Source: Buttiauxella gaviniae ATCC 51604 (lineage in GTDB: Bacteria; Pseudomonadota; Gammaproteobacteria; Enterobacterales; Enterobacteriaceae). From it: a DNA stretch of 64,000 nucleotides. Both the position numbers and the translations under genes were made by a program. Location: assembly GCF_001654835.1 (NCBI RefSeq), contig NZ_LXEP01000007.1, positions 1 to 64,000 on the forward strand. The letters are read 5' to 3'. The notes under the pieces were generated by a model, which saw only the letters and a list, made by a program, of their open reading frames with translations, searched no databases and was not told where the DNA came from. Positions 1 through 64,000 of this stretch are shown here, in pieces (position 1 is the first letter of the stretch; every line of letters begins with the position of its first letter).

Positions 1-221
1 ACGAATCGCGAACGACCCTGAACGTTGGGGATAAGCTGGGGTTTACCGCGCAGCGGCAATTTAATGACCGGGCGCCAGGATTATCAAGGAGAGGGCGTTC
101 TCTCCTTGATACGTTCACCGTTAACAACGGTTACAGAAGCCGTCAGACGTTCGGGTGAACGGAAAAACATCTCATCTTACAGATCTCACCCTGACAAGGG
201 GGCCTGGGTGAGTCCAAACAC
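1..221. other. Non-coding end of the window downstream of cirA
   Basis: No recognisable gene lies here. A frame stays open on the plus strand from about 3 to 158, but I do not recognise its product and it has no visible start. The stretch holds a perfect hairpin at 82-111 and a second nested inverted repeat around 111-170 (cgttcacc pairing with ggtgaacg, enclosing accgtt/aacggt). It may be the 3' untranslated region of cirA, which is transcribed leftward into it, or the tail of a gene that starts outside the window. Confidence 0.5.
82..111. repeat. Perfect 12-bp-stem hairpin downstream of cirA
   Basis: The two arms (82-93 and 100-111) are exact reverse complements around a 6-nt loop, ggcgtt. 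There is no T-run on either side, so it is not a standard intrinsic terminator. It could protect the 3' end of the cirA transcript or be a remnant of a dispersed repeat. Confidence 0.6.
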
Positions 222-2192
222 TCAGAACCCGTAATCCACCGCCATAAAGTAACGACGACCATCTTCGTTGTAACTGTAATCGTCACGACTCAGATCTTTA
301 TCACCCAGGTTCATTACCCCGGCACGTAACTTAACGCTCTTCGTCACCTTCCACGCAGCACCGGTATTCCACACCACATAGCCGCCAGGCGTTGGCTCGC
401 TGCTGGTTGTGGCACGCTGCTCGCCGGTATAGTTGGCGGAAACGTAGAATGACCAGTCATCCAGCGGCACCCAGTCCAGGGTACCGTTGGCTGTATGGAA
501 TGGCAGAGACGACAGCGGTTTATTGCCGCCGCTACTCAAATCTCGTCCATCGTTATAGGTGTAGTTCAGCGTCAATTTCCACCGATCGCTAAACGGCACC
601 TTCACTTCGGTTTCCACGCCGCGAATACGCGCTTTGTTGACGTTGTAGTATTTGAAGATTGGGTTGCCCGCACTGTCAAAACCCACAAAGTTAGAGTAGG
701 ACGGGGCTTGCGCGCGGTTAGACGTCCGGTTGATATCAATCATATCTTCCAGGTTGTTCTGGAAGGTGGTGATACTGCCGCTCACGCCGTCCAGCAGACC
801 TTCGTCGCCCGCGTAGTACAGCCCCAGCTCGAAGCTTTCGCTGGTTTCCGGTTTCAGATCCGGGCTGCCGACAATCTTACACGAGCCACGGCAGGAGTTG
901 CTGGTCCAGTCCGGGCTTAACTGTAATAAAGAAGGCGCTTTAAACGCCGTCGCCCAGCCGCCTTTGACCGTCACGGTATCTGTCGCGCTGTATACCAGAT
1001 AGGCACGCGGGCTCCAGTGGTCGCCGTAGGTTTCGTGGTCATCCATACGGATGCCGGTAGTCAGCGCCAGCGGTTCGAAAATCCGCCATTCATCTTCGAG
1101 GAACAGCGCGTACTGGCTGGCAGAAGTTTCAGAACTGCTGCCGCCGGTCAGGTTAACCGGGTCAGTCAGTTTATCGTGACGCCATTCCCCCCCGAAGGTC
1201 AGCAACTGGTTGATTTCGCCTAACGGCAACACCAGTTTGCCGTCGAGGCTGTTATTGCGCGAGGTGATTGGCGAGCTGTTGCCCGGATTGAGGTTATCAA
1301 TTTTGTCGCCGTAGAAACGCAGTTCGGTATTGCCGTAATCCCAACGTCCATTGTGGGAAATTGCGTAATCCTGGCGCTCCATGCGGTTTTTATTCAGGGA
1401 GTCAGAATCTCGGTCCTGGCGGTCAAAACCGTAACCAAACGTCATATCCTGATTTTCAGCTGGCGTGAGAGCAAATTCAGCGCTGCCGCTGCGCGTGGTG
1501 AAGCCTTCAATGCGTGGCGTTTCACCCGTGGCGCTGGTACTGGAAGGTTCTTGCTTATCTTTTTCACGCTTGCCGAGGTTACCGTAAACCTTCACCCCAA
1601 GCAGATCATCAACGATCGGGCCGCTGACGAAGAAATTGCTGTTGTAAGAATCACCGCGATCGCGTTTTTCCTGAAGGGTGGTATCCGCCGTCACCGTGCC
1701 GTGCCAGGCCTTACCGACTTTACGGGTAATAATGTTAACCACGCCGCCCAGGGCATCGGAACCGTAGAGCGAGGACATCGGCCCGCGCACCACTTCGATA
1801 CGTTCAATGGCATCGACCGGGATCCAGTTAAGATCGAAATCGTTGTGGCGGAAGACGGCATTGCGCGAGTTCACGCGCTTGCCATCCACCAGGATCAGCG
1901 TGTAGCTGCTGTCCAGGCCACGAATACTCACGCCCTGGCGGTTATCCCCTTCGTTAGTGAGTTGCACACCAGGGACTTCCTGCAGGACATCTTTCAGGTT
2001 CTGGATTGGTTTCTTTTTCAGGTCTTCCTGAGTGATAACGCTAATACTGGCGGGCGCATCTTTGAGGTTCTGCTCACTCGCAGACGCGGTGACAACCACG
2101 GTGTCTTCGTACTCAGAGGCGATAGCGGGATACGCAGCACTGATTATTGACGCGCAAAGTCCTCCCCGGACGATGGGATTCAACCTTAACAT
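222..2192 (-). CDS. cirA: TonB-dependent catecholate siderophore / colicin I receptor
   Basis: Outer-membrane receptor that takes up catecholate iron complexes using TonB energy and is the E. coli receptor for colicin Ia. The protein (656 aa) has a signal peptide ending near AIAS, a TonB-box-like DTVVVTA, a plug domain with the [20 protein letters not shown] block, and a long beta-barrel ending in aromatic Phe (VDYGF). Similarity to E. coli CirA is high throughout. The start was set at the ATG at 2192, matching the E. coli N-terminus and preceded by GGAGAAAGGA; an in-frame ATG 30 nt upstream is less likely. It stands alone, separated from yiaS by about 220 bp with an iron-box-like sequence. 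Confidence 0.96.
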
Positions 2193-2260
2193 TCCTTTCT
2201 CCATGAGGTGAATGGCAAACAATACTTAACCAATAGATTGCGCTCACATTCCTGATGCGA

Positions 2261-2281
2261 CGCCTGCTGCATTGGCAGGCG
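2261..2281. repeat. Short perfect hairpin in the cirA upstream region
   Basis: cgcctgc (2261-2267) and gcaggcg (2275-2281) pair around a 7-nt loop. It lies in the leader or promoter region of cirA, about 70 bp upstream of the start codon. Its role is unknown. Confidence 0.45.
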
Positions 2282-2342
2282 ACTGCACGTTTACTCGCCG
2301 ACTTCCAGCCGGGGTAAAACGTGGCGACACCATAAGATAAAC

Positions 2343-2361
2343 GAGAATAGTTATCAATCAA
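2343..2361 (-). promoter_or_regulatory. Possible Fur box upstream of cirA
   Basis: GAGAATAGTTATCAATCAA shares roughly 11 of 19 positions with the GATAATGATAATCATTATC consensus. Its position about 150 bp before the cirA start, and the known Fur control of cirA in E. coli, favour it, but the match is only moderate. Confidence 0.4.
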
Positions 2362-2413
2362 ATTGTTAAAAATTGTAATATTCGCCATGCCACTCAGGAG
2401 AAAGGTGTTTTAT

Positions 2414-3109
2414 TTATTGACCGTAATAGGCGCTTTTGCCGTGCTTACGCAGATAGTGTTTATCGAGTAATTGCGGCTGCATATTGCCGAGCTGCGGCGT
2501 TAATTGAGTTGAAAACAGCCCCATATAAGCGCACTCCTCCAGCACTACCGCGTTATGCACCGCATCTGCCGCATCTTTTCCCCAGGCAAACGGGCCGTGA
2601 GCATTCACCAGCACCGCCGGAACCTGTAACGGGTCGATGTCCCGCTCAACAAAGGTCTGAATAATCACTTCGCCGGTCTGATGTTCATATTCCCCGGCGA
2701 TTTCTTCCTGCGTCATTAAGCGCGTGCACGGAATGGTGCCGTAGAAATAGTCCGCATGCGTGGTGCCCCAGGCGGGCAAATCACGCCCGGCCTGTGCCCA
2801 GATAGTCGCGTGACGCGAATGGGTGTGGACGATGCCGCCAATGCCAGGGAAACGGCGATACAGCGCCAGATGGGTTGCGGTATCAGAAGACGGTTTTTTG
2901 CGCCCTTCCACCACTTCGCCGCTGTGCAAGTCCACCACCACCATATCTTCAGCGCGCATACCGTCGTATTCCACGCCCGACGGTTTAATCACCACCAGGC
3001 CCCGCTCGCGGTCGATGGCGCTGACGTTGCCCCAGGTAAAAGTCACCAGATGATGCGCCGGCAAAGCGAGATTCGCCTCCAGTACCTGCTGTTTTAGCTG
3101 CTCTAACAT
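2414..3109 (-). CDS. yiaS: L-ribulose-5-phosphate 4-epimerase (AraD/SgbE/UlaF family)
   Basis: Converts L-ribulose 5-phosphate to D-xylulose 5-phosphate, the last step of the yia pathway before the pentose phosphate pathway. The 231-residue length is standard for the family. It carries the class II aldolase/epimerase signatures, including [19 protein letters not shown] and the following THADYFYG block with metal-binding histidines. Its start overlaps the yiaR stop by 7 nt, so the two are probably translationally coupled. It is the last gene of the eight-gene yiaKLX1X2PQRS operon. The paralogs araD, ulaF and sgbE are hard to tell apart by sequence; the name comes from context. Confidence 0.92.
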
Positions 3110-3963
3110 ACGAATCCCCCTTCCTGCATACGTTGTTCAATCCAGCGCCGCGCTTCAATAATTTCCAGCACCGGCTCTTTGGCTTTTTCCGTCCACATTT
3201 CCACCAAAAACGCGCCGCGATAATTAAGCTGTTTTAACGTGCGGAACACGCCAACAAAATCGACACACCCTTCGCCAAACGGCACATCGCGGAATTGCCC
3301 GGCGCAGGTTTCGGTTACGCGCTGCGTGTCTTTGAGATGAATGGCGGCGATGCGGTCGATGCCGAGGGTTAATTCCGCCTGCACGTCATTGCCCCAGGCG
3401 CTCAGATTGCCGACATCCGGGTAAACGCTGAACCACGGCGACGACAGCAACTTGTCCCACTTCTTCCATTTGGTTATCGAATTCATAAATTCGGTATCCA
3501 TAATTTCGACCGCCAGCATCACCTGAGCGCCTGCCGCCTGCTCCACCGCCCACGCCAGACCTTCGGCAAAGCGCTGTTGTGTACCTTCGTCGCGCTCTTC
3601 GTAATAGACGTCGTAACCCGCCAGTTGGATGGTGCGAATACCTAAATCCCGCGCCAGTTTGATGGCCTTACTCATCACCTCACGCGCCCGCTCGCGCACG
3701 GCTTCATCGTGGCTGCCGAACGGGAAACGGCGATGCGCAGACAGGCACATCGACGGGATCGTGACGCCGCTTTCCAGCATCGCTTCCACCAGCGATGCTC
3801 GTTGCGTGGTGCTCCACTCCAGGCGCGCGAGGCGTTCGTCGGTTTCATCAAGCGACATTTCGACAAAATCAAAACCGCAGCTTTTTGCCAGCGCCAGGCG
3901 CTCCGGCCAGGAAAGGTGTTTAGGCAACGCTTTTTCGTAAATCCCTAACGGATGAACTCTCAT
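3103..3963 (-). CDS. yiaR: L-xylulose-5-phosphate 3-epimerase (UlaE/SgbU family)
   Basis: Epimerises L-xylulose 5-phosphate to L-ribulose 5-phosphate. The 286-aa protein is a xylose-isomerase-like TIM barrel; visible signatures are [10 protein letters not shown] near the N-terminus, a central metal-binding Glu region ([13 protein letters not shown]), [10 protein letters not shown] and a late AAIHLKDT strand. Length and order match UlaE. It overlaps yiaQ by 4 nt (ATGA) and yiaS by 7 nt, placing it inside a tightly coupled QRS block. The codons are GC-rich, like the rest of the yia cluster. Confidence 0.92.
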
Positions 3964-4619
3964 GCTTTTGCTCCCCAGATAGCGCGGATTTGCGTATGGA
4001 AATCTTGCGCAACCTGTTGCGGATTAGCCGCGCCAGAAAGTGCGCGCCCGGCGATAAACGCCTTCACGTTGATATCGCGGAACAGCGGTAAATCGGCGGG
4101 TGTGATGCCCCCGGTGATGGATAACTCCAGCCCGATATCCGACAGCACTTTCATCCGCGCTAAATCTTCAGCCCCCCAGGTTTGGCCGCTGGCCTGAGCA
4201 TCGCGCCCACGGTGATAAATCGCCTGGCGGATGCCGGTTTTGTACCAGGCTCGCGCGTCGTCAAACGTCCAGTTGCCAAACAGCTCAATCTGGATTTCAC
4301 CGCCCCGCGCTACCGCGACCTGGTGAGCTTTTTCCACCGTTGCCAGCGGGGCGGCACAAATTACCGTCATCCAGTTAGCGCCAGCATTAAACGCTTGCTC
4401 CGCGAGTGTTTCTCCCGCGTCGGCCACTTTCCAGTCGGCAACAATCAGTTTCTGCGGGCACAGTTTGCGTAGCTGGCGCAACGCCTCCAGCCCTTCGGTC
4501 AGACACAAAAGCGTTCCCGCTTCGATAATATCGACGCTATCACTTAGCAAAGCAGCATCGCGCAATGCCGGTTGAAGCTCGCTGTAATCAAGGGCGAGTT
4601 GTAATAATGGACGGCTCAT
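3960..4619 (-). CDS. yiaQ: 3-keto-L-gulonate-6-phosphate decarboxylase (SgbH/UlaD family)
   Basis: Decarboxylates 3-keto-L-gulonate 6-phosphate to L-xylulose 5-phosphate. The 219-aa protein belongs to the orotidine-5'-phosphate decarboxylase suprafamily. The D-x-K-x-x-D catalytic signature is visible in [13 protein letters not shown], and the C-terminus has the phosphate-binding [10 protein letters not shown] and [10 protein letters not shown] loops. It overlaps both yiaP and yiaR by ATGA, so translation of P, Q and R is likely coupled. Confidence 0.93.
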
Positions 4620-6133
4620 AATGGGTATTCCCTGGTGTTATTCAGCAACGCGCAACGGGCATGAAAGCCCTGGAGCGCTTCAATCAGTAACTGATATTGT
4701 TGATATTTGGTTTGGTAGACCTGCCAGGCGGCGGGATCGGGATGAATTACCCGCGTGGCATGTGTAAGCTGCTGCTGCGCCTGGGTGAAACTGGCGAACA
4801 CGCCGGTGCCAACCAGGGCGGCAAGCGCCGCACCCAGACAACCGGTTTCTTCAACCTGCGGCAGTTCCACCGCCAGGCCGCTGACATCCGCCAGCATCTG
4901 CATCCAGACGTCGGAATGCGCCGGCCCGCCGGTCACGCGCAGGGTTTTGGCATGGCTAAACCGCTGGCGTATCCGGTTAAGGTGCGTCATGTGGCTGAAC
5001 ACCACGCCCTCATAAACGGCCTGTAACAGGTGCCCGCGATGGTGCGCCGACTGCAAGCCATAAAAGCCGCTGGTCATTTCTAACCCGGCGTTACTGCCGT
5101 ATAAAAACGGCAGAAACAGGACGTCACTCCCGGCTTTCGGCAAGGCAGAAACCGCGCGGTTGATGTCATCAAAACTCAGATCTCCGCACTGGGCCGTCAG
5201 CCATTCGAGGTTGGCCGACGACGTGGGGCTGGCTTCGTGAACAATGAACTGACCGGGTGACACGAAGCGCCCGTAAACATAAGGATGAGGTTCCTGGTCG
5301 CTGATTCCATGAGCAATGCCGCTGGTAACGGCCCAGGTTCCCATCACCGCATTGAGCGCCGTGTCATCATGCAGACCCGCGCACAATGCGGTAGAAACCA
5401 CGTCGAACAGGCCGCCGACAACGGGCGTACCCGCCACCAGACCGGTTATGGCCGCCACGTCCGCCGTGATTTCCCCGCAAATTTGGCTTGAACCGACCAC
5501 CGGAGGTAGCGCCGGAAAAACCTCTTCAATGCCCAGCCACGACAACAGTTGCGGGTCATACGTCCCCTGATTCATGTTGTAGAGATTGGACTCGGAAATA
5601 TTGCTCTCTTCGCAGCCTTTCATGCCCGTCAGGCACCAGCGCAGATAGTCATGCGCCATCATCACCGTGCCAATTTGCGAGTAACGTTCCGGCTGGTGCT
5701 GCTTTACCCAGCGCAGCAATGAAACCGGATGCCCGGTCCACAAGGTCTGGCGCGTGTGCGGGTAAAGCAGTTCGGGGATCTTGTCCCGCTGCCAGTCACT
5801 GACAATATTCAGCGCGCGCCTGTCGGAAGAGAGCATCGCAGGCCCCAAAGGCTGGTCATTTTTATCCAGCAAAAACAGACCCTTGCCCTGAGCTGAAATG
5901 CCGATGCCTTTAACCTGATTGCCGCTGATGGCGCAACGCGTGAGCAAAGTGGCAATCGTGTCGGCACACGTTTGCCAAAGCCCTGGCATGTCGCGTTCAG
6001 CCCAGCCGGGTTTCTCGCCCACAGTGACTAACGCCTGGCGCTGAATGGCGAACTCCCGGCCCTGCTGGTCGTACAACCCTGCTTTGAGATAGGTGCCGCC
6101 GCAGTCGATGCCCAGCCAGAATGGTTGTTTCAT
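4616..6133 (-). CDS. yiaP: L-xylulose / 3-keto-L-gulonate kinase (FGGY family)
   Basis: Sugar kinase of the FGGY family, the LyxK-type enzyme of the yia system, expected to phosphorylate 3-keto-L-gulonate and/or L-xylulose. The N-terminal phosphate loop reads WLGIDCGGTYLKAGLYD. The second ATP-binding region includes NAVMGTWAVTSG and the C-terminal VTGGPAHSDVWMQMLADV. The length, 505 aa, is close to LyxK. It sits about 98 bp downstream of yiaX2 with a strong hairpin in the gap, and overlaps yiaQ by 4 nt. Confidence 0.92.
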   Translation of the reverse strand: MKQPFWLGIDCGGTYLKAGLYDQQGREFAIQRQALVTVGEKPGWAERDMPGLWQTCADTIATLLTRCAISGNQVKGIGISAQGKGLFLLDKNDQPLGPAMLSSDRRALNIVSDWQRDKIPELLYPHTRQTLWTGHPVSLLRWVKQHQPERYSQIGTVMMAHDYLRWCLTGMKGCEESNISESNLYNMNQGTYDPQLLSWLGIEEVFPALPPVVGSSQICGEITADVAAITGLVAGTPVVGGLFDVVSTALCAGLHDDTALNAVMGTWAVTSGIAHGISDQEPHPYVYGRFVSPGQFIVHEASPTSSANLEWLTAQCGDLSFDDINRAVSALPKAGSDVLFLPFLYGSNAGLEMTSGFYGLQSAHHRGHLLQAVYEGVVFSHMTHLNRIRQRFSHAKTLRVTGGPAHSDVWMQMLADVSGLAVELPQVEETGCLGAALAALVGTGVFASFTQAQQQLTHATRVIHPDPAAWQVYQTKYQQYQLLIEALQGFHARCALLNNTREYPL

Positions 6134-6165
6134 TGTTTTCTCTCTTCAGTGCAAACCTGATGGTG

Positions 6166-6221
6166 GATGACGCTGCGCTTATCCCCCCTACAACTCGCAT
6201 TCGTAGGGCGGCAGCGTCATC
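6166..6221. repeat. REP-like long hairpin between yiaX2 and yiaP
   Basis: The outer arms gatgacgctgc (6166-6176) and gcagcgtcatc (6211-6221) are exact complements. An inner ccctac/gtaggg pair stacks inside them. The arrangement resembles enterobacterial REP palindromes. It sits inside the operon, where such elements can stabilise upstream mRNA or reduce downstream expression. Confidence 0.65.
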
Positions 6222-6231
6222 TGACAAACAC

Positions 6232-7554
6232 TCAGTGCGTCGTTAAGCGGCCATCTGGCTCAGGCAGACTGCTGCTGCTCGGCGCATCACATTTCGCCGG
6301 TAACATCAGCGCCAGTAACGAGGCAATCGCCAGTGAAACCGCCAGGCAATAAACGCCCGCATCTTTGCTGTAGAAAGTAATCAACAAGCCGACGGCATAC
6401 GGACCGCAGAACCCGCCGAGATTACCCAGGGCGTTGATCACCCCCCGCGCCCCACCGGCCATTTCCGCGCTAAACAGGCGGGCAGGTATCGTCCAGAACA
6501 CGCCAGCGGCAGATTGTAAAAAGACTCCGCAACCCACCAGGGCAGCATAAGAAAGCCAGATGTGTTCTTTGAGAACCACGGACATAAACATGCAGAACGC
6601 GAAGCCCATCAGCGGCAGAGCGACGAACAATTTGCGCTTGCCTGTGCGGTCAGAAAGCGTGGAGAAAATAAACATGCCCGCCATCGCGCCGACATACGGC
6701 AGAATCGCTAACATGCCAACCTGCCCCATGGTGCTGTGGGTCAATTCTTTAAGGATGGTCGGCAGCCAAAGGGTGTAGCCGTAAATGCCGGTCTGGTAGA
6801 AGAAGTTGAGCGCGATGAGTTGCCACATGGTGCGGTCAGAAAGCACCGCGCTGAGTGACGCATTCTTCACCGCCGTTTTCGCCAGCTGTTTTTGTTCAGC
6901 GTTAAGCGTGTCGATCAGCCACTTTTTCTCACGCTCATCTATCCAGCGAGCTTCTTGCGGGCGGTCACAAACGGTCAGCGACCACAACACCAGGACTACC
7001 GCCGAGAGCAAACCTTCGATAATGAACAGCCAGCGCCAGTCCATCGCTGAAATAATCCAGCCGGAAAGCGGCGCCGTGATAATCCCGGCGATGGGCACGA
7101 ACATGATCACAATTGCGTTAGCGCGCCCACGTTCGGCATCCGGGAACCAGTTGCTGATCATCGTCAGCACCACCGGCAGCATGCCCCCTTCCGCGACACC
7201 CAGTGCGAAGCGTAAAAATAACAGTTGGTATTGATTAGTAATCAAGCCGGTGAGGATGGAAATAATCACCCACGCCACCAGCGACCAGCCGATAAACTTT
7301 TTGCCGCTGCCGTGAACGGCAATTTTCCCACCGGGAACCTGGAGGAATAAATAACCAATAAAGAAGATGCCGCCCGCAAGGCCCGCCATGGTGGCGGAAA
7401 TACCTAAATCACTGTCCATCCCACCCGGCATGGCGAAAGCAATATTCACCCGATCCATATAGGAAATAATACAGGTGATTAAAATGGGTGGAATTATCCT
7501 CAGCCAACGGCTTCGTGGAATATCATTTGTTTGGGTCACAGAGTTAGCGTTCAT
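6232..7554 (-). CDS. yiaX2: MFS transporter of the yia system (anion:cation symporter type)
   Basis: Predicted 12-TM major facilitator of 440 aa, of the ACS subfamily that moves organic anions. Visible features are YMDRVNIAFAMPGG in TM1, the VAEGGMLPVVLTMISNWFP segment typical of this subfamily around TM4, a hydrophilic central loop, and SDRTGKRKLF after TM8. In E. coli the yia operon has a TRAP system (YiaMNO) at this place. The single MFS gene identifies the Klebsiella-type yiaX2 arrangement, linked to aerobic L-ascorbate use. The exact substrate here is inferred. Confidence 0.87.
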   Translation of the reverse strand: MNANSVTQTNDIPRSRWLRIIPPILITCIISYMDRVNIAFAMPGGMDSDLGISATMAGLAGGIFFIGYLFLQVPGGKIAVHGSGKKFIGWSLVAWVIISILTGLITNQYQLLFLRFALGVAEGGMLPVVLTMISNWFPDAERGRANAIVIMFVPIAGIITAPLSGWIISAMDWRWLFIIEGLLSAVVLVLWSLTVCDRPQEARWIDEREKKWLIDTLNAEQKQLAKTAVKNASLSAVLSDRTMWQLIALNFFYQTGIYGYTLWLPTILKELTHSTMGQVGMLAILPYVGAMAGMFIFSTLSDRTGKRKLFVALPLMGFAFCMFMSVVLKEHIWLSYAALVGCGVFLQSAAGVFWTIPARLFSAEMAGGARGVINALGNLGGFCGPYAVGLLITFYSKDAGVYCLAVSLAIASLLALMLPAKCDAPSSSSLPEPDGRLTTH

Positions 7555-7649
7555 AAATTATTCTCGATAATAAAAAATGGGATCTAGCGTGTCCTTCAAT
7601 AAAAAAGGAACGGTTTTTTCTTAGCTCGTCGAATAATGAATATTTATAA

Positions 7650-8573
7650 TTATGTTAATGCGCTACGTAATGCAGAAATCCCGTCAGCTAAAATAGCCAC
7701 CCGATGTTCAACAGAGGCTTCTGGGTTTATTTCTAATAATTTAATACCAATGAATTTAAACGATTCCAGCGGAGAAACACTCAACATTTCCCTGGCAATC
7801 TCTACCGTCAACAAGCTTTCATCAGTGAATGTGGAGAACGGAGCGTGTGAATCTTGCCATTCGCCGTACGGGCCATTTAGCGCGGTGCCAGAAAACATCA
7901 GCCCCGCCAGCTTCCCGGTTTGCTGGCAAAGCCGCGCGTGTTCCAGAGGAAGCGCCGTGTTGCGGCCTTCAATGGCCGATCTGGCCCAGTTCAGGCAAAT
8001 TCCCAGGTCACTTTTCAGTTCCTGCTCAAGGGGCAAAAAACCCTTGCGTGCATCCGGCTGAGTCATCGCATCGCAATGTTCAATCACCAACTCACAGGGC
8101 CAGTCCCAGCTTTGCAGTTCTGTTAAAGATTGCGCAAAACGTTCAGCCGCTTGCGTCACAGACGGATTACCGATAGCGGGCGCCGCCTGTATCTCCAGCG
8201 CAATCACTTTTTGTTTAGCAAACCGGTCGTTAGTACGGCTAATTTTTTCCCACACGTGGCGATAGTACTCCACGCAGCTTTTGCGCTGGGCTTCATCGGT
8301 TGATGCCAGGCCAAATCCACCGTTAGCCCCTCTGCGGCGCATGGTTTCCATTATGGCTGTCACCACAATTTGCCAGTCATCCGGCGTATGTTTAAACAGA
8401 TACTCATCGCCATAAGGATGTAAATGCTCAAGGCAAGGTTGTTCCAGCCCGCGAATACCTGGCACATCGGCTAATTTGCGCCAGAATTGTGTTTCCTTTT
8501 CTTCCCCTGACTGGTGAAACGAAGGTGCGCAGGGGTACGCGCCAATAATAAAACCGGCGTTATTCTCTTTCAT
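7650..8573 (-). CDS. yiaX1: YiaX1-like protein of unknown function (probable TIM-barrel fold)
   Basis: A 307-aa soluble protein with no signal peptide or membrane segment. I believe it belongs to an uncharacterised DUF4862-type family; that assignment is from memory. Alternating hydrophobic strands ending in acidic or His residues ([31 protein letters not shown]) suggest a sugar isomerase-like barrel. It lies between yiaL and yiaX2, exactly where yiaX1 lies in the Klebsiella cluster, so a role in converting or opening an ascorbate-derived compound is plausible. The catalytic function is unknown. Confidence 0.75.
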
Positions 8574-8592
8574 TATGTGTCCCTTAAATGAA

Positions 8593-10067
<1,475 letters not shown>

Positions 10068-10118
10068 GCCTGACTCCCGGTTTTCTCACCATCAATGTGA
10101 GTGATTTTAGATCTGCAT

Positions 10119-10135
10119 ATTTCACTATGCGAAAT
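10119..10135. promoter_or_regulatory. Palindrome in the yiaK-yiaJ control region
   Basis: ATTTCACTATGCGAAAT is a 17-bp imperfect palindrome, 13 of 17 positions symmetric, with perfect ATTTC/GAAAT arms. It lies between the divergent yiaK operon and yiaJ, about 50 bp from the yiaK start, the expected place for a YiaJ (IclR-family) operator. Assignment is by position and symmetry only. Confidence 0.5.
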
Positions 10136-10295
10136 CTGATTTCAAAAATATACAGTTCAATTTTTAACAAGTCAAAGCAGGAGCGTTTTTTAAAAATCAT
10201 TTAAATCAATGTGTTAATATTTACGTGTTGAGATCGTGAACTGAAACACACTTTGCGCTACCATCAATGCGCGGCGAAATTACGGGAAGGAAGAG

Positions 10296-11105
10296 ATGAG
10301 CGATAAAGAAAGCGATGTGAGCAAAGAGAAGGACAGACCGGCTGGCAGCCAGAGTTTATTCCGTGGCCTACAGCTTATTGAGATCCTCAGCAACTACCCC
10401 AACGGTTGCCCGCTGGCGCATTTATCTGAGCTGGCTGAGTTGAATAAAAGTACCGTGCATCGACTGTTACAGGGGCTACAGTCCTGCGGATACGTGACGC
10501 CAGCGCCTGCAGCAGGAAGTTACCGTCTGACGACAAAATTTATTTCGGTCGGGCAAAAGGCGCTTTCCTCATTAAATATCATTCACGTCGCCGCCCCGCA
10601 TCTGGAAACGCTGAACATCGTTACCGGTGAAACGGTGAACTTCTCGAGCCGTGAAGACGATCATGCAATTTTGATTTATAAGCTGGAGCCGACTACCGGA
10701 ATGCTGCGTACCCGGGCATATATCGGCCAGCATATGCCGCTGTACTGCTCGGCAATGGGTAAGATTTATATGGCCTTTGGTCACGCGGAATATGTCGAAA
10801 ATTACTGGCAAACACATCAGGATGAGATCCAACCCCTGACGCGCAATACCATCACCAGCCTGGAGCGGATGTATCAGGAGTTGGAGCAGATTCGCGAGCA
10901 AAAAATGGCGATGGACGCAGAAGAGAATGAGTTGGGCGTTTCGTGCATCGCGGTGCCGGTGTTTGATATTCACCATCGCGTGAGTTATTCGATTTCGATT
11001 TCGCTTTCAACGGCCAAACTGCGCCAGGTGGGTGAGAAGAAATTGCTTAAGCCGCTGCAAGAAACCGCCGCAGCGATTTCCCGAGAATTGGGGCTGAATG
11101 CCTGA
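10296..11105 (+). CDS. yiaJ: IclR-family repressor of the yia operon
   Basis: A 269-aa IclR-type regulator. Residues about 20-80 form the winged helix, with the recognition segment LSELAELNKSTVHRLLQGLQ. The C-terminal two thirds is the effector-binding GAF-like domain, including MPLYCSAMGKIYMAF and ENELGVSCIAVPVFD. It is divergent from yiaK and in E. coli and Klebsiella represses yiaK-S. It ends in a strong bidirectional hairpin shared with lysP. Confidence 0.93.
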   Translation: MSDKESDVSKEKDRPAGSQSLFRGLQLIEILSNYPNGCPLAHLSELAELNKSTVHRLLQGLQSCGYVTPAPAAGSYRLTTKFISVGQKALSSLNIIHVAAPHLETLNIVTGETVNFSSREDDHAILIYKLEPTTGMLRTRAYIGQHMPLYCSAMGKIYMAFGHAEYVENYWQTHQDEIQPLTRNTITSLERMYQELEQIREQKMAMDAEENELGVSCIAVPVFDIHHRVSYSISISLSTAKLRQVGEKKLLKPLQETAAAISRELGLNA

Positions 11106-11131
11106 CCCTGATTCAGGGATAACACAGAGCA

Positions 11132-11156
11132 AAAGGGCGCGATCATCGCGCCCTTT
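11132..11156. terminator. Bidirectional hairpin between yiaJ and lysP
   Basis: aaagggcgcg and cgcgcccttt pair around atcat, giving a GC-rich 10-bp stem flanked by A and T in both directions, between convergent stop codons. A smaller hairpin (ccctgattcaggg, 11106-11118) precedes it. Confidence 0.85.
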
Positions 11157-11161
11157 GCATA

Positions 11162-12631
11162 TTAATTTTTAAAGGTTTTCGGGAAGGTCATTTCGCTGTA
11201 TTTCACGAAACGCGTTCCTTTAGTGATTTTGTAACCCAGCCAAATCGCCAGGAACAGCGGGATACCGATGTACGTCGCGGTCACGCCGGCCCAGTCAATT
11301 TTGTCTGCCAGGAATGCTTCGTAGTTCTGACCCAAAGTAATAATCAGGCACAGGACGAAAGCAAAGATTGGCCCCAGCGGGAAGAAGCCAGATACATACG
11401 GCAGGTCATTAAGATCAAGACCTTGCTTCACATAACCACGGCGGAAACGGTAGTGGCTGATGGCAATCCCCAGCCAGGCAATGAAGCCGGTCATACCGGA
11501 AGTATTCAGCAACCACAGGTAAACGGTCTGGTTCCCGAACATTGATGTCAGGAAGCACAGGCCCGCCACCACGGTAGTGGCGTACAGCGCATTACGCGGC
11601 ACGCCGCCACGGGAAAGCTTAGAGAAAATGCGTGGCGCTTTGCCGTCGCACGCCAGGGTGTAAAGCATGCGCGTTGAGGCGTACATCCCGGAGTTACCCG
11701 CCGAAAGCACCGCCGTCAGAATAACCGCATTCATTACAGCCGCCGCAGACAGCAGACCCGCATGCTCGAAGACCAGCGTGAACGGGCTCACGCCGATGTC
11801 TTTTACATCGTTACGCAGCAGGCTCGGATCGGTATAAGGAATGATCAGGCTGATAATCAGAATCGCGAACACATAGAACAGCAGGATACGCCAGAACACC
11901 TGACGCACAGCACGTGGGATGTTTTTGCCTGGATCTTCAGATTCGCCCGCAGCCACACCGATAAGCTCAGTCCCCTGGAATGAGAATCCGACTATCATCG
12001 CGACACCAATCATCGCGGAGAATCCACCAGCAAACGGTGCATCACCAATTGCCCAGTTGCTCCAGCCAGCAGGTTGTGCACCTTTAAAGATGCCGAGGAT
12101 CATCATCACACCGACAATGATAAAGATGACAACGGTGACAACTTTAATCAGTGAGAACCAATATTCTGCTTCACCAAAACCTTTAACGGAGATGTAGTTC
12201 AGCAAGAACATGATGCCGAGGAACAGTGCACTCCAGATCCAGCCAGGGGTATCAGGGAACCAGTAGTTCATCACCAGTTGTGATGCGACCAGGTCAACCG
12301 CGATAGTTACCGCCCAGTTGTACCAGTAGTTCCAGCCCAGCGCGAAACCGAAGCCTTCTTCAACGTATTGTTGCCCGTAAGTAGCAAAAGAGCCCGAAAC
12401 CGGCATATATGCCGCAAGCTCACCCAAACTTGTCATCAGGAAGTACACCATCAGACCAATCAGCATGTAGGAGAGCAACGCGCCGCCAGGGCCCGCTTGA
12501 GAAATGGTTGCACCAGAGGCAACAAATAGCCCAGTACCGATGGAACCGCCGATGGCGATCATCGTTAAGTGGCGCGCTTTTAACTCACGGCGTAAGCCAG
12601 GCGCTTGTGTTGTTTTATCTTGAGAAACCAT
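11162..12631 (-). CDS. lysP: Lysine-specific permease
   Basis: APC-superfamily H+/lysine symporter in the inner membrane; in E. coli it also senses lysine for CadC. The protein has 489 residues and about 12 TM helices, with the family-typical MIAIGGSIGTGLFVASG stretch in TM1 and GFSFQGTELIGVAAGESEDP near TM6. It is almost identical to E. coli LysP through most of its length. The start at 12631 gives MVSQDKTTQAPGL, matching the known N-terminus; an in-frame codon 21 nt upstream was rejected. Confidence 0.97.
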   Translation of the reverse strand: MVSQDKTTQAPGLRRELKARHLTMIAIGGSIGTGLFVASGATISQAGPGGALLSYMLIGLMVYFLMTSLGELAAYMPVSGSFATYGQQYVEEGFGFALGWNYWYNWAVTIAVDLVASQLVMNYWFPDTPGWIWSALFLGIMFLLNYISVKGFGEAEYWFSLIKVVTVVIFIIVGVMMILGIFKGAQPAGWSNWAIGDAPFAGGFSAMIGVAMIVGFSFQGTELIGVAAGESEDPGKNIPRAVRQVFWRILLFYVFAILIISLIIPYTDPSLLRNDVKDIGVSPFTLVFEHAGLLSAAAVMNAVILTAVLSAGNSGMYASTRMLYTLACDGKAPRIFSKLSRGGVPRNALYATTVVAGLCFLTSMFGNQTVYLWLLNTSGMTGFIAWLGIAISHYRFRRGYVKQGLDLNDLPYVSGFFPLGPIFAFVLCLIITLGQNYEAFLADKIDWAGVTATYIGIPLFLAIWLGYKITKGTRFVKYSEMTFPKTFKN

Positions 12632-12738
12632 AGAAAATTGCGGTCCGTCCAAAAAATGAGGCGAGATTGTAGCAAACCAGAGTCAGACTTATAGTAGAAA
12701 TACGCTGTTATAAGAGAGCTTCATAATCGGCGGTGGAT

Positions 12739-12757
12739 TATAAGTAACGCACTTATA
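12739..12757. promoter_or_regulatory. Inverted repeat upstream of lysP
   Basis: TATAAGT-aacgc-ACTTATA is a perfect 7-bp inverted repeat, about 110 bp before the lysP start in the 207-bp gap to the next gene. It could be an operator for lysP, which ArgP activates in E. coli. No specific factor can be assigned. Confidence 0.4.
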
Positions 12758-12838
12758 CCAGGGAGTCTGTGAGAGGTTTTTTTCGACATTTGAATGAGAT
12801 GTGGGAGTCCCTTCCCCTGCAGGTAATAGAAGTTACTG

Positions 12839-13948
12839 CTATTTAAAATCGACCTTCATTAATTCGGGGATAGTGACATCACGTGTCGTTTCAACACAGC
12901 GGTTGATGTAATCGACAAAACGCGGCGGCGGTGACATACCTAAATCCAACAGTTTCTTATTCGAGAAACGCACATTCAGCCTAGAAAATTCACCATATAA
13001 ACGCATTGCTCTTAGCATCAGCCTTTCATTACAGGGGCCGTAAATTGTTTTGAAATCTCTGCGTTCTTTTACCAACTCGCTGTAATCCACTTGCTGATAA
13101 GTAGAATAGATAGGTTTTTGATTGAGTGCCGCGGCCATCGCTTTATCTATTTCGACAAACTGAGTACTACCTGTGTCACCCGCTGATATGTGATAAACCC
13201 TTTCGGTTAGCTTTGAGCGTTTTGTTAATAACAAAAGTGCCTCAGCACAGTAATCCACAGGAATAACATCGATTTTATCTTCCATTGAACACATGAACTT
13301 CCCAAGCATCAGCACCATGCGGAATACCCAGAAAATGCTGCTGGATGGACGGCAACCTTCTTCACTGTGCCCTACCACAATTGAAGGGCGAGCAATAACT
13401 AAAGGCAGTTGCGGGCAATGTTCTACCATCAATTGCTCAATGGTGGATTTAGACCACGTATATTGAACCAAATGCTCTTCTTCAGGCTTGCGCGCCATGC
13501 TTTCTGTTACCAGCGTCCCTGCATCCGGTACACATGACATTGCGGTTCCCACATGTACAAAACGGACCAAACCCGACACATCCGCCATCCGTTTGACGAA
13601 TTTAAGTGTACCTTCAACGTTCACTTTCCAGATCAGCGCATTATCACCAAATGAAGCGACAGCGGCGGAGTTGATCACGTGGGTTACAAAAGAGAGCCTG
13701 GCATCATCCAAAAAATCTTCTGAAGCAGCTAAATCACCGAGTAATATGTTTTCTTCATTAATTTTATTAAGTAAGGCTTCACTGCAACCAAACTTAGCAA
13801 GGTTATTCCTGACCCTAACGACACCTTCTTTAGGCGAGTTAGCCCTTACTAATAACAAGTATGAGTTAATTGAAGAATCAGAAAGCGCTCGAGCTAATAC
13901 AGCACCACCCAGAAAACCTGTGGCTCCGGTAATCAATAAATTGCTCAT
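12839..13948 (-). CDS. NAD(P)-dependent thioester / fatty-acyl reductase-like SDR
   Basis: A 369-aa extended short-chain dehydrogenase. It begins with the Rossmann motif ITGATGFLGGAVLARAL and a LLVRANSPKEGVVRV segment typical of the male-sterility/NAD_binding_4 class found in fatty acyl-CoA reductases and carboxylic-acid-reductase R domains. It has VNVEGTLKFVK and the catalytic Y-x-x-x-K pair in YTWSKSTIEQL. There is no carrier or adenylation domain, so it would act on a free acyl-CoA or acyl-ACP thioester, or on another carbonyl substrate. It is not part of the E. coli lysP-yeiE neighbourhood. It probably forms a unit with the membrane-protein gene upstream. Its substrate is unknown. Confidence 0.75.
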   Translation of the reverse strand: MSNLLITGATGFLGGAVLARALSDSSINSYLLLVRANSPKEGVVRVRNNLAKFGCSEALLNKINEENILLGDLAASEDFLDDARLSFVTHVINSAAVASFGDNALIWKVNVEGTLKFVKRMADVSGLVRFVHVGTAMSCVPDAGTLVTESMARKPEEEHLVQYTWSKSTIEQLMVEHCPQLPLVIARPSIVVGHSEEGCRPSSSIFWVFRMVLMLGKFMCSMEDKIDVIPVDYCAEALLLLTKRSKLTERVYHISAGDTGSTQFVEIDKAMAAALNQKPIYSTYQQVDYSELVKERRDFKTIYGPCNERLMLRAMRLYGEFSRLNVRFSNKKLLDLGMSPPPRFVDYINRCVETTRDVTIPELMKVDFK

Positions 13949-14187
13949 TTTAGAAACTCTGGATTTAAAAACGCCATACTACGTGGCGATTTATAAACAG
14001 CGCATCAATAAAAACAATAACAAAAAGCAGGGTTGAATTTTATTTGTAACTTACTGTATTCATGATTAATTTATAAAATCACAAATTAACTCCGTTTAAA
14101 TACGGTATATTGATTTTATAATTTATTAATGTCTTGCGAGACCAAGCAGGCAACTTTAAATTAACAACAATTGTATAATTTATTTTA
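13949..14187. other. AT-rich gap inside the lysP-yeiE insert
   Basis: No gene is visible in these 239 bp. The stretch is strikingly richer in A and T than the flanking core genes and contains several TATAAT-like hexamers on the minus strand, so the SDR gene may have its own promoter here. The low GC supports a foreign origin of the insert. Confidence 0.5.
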
Positions 14188-14673
14188 TTAAAAAATGAGT
14201 TTATATATGTAACCGCTAGAAATCATAGCCAAAAGAGTGCCAGTCAAAATAATTAGCATGGTTGGTAGTACACGTGGCTGCGCAAACCAAAATGAATTCA
14301 GCCCCTTTTTAATCCGCATAGACTGCACCGATTCAACAAAACCCATGCAGAAAAAGGTGGAGCTGATTAGCGTAAACCAAGGGCTGATATCAAGCCCTTT
14401 CCAGGCAAAATAGGCATTAGAAAAGTGAAACTTTGCCAGCAAACAGGCTGAACAAAATCGAGGAAAGTAACGCCTCCCAATCAATAAAATTGTGGTGCCT
14501 ACTGCGGCCCCCAACATCACCCACTGCATTGCAATGCCGTGTACTGTAACGATATCAAGCAGTAAAAATCCCGTGCCAACAACAATGGTTAAAATTGCGG
14601 CACAGTTTGCACAGAGTCGATAAAGATTCAGGTTGTCGGTGTAGCGAGCTGATGCAATTTCTTTAACATCCAT
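14188..14673 (-). CDS. Unrecognised small integral membrane protein
   Basis: About 161 aa starting at the ATG MDVKEIASARY; the frame stays open upstream to a TTG at 14739, and no strong ribosome site decides between them. About four hydrophobic helices are visible (ILTIVVGTGFLLLDIV; MQWVMLGAAVGTTILLIG; FTLISSTFFCMGFV; LPTMLIILTGTLLAMISSG). The cysteine pairs CANC and CSAC lie next to helices. I do not recognise the family. It is upstream of and co-directional with the SDR gene, 239 bp apart, and absent from the E. coli locus. A membrane partner in lipid or quinone modification is possible but speculative. Confidence 0.6.
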   Translation of the reverse strand: MDVKEIASARYTDNLNLYRLCANCAAILTIVVGTGFLLLDIVTVHGIAMQWVMLGAAVGTTILLIGRRYFPRFCSACLLAKFHFSNAYFAWKGLDISPWFTLISSTFFCMGFVESVQSMRIKKGLNSFWFAQPRVLPTMLIILTGTLLAMISSGYIYKLIF

Positions 14674-14809
14674 TGATTCATAATCTCTGACGTCTATAAG
14701 GGTGGTAACAGCCTGTTTGCTGAGCAGCAGGATACCCAAAACAGCAAAGTCTTAATTGATTTTAAACAAGGACGCCTTGTAAACAACACCTGTGAATCCA
14801 GCTAGCCTG

Positions 14810-15676
14810 CTACTCATCGCAATATTTTAAAAAACGCTGTAAGGCATTAGAAATATGTTTCTGACGATGGTGAATCCGATACAAAGTACGCACCAGGCGC
14901 GGCAACGGTACTGGCACTTCCACCAGCGAGCCAGTTTCCAGTTGTTCCGCAATCACCCTTCGCGACAGGCAACTGATGCCAAGACCATGGCGCACCGCAT
15001 GTTTAATGGCTTCCGAATTTCCCAATTCCATACCGAGATGAAATTGCGGCAGATGAGAAAGTAGCAAGTAATCGACAATTTCACGTGTACCAGAACCTTT
15101 TTCGCGCAGGATCCACTGCTGCTGTGCAAGACTTTCCAGAGTGACCGGCTGCTGCAATAAAGGTGCGCTTGGTGGCGAAAATACGACGAGCTCATCTTCC
15201 AGCCAGGGCTCGGTCACCAATTCTGTCATATGGCTCGGCCCTTCAATCAGACCAATATCAACCCGGAAGTCGGCAACAGCGTTAATCACATCCTGACTGT
15301 TGCCAACGCTCATTTCCAGCGGGAGATTTGGAAAATCGCGGCGATAATGAGCAATCATTTCCGGCAGAATATAATTGCCTATAGTGCTGCTGGCATAAAC
15401 GCGAATGGCACCGTTATCCTCTTTAAACAGTTGTTCGACTTCTATTGCCTGCTCAAGCAAACCCACCACGCGCGGATACAGCAAACGGCCATGTTCATTA
15501 ACAACCAGGCGTTTGCCTACCCTATCGAACAATTGCACGCCTAACTGCCCTTCAAGATCGGACAGCGCCGCACTTACCGCAGACTGAGACAACGCCAGCA
15601 TTTGCGATGCCTGTGTAGTAGAGCCGCTTTTGAGAACTTCAGCGAAGACTTCAAGTTGCCGCAGTGTGATATGCAT
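14810..15676 (-). CDS. yeiE: LysR-type regulator YeiE
   Basis: A LysR-family transcription factor of 288 aa, with an N-terminal helix-turn-helix ([23 protein letters not shown]) and a periplasmic-binding-protein-like effector domain (from about residue 90, [18 protein letters not shown]). It is divergent from yeiH, the usual arrangement for a LysR regulator and its target. ATG at 15676 gives [11 protein letters not shown] as in E. coli; a GTG three codons upstream is also possible. A perfect inverted repeat lies between the two genes. Confidence 0.94.
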
Positions 15677-15703
15677 AGTGGACACGCCTTAACACTTATT
15701 CAG

Positions 15704-15727
15704 ATTGATTATAAATATATAATCAAT
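15704..15727. promoter_or_regulatory. Probable YeiE operator
   Basis: ATTGATTAT-aaatat-ATAATCAAT is a perfect 9-bp inverted repeat with a 6-bp spacer, located between the divergent yeiE and yeiH genes. Its size and symmetry suit a LysR-family dimer site. The binding protein is assigned only by adjacency. Confidence 0.6.
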
Positions 15728-15833
15728 TTTATTTTTAAGCCAGCAGGCCTTACTCTTTTGCCAACAGCCAGGACAGTTCGAGTTACAGGAAAGCTGCAGC
15801 TTGAACTATGACGGGTACATAAAGGAGAAGGTT

Positions 15834-16883
15834 ATGGCTACGCTATCAATTCCCGATCATCGACATACATTGTGGCATTTTCTGCCAGGTCTTGCTCTTG
15901 CTGCCAGTATTACGGCTCTGGCGCTTTGGTTGGGTAACATTCCTTCCGTTGCGGGCCTCGGCCTGGGTGCATTAACACTCGCGATTCTGTGCGGCATGGT
16001 GATTGGCAACACGCTTTACCCGAAAATCTGGCAACACTGTGATGGCGGTGTACTGTTTGCCAAGCAACATCTGTTGCGTCTTGGGATCATTTTATATGGC
16101 TTTCGACTGACGTTTTCTCAGATTGCGGATGTCGGCGCCAGCGGTGTCATTATTGATGTTCTGACATTAACCAGCACCTTCGCCCTCGCCTGCTGGCTGG
16201 GTCAGAAAGTGTTTGGTCTGGATAAACAAACCAGCTGGTTAATTGGCGCCGGTAGCAGTATTTGCGGTGCTGCGGCGATTCTGGCAACCGAGCCGGTTGT
16301 GAAAGCCGAAGCCAGCAAAGTAACCGTAGCGGTCGCAACGGTGGTGATTTTTGGCACGCTTGCGATCTTCATTTATCCAATGATTTATCCGTACGTTACA
16401 CAATGGTTCACGCCAGAAACCTTTGGGATTTATACCGGTTCAACGATGCATGAAGTCGCTCAAGTGGTTGCCGCAGGGCATGCCATCAGCCCTGAAACTG
16501 AAAACGCGGCGGTAATTGCGAAAATGCTGCGCGTAATGATGCTGGCTCCATTCCTGATTTTCCTGGCAGCTCGCGTCAAACAACTGGCTCCGGCAGGCCA
16601 GGCGCAGAAAAGCAAAATCACCATTCCATGGTTTGCGGTGCTGTTTATTGTGGTTGCGATGTTTAACTCACTGCACTTACTGCCAGCTTGGGCGGTCAAT
16701 GCTTTGATAACACTGGATACTTTCTTGCTAGCAATGGCGATGGCGGCTCTGGGTTTAACCACTCACTTCAGCGCGCTGAAAAAAGCTGGTGTACGCCCGC
16801 TGCTGATGGCTCTAGTGCTATTTCTCTGGCTGATCGTTGGCGGTGGCGCAATTAACCTTGGTATCCATCACCTGATGGCATAA
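15834..16883 (+). CDS. yeiH: UPF0324 inner-membrane protein YeiH
   Basis: An integral membrane protein of 349 aa, exactly the E. coli length, with about 10 TM helices of the PSE/UPF0324 family. Conserved stretches include RLGIILYGFRLTFSQIADVG, LIGAGSSICGAAAILATEP and GSTMHEVAQVVAAG. It is thought to be a sulfur-oxyanion exporter or permease, but this is not settled. The start at 15834 is preceded by a strong AAGGAGAAGG. It is divergent from yeiE and followed by a terminator. Confidence 0.94.
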   Translation: MATLSIPDHRHTLWHFLPGLALAASITALALWLGNIPSVAGLGLGALTLAILCGMVIGNTLYPKIWQHCDGGVLFAKQHLLRLGIILYGFRLTFSQIADVGASGVIIDVLTLTSTFALACWLGQKVFGLDKQTSWLIGAGSSICGAAAILATEPVVKAEASKVTVAVATVVIFGTLAIFIYPMIYPYVTQWFTPETFGIYTGSTMHEVAQVVAAGHAISPETENAAVIAKMLRVMMLAPFLIFLAARVKQLAPAGQAQKSKITIPWFAVLFIVVAMFNSLHLLPAWAVNALITLDTFLLAMAMAALGLTTHFSALKKAGVRPLLMALVLFLWLIVGGGAINLGIHHLMA

Positions 16884-16906
16884 AGAGGTACGGAAAATTC
16901 CTGTCT

Positions 16907-16944
16907 AACCCGCTATCATTGTCCGTTTCCCGATAGCGGGTTTT
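16907..16944 (+). terminator. Intrinsic terminator after yeiH
   Basis: aacccgctatc (16907-16917) pairs perfectly with gatagcgggtt (16932-16942), followed by T residues. It lies just 5' of the nfo ribosome-binding site, so nfo must start within or just beyond it or depend on readthrough. Confidence 0.75.
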
Positions 16945-16960
16945 GACAGGAGTAAGAATG

Positions 16961-17818
16961 ATGAAGTTTATTGGCGCACATGTCAGTGCTGCAGGTGGTC
17001 TGGAAAATGCCGCAATTCGCGCGCACGAACTCGAAGCCACTGCTTTTGCCCTGTTCACCAAAAACCAACGCCAGTGGCGTGCAGCTCCGCTTACTGACGA
17101 AGTTATCAGCAATTTCAAACGAGCCTGTGAAAAGTATCATTACGGGCCGGGACAAATCCTCCCTCACGACAGCTATCTCATTAACCTTGGCCATCCGGTT
17201 GAGGAAGCGCTGGAAAAATCCCGCGAAGCCTTTATTGATGAGATGGAACGTTGCATGCAGCTGGGCTTAACGCTGCTGAACTTCCACCCCGGCAGTCACC
17301 TGATGCAAATCCCTGAAGAAGAGTGCCTTGCCCGCATTGCTCAGTCGATAAACATCGCGCTGGATAAAACCGAAGGCGTGACTGCGGTGATTGAAAACAC
17401 AGCGGGCCAGGGCAGTAATCTCGGTTTTCGTTTCGAGCATCTGGCCGCAATTATTGATGGCGTAGAAGACAAATCCCGAGTCGGTGTGTGTATTGATACC
17501 TGCCACGCCTTTGCAGCGGGTTATGACCTGCGAACCGAAGAAGACTGCGAAAATACCTTCGCAGAATTCGAGAGAATTGTTGGGTTCGAATATTTATGTG
17601 GCATGCACCTTAATGACGCGAAAAGTGCTTTTGGGAGCCGTGTCGACCGCCATAACAGTCTGGGTGAAGGCAATATTGGCCACACGCCGTTTGCCTGGAT
17701 CATGCGTGATAACCGTTTCGATGGGATTCCGCTAATTCTGGAGACGACGAACCCAGATATCTGGGCTGAAGAGATAGCCTGGTTGAAAGCTCAACAAACT
17801 GAAAAGGCGGTTGCATAA
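16961..17818 (+). CDS. nfo: Endonuclease IV (AP endonuclease)
   Basis: Zn-dependent apurinic/apyrimidinic endonuclease of base excision repair, 285 aa as in E. coli. AP endonuclease family 2 signatures are visible: [30 protein letters not shown] (metal-binding Glu), [15 protein letters not shown] and MHLNDAK. Tandem ATGs occur at 16958 and 16961 behind AGGAG; the second matches the E. coli start. It is followed after 2 nt by yeiI. Confidence 0.96.
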
Positions 17819-17820
17819 CC

Positions 17821-18915
17821 ATGAACGACAGGGAAAAGCAGATACTCAAAATTCTGCGTCGCAATCCGCTTATTCAGCAAAATGAAATTGCTGATATTTT
17901 GCAAATCAGCCGTTCACGCGTTGCAGCCCACATTATGGATTTGATGCGTAAAGGGATGATTAAGGGCAAGGGCTATATCCTTACCGAGCAAGCGTATTGC
18001 GTAGTCGTCGGCGCGATCAATATGGATATTCGTGGTGTTGCGGATATTCATTATCCGCAGGCGGCCTCCAACCCTGGCAGCATTCACTGCTCGGCAGGTG
18101 GCGTGGGCCGCAATATTGCACATAACCTGGCGCTGCTGGGTCGTGATGTCCATTTGATCTCAGCAGTAGGCAGCGATTTTTACGGAGAAACGCTGCTGGA
18201 ACAGACTCGCCAGGCGGGTGTCAATGTCTCCAGCTGTATCCGCCTGCATGGGCATAACACCTCAACCTATCTGTCCATCGCCAATCAGCAAGAAAAAACG
18301 GTGCTGGCGATTAACGACACCCACATTCTGCAACAACTCACGCCGCAATTGCTTAATAGCTCGCGAGATTTGATTCGCCACTCCGGTGTGGTGCTGGCGG
18401 ATTGCAACCTGACGCCGGAAGCCATTGAGTGGGTCTTTACCATTGCTGATAATATTCCTGTCTTTATCGACACCGTTTCTGAGTTCAAAGCGGCAAAAAT
18501 CAAGACTTGGTATTCGCGTATTCATACCCTGAAAACCACGCAAAAAGAGCTGGAGATTCTGTGGGGCCAGCCAATAAATTCAGACGCAGACCGCCTACAG
18601 GCGGTGAATGCCCTGCATCAGCAAGGTGTGCAGCAAATCTTTGTTTGCCTTGAAGATGAGTCTGTCTTTTGTAGTGAGCACAACGGTGAGCAATTCTTAC
18701 TTTCCCGTCCTGCACATCCGGTGGTTGACAGCTTTGGTGCCGATGACGGCTTTATGGCAGGTCTGATTTACAGTTTTCTGGAAGGGAGCGATTTTCGCGA
18801 TAGCGCAAATTTTGCGATGGCCTGCGCGGCATTATCACGCGCCAGCATTAGCATAAATAACCCAACACTTTCCGCCGATAACGCGCTTTACCTGTTACAA
18901 ACCACGAAAGCATGA
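17821..18915 (+). CDS. yeiI: HTH-PfkB fusion, YeiI
   Basis: A 364-aa protein. Residues 1-55 are an Lrp/MarR-like winged helix (QNEIADILQISRSRVAAHIMDLM). The rest is a ribokinase/PfkB domain with NPGSIHCSAGGVGRNIAHNLALLG. It is clearly related to PsuK encoded 3 kb away. The anion-hole motif reads GADD instead of GAGD; the catalytic Asp is kept but the Gly is gone. The fusion suggests a transcription factor that senses a nucleoside or sugar, perhaps pseudouridine, with weak or no kinase activity; this is inference. It begins 2 nt after nfo. Confidence 0.88.
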   Translation: MNDREKQILKILRRNPLIQQNEIADILQISRSRVAAHIMDLMRKGMIKGKGYILTEQAYCVVVGAINMDIRGVADIHYPQAASNPGSIHCSAGGVGRNIAHNLALLGRDVHLISAVGSDFYGETLLEQTRQAGVNVSSCIRLHGHNTSTYLSIANQQEKTVLAINDTHILQQLTPQLLNSSRDLIRHSGVVLADCNLTPEAIEWVFTIADNIPVFIDTVSEFKAAKIKTWYSRIHTLKTTQKELEILWGQPINSDADRLQAVNALHQQGVQQIFVCLEDESVFCSEHNGEQFLLSRPAHPVVDSFGADDGFMAGLIYSFLEGSDFRDSANFAMACAALSRASISINNPTLSADNALYLLQTTKA

Positions 18916-18919
18916 TGTA

Positions 18920-18943
18920 GCGTGCCAGTCGCCACTGGCACGC
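18920..18943. terminator. Hairpin between convergent yeiI and psuT
   Basis: gcgtgccag and ctggcacgc pair perfectly around tcgcca. There is no clear U-tract in either direction, so termination may be factor-assisted. Confidence 0.6.
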
Positions 18944-18950
18944 ATCGATG

Positions 18951-20201
18951 TTATGCCAGACCAATAAAGAAACCGGCAATGGTGGCGCTCATCAGGTTAG
19001 AGAGCGTAGCTGCGGCCAGTGCTCTCACTCCCAACTGCGCAATTTCTGGCGCACGCTTTGGTGCAATTGCTGAAAACGCACCAACCACCACACCGATAGA
19101 GCCAAAGTTTGCAAAGCCACAGAGCGCAAAAGAGATGATTGCGATCGTTTTTACATCCAGGGTACCGGCAGTTTGCAGATACGGAGAGAAGTTGAGATAC
19201 GCAACAAACTCGTTAATGGCCAGCTTCTGACCAATCAGGCTTCCAGCCAGCGTCGCTTCACTCCAGTCTACGCCCATGAGCCAGGCCAGCGGGGCAAGAA
19301 GATAGCCAAAGATTCCTTCAAGTGTGGCATGTCCAAAGCCAAACCAGCCGCCAATGCCGCCGATAATGCCATTGATCATCGCGATAATAGCGACAAAGGC
19401 CATGACAACCGTCGCCACACCTGCTGCGATTTTCAGCCCGGTCATCGCCCCACTTGCCGCCGCTTCAATAATGCTTTTTGGCGGTGTTTCAGTGAATGAC
19501 AGGTTCTCAAAGGTTACCTGAGATGCTTCTGTGGCCGGGCTCAACATTCGGGCGAACAGTATGCCGCCTGGGATTGCCATCAAAGACGCCGCCAGCAGAT
19601 AATCGATCGGCACGCCCATTCCGGCATAGCCAATCATCATTGAGCCAGCAATAGAGGCCATCCCACTACAGATTGCGGTAAACAGTTCATTGCGGTTAAG
19701 GCGATCGATGAAAGGTTTCACGATAGCCGGGATCTCGTTTTGCCCGAGGAAGATGGTGGTGACGGCAACGAATGATTCGATCTTACTGATGTTCAGCGCT
19801 TTTTGGAAAATACCGCCAAGCACACGGATTAGCAGCCCCATTACGCCAATGTAGTAGAGCAAACTGATAAGCGCGGTAACAAAAATGATGGCAGGCAATA
19901 CACGGAAGGCAAAGATAAATCCGGCGCCGTCAAACAGTACATCCATTTTTGGTCCCACCAGTGAACCAAAGATAAATGCGCTACCGGCATCACTGTAGGA
20001 CATCACTTTGTGCACACCGAGTGCTGCCTGTTCAACAAGCCATTTCCCCGGAGGAAAATAGAGCATGATGCCGCCAATGGCGATTTGCAGTAATAACGCC
20101 GCGCCAACGGTACGCAAGCTGATACGTTTTTTATTTACTGACAGCAGAAATGCGATTGCCAGTAATACCGCCATACCCAGAACACTTCTCATTATGTCCA
20201 T
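18951..20201 (-). CDS. psuT: Pseudouridine/nucleoside transporter (NupC/CNT family)
   Basis: Concentrative nucleoside transporter of 416 aa. Conserved CNT stretches are KMDVLFDGAGFIFAFRVLP, FVAVTTIFLGQNEIPAIVKP, the ESFVAV/SPATEASQV blocks and INEFVAYLNFSP. E. coli has two near-identical paralogs, nupX (next to yeiI) and psuT (next to psuG). Here only one copy exists, adjacent to both. I call it psuT because it is co-directional with psuG-psuK and 95 bp behind them, but it could be a nupX/psuT recombinant. Confidence 0.85.
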   Translation of the reverse strand: MDIMRSVLGMAVLLAIAFLLSVNKKRISLRTVGAALLLQIAIGGIMLYFPPGKWLVEQAALGVHKVMSYSDAGSAFIFGSLVGPKMDVLFDGAGFIFAFRVLPAIIFVTALISLLYYIGVMGLLIRVLGGIFQKALNISKIESFVAVTTIFLGQNEIPAIVKPFIDRLNRNELFTAICSGMASIAGSMMIGYAGMGVPIDYLLAASLMAIPGGILFARMLSPATEASQVTFENLSFTETPPKSIIEAAASGAMTGLKIAAGVATVVMAFVAIIAMINGIIGGIGGWFGFGHATLEGIFGYLLAPLAWLMGVDWSEATLAGSLIGQKLAINEFVAYLNFSPYLQTAGTLDVKTIAIISFALCGFANFGSIGVVVGAFSAIAPKRAPEIAQLGVRALAAATLSNLMSATIAGFFIGLA

Positions 20202-20295
20202 AATGATTTTCCCTTCATGCCAGGAAACCCGACGTTAACGCCAGGTTTTGGTATGTTTGATATTCGCGGGCGACCGCTCTGCCCATGGTTTTTTA

Positions 20296-21231
20296 TCAGG
20301 CGAGCCGTTGATATTCTTTGGCAATCTCGCAGGCTAGTACGGCGTTGTTGAACACCAACTGAATGTTGGATTTCAGGCTGTCGCCACCGGTGAGTTCCGC
20401 CACACGTGCCAGCAGGAATGGCGTACTCTCTTTTCCTACAACGCCCTGCTCTTCAGCCTCCCTTACCGCCCGGTCGATTGCTGCGTTAATTTTCTCTTCC
20501 GCCATCGCAAACTGCTCTGGGATCGGATTCGCGACAACCAGACCACCGCTCAGGCCAGTTTTCCATTTCACCGCCATCGCGCGGGCTATTTCTTGCGCGC
20601 TATCCAAACGAATACTGACGTCAAATAAACTGGTGCGGCAGAAAAATGCTGGCAGAGCTTTGGTCTGATACCCAATTAATGGCACACCAAATGTCTCTAA
20701 ATATTCAGTCGTTAACCCGAGATCGAGAATAGATTTCGCACCTGCACAAACAACCGCGACATTAGTATTTGCCAGTTCTTGTAAATCAGCAGAAATATCA
20801 AATGAATGTTCTGCCCCACGATGTACACCACCAATTCCACCTGTCGCAAAGACTTTAATTCCGGCAAGAGCGGCAATAATCATAGTGGAGGCAACGGTCG
20901 TGGCACCATTTTTCCCGGCTGCGACAACAAAAGGTAAATCTCGGCGACTGACTTTTGTCACGCTATGGCCTTCACGGCCCAATAATTCAATTTCATCTTT
21001 ACTTAAGCCGACTTTCATTACGCCGCCAATAATAGCGATTGTGGCTGGAACGGCTCCGTGCTTACGAATAGTCTCTTCTACTTCAATTGCTGTTTGTGCA
21101 TTTTGAGGGAAAGGCATGCCATGAGAAATAATCGTTGATTCCAGTGCGACAATCGGTTTGTTATTATTTAATGCTTCCTGTACTTCTGGTGAAATTTGCA
21201 ATAATTCGGATGAGATATTTAATTCAGACAT
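20296..21231 (-). CDS. psuG: Pseudouridine-5'-phosphate glycosidase
   Basis: Cleaves pseudouridine 5'-phosphate to uracil and ribose 5-phosphate in the cytoplasm. Length 311 aa. Family blocks include ALESTIISHGMPFPQNAQ, the catalytic-Lys region GLSKDEIELLG, FATGGIGGVHRGAEHSFDIS and the N-rich VANPIPEQF. It overlaps psuK by 13 nt, indicating coupled translation, and works directly on the PsuK product. Confidence 0.95.
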   Translation of the reverse strand: MSELNISSELLQISPEVQEALNNNKPIVALESTIISHGMPFPQNAQTAIEVEETIRKHGAVPATIAIIGGVMKVGLSKDEIELLGREGHSVTKVSRRDLPFVVAAGKNGATTVASTMIIAALAGIKVFATGGIGGVHRGAEHSFDISADLQELANTNVAVVCAGAKSILDLGLTTEYLETFGVPLIGYQTKALPAFFCRTSLFDVSIRLDSAQEIARAMAVKWKTGLSGGLVVANPIPEQFAMAEEKINAAIDRAVREAEEQGVVGKESTPFLLARVAELTGGDSLKSNIQLVFNNAVLACEIAKEYQRLA

Positions 21232-22160
21232 TCTGTGTTCTCCACTAACGATGTAACATTCGCAACAGATAAATCAGGGTTATTGGTATATTCACAGGCA
21301 AGTGCCATGGATGAACAACCCTGCGCAAATCGAACTGAATCTATAAATGGCAAACCATCCATCCAGCAGGAAACAAGCCCTGCCATCATGGCGTCACCGG
21401 CGCCGGTAACATTAATGACTTTGGTTTTAACGGGCGCAGACCAGCCGCTTTCCCCATTGATATCGCTGTAATAAACACCGTCTCCCCCCATACTGAGCAC
21501 CAGACGGTTTAAGCCATGCTGATGAAACCAGGAGGCAACTTTTCCGACATCGTCCCGGCCGGAAAGCGTAATTCCGCTGAGGGTTTCCGCCTCAAGTCGA
21601 TTGGGTTTCAGTGTGTGAATTTGATTGAGCCGCTCGCGAATTTTGACGCACTTCCAGGCTGAAACTGGGTCAACAAACACCGGCACATCGTGTGCATGTT
21701 CCAATACCCAAACCAGTGTTTCTTCGCTGAGATTACAATCAACGACGATCACTTTTGCTCTACGAATAAAATCAGCATGTTGTGTTAAAAATTCGGCGGA
21801 AATATGATTAGTAATACTCATGTCATTAATGGCGACTAGCATTTCACCGGTATTATCAAGAAGTGATAAATAACTTGATGTATTTTCCCCTGGCACAACA
21901 AGACACTTATCAATATGCACTCCAGATTTATTTGTTTGTGCCAACAATGACTGGCCATAAAAATCACCACCCACAGCAGTCAACAACCATGTATTTTTAC
22001 CAAGAAGCGCCAAATTATGAGAAATATTTCGACCAACGCCGCCTGGCGTGAATTTTATCTTGCCAGGATTTGAGTCAGCATAATTTAAAGATGCATTTGA
22101 ATACCCGGCAACATCCATATTGGCAGAGCCAATGATTACTATGTATTCCTTTTCACGCAT
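21219..22160 (-). CDS. psuK: Pseudouridine kinase
   Basis: A PfkB-family kinase phosphorylating pseudouridine. Length 313 aa from the ATG at 22160 (MREKEYIVIIGSANMDV), matching E. coli; the frame stays open 60 nt further upstream without a good start. Signature 1 is GGVGRNISHNLALLGK. Signature 2 is VTGAGDAMMAG, with an intact GAGD anion hole and catalytic Asp. It is the first gene of psuKG, with an inverted repeat about 80-100 bp upstream. Confidence 0.95.
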   Translation of the reverse strand: MREKEYIVIIGSANMDVAGYSNASLNYADSNPGKIKFTPGGVGRNISHNLALLGKNTWLLTAVGGDFYGQSLLAQTNKSGVHIDKCLVVPGENTSSYLSLLDNTGEMLVAINDMSITNHISAEFLTQHADFIRRAKVIVVDCNLSEETLVWVLEHAHDVPVFVDPVSAWKCVKIRERLNQIHTLKPNRLEAETLSGITLSGRDDVGKVASWFHQHGLNRLVLSMGGDGVYYSDINGESGWSAPVKTKVINVTGAGDAMMAGLVSCWMDGLPFIDSVRFAQGCSSMALACEYTNNPDLSVANVTSLVENTECLN

Positions 22161-22237
22161 AGCTCGTCCTCTGGCAATAAACTGCCATAAAATGAGTTTA
22201 CCTGGTAGATAAACCACCATGATTTTATTTATTAGAG

Positions 22238-22261
22238 CACATGTTCATATTCAAACATGTG
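22238..22261. promoter_or_regulatory. Candidate psuKG operator
   Basis: CACATGTT-catattca-AACATGTG is a perfect 8-bp inverted repeat with an 8-bp spacer, upstream of psuK in the 285-bp gap before fruA. Its size fits a dimeric repressor. YeiI, encoded next to psuT, is the obvious candidate regulator; this is inference. Confidence 0.5.
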
Positions 22262-22402
22262 TTTATAGTAGGCGTGTTTTGAGCAAAGTAAATACATCAC
22301 CCAGATCTAAAATGAATAGATATGAACAAAATCACAATTTTTTGTAGGTACAGTTTGCAAGGCAGGGGGAGATTTGAGACGTGGGATACAAAATATGGGC
22401 AT

Positions 22403-22428
22403 AAAAAAGGGCAGAGAACTCTCTGCCC
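22403..22428 (-). terminator. Terminator of the fruBKA operon
   Basis: On the minus strand gggcagag pairs with ctctgccc around a 4-nt loop and is followed by six T residues (aaaaaa at 22403-22408 on the plus strand), just after the fruA stop. Confidence 0.9.
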
Positions 22429-22445
22429 CGATTAGACTCGTTTAC

Positions 22446-24137
22446 TTATGCAGCTTTTGCGACAACTTCTGCTTCCGGACGTTTCAGGAAGGCATAAGAC
22501 AGACCCGCCAGCAATGTTCCTGCAATTATCGCAATCAGGTAACCCACAACCGGGGTAATCGCACCTGGGATTAACAGAACAAACAAGCCGCCATGTGGAG
22601 CCATCAGTTTAGCGCCTACTGCCATGGAGATTGCACCAGTCACCGCACCACCAACGATACAGCATGGAAGAACACGCATTGGATCACGTGCTGCAAACGG
22701 GATAGCCCCTTCGGTGATAAAGCACAGCCCCAGAACCATCGCTGCTTTGCCGCCTTCCTGCTGAGCTTTGTCGAATTTACGACGCGCAATAAATGTTGCC
22801 AGCCCCATCGCCAACGGTGGCACCATACCTGCAGCCATAATGGCGGCCATCGGTGCGTAAGTTTGGGTACTGAGTAACCCGACACCAAATGCGTAAGCCG
22901 CTTTGTTCACCGGCCCACCCATATCAGTACACATCATACCGCCAAGGATTGCGCCCAACAGTACCGCATTCGCGGTGCCCATGGTTTGCAACCAGTGAGT
23001 CAGACCTTCGAGGATTTTCGAAACCGGCGTACCGATCAGATAAATCATCGCCAGACCCACAATCAGGCTTGAGAACAGTGGAATGATTAGGATTGGTTTC
23101 AATGCTTCCATGCTTGGTGGCAGTTTCAGCTTAGTGCTAATCATCTTAGCAACGTAGCCTGCGAGGAAGCCCGCAATAATCCCGCCGATAAAACCAGAAC
23201 CGGTGCTAACGGCTAACATACCGCCGATAAGACCCGGCGTCAGGCCTGGTCGGTCAGCGATAGAAAAAGCAATGTAACCCGCCAGAACCGGCACCATCAG
23301 CGCAAAGGCTGAACCACCACCGATTTGCATCAATGCCGCAGCCAATGTACCAGGCTCTTTAAATGCTTCGATACCAAAAGCGAATGACAGCGCGATACAT
23401 AGACCGCCCGCGACTACCATTGGTAGCATGAAGGAAACACCGGTTAACAGATGGCGATAAGCACCTACCGACTCTTTTTTTCCTTCATTCGCGCTGGCTG
23501 CACTCTGCCCTGTCGCTGCAAAAGGCTTTGCCTCAACAACCGCTTTATCAAGCTCTTGTGCCGTTTTCTTCAGTGCCAGACCTGTTGAGGTGCGGTACAT
23601 CGGTTTGCCCGCAAATTTTGCCAGGTCAACTTCGATATCGGCCGCAACAATGACCAAATCGGCCTCAGCCACTTCTTCAGGGGTAATTGCATTACCTGCT
23701 CCAACCGAGCCGCGTGTTTCAACCTTTACCCACCAGCCACGTTTTTTCGCCTCGGTTTCAATGGCTTCAGCAGCCATAAAGGTATGCGCGACGCCCGTTG
23801 GGCAAGCAGTTACTGCAACAATGCGTTTAGGCCCTTTAGCCAGCTCGACCGGTGCAGCACTAGCTGGAGCGGTATAAGGCTTCGCTTTATCTTTCGCTTC
23901 ACCTAAAAACAGTTCCGGGTGCTGAACTGCACGGTCAATATCACCCAGATATACCTTTTTGCCATTCAGCGAGCTATCGGCAGGAATAGCGGTTCCCACA
24001 ACGATTGCCATTTCGGCATCGTTCGGATTGTCGATAATCTGCAAGCGCGCTTTTTGCGCGGCTGAACCCAGCAATGTTTTCGCGAGGTACGCACGAGCTT
24101 GCCCAAGACCTGGTTCGATAATCAGCAGCGTTTTCAT
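22446..24137 (-). CDS. fruA: PTS fructose-specific EIIB'BC component
   Basis: Membrane component of the fructose PTS, 563 aa. The N-terminal EIIB' domain (about 1-100) lacks the active Cys. The EIIB domain has the phosphorylated Cys in VTACPTGVAHTFMAAEA. The C-terminal EIIC has about 8-9 TM helices including GGGSAFALMVPVLAGYIAF. It imports fructose as fructose 1-phosphate. It is the last gene of fruBKA, 16 nt after fruK. Confidence 0.96.
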   Translation of the reverse strand: MKTLLIIEPGLGQARAYLAKTLLGSAAQKARLQIIDNPNDAEMAIVVGTAIPADSSLNGKKVYLGDIDRAVQHPELFLGEAKDKAKPYTAPASAAPVELAKGPKRIVAVTACPTGVAHTFMAAEAIETEAKKRGWWVKVETRGSVGAGNAITPEEVAEADLVIVAADIEVDLAKFAGKPMYRTSTGLALKKTAQELDKAVVEAKPFAATGQSAASANEGKKESVGAYRHLLTGVSFMLPMVVAGGLCIALSFAFGIEAFKEPGTLAAALMQIGGGSAFALMVPVLAGYIAFSIADRPGLTPGLIGGMLAVSTGSGFIGGIIAGFLAGYVAKMISTKLKLPPSMEALKPILIIPLFSSLIVGLAMIYLIGTPVSKILEGLTHWLQTMGTANAVLLGAILGGMMCTDMGGPVNKAAYAFGVGLLSTQTYAPMAAIMAAGMVPPLAMGLATFIARRKFDKAQQEGGKAAMVLGLCFITEGAIPFAARDPMRVLPCCIVGGAVTGAISMAVGAKLMAPHGGLFVLLIPGAITPVVGYLIAIIAGTLLAGLSYAFLKRPEAEVVAKAA

Positions 24138-24153
24138 AGTTCCTCTCCTGCTG

Positions 24154-25092
24154 TCAGTTAAATGGTTTCAGATCAACACGGGCCATCATAGCCGCCAGTT
24201 GAGTACGATCTGTAATTCCGACATTGCTCTGACTTACAGCCAGCGCAGCCACTGCCGTCGCTAAACGCAGGGTATGTTCGCTAGATTCACGCATTAACAG
24301 GCCGTAGATAAGCCCGCCGACCATAGAATCCCCCGCACCAACGGTACTGACGACTTCGCATACTGGCGGTTTCGCTATCCACTCACCCGATGCGTTAACC
24401 CAAAGTGCACCTTCGGCACCCAGAGAAATCACCACATGAGCAATCCCCTGTTCACGCAGTGCGTGAGCCGCTTCAATGATGTCTTTCATTTCCGGTAATT
24501 TACGACCGGCCCAAATTTCCAGCTCGCGGCGGTTTGGTTTAACCAACCACGGTGCGGCTTTCAGACCTGCGACTAATGCTTCGCGGCTGCTGTCGAAAAT
24601 AATGCAAGGGCACTGGCTACGCAGACGCTTCATCCAGTCAGTGAAAGCGTCAGGTGAAACGCCGGCAGGTAAACTGCCACTGACACACACCATGTCAAAC
24701 TGACCAAGCCAGCTCAGGGAATCAGCAACAAAACGCTCCCAATCTGCAGGAGTTACATCAAAGCCTGAGAAATTAAAGTCGGTCACTTCGCCATCTTTCT
24801 CAGTCAGTTTTACGTTGATGCGGGTACGGCCTTGCACCACCTGAAAACGGTTGGCAATACCCAACTCGCTGAACAGTTGCTGAAAACCATCCTGGTTATC
24901 TTTACCCAGGAATCCACCTACCGTGACATCGATGCCAAGGTCTTTAAGAACTTTAGCAACGTTAATCCCTTTACCGGCGGCATGCAGACCCGTTGTACGC
25001 ACGAGGTTTACTTCACCACGTTCAACTTCCGGGGTGTAACCGACCAGATCGTAAGCCGGGTTTAACGTAATTGTTGCGACACGACGACTCAT
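24154..25092 (-). CDS. fruK: 1-phosphofructokinase
   Basis: Converts fructose 1-phosphate to fructose 1,6-bisphosphate. PfkB-family protein of 312 aa with [19 protein letters not shown] (signature 1), VKPNRRELE and [16 protein letters not shown] (signature 2, intact GAGD). It overlaps fruB by 4 nt (ATGA) and precedes fruA. Its substrate, fructose 1-phosphate, is the Cra effector, linking the pathway to the operators upstream of fruB. Confidence 0.96.
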
Positions 25093-26222
25093 GCTGCCCC
25101 CTCACCAAGACCGGCGGCAACCGCTTCACCAATGGCTTGCAGTGCAAGTTCAGCATCCTCACCTACGGCCGTAAAGCGCAGGTGGTGGCCTTTTTTCACG
25201 CCCAGTGCGACGACTTTCATCAGGCTGCGACCATTGGCTGGCTTCCCGGTTCCATCAAGGTTTGTCACGGTAATCTCGCTATTAAATTGTTTAATGGTAT
25301 TCACCAGCACCGTACCAGGACGGGCGTGTAGACCATGTTCATTGCGAATCTGGAAATCAGCACTCAGGCTATTTTGTTCAGTTGGGACATCAGTGGTCAG
25401 CAGCATCAGCAACCCAGGTGCATCTGCGTTCAGCAAACGGTCAGCATTGTTGTTTATCAACATGTCGCTCAGGCGATTGAGAACTTGTAAGGGTTGGTCG
25501 TCGGCCACTGCAACCGTCATCAACAGCGATACCGGTTGGCCGTCTGCTTCAAAAACTGATGCTGGGCGGCTGATTGCCACAGCACTCGCAAGGTTGCCTT
25601 CGGTGCTGTCGTTAAGCCAGATACCCTGCCCGAGATAGAGTGGTTTGCTGGAAACTACATGGCTTACAAAAGCAGAGTTGGCAGCACCCGCCTGTTTAAT
25701 GCGCCCGGCATTTAATGCCTGAAGCGTCATCAGGTCGGTGGCGGTAACATCCAGCGCTAATAATGAGTTATCAAACAGCAAAGATGCAGATTGTTTTTCG
25801 CCCATCAGCAATGCGCGAAGCTCTTCTGCTGAAGTCGCGGTTTTGAGTTGTTCAGCAACTTCGTCATCACTGAGCACATGTGTCAGCTGACGCAGTAAAC
25901 CAAGGTGTTCGTCAGAACGAGCTGCAATGCCAATTACAATGTAAGCTTTCTGGCCCTCGCCCCATTCGATTCCTTGTGGAAACTGGAACACCTTAACGCC
26001 GGTTTTCAATACCAGATCACGGGTATCAGTAGTGCCATGTGGGATAGCAATACCGTTGCCTAAGTAAGTGGAGGTTTGCAGCTCGCGAGCCAGCATACCT
26101 TCTACATAGCCAATACTGACGTTCCCTGCCTGCGCGAGCGCAGTGGCAACCAGACGTATGGCTTCTTCTTTATTTCCGGCACTTTCGCCCGGATGAATAT
26201 CCTGCACAGATAACTGGAACAT
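25089..26222 (-). CDS. fruB: Fructose PTS diphosphoryl transfer protein (EIIA-FPr)
   Basis: Fusion of 377 aa: an N-terminal EIIA-Fru domain with its phospho-His in [13 protein letters not shown], a middle M domain, and a C-terminal HPr-like FPr domain with its phospho-His in [15 protein letters not shown]. It relays phosphate from Enzyme I to FruA. It is the first gene of fruBKA, preceded by two Cra operators. Confidence 0.96.
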
Positions 26223-26243
26223 GGTTCTCCTCTCCTGCTGAAT

Positions 26244-26255
26244 TGAAACGATTCA
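26244..26255. promoter_or_regulatory. Cra (FruR) operator, fruB-proximal
   Basis: TGAAACGATTCA matches the Cra palindrome TGAAACGTTTCA at all but one position, 22 bp upstream of the fruB start. Binding here would block transcription until fructose 1-phosphate accumulates. Confidence 0.85.
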
Positions 26256-26309
26256 GCTGCAATGAGAAAAAATGCGCCATCCCACTCCTGAAACTAAATA
26301 AGACGACGC

Positions 26310-26321
26310 TGAAACGTTTCA
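26310..26321. promoter_or_regulatory. Cra (FruR) operator, distal, exact consensus
   Basis: TGAAACGTTTCA is the perfect Cra palindrome, 66 bp from the first box centre to centre. The two-site arrangement upstream of fruB is the same as in E. coli. Confidence 0.9.
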
Positions 26322-26593
26322 AGTAGTGTGGAGATCCTCCGCGATTCAGGCAAGATATGTTGTATTTTCGTTACCAGAATTTAGAGGTTACGCACATTTT
26401 CACTCCCATCCGAGCCGAAAAAGTGAGCAGTATCACGGTACGTTCAGCAGACAATTTATAAGCATCAGCTTTTGCTGAACATAGCCAGGAACAGCGTTTT
26501 AACTTTTCGTGTCGCTTTTGATTTGAACAACTGTTTATTTCCAGGCAAGGCGCGTAAAATCCGCGCGTTCATTGACCAGCCGACACTGAGAGC

Positions 26594-27775
26594 ATGCAAA
26601 ACTCCCCCATAGCAGCAACACGCAAGCCCCTTGACTTAACTTCTTCCGCCTTTTTGATTGTAGCTTTTTTAACCGGAATTGCGGGGGCATTACAAACCCC
26701 AACTCTGAGCCTGTTTTTGACGGAAGAAGTCCATGTTCGTCCTGCGATGGTGGGTTTCTTTTTCACTGGCAGCGCCATCATCGGTATTTTGGTCAGCCAG
26801 TTTCTTGCAGGGCGTTCTGACAGGAAAGGCGATCGCAAATCGCTTATTTTTGTCTGCTGCTTATTGGGTGCATTAGCCTGCGTGCTGTTTGCGTGGAACC
26901 GTAACTATTTTGTGTTGCTGTTTGTTGGCGTTTTCCTCAGCAGCTTTGGTTCCACTGCTAACCCGCAGATGTTTGCCCTGGCGCGCGAACACGCTGACAG
27001 TACGGGCCGTGAAGCGGTGATGTTCAGCTCTATTTTGCGTGCGCAGGTCTCCCTTGCATGGGTGATTGGCCCGCCTATCGCCTACGCGCTGGCTTTAGGT
27101 TTTGGTTTTACCACTATGTATCTGAGCGCGGCCTTCGCATTTGTGGTTTGCAGCGTGATGGTACGGCTGCTCCTGCCATCAATGCGTAAAGAGGTGGTAA
27201 CTAAATCCACCACGCTTGAAGCTCCGCGCCGTAACCGCCGTGATGCCCTACTGCTATTCGTCGCCTGCACCATGATGTGGGGCTGTAACAGTCTCTACAT
27301 TATTAATATGCCGCTTTACATCATTAATGAATTACATCTGCCGGAGAAGCTGGCGGGAGTGATGATGGGGACAGCCGCCGGGCTTGAGATCCCAACCATG
27401 CTTATCGCAGGCTATTACGCCAAACGTTTTGGTAAGCGTTTTCTAATGCGTATTGCGGGAGTCGCAGGTCTGCTGTTCTACATTGGTATGTTGACGTTAC
27501 ATAACGAATTCATGCTGCTGGGCCTGCAACTGCTGAACGCTATTTTCATCGGCATTCTGGCAGGTATTGGGATGTTGTATTTTCAGGATTTAATGCCGGG
27601 ACAGGCGGGAGCGGCTACCACGCTATATACCAATACGACGCGTGTCGGTTGGATTATTGCCGGCTCGATGGCCGGCGTAGTCGCCGAAATCTGGAACTAC
27701 CACACGGTGTTTTATATCGCGCTGGGAATGATAGCCATCACCGCTTATTGCATGATGAAAATTAAAGATATCTAG
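26594..27775 (+). CDS. setB: Sugar efflux transporter SetB
   Basis: An MFS exporter of 393 aa and 12 TM helices, closely matching E. coli SetB, which exports lactose and glucose and is implicated in chromosome segregation. Conserved stretches are [37 protein letters not shown] and [20 protein letters not shown]. Its stop overlaps the convergent yeiW stop through a shared ctag. Confidence 0.95.
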
Positions 27776-28026
27776 GGCGCAGTCGCAGCTTCCAGATAGA
27801 TCAGGTAATCCATGGCTTGCTTGCGCGTTGTACCGCACATTTCCCGCGACGGTTGCAAGTTTGCGCAAACCTTTGGTCTTAGCGGTGAAAGAAAGATTTT
27901 ACAGCGCATATCTGCGCCAAGCTGAACACATGGGGTATCTGCGGGCTTGCCATCTGGCATGCCAGGAATAGGACTTGATACAGAAGGCGCGGTACAACAC
28001 GCGCCGCAATCGGGACGACAGTCCAT
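27772..28026 (-). CDS. yeiW: YkgJ-type Cys-cluster protein YeiW
   Basis: A small protein of 84 aa of the UPF0153 family, with a likely metal or Fe-S binding motif CRPDCGACC at the N-terminus and further cysteines in [21 protein letters not shown]. Function is unknown. The ATG at 28026 matches the E. coli start [11 protein letters not shown]; a leucine-rich in-frame extension of two codons is also open. It overlaps the setB end. Confidence 0.9.
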
Positions 28027-28193
28027 CAACAAGACTCCAGTGGGCTGACAAGGATCAGGACTCTAGCAGTAGCAGTGCGGCTTTACTACGTAGATTTATG
28101 CACTATCTGCATTGAAATCCGCTTGCCTGAAAGACGCCTCCCGAGTAATTTGACGCAATATTTTCGCTCCTCAATTTTTTACAGGAAACACCG

Positions 28194-28766
28194 ATGCCAA
28201 GAGCTAATGAAATCAAAAAGGGTATGGTACTTAATTACAACGGCAAGCTGCTGATTGTTAAAGATATCGATATCCAGGCACCTAGCGCCCGTGGCGCAGC
28301 AACGCTTTATAAAATGCGTTTTTCTGATGTCCGTTCTGGCCAGAAAGTTGAAGAGCGCTTCAAAGGTGATGATATTGTCGACACCATCACTCTGACCCGC
28401 CGTTACGTTGACTTCTCTTACATTGACGGCAACGAATACGTGTTCATGGATAAAGAAGATTACACGCCGTATATCTTCACCAAAGACCAGATTGAAGAAG
28501 AGCTGCAATTCATTCCGGAAGGCGGCATGCCAGACATGCAAGTTCTGACCTGGGATGGCCAGTTGCTGGCGCTTGAACTGCCACAAACTGTGGACCTGGA
28601 AATTGTTGAAACCGCACCTGGCATTAAAGGCGCGTCAGCAAGCTCCCGTACTAAGCCTGCAACAATGTCTACTGGCCTGGTCATTCAGGTTCCAGAATAT
28701 ATGGTGACCGGTGAGAAAATCCGCATCCATATCGCTGAAAAGCGTTCTATGGGTCGTGCAGACTAA
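28194..28766 (+). CDS. efpL: Elongation factor P-like protein (EfpL/YeiP)
   Basis: Paralog of EF-P that helps ribosomes stalled at proline-containing motifs, 190 aa as in E. coli. It has three beta-barrel domains; the N-terminal KOW-like domain carries the beta3-beta4 loop SARGAAT, with Arg where EF-P has its modified Lys. It ends with [18 protein letters not shown]. It is monocistronic and followed by a strong terminator. Confidence 0.95.
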
Positions 28767-28798
28767 TACGTGTTTTGCGGTTTAACCGACAGACTTCC

Positions 28799-28820
28799 AA
28801 ACCCGCTTCGGCGGGTTTTT
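28799..28820 (+). terminator. Terminator after efpL
   Basis: aaacccgc-ttcg-gcgggttt hairpin with a stable TTCG tetraloop and a T-run. It probably also serves the convergent Lrp-type gene. Confidence 0.9.
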
Positions 28821-28841
28821 ATTTTGGGAAAAATATTTGTG

Positions 28842-29306
28842 CTATTTCTTAATGGGATAGCTTACCAGAGGTTTGATCTCCTTTAGCACAAACATACTCT
28901 GCATTTCTTTAATCCCCGGCAAACGACGTACCACTGACATGGCAAAGTCCGCATAAGAATCCAGATCGCGCGCGACGACTTGCAATAAGAAATCGGCATC
29001 GCCACCGATGCTGTAGCATGCAACCACATCCTCAAGAGCCGCGACCTCCTCTTCAAACTTCTTCGCTTCTGATTCACTGTGGCTGTCTATGGTGACACGA
29101 ACGAACACCATCACTGCCAGGCCGATCTTGCGACGGTTAAGTACTGCGCGGTAACCCTGAATCACTTCGTCTTCTTCAAGCTTGCGTATTTTTCGCCAGC
29201 AAGGTGAGGCTGATAACCCAATTGAATCGGCTACAGACTGGTTCGTCATGCGCGCATCATTTTGTAAGAGAGCCAGAATCTTTACGTCTGTTGTGCTTAA
29301 GGTCAT
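28842..29306 (-). CDS. Lrp/AsnC-family transcriptional regulator
   Basis: A 154-aa feast/famine regulator. The N-terminal winged helix includes NQSVADSIGLSASPCWRKIRKLEE. A RAM effector domain follows (VACYSIGGDADFLLQVVARDLDSYADF). It is distinct from Lrp and AsnC themselves. It is divergent from a DUF2000 gene 164 bp away and is not at this place in E. coli. It most likely controls that neighbour and itself; the ligand is presumably an amino acid but is unknown. Confidence 0.87.
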   Translation of the reverse strand: MTLSTTDVKILALLQNDARMTNQSVADSIGLSASPCWRKIRKLEEDEVIQGYRAVLNRRKIGLAVMVFVRVTIDSHSESEAKKFEEEVAALEDVVACYSIGGDADFLLQVVARDLDSYADFAMSVVRRLPGIKEMQSMFVLKEIKPLVSYPIKK

Positions 29307-29470
29307 CTGGTCAGTTCCTTTTAATTTTAGATAATAAATGGGTCAATCCTGCCCTATTTTGTCCATTTTTCAAGCTATTTAGGCAGCAATTTCCCGTGAG
29401 CTTCCTGCATTATATTGTTCACAAAGAGCGACTCCATGAGCCATTTCAGATTCCCCTGCGAGGACAAAAT

Positions 29471-29893
29471 ATGAAGTTTGACGCCAGCCAACATCGAAGC
29501 ACGATTATTATTGATAAAGACCTGAGCCCTGGGCTTGCCATCAACGCAGCCAGCGTTATTAGTATGAGTTTCGGCCATACGGTAGAAAATCTGGTGGGTC
29601 CTGACATGCAAAGTGCAGATGCCGTCAATTATCCTGGCGTTATTTATGCCCCTTTGCCGATTCTCCTGGCACCAGGCGCTTATATACAGGAGCTGCTCAA
29701 CATTGCTGAAACAGACAAAGAGATTTACACGATGCCCTTCAGCGCTTTGGCGCAGTCATGTAAGACATACGATGAATATGGGGAACGTATTTCTGCTGTA
29801 TCCAGCAATCATATTGAGCTGGTAGCAATAGGGTTAATTGGGCCGAAGAAAAAAATCACCAGGCTCACAGGGAACCTGGGTCTGTATAAATAG
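29471..29893 (+). CDS. DUF2000 family protein
   Basis: A 140-aa protein resembling the DUF2000 family: HRSTIIIDKDLSPGLAINAAS at the N-terminus and PILLAPGAYIQELLNIA in the middle. The ATG at 29471 is chosen because the homologous region begins there, although the frame stays open to 29204 across the Lrp gene. Some DUF2000 members are related to peptidyl-tRNA hydrolase-like folds, but function is not established. It is paired divergently with an Lrp-type regulator, suggesting a role in amino-acid metabolism or response. Confidence 0.8.
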   Translation: MKFDASQHRSTIIIDKDLSPGLAINAASVISMSFGHTVENLVGPDMQSADAVNYPGVIYAPLPILLAPGAYIQELLNIAETDKEIYTMPFSALAQSCKTYDEYGERISAVSSNHIELVAIGLIGPKKKITRLTGNLGLYK

Positions 29894-29910
29894 GCTTATG
29901 TTGCAGCCAT

Positions 29911-29940
29911 AAAAAAACGCGCCAGGAGGCGCGTTTTTTA
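29911..29940. terminator. Bidirectional terminator between DUF2000 gene and uxuA
   Basis: aaaaaaacgcgcc pairs with ggcgcgttttttt around agga, with A and T tracts on both sides. It can end both convergent transcripts. Confidence 0.9.
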
Positions 29941-29970
29941 CATCAATTTTTTACATCAATAATGTTCAGC

Positions 29971-31164
29971 TTACTTCAGCAAATCAGGGAACATAACTTG
30001 TTTCAGAGCCAGTTCCACACCGCGAACTTCAGCCAGACCTTTCAAACGACCAATCGCTGAATAACCTGGGTTAGTTTTCTTGTGCAGATCGTCAAGCATC
30101 TGGTGGCCATGATCCGGACGCATCGGGATCGGGCGCAGATCGCCGGCGTTTTTACGACGTTGTTCTTCAGTCAGAATCGCTTTCACTACCGCAACCATGT
30201 TCACATCACCTTGCAGGTGCGCGCCTTCATGGAAGGTTTTCGGGTTATCTTCGCGGCAAGTTGCGCGCAGATGGGTAAAGTGAATGCGATCGCCGAAGGT
30301 TTCAATCATGCGAACAAGGTCGTTGTCGGCACGAACGCCGTAAGAACCGGTACACATGGTGAAGCCGTTATAGATGCTGTCGACAGTTTCTTTCAGCCAT
30401 TGCATATCTTCAATAGTAGAAACGATACGCGGCAGGCCCAGGATTGGACGCGGTGGATCATCCGGGTGAACTGCAAGGCGAACACCTACTTCTTCCGCTA
30501 CCGCAACAATGGCGCGCAGGAAGTACGCCATGTTTTCGCGCAGCTGTTCTTTACTGATGCCGTCATATTCAGCAAGACGTGCACGGAACTGGTCAAGGGT
30601 GTAACCCTCTTCCGCACCTGGTAAACCAGCAATGATATTGCGGGTCAGTTTTTCTTTTTCGGCATCAGACATATTGTTGAAGTAGCCCAGCGCCTGGCGC
30701 TGCTCTTCTTCGCTGTAGTCAGCTTCAGCGCCTTCGCGCTTGAGGATGTGCAGCTCAAATGCTGCAAAAGCAATCTGGTCAAAACGCAGAGCGCGTGAAC
30801 CATCTGGCAATTCATATTCCAGATCGGTACGTGTCCAGTCCAGAATCGGCATGAAGTTGTAGCACACGGTGTCGATGCCACATTCTGCCAGGTTACGAAT
30901 GCTTTGCTGGTAGTTTGCGATATGCTTATCGAAGTCGCCGGAGTGAGTTTTAATTTCTTCGTGCACCGGAATACTTTCTACTACAGACCAGGTCAGACCT
31001 TTTTCCGCCAATACAGCCAGGCGCTCTTTGATGTCAGCAACCGGCCAAACTTCACCATTTGGGATGTGATGCAAAGCAGTAACGACACCGGTCGCGCCCG
31101 CCTGACGCACATCATCCAGAGATACCGGGTCTTTTGGGCCGTACCAACGCCATGTTTGTTCCAT
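29971..31164 (-). CDS. uxuA: D-mannonate dehydratase
   Basis: Dehydrates D-mannonate to 2-keto-3-deoxy-D-gluconate in hexuronate breakdown. Length 397 aa versus 394 in E. coli. It has a xylose-isomerase-like TIM barrel with the metal/active-site blocks [52 protein letters not shown] and [12 protein letters not shown]. In E. coli uxuA is in an operon with uxuB far away. Here it is alone and divergent from the UxuB-like yeiQ, with a UxuR-type palindrome between them. Confidence 0.95.
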
Positions 31165-31182
31165 CGACAGTTCCTCAGTTTA

Positions 31183-31198
31183 AGTTGTCATACCAATT
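31183..31198. promoter_or_regulatory. UxuR/ExuR-type operator between uxuA and yeiQ
   Basis: AGTTGTCATACCAATT matches the AATTGGTATACCAATT consensus at 13 of 16 positions, 19 bp upstream of the uxuA start. Additional half-sites (ATTGGT near 31262; TACCAATTAG near 31346) occur in the same 211-bp control region, the latter close to yeiQ. Confidence 0.65.
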
Positions 31199-31375
31199 CT
31201 AGAATGCTGCATTGACTACTACCATACCGGATTCTCGCTTACGGTCAAATTTTGCAATGATATTGGTTGATCCAGCTCACATTAAAGGGATAAAGACAGC
31301 AGACCAATTTAATTTGCTGTCATATAACTTTAGACTGAGCCATGTTACCAATTAGTTAACCAGGATTTGCATTTT

Positions 31376-32839
31376 ATGAACACAATTGCTTCAGTCACGT
31401 TACCTGCCGATATTCAACAGCCTAATTATGACCGCCGGGCGTTAAAAACTCGCATCGTCCACTTTGGTTTTGGTGCGTTTCACCGCGCACACCAGGCGCT
31501 GCTGACCGACCGGGTACTCAATAAATTGGGGGGAGACTGGGGCATTTGTGAAATTAGTCTGTTTAGCGGCGATAAACTAATGAGTGCGCTGCGTGCACAG
31601 GACCATTTGTATACCGTATTGGAAAAAGGTCGTGAAGGTAATCAGGCGATTATTGTCGGCGCGGTTAACGAATGCCTGAATGCAAAACTCGATGGATTGG
31701 ATACCATTATTGAAAAGTTCTGCGAGCCACAAGTTGCGATTGTCTCCCTTACTGTGACTGAAAAGGGCTATTGCATCGACCCGGCGACCGGGAAACTGGA
31801 TAGCAGTAACGAGCGTATTATTCACGACCTGCAAAACCCTGAAGAACCGCATTCGGCTCCGGGCATTTTGGTGGAGGCACTTAATCGTCGCCGCGAACGT
31901 GGACTGCGCCCATTTACCGTACTTTCTTGCGACAACATTCCCGACAACGGCCATGTCGTACGCAATGCGGTAATTGGCATGGCGGAAACTCGTAGCCAGG
32001 AATTAGCGGACTGGATTCGCGAGCATGTCACCTTCCCTAGCACCATGGTTGACCGAATTGTTCCTGCGGCCACACCTGAGTCATTGCAGGAAATTACTGA
32101 TACGCTGGGCGTAGAAGATCCCTGCGCCATTGCTGGCGAGCCGTTTATCCAGTGGGTCATTGAAGATAACTTTGTTGCAGGCCGTCCGGCATGGGAAGAA
32201 GTTGGCGTCGAAATGGTGGACGACGTGATGCCATGGGAACAAATGAAGTTACGCATGTTGAACGGCAGCCACTCCTTCCTTGCTTATCTCGGCTACCTCG
32301 CCGGCTATCAGCATATTAATGATTGCATGGCAGATGAGAATTTCCGCAAGGCGGCGCATCGTTTAATGATGCAAGAACAAGCGCCAACACTGCGCGTTAC
32401 GGGCGTAAATCTACAGCAGTATGCCCATAACCTGCTCGAGCGTTTTGACAACCCGGCGCTGAAGCACCGCACATGGCAAATTGCGATGGACGGTAGCCAG
32501 AAACTGCCACAACGGATGCTTGAGAGTATTCGCTGGCATCTGCAACAAGCCGATGAGTGGCCATGCCTGGCATTAGGAGTTGCCGCCTGGATGCGCTATG
32601 TCAGCGGTATTGACGACGCGGGCAACGAAATTGATATTCGCGATCCATTAGCTGAAAAAATTAAAACGCTGGTCGCAAACAGCTCTGTTAATGAACGCGT
32701 TAATGCCCTACTCAGCCTGCATGAAATCTTTGGCAGTGACCTACCTGCTGATGAACAATTCGTCGCGCGTATTACCGCTGCATGGAATGAGTTATGCAGC
32801 AAAGGTGCGCGAGCAACGGTCGCAAACCTTATCGATTAA
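31376..32839 (+). CDS. yeiQ: Fructuronate reductase / mannitol dehydrogenase family, YeiQ
   Basis: NAD-dependent polyol/aldonate oxidoreductase of 487 aa in the UxuB/UxaB/MtlD family. The N-terminal dinucleotide fold has HFGFGAFHRAHQA. Family blocks DNIPDNGHVVRNAV, TFPSTMVDRIVP and the catalytic-region MKLRMLNGSHSFLAYLGYLAG follow. It would reduce D-fructuronate to D-mannonate, the UxuA substrate. ATG at 31376 is preferred over a TTG nine nt upstream. Confidence 0.93.
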   Translation: MNTIASVTLPADIQQPNYDRRALKTRIVHFGFGAFHRAHQALLTDRVLNKLGGDWGICEISLFSGDKLMSALRAQDHLYTVLEKGREGNQAIIVGAVNECLNAKLDGLDTIIEKFCEPQVAIVSLTVTEKGYCIDPATGKLDSSNERIIHDLQNPEEPHSAPGILVEALNRRRERGLRPFTVLSCDNIPDNGHVVRNAVIGMAETRSQELADWIREHVTFPSTMVDRIVPAATPESLQEITDTLGVEDPCAIAGEPFIQWVIEDNFVAGRPAWEEVGVEMVDDVMPWEQMKLRMLNGSHSFLAYLGYLAGYQHINDCMADENFRKAAHRLMMQEQAPTLRVTGVNLQQYAHNLLERFDNPALKHRTWQIAMDGSQKLPQRMLESIRWHLQQADEWPCLALGVAAWMRYVSGIDDAGNEIDIRDPLAEKIKTLVANSSVNERVNALLSLHEIFGSDLPADEQFVARITAAWNELCSKGARATVANLID

Positions 32840-32858
32840 TTTAACAATCAATGCCTTT

Positions 32859-32904
32859 AAGCCCGCTTCACAAGGATGTGGAGCCGTCCGGGCTTCATTT
32901 TTTG
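32859..32904 (+). terminator. Terminator after yeiQ
   Basis: aagcccg pairs with cgggctt, enclosing a second near-perfect stem (gcttcac/gtggagc), followed by cattttttgg. It separates yeiQ from yeiR. Confidence 0.75.
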
Positions 32905-32972
32905 GTAATTGTTGTTCAGGATAGTGATAATTGAACATCACGTAAGGTTCACTCAACCTGTCCGGAGCACTT

Positions 32973-33953
32973 GTGACTAAAACCAACCTGATTACCGGTT
33001 TCCTCGGTAGCGGTAAAACCACCACCATTCTGCATTTACTTGCCAATAAGCCCGAGCATGAAAAATGGGCTGTGCTGGTCAACGAATTCGGTGAAGTCGG
33101 AATCGACGGCGCGTTATTAGCCGACAGCGGTGCTTTGCTGAAAGAAATCCCCGGCGGCTGTATGTGTTGTGTAAATGGACTACCGATGCAGGTAGGGCTC
33201 AATACTTTGCTTCGCCAGGGCAAACCTGACCGTCTGCTCATTGAACCGACCGGGCTTGGTCACCCAAAACAAATCCTCGATATGTTGACCGCCGAAGTTT
33301 ACCAACCCTGGATCGAACTCAACGCTACTCTGTGTCTGCTTGACCCACGTCAGTTGCTTGATGAGCGGGCAGTCAATAATGACAATTTCCGCGATCAACT
33401 CGCCGCCGCTGATATCGTCATTGCAAATAAAGAAGACCGTGCCAGCGATGAAAGCCGCGCGGCTCTTAACGAGTGGTGGCTGCGTGAGGGGGCTGGGCGG
33501 GAAATGATTACCGCACAAAATGGTCATATCGATATTAGCCTTCTTGATAAACCACGCCAAAACCTGCGCGAGGTGCCATCCAGTCCGGATCATAACCACA
33601 GCCATGCAGCAAAACGTGGGTTAGCGGCATTAAGTTTGCCTGAACATCAACGCTGGCGGCGCAGCATCAACAGTGGCCAGGGCTACGTGGGTTGCGGATG
33701 GATTTTTGATGCCGACACACTATTTGACACAGTAGGGCTTCTTGAATGGGCTAGACTTGCTCCTGTCGACCGCGTCAAAGGTGTACTGCGTATTGCGGAA
33801 GGTTTGGTTCGAATCAACCGTCAGGGCCTTGATTTCCATATTGAAACGCAAAATGCCGCACCACCTGACAGCCGCATAGAGTTAATACATAGCGGTGACG
33901 TTGACTGGAATGCGCTACAAACTTCATTGTTGAAGCTACGTTTAAGTTTGTGA
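32973..33953 (+). CDS. yeiR: COG0523 GTPase, zinc-binding YeiR
   Basis: G3E-family P-loop GTPase of 326 aa, thought to deliver or store zinc. The GTG start (gtgactaaaacc) gives MTKTNLITGFLGSGKTTT with the Walker A motif GFLGSGKT. The metal-binding CxCC motif is in GGCMCCVNG, followed by IEPTGLGHP and the G4-like ANKED. A His-rich stretch HNHSHAAKRG is a likely extra zinc site, and the CobW C-terminal domain follows. Confidence 0.93.
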   Translation: MTKTNLITGFLGSGKTTTILHLLANKPEHEKWAVLVNEFGEVGIDGALLADSGALLKEIPGGCMCCVNGLPMQVGLNTLLRQGKPDRLLIEPTGLGHPKQILDMLTAEVYQPWIELNATLCLLDPRQLLDERAVNNDNFRDQLAAADIVIANKEDRASDESRAALNEWWLREGAGREMITAQNGHIDISLLDKPRQNLREVPSSPDHNHSHAAKRGLAALSLPEHQRWRRSINSGQGYVGCGWIFDADTLFDTVGLLEWARLAPVDRVKGVLRIAEGLVRINRQGLDFHIETQNAAPPDSRIELIHSGDVDWNALQTSLLKLRLSL

Positions 33954-33994
33954 GCCTACCCTTTCGTCTTTGTTAAAATATCTAATGATTTCGT

Positions 33995-34702
33995 ATGAAT
34001 AATATTCGATTACCTCTCATCCTTGTGCTCAATGCACTTGGATTAGTTCTATTTTTTAGTTGGTACCTGCCCGAGGGGCATGGTTTTTGGTTTAACCTGG
34101 ACTCCGGGATCTTCCATTTTTTTAACCGCGAGTTGGTTAAGAGTCACGCCTTCCTGGTGTTTGTTGCCGTGACCAATAATCGGGTGTTCGATGGCATTTC
34201 GCTATTAGCGATGGGTTCACTGTTTTTCTGTTACTGGCGCAAAGAGTCAGCAACAGGCCGCCGACGCATGTTCATCATGGGTATTGTGATGTTATTTTGC
34301 GCAATCATTATCAATCAACTTGGCCATTTGATTCCCGAATCTCACGTCAGCCCAACGCTCTATTTCACGGATATTTACCGTGTCAGCGAATTGCTGCATT
34401 TCCCGACTAAAGACGCCTCTAAGGACAGTTTCCCTGGTGATCATGGATTAATGCTGCTGATTTTCACCGGTTTCATGCTGCGATATTTCGGCAAAAAAGC
34501 GTTTGCTATTGCTGTAATTATTTTCCTGATTTTCATCATGCCACGCATGATGATTGGCGCACATTGGTTCACTGATATCTTCGTCGGCTCGTTATCTATT
34601 GCTCTCGTTGGGTTGCCCTGGGTTCTATTAACCCCATTAAGCGATGGGTTAATTAATCTTCTGGATCGTTATTTACCTTGCAAAAAAAGAACAATTCAAT
34701 AA
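33995..34702 (+). CDS. lpxT: Lipid A 1-diphosphate synthase
   Basis: Inner-membrane PAP2-family phosphotransferase moving phosphate from undecaprenyl diphosphate to the 1-position of lipid A on the periplasmic face. Length 235 aa, about 6 TM helices. PAP2 motifs are seen as KDASKDSFPGDHG and PRMMIGAHWFTDIFVG, holding the catalytic histidines. It is followed by a terminator-like hairpin. Confidence 0.93.
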   Translation: MNNIRLPLILVLNALGLVLFFSWYLPEGHGFWFNLDSGIFHFFNRELVKSHAFLVFVAVTNNRVFDGISLLAMGSLFFCYWRKESATGRRRMFIMGIVMLFCAIIINQLGHLIPESHVSPTLYFTDIYRVSELLHFPTKDASKDSFPGDHGLMLLIFTGFMLRYFGKKAFAIAVIIFLIFIMPRMMIGAHWFTDIFVGSLSIALVGLPWVLLTPLSDGLINLLDRYLPCKKRTIQ

Positions 34703-35123
34703 CACCAAATAAACATTATTTTCAGCAATCATCAGAAACCAGAAATGATTGCTGTCTATTTTTTAGACACCCGCATGGGGCGTGTAATATTTAACCTGTC
34801 ATCTTCATCAGACAAATGAAGTACCTGCACAGATAAGCAACAGTTCTGGTTAACAACTATGCAATATTACTTTTTACCTTTTAACATCACAATTTCTTAT
34901 AAAATTTCAGAGAAAACCGCTCGCCATGCCTGATTTGATGAGGTAACCTCGAATACGTTTTGCGCTGATGCCCAATTCATTTGTTATGTGAATAATTTTG
35001 TGCGACAAGCCACAGTTTTGTTCATTAACGTTTGTCTCAGGGCGCGCAGGTAATTAGTCTCGTCACGTTGGTATTTTGTATAACGATATTTATCGTAAAG
35101 GACATCAAGGGATAACAAACATA
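34703..35123. other. Long lpxT-mepS intergenic region
   Basis: 421 bp without a gene. It contains the lpxT terminator hairpin at 34723-34766, a small cttcat/atgaag hairpin near 34803-34821, and AT-rich sequence that probably holds the mepS promoter. I see no ORF with a plausible start. A small RNA cannot be excluded. Confidence 0.5.
34723..34766 (+). terminator. Terminator after lpxT
   Basis: cagcaatcat (34723-34732) pairs perfectly with atgattgctg (34745-34754), followed by tctatttttta. Confidence 0.7.
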
Positions 35124-35690
35124 ATGGTCAAGTCTCAGCCTATTTTGAGATATATCTTGCGGGTAATTCCCGCCGTTGCTGTAGCAGTAATGCTGTCAGC
35201 ATGTAGTTCGACAAACACCGCAAATATGCATTCTGAGACGCATGCAGTCGGCAATAAAGATGGTTTTTTACTGCAAGCTTCTCAGGATGAATTCGAAGAG
35301 ATGGTCCGTAATGTAGATGTGAAATCACGTCTTATGGATCAATATGCAAGTTGGAAAGGCGTTCGTTATCGCCTCGGTGGTAGTAATAGAAGCGGCATTG
35401 ATTGTTCTGCATTCGTGCAGCGCACATTCCGTGAACAATTTGGTTTAGAGTTGCCTCGTTCAACTTCTGAACAGCAGGATTCAGGTAAATCGATTTCGCG
35501 TAGCAAATTACGTACTGGCGATTTAGTTCTGTTCCGTGCGGGTTCAACGGGTCGACATGTTGGAATCTATATCGGTAACAACCAGTTTGTACATGCTTCC
35601 ACCAGCAGTGGTGTGACGATTTCGAGCATGGATGAGCCTTACTGGAAAAAGCGTTACAACGAAGCGCGACGTGTATTGAGCCGCAGTTAA
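35124..35690 (+). CDS. mepS: Murein DD-endopeptidase / LD-carboxypeptidase lipoprotein MepS (Spr)
   Basis: Outer-membrane lipoprotein that cuts cross-links in peptidoglycan so the wall can expand. Length 188 aa. It has a signal peptide with lipobox LSAC (Cys27). The NlpC/P60 domain has catalytic Cys94 in [12 protein letters not shown], His145 in GRHVGIYIG and His157 in QFVHAS. The residue two after the catalytic Cys is Ala where E. coli has Gly (DCSGF). ATG at 35124 matches the E. coli start; 48 nt of upstream open frame is ignored. Confidence 0.95.
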
Positions 35691-35755
35691 TGCGCACCTT
35701 GCAGACGGTTACTCCCTTGGCTGTTCTGCAAGACAACAATATGACGAGACAAAAG

Positions 35756-35779
35756 AACGCTGCTTATGCAGCGTTTTTT
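35756..35779 (+). terminator. Terminator after mepS
   Basis: aacgctgc-ttat-gcagcgtt hairpin followed by a T-run. Confidence 0.88.
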
Positions 35780-35926
35780 ATTGCCTAAAATTCATCCAGT
35801 TAAATAATTCTAAAATGATGATAGTTTTCGTTCGAAACTTTATGACGTATCGATCGTTTTTGCGTTATAGTCCAAAAAAACGCAAATAAACAATCAGTCT
35901 CTTGCGCCTGCAGGAACCATTCATAC

Positions 35927-37504
35927 ATGTTTTCTAAAAATATTTTCTCACGTTACTTTACCTCTGTCCGGCAAATAGCCGCCTTCAGTATTTTGGCCGG
36001 CGTGCTTGCCGCGCTATTGATTGGCGGAATAACTAGCCTGACATTGCACAGCAAGCGTGAAGCCAGCTACGACACACTTACTGAAGATATGCGTGAATAT
36101 CTCAGCATCTTTTTCCAGGACCTCCAGTCGACCATCAGCGGCATTCAACCATTAACTCTTTCAGACTGCCATCAAGTCTCCGGCGAATTGACTTCGCGCG
36201 CAGCCTTTAACGCCAACGTTCGCGCCTTTGTTTTAGTTCGTAACGGCAACGCCTACTGTTCTTCGGCTACGGGCAGCATGTTGATGGAGATGAGCCAGCT
36301 CTCCCCGGATATCGATATCAATAAAAATATCGATTTGGTTATCATGCTCGGTACCCCAATGATGCCCGGTAAGCCGACTATTGCCGCATGGTTTAAAAAT
36401 CCGGTAATTGAGGGGCGTGGGGTTTTCGCCACCCTGAACGTAAATCTTACACCGTATCTATTATTCACTACTCGCCAGAGCGATATGGTGTCGATGGCGA
36501 TCATCGCTGGCGATAAAGCGCTAACCACAATATCCAGCAATGTGATGAATGCTGCGAACCTCCCGAAGCATCCTACGCGCGTAATATCCATGGAAGATTT
36601 TCCCATCAAGATAGCGTTGTATGGCAAAACCTGGCCTGTAGAAGATATTCAAATCTCGATTCTGACCGGGCTCATATTCGGCATACTCGGTGGTGCGTTA
36701 TGTGCCTACTTCCTGACGGTGCGCCTTCGTTCCGGTAAAGAGATTTTGATGGGGATTAAACGCGGGCAATTTTATGTTGTGTATCAACCGGTAGTTGATG
36801 CCAAAGAATTAAAAATGTCAGGCGTAGAAGTATTGATGCGCTGGAACCACCCAATTGCAGGGCCTATTCCTCCCGATGCGTTTATCGCGTTCGCCGAAGC
36901 ACAGCAATTGATCGTTCCCCTCACCCGCCATTTGTTTGACTTGATTGCACGCGATGCCAAAAAGCTCCAGCATATCTTACCGGCTGGTGCGCGCCTCGGC
37001 GTTAATCTGGCTCCTAGCCATTTACATTCACCAACCTTTAAAGAAGATATTCAAGCCTTTGCCGCCTCATTGCCCCCTCATCATTTCCAGTTAATTTTCG
37101 AAATCACTGAACGAGATATGGTGAAAGAAAATGAAGCCAGCTGCCTGTTTACCTGGATGAATGAGCAAGGATTTCAAACTGCAGTCGATGATTTTGGCAC
37201 CGGGCACAGCGCACTTATCTATCTGGAACGCTTTAAGCTGGATTATCTGAAGATCGATCGTGGCTTTGTTAATTCTATAGGTTTAGAAACTGTAACATCC
37301 CCAGTACTTGACGCCGTATTAACCCTTGCCCGCAAGCTAAGCATGACGACGGTTGCAGAAGGTGTGGAAACACCTGAGCAAGCCAAATGGTTAATTGACC
37401 GAGGGGTAAATTATTTACAAGGTTACTATTTCGCCCGCCCACTCACTCTTGAGCAATTGCAGTCATGGGGCGGTCAGCAAAAAACCTACGATGAGCTTGC
37501 TTGA
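35927..37504 (+). CDS. pdeN: CSS-motif c-di-GMP phosphodiesterase (Rtn/PdeN)
   Basis: Inner-membrane phosphodiesterase of 525 aa. TM1 is near residues 19-40, and a periplasmic CSS domain follows with Cys-Ser-Ser seen in GNAYCSSATG, whose redox state is thought to control activity. TM2 is near 245-265. A cytoplasmic EAL domain follows with EVLMRW (EAL-equivalent), EITERD and the VDDFGTGHSAL metal loop, then KIDRGFV and EGVETPEQ. All main catalytic motifs are present, so it is probably active. It is monocistronic between mepS and yejA. Confidence 0.92.
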   Translation: MFSKNIFSRYFTSVRQIAAFSILAGVLAALLIGGITSLTLHSKREASYDTLTEDMREYLSIFFQDLQSTISGIQPLTLSDCHQVSGELTSRAAFNANVRAFVLVRNGNAYCSSATGSMLMEMSQLSPDIDINKNIDLVIMLGTPMMPGKPTIAAWFKNPVIEGRGVFATLNVNLTPYLLFTTRQSDMVSMAIIAGDKALTTISSNVMNAANLPKHPTRVISMEDFPIKIALYGKTWPVEDIQISILTGLIFGILGGALCAYFLTVRLRSGKEILMGIKRGQFYVVYQPVVDAKELKMSGVEVLMRWNHPIAGPIPPDAFIAFAEAQQLIVPLTRHLFDLIARDAKKLQHILPAGARLGVNLAPSHLHSPTFKEDIQAFAASLPPHHFQLIFEITERDMVKENEASCLFTWMNEQGFQTAVDDFGTGHSALIYLERFKLDYLKIDRGFVNSIGLETVTSPVLDAVLTLARKLSMTTVAEGVETPEQAKWLIDRGVNYLQGYYFARPLTLEQLQSWGGQQKTYDELA

Positions 37505-37660
37505 TCCCAGCGAACACCAATGCTGCTTGAAGTATGGCAGCTATAACTTATGATTTATCATCATGGCGTTATAACGCGGCGGGGCGTTGCCTGGACACTG
37601 ATATTGTTTCGGGATGAAACAATTAGGTAAGCTCCTCCCCAACAAGGATTGATCTATACG

Positions 37661-39469
37661 ATGTTTGCCCGCATTCTCACCCTGCTGAGCCTTTGCCTGA
37701 TTGCAGCCCCAGGCCTTGCTGAAAACATCAAGGAAAGCTACTCCTTTGCCGTTTTAGGGGAACCTAAATACGCCATCAATTTCACTCATTTTGATTATGT
37801 TAACCCTGCGGCTCCGAAAGGCGGGGATATAACGCTATCAGCCATTGGCACCTTTGATAACTTCAACCGCTATGCTCTGCGCGGCAATCCTGGTGTAAGC
37901 ACCGAAACCCTATATGACACGCTTTTTACCAACTCGGATGATGAGCCGGGAAGCTACTACCCGCTGGTCGCTGAGATGGCGCGCTACCCAGATAACTTTG
38001 CATGGGCTGAAATCGAAATTAATCCGCAGGCGCGTTTTCATGATGGGACGCCCATAAAAGCCAGCGATGTGGCCTTTACCTTCAATAAATTTATGACCGA
38101 AGGCGTACCGCAATTTCGTCTGGTTTATAAGGGCGCAAAAGTGAGATCTATTGCCCCTTTAACGATACGCATTGAACTAGCAACACCCAGTAAAGAACGA
38201 ATGTTAGGTTTGTTCTCACTACCCGTGTTCCCTGAAAAATTCTGGAAGAATCATAAACTCAGCGATCCTCTGTCTGCTCCCCCTCTGGCAAGTGGCCCTT
38301 ACAAAATAACGGCCTGGCGCATGGGGCAATACATCACCTACTCACGTGTCAGGGATTACTGGGCTGCCAATTTGCCAGTTAACCGGGGGCGCTGGAATTT
38401 TGACTCTATTCGGTACGACTATTACCTCGACGACAACGTCGCTTTCGAAGCTTTCAAAGCCGGTGCGTTCGATTTTCGTAACGAAGTTTCAGCCAAAAAC
38501 TGGGCCACGCGCTACACAGGAAAGAATTTTGCTAACCATTTCATCGTAAAAGAAGAACAACCCAACGATGCAGCGCAGGATGCACGCTGGCTGGCATTTA
38601 ACATTCAGCGCCCAATTTTTGAAGACCGGAAAGTGCGCGAAGCGATTGGCCTGGCCTTTGATTTTGAATGGATGAACAAAGCGCTTTTCTATGGTGCTTA
38701 CAGCCGGGCAAACAGTTATTTCCAGAATACGGAATATGCCGCTCGTGATTATCCACATGCAGATGAACTCATCCTGCTGGCACCCATGAAAAAGGATTTA
38801 CCGCCAGAAGTGTTCACCAGCATCTATAACCCGCCAAAATCGAACGGCAATGGTTTTGACCGAGAAAACCTGCTCAAAGCCATGACGTTGTTAAAAGAGG
38901 CTGGATGGGAGCTGAAAGACCAGAAGCTCATCAATGTTAAAACAGGTAAACCCTTCACCTTCGAATTGCTAATAGGGGCTACCGGTAACACACAATGGGT
39001 TTTGCCATTCCAGCATAATTTACAACGGCTGGGGATCACGATGGAGATTCGCCAGGTCGACAACTCGCAACTCACCAACCGCATGCGCAAGCGGGACTAC
39101 GATATGATATCAACGCTTTACAGCGCCATGTCATATCCCAGCGCTGACGTGCAAATCGCATGGGCTTCAGAATATGTTGATTCCACATATAACTCCCCCG
39201 GAGTGAAAAGCCCGGTGGTTGACGAACTGATTTCTCAGATTGTGGCTAATCAAGGCGATAAACAAAAACTGCTTCCCTTAGGCCGGGCTCTGGATCGTGT
39301 ACTGACATGGAATTACTACATGATCCCGATGTGGTACATGGCCGCAGATCGTTTCGCATGGTGGAACAAGTTTTCAAAGCCGGCTATTCATCCGTTATAC
39401 GCAACCGGGTTTGATACCTGGTGGTACGACGTCAATAAAGCCGCACAATTACCAGCTAACAGGCGTTAA
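37661..39469 (+). CDS. yejA: Periplasmic oligopeptide-binding protein YejA
   Basis: Solute-binding protein (SBP_bac_5 family) of the YejABEF importer, which in E. coli takes up microcin C and peptides. Length 602 aa with an N-terminal signal peptide ([20 protein letters not shown], then ENIKE). Family blocks are [14 protein letters not shown] and [22 protein letters not shown] at 37661 is chosen over an in-frame non-ATG upstream. It is the first gene of yejABEF. Confidence 0.95.
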
Positions 39470-39477
39470 GGGAATAT

Positions 39478-40575
39478 ATGGGAAGTTATCTGTTACGTCG
39501 CTTGTTGCTGATAATCCCCACGTTGTGGGCAATTATCACCATCAACTTTTTCATCGTACAGATAGCACCAGGCGGCCCTGTAGATCAGGCTATTGCAGCA
39601 ATTCAGTTTGGCCATGGTTCAGGTGTGCCCGGTATGACCGCTGACACTATGGGCAGCGGCCACGCGCGTGTTGGCGTGGGTAACGTTGGTGACAGCCAGT
39701 ACCGAGGTGCGCGCGGTCTCGACCCGGAAGTGATTGCTGAAATCACTCATCGCTATGGTTTTGATAAACCGATCCATGAACGTTACTTCAAAATGCTTGG
39801 CGATTATTTGCGTTTTGACTTCGGTGACAGCCTGTTTCGCAGCGCATCCGTTATCCATCTGATTAAAGAGAGCCTGCCGGTTTCTATCTCGATTGGCCTA
39901 TGGAGCACGCTGATTATCTATATTGTGTCGATCCCACTCGGCATACGAAAAGCCGTCAGCAATGGCAGCAGTTTTGATATCTGGAGCAGCACTTTTATTA
40001 TCATTGGCTACGCCATTCCCGCATTCTTATTCGCAATTTTGCTGATTGTATTGTTTGCCGGCGGCAGTTATCTGGACTGGTTCCCGCTACGCGGGTTGGT
40101 GTCGACCAATTTCGATACCTTACCGTGGTACGGCAAAATTTTTGACTACCTCTGGCACATCACCTTGCCGGTGGTGGCAACCGTGGTAGGTGGCTTTGCG
40201 ACCTTAACCATGCTGACGAAGAACTCGTTTCTTGATGAAATTCGTAAACAATATGTGGTTACAGCCCGCGCCAAAGGGCTGAGTGAAAAGAAAATCCTCT
40301 ATCGCCATGTGTTCCGCAACGCCATGCTATTAGTTATTGCCGGTTTTCCTGCCACGTTCATCAGTATGTTTTTTACTGGTTCGCTGCTAATCGAAGTGAT
40401 GTTCTCGCTAAACGGCCTGGGTTTATTAGGCTATGACTCAACCATTTCACGCGATTACCCGGTGATGTTTGGCACGCTATACATATTTACGCTCATTGGT
40501 TTGCTGTTGAACATTTTGAGCGACATTACTTACACGCTGGTCGATCCGCGTATTGATTTTGAGGGGCGTGGATGA
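39478..40575 (+). CDS. yejB: Peptide ABC transporter permease YejB
   Basis: Inner-membrane permease of 365 aa of the DppB/OppB type, with about 6 TM helices and the EAA-like loop ([21 protein letters not shown], trimmed to its start) contacting the ATPase. It starts 8 nt after yejA and overlaps yejE by 4 nt (ATGA). Confidence 0.95.
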
Positions 40576-41597
40576 GCCGTTTAAGTCCTGTGACTCAGGC
40601 CCGTTGGGCTCGATTTTGTCAAAACAAACGCGGCTATTGGTCATTATGGGTTTTCGCCGTTCTGTTTGTACTTAGTCTCGGATCAGAGCTTATTGCTAAC
40701 GATCGTCCATTGATCGTTCACTACCAGGAACGCCTCTATTTCCCCTTTATTGCCAATTATAGTGAAAGTGATTTCGGCGGGCCTCTAGCAACCCCTGCTG
40801 ATTATCAGGACCCGTGGCTTGCAGAACGTCTGAGCCAAAAAGGTTGGATAATCTGGGCACCGATTCGCTTTGGATCTAGCGCCATTAACTTTGCCACCAC
40901 GGTCCCCTTCCCTTCACCGCCAAGTTCCCAAAACTGGCTAGGAACTGACGCCAACGGTGGCGATGTCCTGGCACGCATTCTCTACGGCACACGCATTTCT
41001 ATTCTTTTCGGCCTGATGCTGACACTCTTTTCCAGCGTGATTGGGATACTTGCCGGTGCGGTTCAGGGCTATTACGGCGGGCGGGTTGATTTATGGGGGC
41101 AGCGATTTATCGAAGTGTGGTCTGGAATGCCGACACTGTTCTTGATAATCCTGCTTTCAAGCGTCATTCAGCCTAATTTCTGGTGGCTGTTGGGGATTAC
41201 GGTGCTGTTTGGCTGGATGAGTCTGGTGGGAGTGGTACGTGCAGAGTTTCTGCGCACCCGGAACTTCGATTACATTCGCGCGGCACAGGCAATGGGTGTC
41301 AGCGACAGGTCGATAATCACACGTCATATGCTGCCCAACGCCATGGTCGCCACCCTCACTTTCTTACCGTTTATTCTTTGCGGTTCGATTACCACCCTCA
41401 CCTCACTGGATTTCCTGGGCTTCGGTTTGCCACTTGGTTCCCCATCCCTCGGTGAGCTGTTGCTGCAAGGCAAAAATAACCTTCAGGCTCCGTGGCTTGG
41501 CATCACCGCATTTCTCTCGCTGGCAGTATTGCTGACGTTACTTATTTTTATCGGCGAAGCAGTGCGCGACGCCTTCGATCCGAGCAAGGCGCACTGA
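40572..41597 (+). CDS. yejE: Peptide ABC transporter permease YejE
   Basis: Second permease, 341 aa, DppC/OppC type, with one N-terminal TM, a periplasmic insertion with [18 protein letters not shown], then five TM helices and the EAA loop around [15 protein letters not shown]. The long periplasmic segment after TM1 is typical of YejE. It overlaps yejB by 4 nt and is 1 nt before yejF. Confidence 0.95.
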
Positions 41598-41598
41598 T

Positions 41599-43188
41599 AT
41601 GACGACTCCACTGCTGTCCATAAAGAATTTATCCGTGGCTTTCCGAAGCGGCGACACCATTGTGCAAGTGGTGGACGATTTATCCCTTGAGGTGAATGCC
41701 GGTGAAACACTCGCATTAGTCGGTGAATCAGGATCAGGGAAAAGCGTCACGGCGTTATCGGTGCTGCGTCTGTTACCGGCACCGCCAGTTGTTTATCCGG
41801 CGGGTGAGATTCTCTTTAAAGGGCAGGAGTTATTACATGCTCCTGAACGCACGCTTCGAAGTGTACGTGGCAACAAAATCGCCATGATTTTTCAAGAGCC
41901 TATGGTTTCACTAAACCCTCTGCACAACATTGAAAAGCAGCTTTATGAAGTGTTATCGCTACATCGTGGAATGCGCCGTGAAGCCGCTCGTGCCGAAATG
42001 TTAACGTGCCTGGACCGAGTTGGTATTCGTAATGCGGCAAATCGCTTAACTGATTTCCCCCACCAGCTTTCTGGTGGTGAGCGCCAACGCGTGATGATTG
42101 CCATGGCGCTGCTGACTCGCCCAGAATTACTTATTGCCGACGAGCCAACAACTGCTCTGGATGTCACGGTGCAGGCACAAATTCTGCAACTGCTCAAAGA
42201 ACTCAAACAAGAGCTGAATATGGGGCTGTTGTTCATTACCCATAATCTGAATATCGTCAAAAAGCTGGCGGATAACGTTGCTGTGATGCGCAACGGTAAA
42301 TGTGTTGAACAAAACTCCGCAACTAAACTGCTCTCCGCACCGCAGCACCCTTACACGCAACAACTGCTGGACGCCGAGCCCACGGGTAGTCCACGTCCCG
42401 TAGAGGATAGCATCAAGCCGCTATTGACCGTTCAAGGATTGCAGGTCGCCTTCCCTATTCGTCGCGGGTTGCTTAAGAAAACCATCGGTTATAACTACGG
42501 AATAAAAGACCTAAGTTTTACGCTGCGTGCCGGTGAAAGCATCGGTTTGGTTGGAGAGTCAGGATCAGGTAAAAGTACGACCGGGCTTGCGTTGCTACGC
42601 CTAATTAATTCCAGTGGTGAGATATGGTTTGATGGCAAACCGCTCCATGAGCTTAATCGCAAAAAGCTGCTGCCACTGCGTCACCGCATACAGGTCGTTT
42701 TCCAGGATCCGAACTCATCGTTGAATCCACGTCTGGATGTTTTGCAGATAATTGAAGAAGGTTTACGCGTGCATCAGCCTGCGTTAACTGCGGCAGAACG
42801 TGAGCAAAAAGTCATCGTGGCAATGCAGGAGGTGGGATTAGATCCGCAAACAATGCATCGTTATACGGCAGAATTTTCTGGCGGACAAAGACAGCGTATC
42901 GCCATTGCCAGAGCGCTGATTTTACAACCAGAGTTAATCATTCTTGATGAGCCGACTTCTTCGCTCGACCGCTCCGTACAAGCACAAATACTCGCATTGC
43001 TGAAGTCGTTACAAGAAAAGCATCAGTTGGCCTACATTTTTATCAGCCATGACTTGCGAGTAGTGAAGTCGTTATGCCACCAGGTAGTGGTACTGAGGCA
43101 GGGAGAAGTCGTTGAGCAAGGAGCATGCCAGCAAATTTTTGCAGCACCTCAGGCGGAATATACACGCCAGTTACTCGCGCTTGCTTGA
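41599..43188 (+). CDS. yejF: Double-domain ABC ATPase YejF
   Basis: ATP-binding subunit of 529 aa with two full ABC cassettes. Domain 1 has Walker A GESGSGKSVTALS, signature LSGGERQRV and Walker B LLIADEPTTALD. Domain 2 has GESGSGKSTTGLA, signature FSGGQRQRI and LIILDEPTSSLD. It corresponds to a DppD-DppF fusion. It is the last gene of yejABEF and converges on yejG. Confidence 0.95.
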   Translation: MTTPLLSIKNLSVAFRSGDTIVQVVDDLSLEVNAGETLALVGESGSGKSVTALSVLRLLPAPPVVYPAGEILFKGQELLHAPERTLRSVRGNKIAMIFQEPMVSLNPLHNIEKQLYEVLSLHRGMRREAARAEMLTCLDRVGIRNAANRLTDFPHQLSGGERQRVMIAMALLTRPELLIADEPTTALDVTVQAQILQLLKELKQELNMGLLFITHNLNIVKKLADNVAVMRNGKCVEQNSATKLLSAPQHPYTQQLLDAEPTGSPRPVEDSIKPLLTVQGLQVAFPIRRGLLKKTIGYNYGIKDLSFTLRAGESIGLVGESGSGKSTTGLALLRLINSSGEIWFDGKPLHELNRKKLLPLRHRIQVVFQDPNSSLNPRLDVLQIIEEGLRVHQPALTAAEREQKVIVAMQEVGLDPQTMHRYTAEFSGGQRQRIAIARALILQPELIILDEPTSSLDRSVQAQILALLKSLQEKHQLAYIFISHDLRVVKSLCHQVVVLRQGEVVEQGACQQIFAAPQAEYTRQLLALA

Positions 43189-43204
43189 TTTGCAAGCTTA
43201 AGAA

Positions 43205-43552
43205 TCAAAAGGGATTAGTGCTGGAGAAAGATTCAGCAATAGCCACGCCGAAGTTCTTAAGCCTGCACGTTGCAGTTTGCTCATCCTGACGGTTAACAAA
43301 CAGGCATGGCTGACCTTCGCATTCCACGACGGCAGAATCCACTTCGATATCTCTCAGCGCCAGGCTCAATTTGTGCATGGTCGGCCAGGCTGAATCACTA
43401 TTGTTGTCGCTAAGCAATTTCAGGCCAATCAGACAATTTTCAGCGTTCTGACCATTTTGCGGAATCGGTTCAACTCTGGAACCTGCAAAACCAGCCAACC
43501 AGCGATATCTATGTGGTAAGCGATGAACAATAGAAAGCTGTAACGTATTCAC
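43205..43552 (-). CDS. yejG: Conserved hypothetical YejG
   Basis: A 115-aa protein conserved in enterobacteria, closely matching E. coli YejG ([20 protein letters not shown] at the start and [20 protein letters not shown] at the end). It is soluble with no known domain. Its function is unknown; it has been linked to aminoglycoside response in E. coli, which I cannot verify here. It is transcribed toward yejF. Confidence 0.9.
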
Positions 43553-43897
43553 TGTGGTGTCCCCAAAAAATCCAAAATTATTTCACAAAAAGTTTACATA
43601 AAGGTTAACACAATGTTGATGCTTTGTGTGTAAACAACCTGGAAACCGCTTACATCCGTTGTAATTATTTGTCTACCATTTCATATTTAGTGTTTTATTT
43701 TTGTGGTACCGCACACATTTCGGCGCTATATGTAACGCTTTCTGCGATGTAACTCAACCTTTTTAACTACAAGAATATGACTTTTTGTTGTTGATACGTT
43801 TACATTTGAGAAACAAATTGTAGGCGTTTGTGAGAGGATTTCGTTGATTTGGATTAAAGAACGGGTACCTGGCGATACCCGTTTTCATACTTTAGGA
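43553..43897. other. yejG-bcr intergenic region
   Basis: 345 bp without a gene. It holds an AT-rich yejG upstream region with repeated tttaca-like promoter hexamers and, next to bcr, the hairpin aacgggta/tacccgtt at 43860-43883. No ORF with a plausible start is visible. Confidence 0.5.
43860..43885 (-). terminator. Hairpin downstream of bcr
   Basis: aacgggta and tacccgtt pair around cctggcga. On the minus strand only a weak U-rich tail follows, so it is a plausible but imperfect terminator for rsuA-bcr. Confidence 0.5.
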
Positions 43898-45094
43898 TTA
43901 TTTAGTGGTTAAGCGCGGGCGGCTGGCGTAGAGATAGAACACAATGGAGCAAGTCGCGCACACGGCAATCGACCAAATCATCGGCCACGCAGAATTAAAA
44001 GTCGCAAAGGATAGCAGCGCGCCGGTTAATGCGCCGATACCGAAACGAAACGTGCCAGCCAGCGAAGAAGCTGTTCCCGCCATATGTGGAAACTCATCAA
44101 GAATGACCGCCATCGCGTTTGACGACACCATTGAAACGCAACCAACAAATGCCGCCACACCCAATACCATCGACCAAAAACCGAACCCCAGCATCGTACT
44201 AAGTACCAGCCAGATAGCCATAGCAAACTGGACAAACAACCCAAAGCGGAACATCGCCAGCGGGCCGAAACGGCGTACGAAGCGGCTATTAATTAGCGTC
44301 ATCACAATCAAGAACAAGATGTTAAGCGCGAAGTAGTAACCAAAATGCTGTGGCGCAACGTGATTGAGTTCAATGTAAACAAACGGCCCGGCACTCAAAA
44401 ATGAGAACATTGCCGCGAAGCTAAAACCACTCGCCAGCATGTAACTGAGCACGCGTTTATGGCGGAACAGCGTCGCAAAGTTGCCTATCGTGGTTCGTAA
44501 GTGAAACTTCTGACGGCGTTCAACAGGTAGCGTTTCGTGGATCAGGAAGAAAATCATCGCTGATGCAAGCAGTGCTGCCAGTGCCAGGATCCAGAAGATT
44601 GCATGCCAGCTAAACCATACGAGCACTGCCCCGCCGACCATCGGTGCAACAAGCGGTGCAATAGTGGTGATCAGCATGACAAACGACATCATGCGCGAGA
44701 ACTCTTCTTTTGGATAAATATCGCGCATCAAGGCGTTGATCACCACGCTTGCAGCAGCAGCAGAAAGGCCATGCAGAAAACGCATTGCAATCAGGTGATC
44801 AATCGTTTGTGAGAGCGCGCAAGCAATTGCTGCCGCCGCAAAGACAAGCGTACCGCCAAGTACCACCGGCTTACGGCCAATGCTGTCTGCCATCGGGCCA
44901 TAAAATAGCTGCCCAATAGCAAAGCCAAGAATATAGGTACTTAACGTCATTTGTGCGCTGCCCGCTGGCACGCCAAATTCCGAGGCAATAACCGGCAGGG
45001 CCGGTAAATACATATCTATTGATAACGGCATTAACATGGCCAGCAGGCCAAGTATCACCACAATACCAATTGACGAGTTTTGCTTACTGCTCAA
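43898..45094 (-). CDS. bcr: Bicyclomycin/sulfonamide resistance MFS exporter
   Basis: Drug:H+ antiporter of the DHA1 family, 398 aa, 12 TM helices. Motifs include [20 protein letters not shown], the motif-A loop [16 protein letters not shown] and [20 protein letters not shown]. It is very similar to E. coli Bcr. It is downstream of rsuA with a 14-nt gap and so probably co-transcribed. Confidence 0.95.
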
Positions 45095-45108
45095 GCTTCC
45101 TCCTGGAA

Positions 45109-45816
45109 TTAACGTGGCGGCATGCCAACGCTGGCAACTTCTTCTTCGGTTAATGTGCGGTATTCGCCGGGTGCGAGATCTGCATCCATAGCAATTGCGC
45201 CAATGCGTTCACGATGCAAGCCAACCACATGGTTGCCTACCGCCGCAAACATACGTTTTACCTGGTGGTAACGGCCTTCGCTGATGGTCAAACGCACTTC
45301 AAGCGGAGTAATCACTTCAAGTGTTGCAGGCAGCGTCAGATCTTTTTCATTATGCAATTGAACGCCAGCGGTGAATTGTTCTGCTGTGTCGTCGGAGATC
45401 GGATTCTCAAGTGTCACCAGATAAGTTTTTTCACAATGGTGACGCGGAGAAGTAATACGGTGTGACCATTGACCATCATCAGTCATCAATACCAGACCGG
45501 TGGTGTCGATATCCAGACGCCCAGCAGCATGCAGTTTGTGCGCCATTGGTTCGTCGAGGAAATAGAGCACGGTTGGGTGATCCGGGTCTTCCGTTGAGCA
45601 GACGTAACCTTGTGGCTTATTAAGCATAAAGTAACGCGGGCCAACTTGCTGAGTCAGTGAACGACCATCAAACTCCACCTGGTGCTCAGGGTTCAGTTTA
45701 AATGAAGCGTCACGCACCACTTCACCGTCAATCGTGACACGGCTTGCGCGGATTTCACGGCCAGAGATAGCACGGCTCACGCCAAGCTGCTGAGAGATAA
45801 ATTTATCGAGTCGCAT
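45109..45816 (-). CDS. rsuA: 16S rRNA pseudouridine-516 synthase
   Basis: Converts U516 of 16S rRNA to pseudouridine. Length 235 aa (231 in E. coli). It has an N-terminal S4 RNA-binding domain ([20 protein letters not shown]) and a RsuA-type catalytic domain with the nucleophilic Asp in [13 protein letters not shown]. It forms a unit with bcr. Confidence 0.96.
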
Positions 45817-46001
45817 TAAATATTGCCTGTTTCTAAGAGGTACCAGGACAAAACCGCTGGCCGGGCATCAGCCCGTTTATATGGGTAAAATTCGTTTGCC
45901 TGTTAATTAGTTTGCCAGTATAGCCGGATAGAAAAGTCTCTCAAGCTAAAACCCTGTTTCATGCCATAATCGCCGCTGATGTTTCACAGACCTGATCAAT
46001 A

Positions 46002-47762
46002 ATGTCCTTTACCTTACGCCCCTACCAACAAGAAGCAGTAGACGCCACGCTGCACTACTTCCGTAAAAACATCACCCCAGCGGTGATTGTGCTGCCTACG
46101 GGCGCGGGAAAAAGTCTGGTGATTGCCGAACTTGCCCGTGTGGCGCGAGGGCGAGTGTTAGTACTTGCACACGTTAAAGAGCTGGTCGCGCAAAACCACG
46201 CTAAATATTGCGCGCTTGGCCTGGAAGCCGATATTTTCGCCGCCGGTCTGCAACGCAAAGAGAGCAACGGCAAAGTCGTTTTCGGTAGCGTCCAGTCCGT
46301 AGCCCGCAATCTTGAGCAATTCCACGGCGAGTTCTCGTTGTTGATTGTCGATGAATGCCACCGTATCGGTGATTCTGACGACAGCCAATATCAGCAAATT
46401 CTCGCCCATTTACGCACCGCGAATCCTAAACTGCGTCTGCTTGGCCTGACCGCAACACCTTATCGGCTCGGGAAAGGCTGGATCTACCATTTTCACTATC
46501 ACGGCATGGTTCGTGGCAATGAAAATGCCCTTTTCCGTGACTGCATTTTCGAATTACCGCTGCGTTACATGATTAAGCACGGCTATTTAACGCCACCCGA
46601 GCGCCTCGATATGCCCGTGGTGCAGTACGATTTTAGCCGCTTGCAGGCACAATCGAACGGTTTATTCAGCGAAGCCGACCTTAACCGTGAACTGAAACAG
46701 CAAAAGCGTATTACCCCACATATCGTCAGCCAGATTGTTGAGTTTGCCGCCGACAGGCGCGGCGTGATGGTTTTTGCCTCAACCGTTGAGCACGCCAAAG
46801 AAGTCACCGCGCTGCTGCCCGCAAACGATGCGGCTCTGATTACCGCAGATACCCCGGGCCCTGCCCGCGATACTTTAATCGAAGCGTTTAAAAACCAGCA
46901 ATTCCGTTTTCTGGTGAACGTGTCGGTACTTACCACAGGCTTTGACGCGCCCCATGTTGATTTAATCGCCATTTTGCGCCCGACAGAATCCGTCAGCCTG
47001 TATCAGCAAATTGTAGGTCGTGGCCTGCGCCTGGCTCCCGGTAAAAAAGATTGCTTGATACTGGATTACGCCGGAAATCCCCACGATCTGTTCACTCCAG
47101 AAGTCGGTGCTGCGAAAGGTAAAAGCGATAACGTGCCCGTGCAGGTTTTCTGCCCTTCATGCGGTTTTGCCAACACGTTCTGGGGCAAGACCACCAGCGA
47201 CGGCAAGTTAATTGAACACTTTGGCCGCCGCTGCCAGGGCTGGTTTGAAGATGATGACGGAACCCGCGAGCAGTGCGATTACCGCTTCCGCTTTAAAAAT
47301 TGCCCGCAATGTAATGCAGAGAACGATATTGCCGCCCGTCGTTGCCATCAGTGTGACCATGTTCTGGTCGATCCCGACGATATGTTAAAAGCCGCGCTGA
47401 AATTGAAAGATGCCCTGGTGCTGCGCTGTGGCGGAATGACGCTGCAACACGGTGGCGACGAAAAAGGTGATTGGCTGAAGATTACCTATTTTGATGAAGA
47501 CGGTGCAGATGTTAGCGAGCGCTTCCGCCTGCAAACACCCGCCCAACGTATGGCTTTCGAGCAGCTATTTATTCGGCCACATAGCCGTGCACCCGGCGTG
47601 CCGCTACGTTGGATAAACGCCGCTGATGTTGTGGCTCAGCAATCTGCGCTCCGCCACCCGGATTTTGTCGTCGCACGTAAGAACGGCAACTTCTGGAATG
47701 TACGGGAAAAGGTATTTGATTATGAAGGACGCTTCCGCCGGGCAAATGAATTACGTGGCTAA
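46002..47762 (+). CDS. radD: SF2 DEAD/H helicase RadD (YejH)
   Basis: DNA-repair helicase of 586 aa. The RecA-like domains have Walker [15 protein letters not shown], motif [11 protein letters not shown], motif III LGLTATP and motif [17 protein letters not shown]-terminal zinc-binding module has CPSCGF, CQGWF, CDYRF, CPQC and CHQCDHV cysteines. RadD limits crossovers with RecA and SSB in E. coli. It is monocistronic before rplY. Confidence 0.94.
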
Positions 47763-47774
47763 AGGTTCTTTTAA

Positions 47775-47803
47775 TTGCTGATGTCGCGTGGAATGGCTAT
47801 AAT
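47775..47803 (+). promoter_or_regulatory. Sigma-70 promoter of rplY
   Basis: TTGCTG (47775-47780) and a perfect TATAAT (47798-47803) are separated by 17 bp, with a GC-rich discriminator (gcgcccgc) as in growth-rate-controlled ribosomal genes. The 5' leader contains cctgtt/aacagg pairing that may relate to L25 autoregulation. Confidence 0.85.
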
Positions 47804-47887
47804 GCGCCCGCTTTTGCATCCGCAAAGCAGATCACTTACCTGTTGCTGGGTCGCCTGTAACAGGATTATTTAAGAGAGAAACAGTTA

Positions 47888-48172
47888 ATGTTTACTATCA
47901 ATGCAGTAGAACGCAAAGAGCAGGGCAAGGGTGCGAGCCGCCGCCTGCGTGCAGCTAACAAATTCCCGGCAATCATCTATGGTGGTTCCGAAGCTGCGAT
48001 CTCTATCGAACTGGATCACGACAACGTAATGAACCTGCAAGCTAAACCAGGTTTCTACGAAGAAGTTCTGACTCTGGTTGTAGACGGTAAAGAAGTTAAG
48101 GTTAAAGTTCAGGCTGTTCAGCGTCACCCGTTCAAGCCAAAACTGAGCCACATCGACTTCGTTCGCGCTTAA
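47888..48172 (+). CDS. rplY: 50S ribosomal protein L25
   Basis: 5S rRNA-binding protein of the large subunit, 94 aa, short enterobacterial form without the CTC C-terminal domain. It starts [20 protein letters not shown] and is nearly identical to E. coli L25. A strong promoter and terminator flank it. Confidence 0.98.
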
Positions 48173-48190
48173 TCGCGAATTTAGTTCGAA

Positions 48191-48217
48191 AAAAAACCCG
48201 CTTCGGCGGGTTTTTTT
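48191..48217. terminator. Bidirectional terminator between rplY and yejK
   Basis: aaaaaacccgc-ttcg-gcgggtttttt with a TTCG tetraloop and A/T tracts on both sides, between convergent genes. Confidence 0.92.
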
Positions 48218-48221
48218 ATGG

Positions 48222-49229
48222 CTATTTTCCAGAACTGCGACGTTGTAACTGGTCACGCAGATTCGGTGGCGTGCCCTTAATGGTCAGCGTGTCAGTCGCT
48301 GGATCCCAGTAAATACGCTCGCCAAGTAGCATAGCATCAAAACTAATCGTTAACCCGCCACCGCTACCGGCGAATTTGGTTAACTGGCGCAGCGTGCTGC
48401 GATCGGCCGGGAAGCTTTCTTCAAGTTCATAGCCTTTATCCGCCGTGAACTGCTGGAAGTTTTTATCATCAACCGCCCACGGTAGCTCATCAGCCAGCGA
48501 AGAAAGCTCAATCTCTTCCCCGGACTGGAGTTGCTCGTTGCAGTATGCATAAACCTGCTGACGCGCGGCCTGACGCTCATTTTTATCCAGCTGCGCTTCG
48601 TTGGTGAAATCATCCAGCGCTTGCAACAAACCTTTGTTTTGCGCTTTGGCGTTTAAACCTTCGCTGGCACCAAGGAAATCCATAAAGAAATCGGACACTT
48701 TGCGCCCCACTCGCCCTTTCAGGAAAGTCAGGTAACGCGTGGACTCCGGGTTGGTTTCCCATTCTGTCAGATCGATACGCGCCACAATATCGGCGTGGTT
48801 GATGTCCAGATGATGCGTGGAACTAATATCCAGCTCTTCGTTGACGCGCATACTGCTTAAATTATTCAGCACCGCTACCAGTAAATATTCCACCGCCAGG
48901 TAGCGATATTCGCAAAACAGCACAATGCCGCCATCAGCAAATGGATATTTTGCCAGCTCATCACGCAAACGACCGGTCGCAGCACGGCTGAAGGCGAGGA
49001 AATCCTCATCACCTTTTCGCTGTGAACGCAGGGCTTGCGCTAATTCACTCTCTTCGCTGAACAGACCATATGCTTTATTTTTTGCACTATATACGCGGTG
49101 CAATTCGGCCATCATTTCTTCTACGGCGCCGTTCGTTGCCAACAGAGAATCACGCAGCACGACTTCAAGTGTCTGTTCGCCGCGTTTGATCAACTGGTGT
49201 AAGGCAATCTGGTTGATATCCAGACTCAT
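48222..49229 (-). CDS. yejK: Nucleoid-associated protein YejK (NdpA)
   Basis: A 335-aa nucleoid-associated protein, conserved with E. coli YejK ([20 protein letters not shown] at the start). It interacts with topoisomerases in E. coli. It is a soluble alpha/beta protein and is divergent from yejL. Confidence 0.95.
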
Positions 49230-49429
49230 GATAAACTCTCCTTTTAAACTCGGCGGTATTCAACCATTGCCAGAAGCCTTGTGCAACCTCCCCTAAATAA
49301 TTCGGGCGGCAAGAAGGCAGCTAACGCACGTGCAGCTTGAAGTATGAAGGGGAAAGATAAAAAAGCAGAAAAACAGGTCCTTCTACGGTAAGATAACGCC
49401 CTTTCCTGAATCTAATTGATTGTTAATTT

Positions 49430-49657
49430 ATGCCACAAATATCCCGTTATAGTGACGAACGCGTCGAAGAACTGTTGAGTGAACTGGCGAGCGTGCTGGA
49501 AAAGCACCAAACGCCAACCGATCTTTCCCTGATGGTACTGGGAAATATGGTCACCAACCTGATTAATACCAGCGTAGCTTCTGCTCAACGCCGCTCGCTG
49601 GCTCGCTCTTTCGCAGAGGCACTGCAAGCCTCCGTGAGCGAAGACAAAGCTCATTAA
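49430..49657 (+). CDS. yejL: UPF0352 family protein YejL
   Basis: A 75-aa helical protein of the UPF0352 family ([20 protein letters not shown] at the N-terminus), forming dimers in known structures. Function is unknown. It is 19 nt upstream of yejM and probably co-transcribed with it. Confidence 0.93.
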
Positions 49658-49676
49658 GGGATTGTAGTTACACGTT

Positions 49677-51443
49677 ATGGTGACTAATCGTCAGCGCTAC
49701 CGCGAAAAAGTTTCCCAGATGGTCAGTTGGGGACATTGGTTCGCCCTGTTCAATATCCTGCTGGCAACGCTGCTGGGTAGCCGCTATCTATTTGTCGCTG
49801 ACTGGCCGGCAACACTCACGGGTCGTATTTATTCCTGGCTGAGTGTTATCGGTCATTTTAGTTTTGTGGTTTTCGCCACTTATCTACTGATTCTCTTCCC
49901 GCTGACCTTCGTTGTCATGTCACAGCGCCTGATGCGCTTTATCTCGGCAGCGCTTGCTACCGCAGGCATGACACTCCTGCTTATCGACAGCGAAGTCTTT
50001 ACTCGCTTCCATCTCCATCTTAATCCAATTGTCTGGGAACTGGTGATTAACCCAGACCAGAGTGAAATGGCGCGAGACTGGCAGCTGATGTTTATCAGCG
50101 TACCGGTAATTTTATTGATTGAAATGCTGTTTGCGACCTGGAGCTGGCAGAAACTGCGCAGTCTTGGGCGTCGTAAACACTATGCAAAACCTGTTGTTGT
50201 GCTGTTTTTTGTCGCATTTTTCAGCAGCCATATTATGTATATCTGGGCTGATGCCAATTTCTATCGCCCGGTTACCATGCAGCGTGCCAACTTGCCGCTC
50301 TCCTATCCAATGACAGCCCGTCGTTTCCTCGAAAAACATGGCTTGCTGGATGCGAAGGAGTATCAACGTCGACTGGTGGAACAGGGTAATCCTGAAGCTG
50401 TATCAGTACAGTACCCGCTTAGCGATCTGCAATTCCGTGATATGGGCGCGGGCCACAATGTATTGCTGATTACCGTCGATGGTCTGAACGCTGAATACGC
50501 GCCAAAAAACTTGCCGAATCTCAACGAGTTTGCTGCCAGCAACATTAGCTTCAAGCAACATATGAGTGCAGGTAACGGTACCGACAGCGGTATTTTTGGC
50601 CTGTTCTATGGGATTTCGCCTGCGTATATGGACGGTGTTTTATCCGCCCGAATCCCAGCAGCATTAATTACTGCATTGAACCAGCAAGGTTATCAATTGG
50701 GGCTGTTCGCTTCCGATGGTTTTGACTCATCGATGTACCGCCAGGCTCTGTTGTCTGACTTCTCTTTGCCTTCAGCGCAGAGCCAATCTGACGGACAAAC
50801 AGCCTCGCAATGGATTAACTGGCTGACGCAGTACGCATCTGATGACAATCGTTGGTTCTCGTGGGTTGCCTTTAACGGCACCAGCATCACGGCAGATACT
50901 AATCAGCAAGCCTTTGCTCGCCGCTATGCGCGTGCAGCTGGTAACGTTGATGAGCAAATCAAACGTGTGCTTGATGCGCTGGAAGCCTCAGGCAAGCTCC
51001 AGAATACAGTTGTGATTATTACCGCAGGCCACGGTGTGCCTCTTGGCAAAGAGCAGCAAGATTCCTTCGCATGGTCACGTTCACGAATTCAGGTGCCACT
51101 GGTTATCCATTGGCCGGGCACACCTGCACAGACCATTACGAAACTCACCGATCACCAGGATGTCATGACAACGCTGATGCAGCGCCTGCTTCATGTCAAA
51201 AACCCAGCGAATGAGTATTCACAAGGTGAAGACTTGTTTGCCGCAACACGCCGTAATAACTGGGTAGTAGGTGCTGATAACAACAGTCTTGCGATTACTT
51301 TGCCAACCATGACGCTAGTGCTTGATAACAATGGCAACTACCGGATGTACGATTTGAAAGGCGAAATCATCAAAGAAACCAAGCCTCAACTTGGGTTATT
51401 GCTGCAAGTGTTGACTGATGAGAAGCGCTTTATTGCCAATTGA
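49677..51443 (+). CDS. yejM: Inner-membrane regulator of LPS synthesis, PbgA/LapC
   Basis: Essential inner-membrane protein of 588 aa that senses periplasmic lipid A and, through LapB/FtsH, controls LpxC stability. It has five N-terminal TM helices (about 20-190), then an interfacial basic segment and a periplasmic alkaline phosphatase/sulfatase-like domain (LLITVDGLNAEYAPKNLPNL; NGTDSGIFGLFYG; ITAGHGVPLG). The domain lacks the usual full set of metal ligands in this family. Confidence 0.95.
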   Translation: MVTNRQRYREKVSQMVSWGHWFALFNILLATLLGSRYLFVADWPATLTGRIYSWLSVIGHFSFVVFATYLLILFPLTFVVMSQRLMRFISAALATAGMTLLLIDSEVFTRFHLHLNPIVWELVINPDQSEMARDWQLMFISVPVILLIEMLFATWSWQKLRSLGRRKHYAKPVVVLFFVAFFSSHIMYIWADANFYRPVTMQRANLPLSYPMTARRFLEKHGLLDAKEYQRRLVEQGNPEAVSVQYPLSDLQFRDMGAGHNVLLITVDGLNAEYAPKNLPNLNEFAASNISFKQHMSAGNGTDSGIFGLFYGISPAYMDGVLSARIPAALITALNQQGYQLGLFASDGFDSSMYRQALLSDFSLPSAQSQSDGQTASQWINWLTQYASDDNRWFSWVAFNGTSITADTNQQAFARRYARAAGNVDEQIKRVLDALEASGKLQNTVVIITAGHGVPLGKEQQDSFAWSRSRIQVPLVIHWPGTPAQTITKLTDHQDVMTTLMQRLLHVKNPANEYSQGEDLFAATRRNNWVVGADNNSLAITLPTMTLVLDNNGNYRMYDLKGEIIKETKPQLGLLLQVLTDEKRFIAN

Positions 51444-51478
51444 TTGTATATTTATGAAACAGTTAGCAATAAGCCGTC

Positions 51479-51506
51479 TTGCAAACGATCGCCAGATAAG
51501 TAGTAT
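51479..51506 (+). promoter_or_regulatory. Probable promoter of the tRNA-Pro gene
   Basis: TTGCAA (51479-51484) and TAGTAT (51501-51506) with a 16-bp spacer lie just upstream of the tRNA. Both are moderate matches to consensus. Confidence 0.55.
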
Positions 51507-51520
51507 TATTTTTTATGCTT

Positions 51521-51597
51521 CGGCACGTAGCGCAGCCTGGTAGCGCATCGTCATGGGGTGGCGAGGGTCGAGAGTTCGAATCTCTCCGTGCCGACCA
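51521..51597 (+). tRNA. proL: tRNA-Pro (GGG anticodon)
   Basis: A 77-nt cloverleaf: acceptor cggcacg/cgtgccg, D arm gcgc-agcctggta-gcgc, anticodon arm tcgtc-atggggt-ggcga with anticodon GGG after T33, T arm gagag-ttcgaat-ctctc, and an encoded ACCA end. It is at the same place as E. coli proL, downstream of yejM, and is the last gene before synteny breaks. Confidence 0.98.
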
Positions 51598-51609
51598 GAA
51601 ATATCTTAG

Positions 51610-51637
51610 AAAGCAGCCTACTATGGCTGCTTTTTTT
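51610..51637 (+). terminator. Terminator of the tRNA-Pro gene
   Basis: aaagcagcc pairs with ggctgcttt around tactat, followed by a run of T. The stop codon of the convergent umuC falls inside this T-run, so the two transcripts overlap here. Confidence 0.88.
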
Positions 51638-52940
51638 ATGTTTGTATTTTGAATGGGGGTAAACGCCCACTCCTTTTCATCACCAGCACATCTGACCAAC
51701 GTGTCGTATAACGTGGTGAAAGCATGTCTCTTTTCATCTGCCAGGGTTGCTCTATCCCTTGCCCGGCAAAGTACAACGTTCCTTTGCCTTTCTTCTGATT
51801 AATACCATCAATGGTCTGCATCAGAGCGTCACTGTTGGCTCGAGGTGGGTTTTCATCAAAGAGATTTAGCTGGGCAACGCCCTGGCTAAAAAAGTCGCAA
51901 AGCATAATTCCAGCTTTTTGATAGTGGTGACCGTTTCTCCAGATAACGTTCAGGCAACGCGTGGCTGCAGCGATAATATCGCGGGTGTCCTGGGTGGGTG
52001 TCAGCAGTTTCACCATCGCCTGATTGCCATAGTAAGGTTCACTTGCTGAGAATGGCGATGTTTTGACAAAAGCCGAAATATGGCGGCAATACTGATGCTC
52101 GGCTCTTAACTTTTCTGCGGCACGTGCAGCATAACTACATAGAGCCTGGCGCATGTGTTCATACTCAGTAAGACGCTCCCCAAACGAACGTGAACAAATG
52201 ATCTCCTGTTTCGTGGGAGCAAATTCTTCAAACCCCAGGCAAGATTCACCACGCAGTTCACGAACCGTACGTTCGAGCACCACGCTAAAGTGCTTACGTA
52301 TAAAACGGGTATCAGTATCTGCAAGTTGCAGTGTGGTTTGAATGCCCATGGCATCAAGTTTTTTGCTGATACGACGACCGATTCCCCACACTTCATTAAC
52401 CGGTAATGCATGCATGAGTTTGCGCTGGTGATCAACATTGGATAGGTCAACCACGCCACCCGTTTTCAGCGGCCACTTCTTCGCCGCGTGATTAGCAAGC
52501 TTCGCCAGTGTTTTAGTTTGGGCGATCCCCACTCCCACGGTTAAATGCGTACGCTGTAAAAGAGTAGTACGTATTTCCCGGCCAAAATCCGCCAGATTGC
52601 GACAATTATTCACGCCAGATAAATCACAGAATGCTTCGTCGATGGAGTAAATCTCCACTCGCGGGCAGATTTCTTCCAGCGTCATCATAACCCTACGCGA
52701 CATATCAGCGTACAACTCGTAATTGCTACTAAAAGCGATAACGCCCTTTTGTCGGAAGAGCTCTTTCTGCTTAAAGTAAGGGCCGCCCATTTGTACACCG
52801 CAGTTTTTAGCCTCGGCGTTACGCGCAATAACACAGCCATCATTGTTACTGAGAACCACAACTGGCTTACCTTTCAGGTCTGGCCTGAATATGGTTTCAC
52901 AGCTTGCGTAAAAGCTGTTTACATCAACCAGAGCAAACAT
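51636..52940 (-). CDS. umuC: Error-prone DNA polymerase V catalytic subunit UmuC
   Basis: Y-family translesion polymerase of 434 aa (422 in E. coli). Catalytic acidic residues are in ALVDVNSFYASCE and EIYSIDEAFCDLSG. Thumb and little-finger regions follow, with the beta-clamp-binding motif AQLNLFDE. The last dozen or so residues (KRSGRLPPFKIQT) extend beyond the usual RYTTRxSDxLxxK end and read into the tRNA terminator. It starts 2 nt after umuD behind AGGTAA. No inactivating change is seen. Confidence 0.94.
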   Translation of the reverse strand: MFALVDVNSFYASCETIFRPDLKGKPVVVLSNNDGCVIARNAEAKNCGVQMGGPYFKQKELFRQKGVIAFSSNYELYADMSRRVMMTLEEICPRVEIYSIDEAFCDLSGVNNCRNLADFGREIRTTLLQRTHLTVGVGIAQTKTLAKLANHAAKKWPLKTGGVVDLSNVDHQRKLMHALPVNEVWGIGRRISKKLDAMGIQTTLQLADTDTRFIRKHFSVVLERTVRELRGESCLGFEEFAPTKQEIICSRSFGERLTEYEHMRQALCSYAARAAEKLRAEHQYCRHISAFVKTSPFSASEPYYGNQAMVKLLTPTQDTRDIIAAATRCLNVIWRNGHHYQKAGIMLCDFFSQGVAQLNLFDENPPRANSDALMQTIDGINQKKGKGTLYFAGQGIEQPWQMKRDMLSPRYTTRWSDVLVMKRSGRLPPFKIQT

Positions 52941-52942
52941 GG

Positions 52943-53302
52943 TTACCTCAATGATTTCACGATGTAAGTGACGACACCAAATATCTCAAGCGCCTCATCG
53001 CTGCCAATGCGAACAGGTTTGTAAGCGCGATTGAGCGGTATTAAATGGATAATGGCCCCGAGTTGTAGCTGCCTGACGATAAACTCGCCATTCATTGCTG
53101 CAATCACAATATCGCCATGTACCGCCGTTATTGCGCTATTGATCACCAGTAAATCGCCATTGCTGATACCACCCTCAATCATCGAATCGTCAGATGCACG
53201 CATGTAGTACGTGGCGGTTGGGTGAATGAACAGCAGTTGGCGAACATCAATGCTCTGTTCTGCATAATCCTGCGCGGGTGATGGAAATGCCCCCACAGTC
53301 AT
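52943..53302 (-). CDS. umuD: UmuD'-like polymerase V subunit, apparently made pre-truncated
   Basis: Accessory subunit of polymerase V. Normal UmuD (139 aa) removes its first 24 residues when RecA filaments trigger a Ser60/Lys97 self-cleavage at Cys-Gly. Here the ATG at 53302 gives 119 aa starting [13 protein letters not shown], nearly equal to mature UmuD' (115 aa). The catalytic Ser remains (SDDSMIEGG, with the preceding Gly changed to Asp), but the catalytic Lys is Arg ([11 protein letters not shown]), and the cleavage pair is Gly-Ala. The frame is open upstream to 53404, but that ATG lies beyond the LexA box, and the only other conventional start, TTG at 53326, has no ribosome site. The ATG overlaps the stop of a short leader. 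Confidence 0.8.
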
Positions 53303-53352
53303 GCTCCATACGTCGTTGATTGGCAAAAAATAAAACGAGTTAGCGGTGCCAT
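53299..53352 (-). CDS. Possible 17-codon leader ORF translationally coupled to umuD
   Basis: An ATG preceded by GTGAGGGAATTT (GAGGGA Shine-Dalgarno) begins 19 nt after the LexA box, exactly where umuD would be expected to start. It encodes [17 protein letters not shown] and stops at TGA, sharing ATGA with the umuD ATG at 53302. It is either a true coupling leader or the frameshifted remnant of the lost UmuD arm. Too short to judge by composition. Confidence 0.5.
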
Positions 53353-53371
53353 AAATTCCCTCACGAACAAA

Positions 53372-53391
53372 TACTGTATATATATACAGTA
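53372..53391. promoter_or_regulatory. LexA (SOS) box of umuDC, perfect palindrome
   Basis: TACTGTATATATATACAGTA is a perfect 20-bp palindrome fitting the consensus CTG-(TA)5-CAG core. It lies 19 bp before the leader ATG, as at the E. coli umuDC promoter. Such a site predicts very tight LexA repression and late SOS induction. Confidence 0.95.
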
Positions 53392-53552
53392 TCGTTAAAT
53401 GCATGGGTCGATCAAGTCACTTGCAGGCAGATTCTTATAACGATTTGAAGACGTGGAGAATTTAATTAGCAGAAAAAGAGCAAGATGAATCGCACCCCAA
53501 ATTTGCCCTACCGCTTCAGTCCTCACCGTTCTATGCTTAGTTGATGGAGAAA

Positions 53553-54824
53553 ATGACTGAACTGAAACGCACCAAGCGCCTTGCGCTTTCCTTGCTGCTG
53601 ATTGCGGCAGTGACTTTTGTGATAACCCTCTTTTTGCCACCGGGATTCTGGGTTAGCGGCTTAAAAGCGATTGCTGAAGCTGCTATGGTCGGTGCACTCG
53701 CTGACTGGTTTGCCGTTACCGCGTTGTTTCATCGCGTGCCGATTCCTTTTATTTCCCGCCATACGGCGATTATTCCGCGTAACAAAGACCGCATTGGTGA
53801 CAATCTGGGCATCTTTGTGCAGGAAAAGTTTCTTGATACTCAATCACTCATAGCACTGATTCGCCGCCACGAACCGGCACATATGATTGGCCAGTGGTTC
53901 AGCAAGCCCGATAACGCCCAGCGCGTTGGCCAGCATCTGTTGCAAGTGATGAGCGCATTTTTGGATCTGACAGACGATGCGCGTATTCAGCGGTTGATCC
54001 GCCAGGCGGTACACAAAGCGATTGATAAAGTCGATTTAACACATTCAAGCGCTCTATTGCTGGAAAGCCTGACCAAAAATAACCGCCATCAGGAATTGCT
54101 CGACGCAGTGATTGCTCAAATGCTCACACTGATTAAACGTGAGAGTACGCGGGCGTTTATTGCCCACCAAATTGTCCGCTGGCTGGAAACGGAGCACCCA
54201 CGTAAAGCCAGCATTCTGCCGACAGAATGGCTGGGGGAACATAGCGCTCAGCTGGTTTCCAATGCGGTCAACTCGTTCCTTGATGATGTCAGCCACGATC
54301 AAGGCCACCAGATCCGCCAGGCATTCGATCGAGCCACATTAAAGCTTATCGAGAATCTTAAGCACTCGCCGCAAATGGCGGAAAATGCAGACAGCATCAA
54401 GAGTTATTTGAAAGAGGATGAGGCATTTAACCGCTATCTGGGCGAACTTTGGGGCGATTTGCGGCAATGGCTGAAGGTTGATGTTAATGCTGAGGACTCG
54501 CGCGTGAAACAGCGAATTGCTGAGGCTGGACAGTGGCTTGGGGAAACGCTAGTTGCCGACAGCGCGTTACGCGCTTCATTAAACGAGCATCTGGAGCAGG
54601 CAGTACAAAAGATCGCACCTGAGTTTGCTACGTTCCTGACGCGTCATATTAGCGACACGGTCAAAAGTTGGGATGCGCAGGATATGTCGCGGCAAATCGA
54701 GCTGAATATCGGTAAAGACTTACAGTTTATCCGTATTAACGGCACGCTGGTTGGGGGATCAATCGGGCTGGTGTTGTACCTGCTATCGCAGATACCGGCG
54801 GTGCTGCCGTTACTGAACTTCTAA
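53553..54824 (+). CDS. yjiN: DUF445 inner-membrane protein YjiN
   Basis: A 423-aa protein of the DUF445 family, similar to E. coli YjiN. N-terminal TM helices ([20 protein letters not shown]), the conserved [20 protein letters not shown] and [17 protein letters not shown] blocks, a long amphipathic helical region and a C-terminal TM ([20 protein letters not shown]) are seen. Function is unknown. ATG at 53553 is chosen for the GGAGAAA before it; 53544 is also possible. In E. coli yjiN is elsewhere on the chromosome; here it occupies the place of modABC next to acrZ. Confidence 0.9.
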
Positions 54825-54828
54825 AGAA

Positions 54829-54850
54829 AACGCCCGCATCAGCGGGCGTT
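54829..54850. terminator. Bidirectional hairpin between yjiN and acrZ
   Basis: aacgcccgc-atca-gcgggcgtt forms a 9-bp GC-rich stem between convergent stop codons. T-runs are short. Confidence 0.75.
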
Positions 54851-54856
54851 AGAGAA

Positions 54857-55006
54857 TCAATGGTTTTGTTTCGGTTGGTCGTTGTGACCGACTTTTGAGA
54901 AGACGTTAAAGACTTCACCCAATCCATAGATAAGACCGAGAATCACCGCCATAACGATTGGCACCATGACCACGGCAAACACCAAGCTTTTCAATAACTC
55001 TAACAT
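54857..55006 (-). CDS. acrZ: Multidrug efflux accessory small protein AcrZ
   Basis: A 49-aa single-helix membrane protein that binds AcrB and adjusts the substrate range of AcrAB-TolC. The sequence starts [20 protein letters not shown] and ends HNDQPKQNH; only a few residues differ from E. coli AcrZ. The ATG at 55006 follows TTGGAGGCATCC, a strong ribosome site. It is divergent from modE, as in E. coli, but modABC does not follow it. Confidence 0.95.
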
Positions 55007-55134
55007 GGATGCCTCCAACAAAAGTGAGAACGGCTATTCTAACGACCTGACAGAAAAACGCACTCTCCTTTTGTGCGATTTGCCCAACCCCGCGCAATAG
55101 AGGAAAATGGCGTTTTCATTATTGCGGAGAGGTT

Positions 55135-55926
55135 ATGCAAGCTGAAATTTTACTGACGCTGAAACTCCAGCAGCGGCTGTTCGCCGATCCACGTCGTATC
55201 GCGCTACTTAAACAAATACAACATACCGGCTCAATTAGCCAGGGTGCGAAGCTTGCAGGCATCAGCTACAAAAGTGCCTGGGATGCCATCAATGAGATGA
55301 ATCAGTTAAGCGATGAGACATTAGTTGAACGAGCGACAGGCGGTAAAGGCGGTGGCGGCGCGATACTTACACGCTATGGTGAGCGTCTTATCCAACTGTA
55401 TGAACTGCTCGCGCAAATCCAACAAAAAGCCTTTGATGTGCTGCGTGATGACGCATTGCCGCTCGATAGTCTGCTCGCAGCCATTTCACGATTCTCATTG
55501 CAAACCAGCGCCCGTAATCAGCTTTTCGGCACGGTATTGCATCGGGATGGCGAACAAGTACAACAGCACGTGGATATCTTACTGGCTGATGGCACAACAC
55601 GTTTGCAAGCAGCAATTACGCGTCAAAGCGCAGAACGCCTGGGTTTGAGCGAAGGCAAAGAAGTCCTTGTGCTGATTAAAGCGCCGTGGGTGGAAATTAC
55701 CTCCGATGCAAAACGTGCCAGCGGCGCAGACAACCAACTCACCGGCATTGTCAGCAATATTCAGCAAGGTGCGGAACAAAGCGAAGTTCTGGTGCAATTA
55801 CCTGACGGGCAAACGCTGTGTGCTACCGTTCCAAATAACGTGGTGGAAATCCAGAAGCTGGTAGAAGGTGCTGAAGTCATAGCATTTTTTAATGCCGATC
55901 GCGTGATTATCGCAACTCTGTGCTAA
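55135..55926 (+). CDS. modE: Molybdate-responsive transcriptional regulator ModE
   Basis: A 263-aa regulator that binds molybdate and represses modABC while activating molybdoenzyme genes. It has an N-terminal winged helix (GSISQGAKLAGISYKSAWDAI) and two C-terminal MOP molybdate-binding domains (SARNQLFGTVLHR; ADNQLTGIVSNIQQG). It is followed by modF. Its usual target modABC is not beside it. Confidence 0.95.
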   Translation: MQAEILLTLKLQQRLFADPRRIALLKQIQHTGSISQGAKLAGISYKSAWDAINEMNQLSDETLVERATGGKGGGGAILTRYGERLIQLYELLAQIQQKAFDVLRDDALPLDSLLAAISRFSLQTSARNQLFGTVLHRDGEQVQQHVDILLADGTTRLQAAITRQSAERLGLSEGKEVLVLIKAPWVEITSDAKRASGADNQLTGIVSNIQQGAEQSEVLVQLPDGQTLCATVPNNVVEIQKLVEGAEVIAFFNADRVIIATLC

Positions 55927-56002
55927 AAAAACCTGGCGAATTGACAACAAGACAGGCAATCCGTAAATCTGAATTTAATGACTGCAAAAAATGGGATGTT
56001 CT

Positions 56003-57472
56003 ATGTCGACGTTGCAAATTTCGCAAGGGGTCTTTCACCTTAGCGATACCCGAACTCTGGCCCTTAATGATTTAACCGTTAACGCCGGTGAAAGCTGGGC
56101 GTTTGTGGGCGCTAACGGTAGTGGGAAATCAGCCCTCGCCCGCGCACTTGCGGGTTCCCTACCTATACAGAAAGGCGAGCGCCAGTGCTCGTTTTCTCGC
56201 ATTGCTCATCTTTCCTTTGAACAACTGCAAAAATTAGTCAGCGATGAATGGCAGCGCAATAACACTGACCTGTTGAGCCCGGACGAAGACGACACTGGCC
56301 GCACGACGGCAGAAATTATTCAGGATGAAGTCAAAGATGAAAACCGCTGCCAGAAACTTGCCCAGCTTTTTGGCATTACCCCGTTACTGACTCGCCGTTT
56401 TAAATACCTTTCAACCGGAGAGACGCGCAAAACGCTGCTCTGCCAGGCGCTGATGTCACAACCTGATTTGCTGATTCTCGACGAACCGTTTGACGGTCTG
56501 GATGTGCATTCCCGTGTACAACTGGCAGAGCTATTGGGTGAACTAAGCACGCAGGGTTACACCGTGGTGCTGGTGCTTAACCGCTTCGATGAAATCCCTG
56601 ATTTTGTACAGCATGCTGGCGTGCTGGCAGATTGCGCGCTGATTGAAGTGGGCGAAAAACAAAAACTACTGGAACAGGCGTTAATCGCGCAACTTGCCCA
56701 CAGCGAAAAACTAGCAGGCGTTGCGCTGCCGGAAGCTGATGACCCAAGCGCTCGTTACACTCTGCCTGCCGATCAGCCGCGCATTGTTCTGCGTGATGGC
56801 GTGGTGGAATATAATGACCGGCCTATCCTGCACAAGCTTTCCTGGACGGTAAACCCTGGTGAACACTGGCAAATTGTTGGCCCCAATGGGGCGGGCAAAT
56901 CGACATTATTGAGCCTGGTAACTGGTGATCATCCCCAGGGATACAGCAACGATCTAACGCTGTTTGGCCGTCGGCGAGGCAGCGGTGAAACCATCTGGGA
57001 TATCAAAAAACATATCGGTTACGTCAGCAGTAACTTACATCTGGATTATCGCGTGAGCACCACAGTAAGAAACGTGGTTCTTTCGGGATATTTTGATTCG
57101 ATTGGTATTTATCAGGCCGTTTCCGACCGCCAGCAAAAACTCGCCAGTGAATGGCTGAACATGCTCGGCATGGACAATGCCATCGCTGATGCACCGTTCC
57201 ACAGCTTATCCTGGGGCCAACAACGCCTTGCACTTATTGCCCGTGCGTTAGTTAAACACCCGACATTGTTAATTCTGGATGAACCGTTGCAGGGCCTGGA
57301 TCCGCTGAACCGCCAGTTAGTGCGCCGTTTCATTGATATTTTGATTGGCGAAGCAGAAACCCAGTTGCTGTTTGTCTCTCACCATGCCGAAGACGCGCCT
57401 GAATGCATCACTAAGCGGCTGACTTTCGTTGCCAGTGACGATGCGTATCGCTACGAGTTTGAAGATTTATAG
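56003..57472 (+). CDS. modF: Double ABC ATPase ModF
   Basis: A 489-aa soluble protein with two ABC domains, co-transcribed with modE in enterobacteria; its transport partner is not known. Domain 1 has Walker A GANGSGKSALARAL, signature LSTGETRKT and Walker B LLILDEPFDGLD. Domain 2 has GPNGAGKSTLLSLV, LSWGQQRLA and LLILDEPLQGLD. ATG at 56003 is chosen by alignment with E. coli (MSTLQIS). Confidence 0.94.
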   Translation: MSTLQISQGVFHLSDTRTLALNDLTVNAGESWAFVGANGSGKSALARALAGSLPIQKGERQCSFSRIAHLSFEQLQKLVSDEWQRNNTDLLSPDEDDTGRTTAEIIQDEVKDENRCQKLAQLFGITPLLTRRFKYLSTGETRKTLLCQALMSQPDLLILDEPFDGLDVHSRVQLAELLGELSTQGYTVVLVLNRFDEIPDFVQHAGVLADCALIEVGEKQKLLEQALIAQLAHSEKLAGVALPEADDPSARYTLPADQPRIVLRDGVVEYNDRPILHKLSWTVNPGEHWQIVGPNGAGKSTLLSLVTGDHPQGYSNDLTLFGRRRGSGETIWDIKKHIGYVSSNLHLDYRVSTTVRNVVLSGYFDSIGIYQAVSDRQQKLASEWLNMLGMDNAIADAPFHSLSWGQQRLALIARALVKHPTLLILDEPLQGLDPLNRQLVRRFIDILIGEAETQLLFVSHHAEDAPECITKRLTFVASDDAYRYEFEDL

Positions 57473-57500
57473 CGCCTGAACGACAAAGCTCTTTCCGTCG

Positions 57501-57528
57501 GGGTGGCTATGTTTTCGTTTAGCCACCC
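57501..57528 (+). terminator. Hairpin after modF
   Basis: gggtggcta pairs perfectly with tagccaccc around an 10-nt T-rich loop. Only a weak T tail follows. Confidence 0.6.
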
Positions 57529-57613
57529 TACTTTCAGACAACCCGCAACATCCTCGTAGCTACCATTTGTTTTATAATCATTTTTACTGCTAAAGGTTGC
57601 TGTTGATATATCA

Positions 57614-57629
57614 GTGTAAACGATTCCAC
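57614..57629. promoter_or_regulatory. External gal operator (GalR/GalS), OE
   Basis: GTGTAAACGATTCCAC is identical to the E. coli external galactose operator and lies at the same distance from the promoters. Confidence 0.95.
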
Positions 57630-57632
57630 TAA

Positions 57633-57654
57633 TTTATCCCATGTCACACTTTTG
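57633..57654 (+). promoter_or_regulatory. CRP site of the gal promoter
   Basis: A TGTCACAC right half preceded by TTTATCCCA, one base different from the E. coli gal CRP site, positioned between OE and the -10 boxes. Confidence 0.8.
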
Positions 57655-57664
57655 CCATCTCTGT

Positions 57665-57675
57665 TATGCTATGTT
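57665..57675 (+). promoter_or_regulatory. Overlapping gal P2 and P1 -10 elements
   Basis: TATGCT (57665-57670) and TATGTT (57670-57675) are offset by 5 bp, as the two overlapping gal promoters are in E. coli (TATGCT and TATGGT). Confidence 0.8.
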
Positions 57676-57707
57676 TAATACATACCATACGCGTAATGGA
57701 GAGCAAA

Positions 57708-58724
57708 ATGAAAGTATTGGTAACAGGTGGTAGCGGTTACATAGGCAGTCATACCTGTGTGCAATTACTACAGAATGGTCATGACGTCGTCATCCTGGAT
57801 AATCTATGCAACAGTAAGCGTAGCGTATTGCCAGTCATTGAGCGCCTTGGTGGCAAACACCCTTTGTTCATTGACGGCGATATCCGTGATGAAGCATTGC
57901 TGGCTGAAATTTTCCACGATCACCAGGTTGATGCGGTTATCCATTTTGCCGGGCTCAAAGCCGTTGGCGAATCGGTTAACAAGCCGCTGGAATATTACGA
58001 CAACAATGTTACTGGCACCTTGCGCCTGATTTCTGCCATGCGCGCGGCTAATGTCACCAACTTCATCTTCAGCTCATCTGCCACAGTTTATGGCGACCAG
58101 CCGCAAATCCCTTACGTTGAAAGCTTCCCAACCGGCACACCTGCAAGCCCATATGGCCGCAGCAAGTTAATGGTTGAACAGATTCTGGCTGATTTGCAAA
58201 AAGCCCAGCCGAACTGGAGCGTGGCGCTGCTGCGTTACTTCAACCCGGTAGGTGCGCATCCGTCAGGCGATATGGGTGAAGACCCGCAAGGTATTCCAAA
58301 CAACCTGATGCCTTATATCGCGCAGGTTGCAGTAGGACGTCGTGATTCACTGGCAGTCTTTGGTAACGATTACCCAACCGAAGACGGTACTGGCGTGCGC
58401 GACTACATTCACGTGATGGATCTTGCCGATGGCCATGTTGCAGCAATGCAAACACTACAAGGCAAGCCTGGCGTGCATATCTATAACCTCGGTGCAGGTA
58501 TCGGTAGCAGCGTGCTGGACGTTATCAACGCTTTCAGTACCGCTTGCGGAAAGCCGGTGAATTATCACTTCGCCCCGCGCCGTGAAGGCGATCTCCCCGC
58601 TTATTGGGCAGATGCCTCCAAAGCCGACCAAGAACTTAACTGGCGTGTCAGCCGGACTCTGCAAGAAATGGCAGATGATACCTGGCGCTGGCAGTCTCGC
58701 CATCCTCAAGGTTATCCAGACTAA
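57708..58724 (+). CDS. galE: UDP-glucose 4-epimerase
   Basis: Interconverts UDP-galactose and UDP-glucose in the Leloir pathway, also supplying UDP-galactose for LPS. Length 338 aa. An extended SDR with VTGGSGYIGSHTCVQLL, FSSSATVYGD (catalytic Ser) and SPYGRSKLMVEQ (Y-x-x-x-K). ATG at 57708 follows GGAGAGC and matches the E. coli start. First gene of galETKM. Confidence 0.98.
   Translation: MKVLVTGGSGYIGSHTCVQLLQNGHDVVILDNLCNSKRSVLPVIERLGGKHPLFIDGDIRDEALLAEIFHDHQVDAVIHFAGLKAVGESVNKPLEYYDNNVTGTLRLISAMRAANVTNFIFSSSATVYGDQPQIPYVESFPTGTPASPYGRSKLMVEQILADLQKAQPNWSVALLRYFNPVGAHPSGDMGEDPQGIPNNLMPYIAQVAVGRRDSLAVFGNDYPTEDGTGVRDYIHVMDLADGHVAAMQTLQGKPGVHIYNLGAGIGSSVLDVINAFSTACGKPVNYHFAPRREGDLPAYWADASKADQELNWRVSRTLQEMADDTWRWQSRHPQGYPD
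57727..57742. promoter_or_regulatory. Internal gal operator, OI
   Basis: GTGGTAGCGGTTACAT lies inside the galE coding start, 113 bp from OE, identical in sequence and spacing to the E. coli internal operator that supports the DNA-looping repressosome. Confidence 0.92.
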
Positions 58725-58733
58725 GGAAATGTG

Positions 58734-59780
58734 ATGGAGCAGTTTAACCCGGTGGATCATCCACATCGCCGTTTTAACCCACTAACTGGACAATGGATTC
58801 TGGTCTCTCCGCATCGGGCTAAGCGCCCATGGCAAGGGGCCCAGGAAACACCATCACAGGAAACATTACCGGCGCACGATCCGGATTGTTTCTTGTGTCC
58901 CGGAAATACGCGCGTCACTGGCGATAAAAATCCGCAATATACCGGCACTTTTGTTTTTACTAACGACTTTGCCGCGTTGATGACGGACACCCCAGACGCA
59001 CCTGAAAACAGCGATCCACTTTTACGTTGTGAAAGCGCTCGCGGTACCAGCCGGGTTATCTGCTTCTCCCCAGATCACAGCAAAACGCTACCGCAACTTT
59101 CCGTAACAGCACTTGAAGAAGTGGTCAAAACCTGGCAGGAACAGACTGCGGATCTGGGTAAAACCTATCCGTGGGTGCAGGTTTTTGAAAACAAAGGCGC
59201 TGCTATGGGCTGCTCCAACCCCCATCCGCACGGCCAGGTTTGGGCAAACAGCTTCCTGCCAAACGAAGTGGCGCGTGAAGATGTGCTGCAACTTGAATAC
59301 TTTGCCGAAACAGCCTCGCCGATGTTGGTCGATTACGCACAGCGTGAGCTTAAAGACGGCAGCCGTACGGTGGTAGAAACCGAACACTGGATTGCCGTAG
59401 TGCCTTACTGGGCCGCGTGGCCGTTCGAAACGCTGCTGCTGCCAAAAACACATATTCTGCGTATTACCGATCTTAGTGCCGAACAGAGCAGTGATTTGGC
59501 GCTGGCATTGAAAAAACTGACCAGCCGTTACGACAACCTTTTCCAGTGCTCATTCCCGTATTCCATGGGTTGGCACGGTGCACCGTTTAACGGTGAGGAA
59601 AATGGTCACTGGCAGTTGCACGCTCACTTCTATCCGCCACTGCTGCGTAGCGCAACAGTGCGTAAATTTATGGTCGGCTATGAAATGCTGGCCGAAACGC
59701 AACGTGATTTAACCGCAGAGCAAGCCGCAGAACGCTTGCGTGCCGTATCCGATATTCACTTTCGCCAATCCGGAGAATAA
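58734..59780 (+). CDS. galT: Galactose-1-phosphate uridylyltransferase
   Basis: Transfers UMP between UDP-glucose and galactose 1-phosphate; HIT superfamily, 348 aa. The active-site histidine triad is in [14 protein letters not shown], and metal-binding Cys residues are in DCFLCPGN. Start at ATG 58734 behind AAGGAAATG; a GTG 3 nt upstream is possible. It lies 9 nt after galE. Confidence 0.97.
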
Positions 59781-59783
59781 AAA

Positions 59784-60932
59784 ATGAGTCTGAAAGATAA
59801 AACCCAACACATCTTTGCCGAACAATTTGGTTATCCGGCGACCCACACAATTCAGGCTCCGGGCCGGGTTAACCTGATTGGCGAGCACACTGATTACAAT
59901 GATGGCTTTGTTCTGCCGTGCGCTATCGATTACCAGACGGTTATCAGCTGCGCGAAGCGTGATGACCGCATGGTGCGTGTTATCGCAGCCGATTACGATA
60001 ACCAGACAGATGAGTTTTCGCTCGATAAACCCATCATGAGCAACGACACCCAGCAGTGGTCCAACTATGTTCGCGGTGTGGTTAAACATCTGCAAAAACG
60101 CGATAAAAACTTCGGCGGTGCAGATTTAGTGATTAGCGGTAACGTGCCACAAGGTGCAGGCCTGAGTTCATCGGCATCGCTGGAAGTGGCAGTGGGCACG
60201 GTGTTCCAGAAGTTATATCACCTGGCACTTGATGGTTCGCAAATTGCCCTGAATGGACAGGAAGCAGAGAACCAGTTTGTGGGCTGTAACTGCGGCATTA
60301 TGGATCAGCTGATTTCAGCATTAGGCAAAAAAGATCATGCATTGCTGATCGACTGCCGCACGCTCGGCACCAAAGCCGTTTCAATGCCAAAAGGTGTGGC
60401 TGTGCTCATCATCAACAGTAACTTCAAACGCACTCTGGTTGGCAGTGAATACAATACTCGTCGCGAGCAATGCGAAACCGGTGCGCGTTTCTTCACTCAG
60501 AAAGCACTGCGCGATGTTGAGCTCTCCAAGTTTAATGAAGTCGCTCATGAGCTTGACCCGATTGTTGCGAAACGCGTACGCCATGTCCTGACTGAAAATA
60601 TCCGCACCGTAGAAGCTGCTGATGCGTTGGCAAAAGGTGATTTGAAACGTATGGGCGTGCTGATGGCTGAATCTCACGCTTCTATGCGCGATGATTTCGA
60701 AATCACCGTGCCGCAAATCGACACCTTAGTTGAAATCGTCAAAGCCACTATCGGTGACAAAGGCGGCGTGCGTATGACCGGCGGCGGCTTCGGTGGTTGT
60801 ATCGTAGCGCTGATTCCGGAAGATTTGGTTCCAACGGTTAAACAGGCTGTCGAAAAACAGTACGAAGCGAAAACCGGTATCAAAGAAACCTTCTATGTAT
60901 GCAAACCTTCGGAGGGTGCAGGCCAATGCTAA
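59784..60932 (+). CDS. galK: Galactokinase
   Basis: GHMP-family kinase of 382 aa making galactose 1-phosphate. Signature motifs: [20 protein letters not shown] (galactose-binding), [18 protein letters not shown] (ATP-binding) and [13 protein letters not shown] (motif 3). It starts 3 nt after galT and overlaps galM by 7 nt. Confidence 0.98.
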
Positions 60933-61966
60933 AAGAAACACCACAGCTCGCACCTGACGGGCAGCCCTTCCGCATCTCCACTCTGCGCAATAGCGCGGGG
61001 CTGGTGGTCACAGTAATGGACTGGGGCGCAACCTTGCTGTCATGCCGCGTGCCGATGAAAGATGGAACGGTGCGTGAAACGCTGCTTGGCTGTGAAACGC
61101 CAGAAGATTATCTGAATCAGGCCGCTTATCTGGGCGCCACTGTCGGCCGTTATGCCAACCGCATTGCGAACAGCCAGTTTGAGCGCGATGGCGTCACTAT
61201 TAACGTGACAGCAAATCAGGGTGCACATCAGTTGCATGGTGGACCTGATGGTTTTGACAAACGCCGCTGGCGGATTGTGCGCCAGAATGAGCATGAAGTG
61301 CTATATACACTTGATTCTCAAGATGGCGACCAGGGATTCCCCGGCGAGTTGCGCGCAACTGCGCGTTATGCGCTTACCGAAGATAACTGCATCACCGTCG
61401 AATTCCGTGCCAAAACCAGTAAACCATGCCCGGTAAATCTGACTAATCACGCTTATTTCAATCTCGATGGTAAGCAAAATGATATTCGCCAACATCGTCT
61501 TCAATTGCTCGCGGATAGCTATTTACCAGTCGATAGCAACGGTATCCCGCAAGCTGGACTTGCCGATGTTACGAATACAGGCTTTGATTTCCGCACGGTA
61601 AAAACTATCGCCGATGATTTCCTACATGACAACGACCAGCTGTTGGTGAAAGGCTACGACCACGCTTTCTTGTTGCAGGCGCAAGGCGATGCCAGCCAAC
61701 CAGCTGCACACGTCTGGTCGAGCGATAATAAACTGCAAATGACGGTCTATACCACAGCTCCTGCCCTGCAGTTTTATAGTGGCAATTACCTGGAAGGAAC
61801 GCCAGCAAGAGAGCAAGGTACCTATAGTGCTTATCAGGGCCTGGCGCTCGAAAGCGAGTTCCTGCCGGACAGCCCAAATCACCCTGAATGGCCACAACCC
61901 GATTGCTGGTTACAGCCAAATGAAGAGTATTTAAGCGTTACGGAATACGAGTTTATTGCACTTTAA
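60926..61966 (+). CDS. galM: Aldose 1-epimerase (mutarotase)
   Basis: Interconverts alpha and beta galactose; 346 aa. Catalytic His in [19 protein letters not shown] and [13 protein letters not shown], and catalytic Glu in [19 protein letters not shown]. The start ATG at 60926 overlaps the end of galK, so translation is coupled. It is the last gene of galETKM. Confidence 0.96.
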
Positions 61967-61972
61967 ATTTCT

Positions 61973-61993
61973 CGCCCTCCGCAATGGAGGGCG
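61973..61993 (+). terminator. Terminator after galM
   Basis: cgccctcc-gcaat-ggagggcg hairpin followed by attctta. Confidence 0.75.
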
Positions 61994-62129
61994 ATTCTTA
62001 TCCTGATCGCTGGATTTCCCACCATTTAGCGACAAAAATATAACAACCATTCACATCCACCTTACACTCCACACTCTTTTTCGCTATGTTAAACGTTTAG
62101 CATTGCCGCTTGCCCCTTCGCGGCAATAT

Positions 62130-62148
62130 AATGATAATCGTTATCATT
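62130..62148. promoter_or_regulatory. Fur box upstream of gpmA
   Basis: AATGATAATCGTTATCATT is a perfect inverted repeat matching the Fur consensus core, 28 bp upstream of the gpmA start. gpmA is Fur-controlled in E. coli, and the site here is nearly ideal. Confidence 0.85.
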
Positions 62149-62175
62149 AATCGCAGGCTTATTAAGGAGTAAACT

Positions 62176-62928
62176 ATGGCTGTTACTAAGCTGGTTCTGG
62201 TTCGTCACGGTGAAAGCCAGTGGAACAACGAAAACCGCTTCACAGGTTGGTATGACGTTGATCTATCTGAGAAAGGCAAAACTGAAGCGAAAGCTGCAGG
62301 TAAACTGCTGAAAGATGAAGGTTACTCTTTCGATTTTGCTTATACCTCAGTGCTGAAACGTGCCATCCATACACTGTGGAATATCCTCGATGAACTTGAT
62401 CAGGCATGGCTGCCAGTTGAGAAGTCCTGGAAGTTGAACGAGCGCCACTACGGTGCACTTCAGGGTCTGAACAAAGCTGAAACTGCTGAGAAATACGGTG
62501 ATGAGCAAGTTAAGCAATGGCGTCGTGGCTTTGCGATCACACCTCCAGAACTGACGCGTGATGACGAACGTTTCCCAGGCCATGACCCACGTTATGCAAG
62601 CCTGAGCGATAAAGAGTTGCCGGTAACTGAAAGCCTGGCGCTAACTATCGATCGCGTTATCCCTTACTGGAACGAAACCATTCTGCCACGCATGAAAAGC
62701 GGTGAGCGTGTGATTGTGGCCGCTCACGGTAACTCACTGCGTGCATTGGTTAAATTCCTCGATAACCTGAGCGAAGACGAAATTCTTGAGCTGAATATCC
62801 CAACTGGCGTGCCGTTGGTATATGAGTTCGATGAGAACTTCAAACCGCTGAAGCGTTACTATCTGGGCAATGCTGATGAAATCGCAGCAAAAGCCGCAGC
62901 GGTAGCAAACCAGGGTAAAGCGAAGTAA
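62176..62928 (+). CDS. gpmA: 2,3-bisphosphoglycerate-dependent phosphoglycerate mutase
   Basis: Glycolytic enzyme interconverting 3- and 2-phosphoglycerate; 250 aa. The phospho-His is in [10 protein letters not shown] and the second His in [13 protein letters not shown], as in all dPGM enzymes. It ends in an Ala/Lys-rich tail as in E. coli. Confidence 0.98.
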
Positions 62929-62942
62929 TTCGTTAGATGTGG

Positions 62943-62974
62943 AAAAGGCGTGGTTCTCACCACGCCTTTTTTAT
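62943..62974. terminator. Terminator between gpmA and aroG
   Basis: aaaaggcgtggt pairs with accacgcctttt around tctc, followed by T residues. It lies between convergent genes and can work both ways. Confidence 0.9.
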
Positions 62975-62991
62975 TGTTATCGCGTTAAAAC

Positions 62992-64000
62992 TTAGCCGCG
63001 GCGTGCTTTTACTGCATCAGCTAACTGGCGCAGTACAGTTTCGGTATCTTCCCAACCAATACATGCATCGGTCACGCTCTTGCCATAAACCAGCGGCTCA
63101 CTACCTTCCAGGTTCTGGTTGCCTTCTACAAGGTGACTTTCAATCATCACACCAGTAATCGCGGCATCACCACCAGAAATTTGCTGGCAAACATCTGCGC
63201 ACACTTCCATTTGCTTCTTAAATTGCTTGCTGCTGTTCGCGTGGCTGAAGTCGATCATCACTTGGGCAGGCAGGCCAGCTTTTTGCAGATCGGTTTTCAC
63301 CTGAGCCACATGCGCTGCGCTGTAGTTTGGCTCTTTGCCGCCGCGCAAGATGATGTGGCAGTCGCCGTTTCCGCTGGTAGTCACGATAGCAGAGTGGCCC
63401 CATTTGGTCACAGACAGGAAGCAGTGCGGCGCACCAGCTGCATTGATCGCATCGATCGCAACTTTCATGGTCCCGTCTGTGCCATTTTTGAAGCCAACCG
63501 GGCATGAAAGGCCAGACGCCAGTTCACGGTGAACCTGAGATTCTGTAGTACGTGCACCAATGGCACCCCAGCTCATCAAGTCCGCCAGATACTGCGGGGT
63601 GATCATATCCAGGAACTCACCTGCCGCTGGCAGACCAGAGTCGTTGATATCCAGCAATAACTTACGGGCAATACGCAAGCCATCGTTGATCTGGTAGCTG
63701 CTGTCCATATGTGGATCGTTGATCAAACCTTTCCAGCCCACCGTTGTACGTGGTTTTTCGAAGTAGACACGCATAACGATTTCCAGCTCACCTTGCAATT
63801 CTTCACGCAGTGTCAACAAGCGCGCGCCATACTCTTTCGCCGCTTTGATATCGTGAATTGAGCAAGGGCCAATGACAACCAGCAGACGATCATCATTTCC
63901 TTTCAGAATCTTATGAATCGCTTTGCGCGCACCAGATACAGTTGCGGCGGCTTTTTCAGTGGCGGGGAATTTTTCGAGCAGCGCTACTGGCGGTAAAAGT
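62992..64000 (-). CDS. aroG: Phe-sensitive DAHP synthase, 5'-truncated by the window edge
   Basis: First enzyme of aromatic amino-acid synthesis, joining PEP and erythrose 4-phosphate. The stop is at 62992, and the frame runs off the end at 64000; about the first 15 residues are missing, the visible protein starting at LLPPVALLEKFPAT. Conserved blocks: VVIGPCSIHD (metal Cys), GARTTESQVHRELASG, SVTKWGHSAIV, and VMIDFSHANSSKQ. An internal Met at 63819 is not the start. The neighbourhood gpmA-aroG is as in E. coli. Confidence 0.97.
   Translation of the reverse strand, partial: LLPPVALLEKFPATEKAAATVSGARKAIHKILKGNDDRLLVVIGPCSIHDIKAAKEYGARLLTLREELQGELEIVMRVYFEKPRTTVGWKGLINDPHMDSSYQINDGLRIARKLLLDINDSGLPAAGEFLDMITPQYLADLMSWGAIGARTTESQVHRELASGLSCPVGFKNGTDGTMKVAIDAINAAGAPHCFLSVTKWGHSAIVTTSGNGDCHIILRGGKEPNYSAAHVAQVKTDLQKAGLPAQVMIDFSHANSSKQFKKQMEVCADVCQQISGGDAAITGVMIESHLVEGNQNLEGSEPLVYGKSVTDACIGWEDTETVLRQLADAVKARRG

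Follow-up and report, generated by a model that had tools for sequence, protein, structure and literature searches.

RecA-driven cleavage of UmuD is the textbook second lock on the error-prone DNA polymerase V (Pol V). RecA is needed for the cleavage of LexA, and the biochemistry of the E. coli enzyme shows that it is also part of the UmuD'2C-RecA-ATP mutasome. UmuD/UmuD' heterodimers are favoured in E. coli and are turned over by ClpXP. Cleavage of E. coli UmuD typically takes place ~20–40 min into the SOS response (PMC3901139), and the release of UmuC from the membrane requires this cleavage (PMC4552617). A shorter UmuD described as already activated, HumD, is encoded by phage P1 (PMC7092418). 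In the literature searched, including PMC3901139, PMC4552617, PMC7092418, PMC9603915 and PMC11791011, we found no account of a pre-activated UmuD' encoded on a chromosome; this negative result is a weak one, subscription papers lying mostly outside its scope.

We analysed a stretch of 64,000 nt from Buttiauxella gaviniae ATCC 51604 (NCBI RefSeq assembly GCF_001654835.1, contig NZ_LXEP01000007.1, positions 1 to 64,000 of the forward strand), called the window in the following. On its minus strand lies what we take, with a probability of about 80%, to be a chromosomal umuD'C operon encoding Pol V in processed form (Table 1). The LexA box and the tight umuD'/umuC spacing were observed at the level of the sequence. 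The window umuC matched NCBIfam PRK03609.1 with 811 bits over profile positions 1–422 of 422 and is hence a full-length UmuC. The 153-aa open frame containing umuD (P0001) reached 81.6 bits with Pfam PF00717 (cut-off 23.3) and 125.6 bits with the NCBIfam UmuD family PRK10276.1 (cut-off 110); on NCBIfam HumD (NF051876) the window umuD scored 87.3 bits, below the curated cut-off of 120.

Table 1. Features of the umuD'C locus in the window.
Feature	Position	Strand	Remarks
Candidate -35 element TTGATC	53410..53415	-	18 nt upstream of TACTGT; by eye
LexA box	53391-53372		perfect 20-nt palindrome TACTGTATATATATACAGTA; sequence read
Leader ORF, 17 codons	53299..53352	-	GAGGGA Shine-Dalgarno by eye
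Shine-Dalgarno GGAG	53304..53307	-	7 nt upstream of GTG 53296, 1 nt upstream of ATG 53302
umuD' alternative start	ATG 53302	-	119 aa
umuD', 117 aa, likely GTG 53296 start	52943..53296	-	without arm; G58D, K97R, Ser60 retained
umuC, intact, 434 aa	51636..52940	-	starts 2 nt past the umuD' stop

The same short allele adjoins yjiN in ten of twelve Buttiauxella genomes (G000, the genome of the window, to G005 and G008 to G011). This distribution rules out a strain-specific mutation as well as a sequencing error, which the initial annotation of the window had already considered unlikely. Among named genomes the closest locus is that of Buttiauxella agrestis, with 76% identity, followed by that of B. 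massiliensis with 71%. Both genes are intact in eight genomes (G000, G002, G004, G005, G008, G009, G010 and G011). In G001 umuD is truncated and umuC is reduced to a C-terminal scrap, the umuC of the short lineage stops at codon 76 in G003, and umuD'C is absent at the yjiN site in G006 and G007; the operon is therefore dispensable.

A CTG-N10-CAG box precedes umuD' in all ten short-allele genomes, with a diverged copy in G001, and its presence suggests that LexA represses umuD'C in Buttiauxella. The exclusion of a start at 53404 by the initial annotation holds, since this position falls upstream of the palindromic box. Its choice of ATG 53302 was less fortunate. This codon exists and would give the 119-aa form, and we judge it a less likely start than GTG 53296: G002 has GTA and both G004 and G005 have ATA in its place, it stands just 1 nt from the GGAG compared to 7 nt, and the position of GTG 53296 is occupied by ATG in nine of nine relatives. 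For these reasons the window product is probably a protein of 117 aa with the N-terminus fMet-Gly-Ala-Phe-Pro, which is nearly that of UmuD'. The GGAG motif (GGGG in G008) is found 7 nt upstream of the umuD' start in 8/8 leader-bearing genomes, and the start codon lies two codons ahead of FPSP in 10/10 short-allele genomes; by alignment, the likely start is two residues ahead of UmuD position 25. Met-Gly-Ala-Phe is the typical N-terminus, with Gly-Gly in G008 and Ala-Ala in G001 and G003 after the Met. With GTG, the window has a weaker start codon than the ATG of its relatives.

ATG 53352 opens a leader ORF that is not in the umuD frame; its TGA overlaps ATG 53302, and the stop is situated 2 nt upstream of the umuD' start, an arrangement that suggests coupled translation. 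The in-frame leader ATG (~16–17 codons upstream) and the stop are retained in seven of the eight leader-bearing genomes, the ATG being missing in G001 with its truncated umuD. G010 and G011 have no leader ORF, and merely 24–25 nt separate box and umuD' start there. There is little constraint on the leader peptide: in six leaders of equal length the variable columns were distributed over the codon positions as 11, 9 and 11, and pN/pS was 0.64 in frame, with 0.72 and 0.99 for the two alternative frames, which lends no support to strong selection on the peptide.

The N-terminal arm with the Cys/Ala-Gly cleavage site is absent from the short-allele umuD. Full-length UmuD could still be made at the locus if ribosomes shifted frame out of the leader ORF or used a non-ATG start further upstream. 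The umuD frame is open for at least 38 codons ahead of the start in the window, where it runs through the LexA box, as well as in G003 and G009, so that, as far as the stops go, an arm may be hidden in these three; moreover, ATG 53352 is located at an arm-like distance and has a good Shine-Dalgarno sequence. Nevertheless, we regard such a product as highly improbable, because the frame is closed 4 codons ahead of the start in G004 and G005, 5 in G011 and 11 in G008 (21 in G001 and G002), G010 and G011 offer no room for an arm, and the active site is altered regardless. A hidden arm is thus impossible or unlikely in G004, G005, G008, G010 and G011. A frameshift in the arm may have turned the ancestral UmuD start into that of the leader, UmuD' then being made by re-initiation.

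Using phmmer, residues 3–117 of the query were aligned with residues 25–139 of E. coli UmuD (1i4v and 8gmt) with an E-value of 2e-45. These alignments confirm two substitutions that had been noticed before, Arg in place of the catalytic Lys97 and Gly-Ala in place of the Cys-Gly cleavage pair at residues 24/25. A second change in the active site, G58D, had been missed. The Ser60/Lys97 dyad is accordingly not intact: Ser60 is retained in all ten short copies and Lys97 is replaced by Arg in all nine that reach this position. In the core alignment of nine short and 17 full-length proteins, outside of which residues 24–25 fall, G58D and K97R alone separate both groups (9/9 compared to 17/17) at the cut-off used, which demanded a residue common to at least 8/9 short proteins and a different one common to at least 75% of the full-length proteins. 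In these nine proteins the short form and the Lys-to-Arg exchange occur together, a link that the initial annotation had raised as a question. The comparison left out the truncated G001, the prophage protein on contig C3 of the window genome discussed below, and G028, G030, G032, G035, G039 and G020b (no FPSP motif). The five distant full-length-type proteins among these (G028, G030, G032, G035, G039) retain Gly58, Ser60 and Lys97 (GDS and Lys). G020b, from a related genus (L032, contig C1 of G020 at ~798.5 kb), has a HumD-like C-terminal region by eye, with DVA at 58–60 and Arg at 97. Since the arm is missing and the Ser-Lys dyad is altered, no self-cleavage would be expected at the Buttiauxella locus; a residual slow activity on another UmuD in trans is possible. 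In E. coli umuD(K97A) no UmuD' can be made and UmuC release is blocked (PMC4552617), the residue there being Ala and in Buttiauxella Arg.

Both umuD' and umuC are under purifying selection. For 28 pairs from the eight intact genomes (Nei-Gojobori; raw proportions from non-independent pairs) the umuD' core gave a mean pN of 0.130 and a mean pS of 0.551, a ratio of 0.236, and umuC a ratio of 0.141; for three full-length pairs the ratios were 0.16–0.24 (umuD) and 0.11–0.23 (umuC). This selection bears on the view of umuD as a decaying, non-functional gene left by a frameshift in the arm. The leader may correspond to the frameshifted remnant of the arm region, and the losses in G001, where umuD is incomplete and little of umuC is left, and the interrupted umuC of G003 would fit decay as well. 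Decay is nonetheless improbable, considering that both genes are constrained across eight genomes, that LexA box, Shine-Dalgarno sequence, start and umuC adjacency are all retained, and that the fixed core changes sit at the protease site instead of being scattered. Genus-wide conservation, purifying selection and the clean active-site signature together support the original proposal that UmuD is made already as UmuD' under a LexA box and is probably non-cleavable.

A recent mobile origin was rejected, the best phage match (72 records) showing 60.7%; no match above 80% was present among the best 5000 plasmid records. Pattern surveys gave matches in 13 of 392 genomes of the family (15 matches) and in two of 394 genomes of the order, counts that are lower bounds since Met-Ala-Ala starts (G001, G003) are missed by both patterns and GTG starts, the window's own among them, by the order pattern. 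The family matches comprise four of the Buttiauxella allele (G000, G002, G004, G005), two of the form found on contig C25 of G003 and in G282, one in G112 and, by translation, eight short unrelated frames. Both order matches are from Buttiauxella, namely the short allele of G002 and the C25 form of G003.

In a UmuC tree of 31 rows, built without G001, G003 and the G003 C25 fragment, the eight short rows from Buttiauxella group in a single clade (100/99); its placement next to full-length copies from Buttiauxella is moderately supported (90/79). A single origin together with the arm-less forms of G112 or G282 was rejected by AU tests on UmuC (p 0.0005 and 2e-64, respectively), in which the groups were named after inspection of the tree and the G112 branch is fairly long (0.49); P1 has no umuC for this test.

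Further umuD and umuC copies were searched for in the same genomes. The window genome contains two more umuC genes with 78% protein identity to the window umuC, both truncated at codon 27 where their contigs end. These genes (L050 2–1198 and L051 7691–8887) share 88% DNA identity, and each is near a SRAP/YedK-like gene, named by eye. The pair suggests a collapsed repeat hiding a second umuD, and a full-length UmuD may lie in this assembly gap. A DNA search of the assembly with full-length Buttiauxella umuD returned only the umuD'C locus above noise, and a protein search just two weak further matches for a second umuD, one of 34% on contig C25, presumably LexA, and one of 29% on contig C3, a prophage-type protein. 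At ~172.5 kb of C3 (L003 1360–1737, minus strand) an arm-less S24-type protein is encoded (MGFPSPAADYMDGG...), with a LexA-like box ahead of the preceding gene. By alignment it has AEE at 58–60 and Arg at 97, so its dyad is gone; it is probably a HumD-like prophage protein. Beside the contig-end umuC of L050, a reverse-transcriptase-like ORF (1415–3944, minus strand; YADD motif) occurs near a phosphoribosyltransferase-like ORF, a region that we assume to resemble a retron-type defence locus.

G011 carries a full-length umuDC besides the short allele. Plasmid-type umuDC is also present in G002 and G009; in G006 a full-length umuDC occurs at another site, along with a fragment of umuC. At the thresholds used, neither umuD nor umuC was found in G007, and no second umuD or umuC in G004, G005 and G010 (40–90 contigs); G008 (2 contigs) has one umuD (E <= 1e-15), the short form, and one umuC (E <= 1e-20). 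In G003, a second umuC fragment, starting at ~codon 62–65, lies on another contig and shares ~12–15 codons with the first (L039, L040). It adjoins a plasmid-type umuDC whose umuD is arm-less, as if an integrating element targeted umuC and brought a replacement. The copies in G011, and in the window genome if its gap holds one, would allow the short protein to act mainly as a regulator, forming heterodimers with full-length UmuD from elsewhere and tuning that enzyme instead of its own Pol V. We consider this role quite unlikely, as the allele has its own conserved umuC in eight genomes, and at the thresholds used G004, G005, G008 and G010 show no further copy of either gene.

Our preferred reading is the direct synthesis of UmuD'. 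LexA would repress umuD'C until DNA damage occurs. The ribosome would then translate the short leader and re-initiate at GTG/ATG 53296, and the UmuD' resulting from Met removal ahead of Gly would exceed that of E. coli by one residue. Without the arm and with the altered dyad (K97R, G58D), neither UmuD nor RecA*-stimulated self-cleavage would be expected from this locus, and UmuD'2C would form once the operon is expressed, with no cleavage delay and no UmuD-dependent membrane hold on UmuC. LexA control of transcription and RecA in the mutasome would remain. The earlier suggestion that RecA-dependent activation was dropped consequently needs division: judged from sequence, it appears correct for the UmuD-cleavage step; RecA itself remains required, both to have LexA cleaved and in the mutasome. 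The odds are about even that most of the genus runs this Pol V without the UmuD-to-UmuD' switch, with cleavage, delay and membrane hold removed and output set by LexA and the coupled leader ORF; G112 and phage P1 seem to have lost the switch separately, so that it would be discardable in evolution. In most Buttiauxella species examined, the pre-activated form is present, one safety lock of E. coli is apparently lost and the gene pair is kept by selection. The genus thereby provides a natural experiment on the purpose of the UmuD-cleavage lock with regard to timing, UmuC membrane release and damage-induced mutation rate, and supplies cellular, non-phage UmuD' proteins predicted to need no processing.

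Similar to E. coli UmuD/UmuD' (1i4v, 8gmt), the Buttiauxella protein matches residues 25–139, is followed by umuC and stands behind a LexA box; in contrast, it has no arm, carries K97R, G58D and Ala at 25, and is encoded directly in the short form. P1 HumD is likewise arm-less, starts with Met-Gly-Phe-Pro-Ser-Pro and has a LexA-type box upstream. It is, however, phage-borne with no umuC within the 2 kb read, and it has lost Ser60 and retained Lys, whereas in Buttiauxella Ser60 is retained and Lys97 lost. The arm-less UmuD' of G112, another genus of the same family, shares the LexA box, the start MGAFPSPAQ, K97R and an adjacent intact umuC of 423 aa; it differs in having S60A too, and G112 also possesses a full-length UmuD. 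The arm-less UmuD of G282, whose UmuC is of the plasmid type, and that of G003 contig C25, where the 140 nt upstream of the core contain no CTG-N10-CAG box, retain both Ser60 and Lys97. The lineages thus appear to have altered different halves of the dyad after arm loss, as would be expected if self-cleavage no longer mattered.
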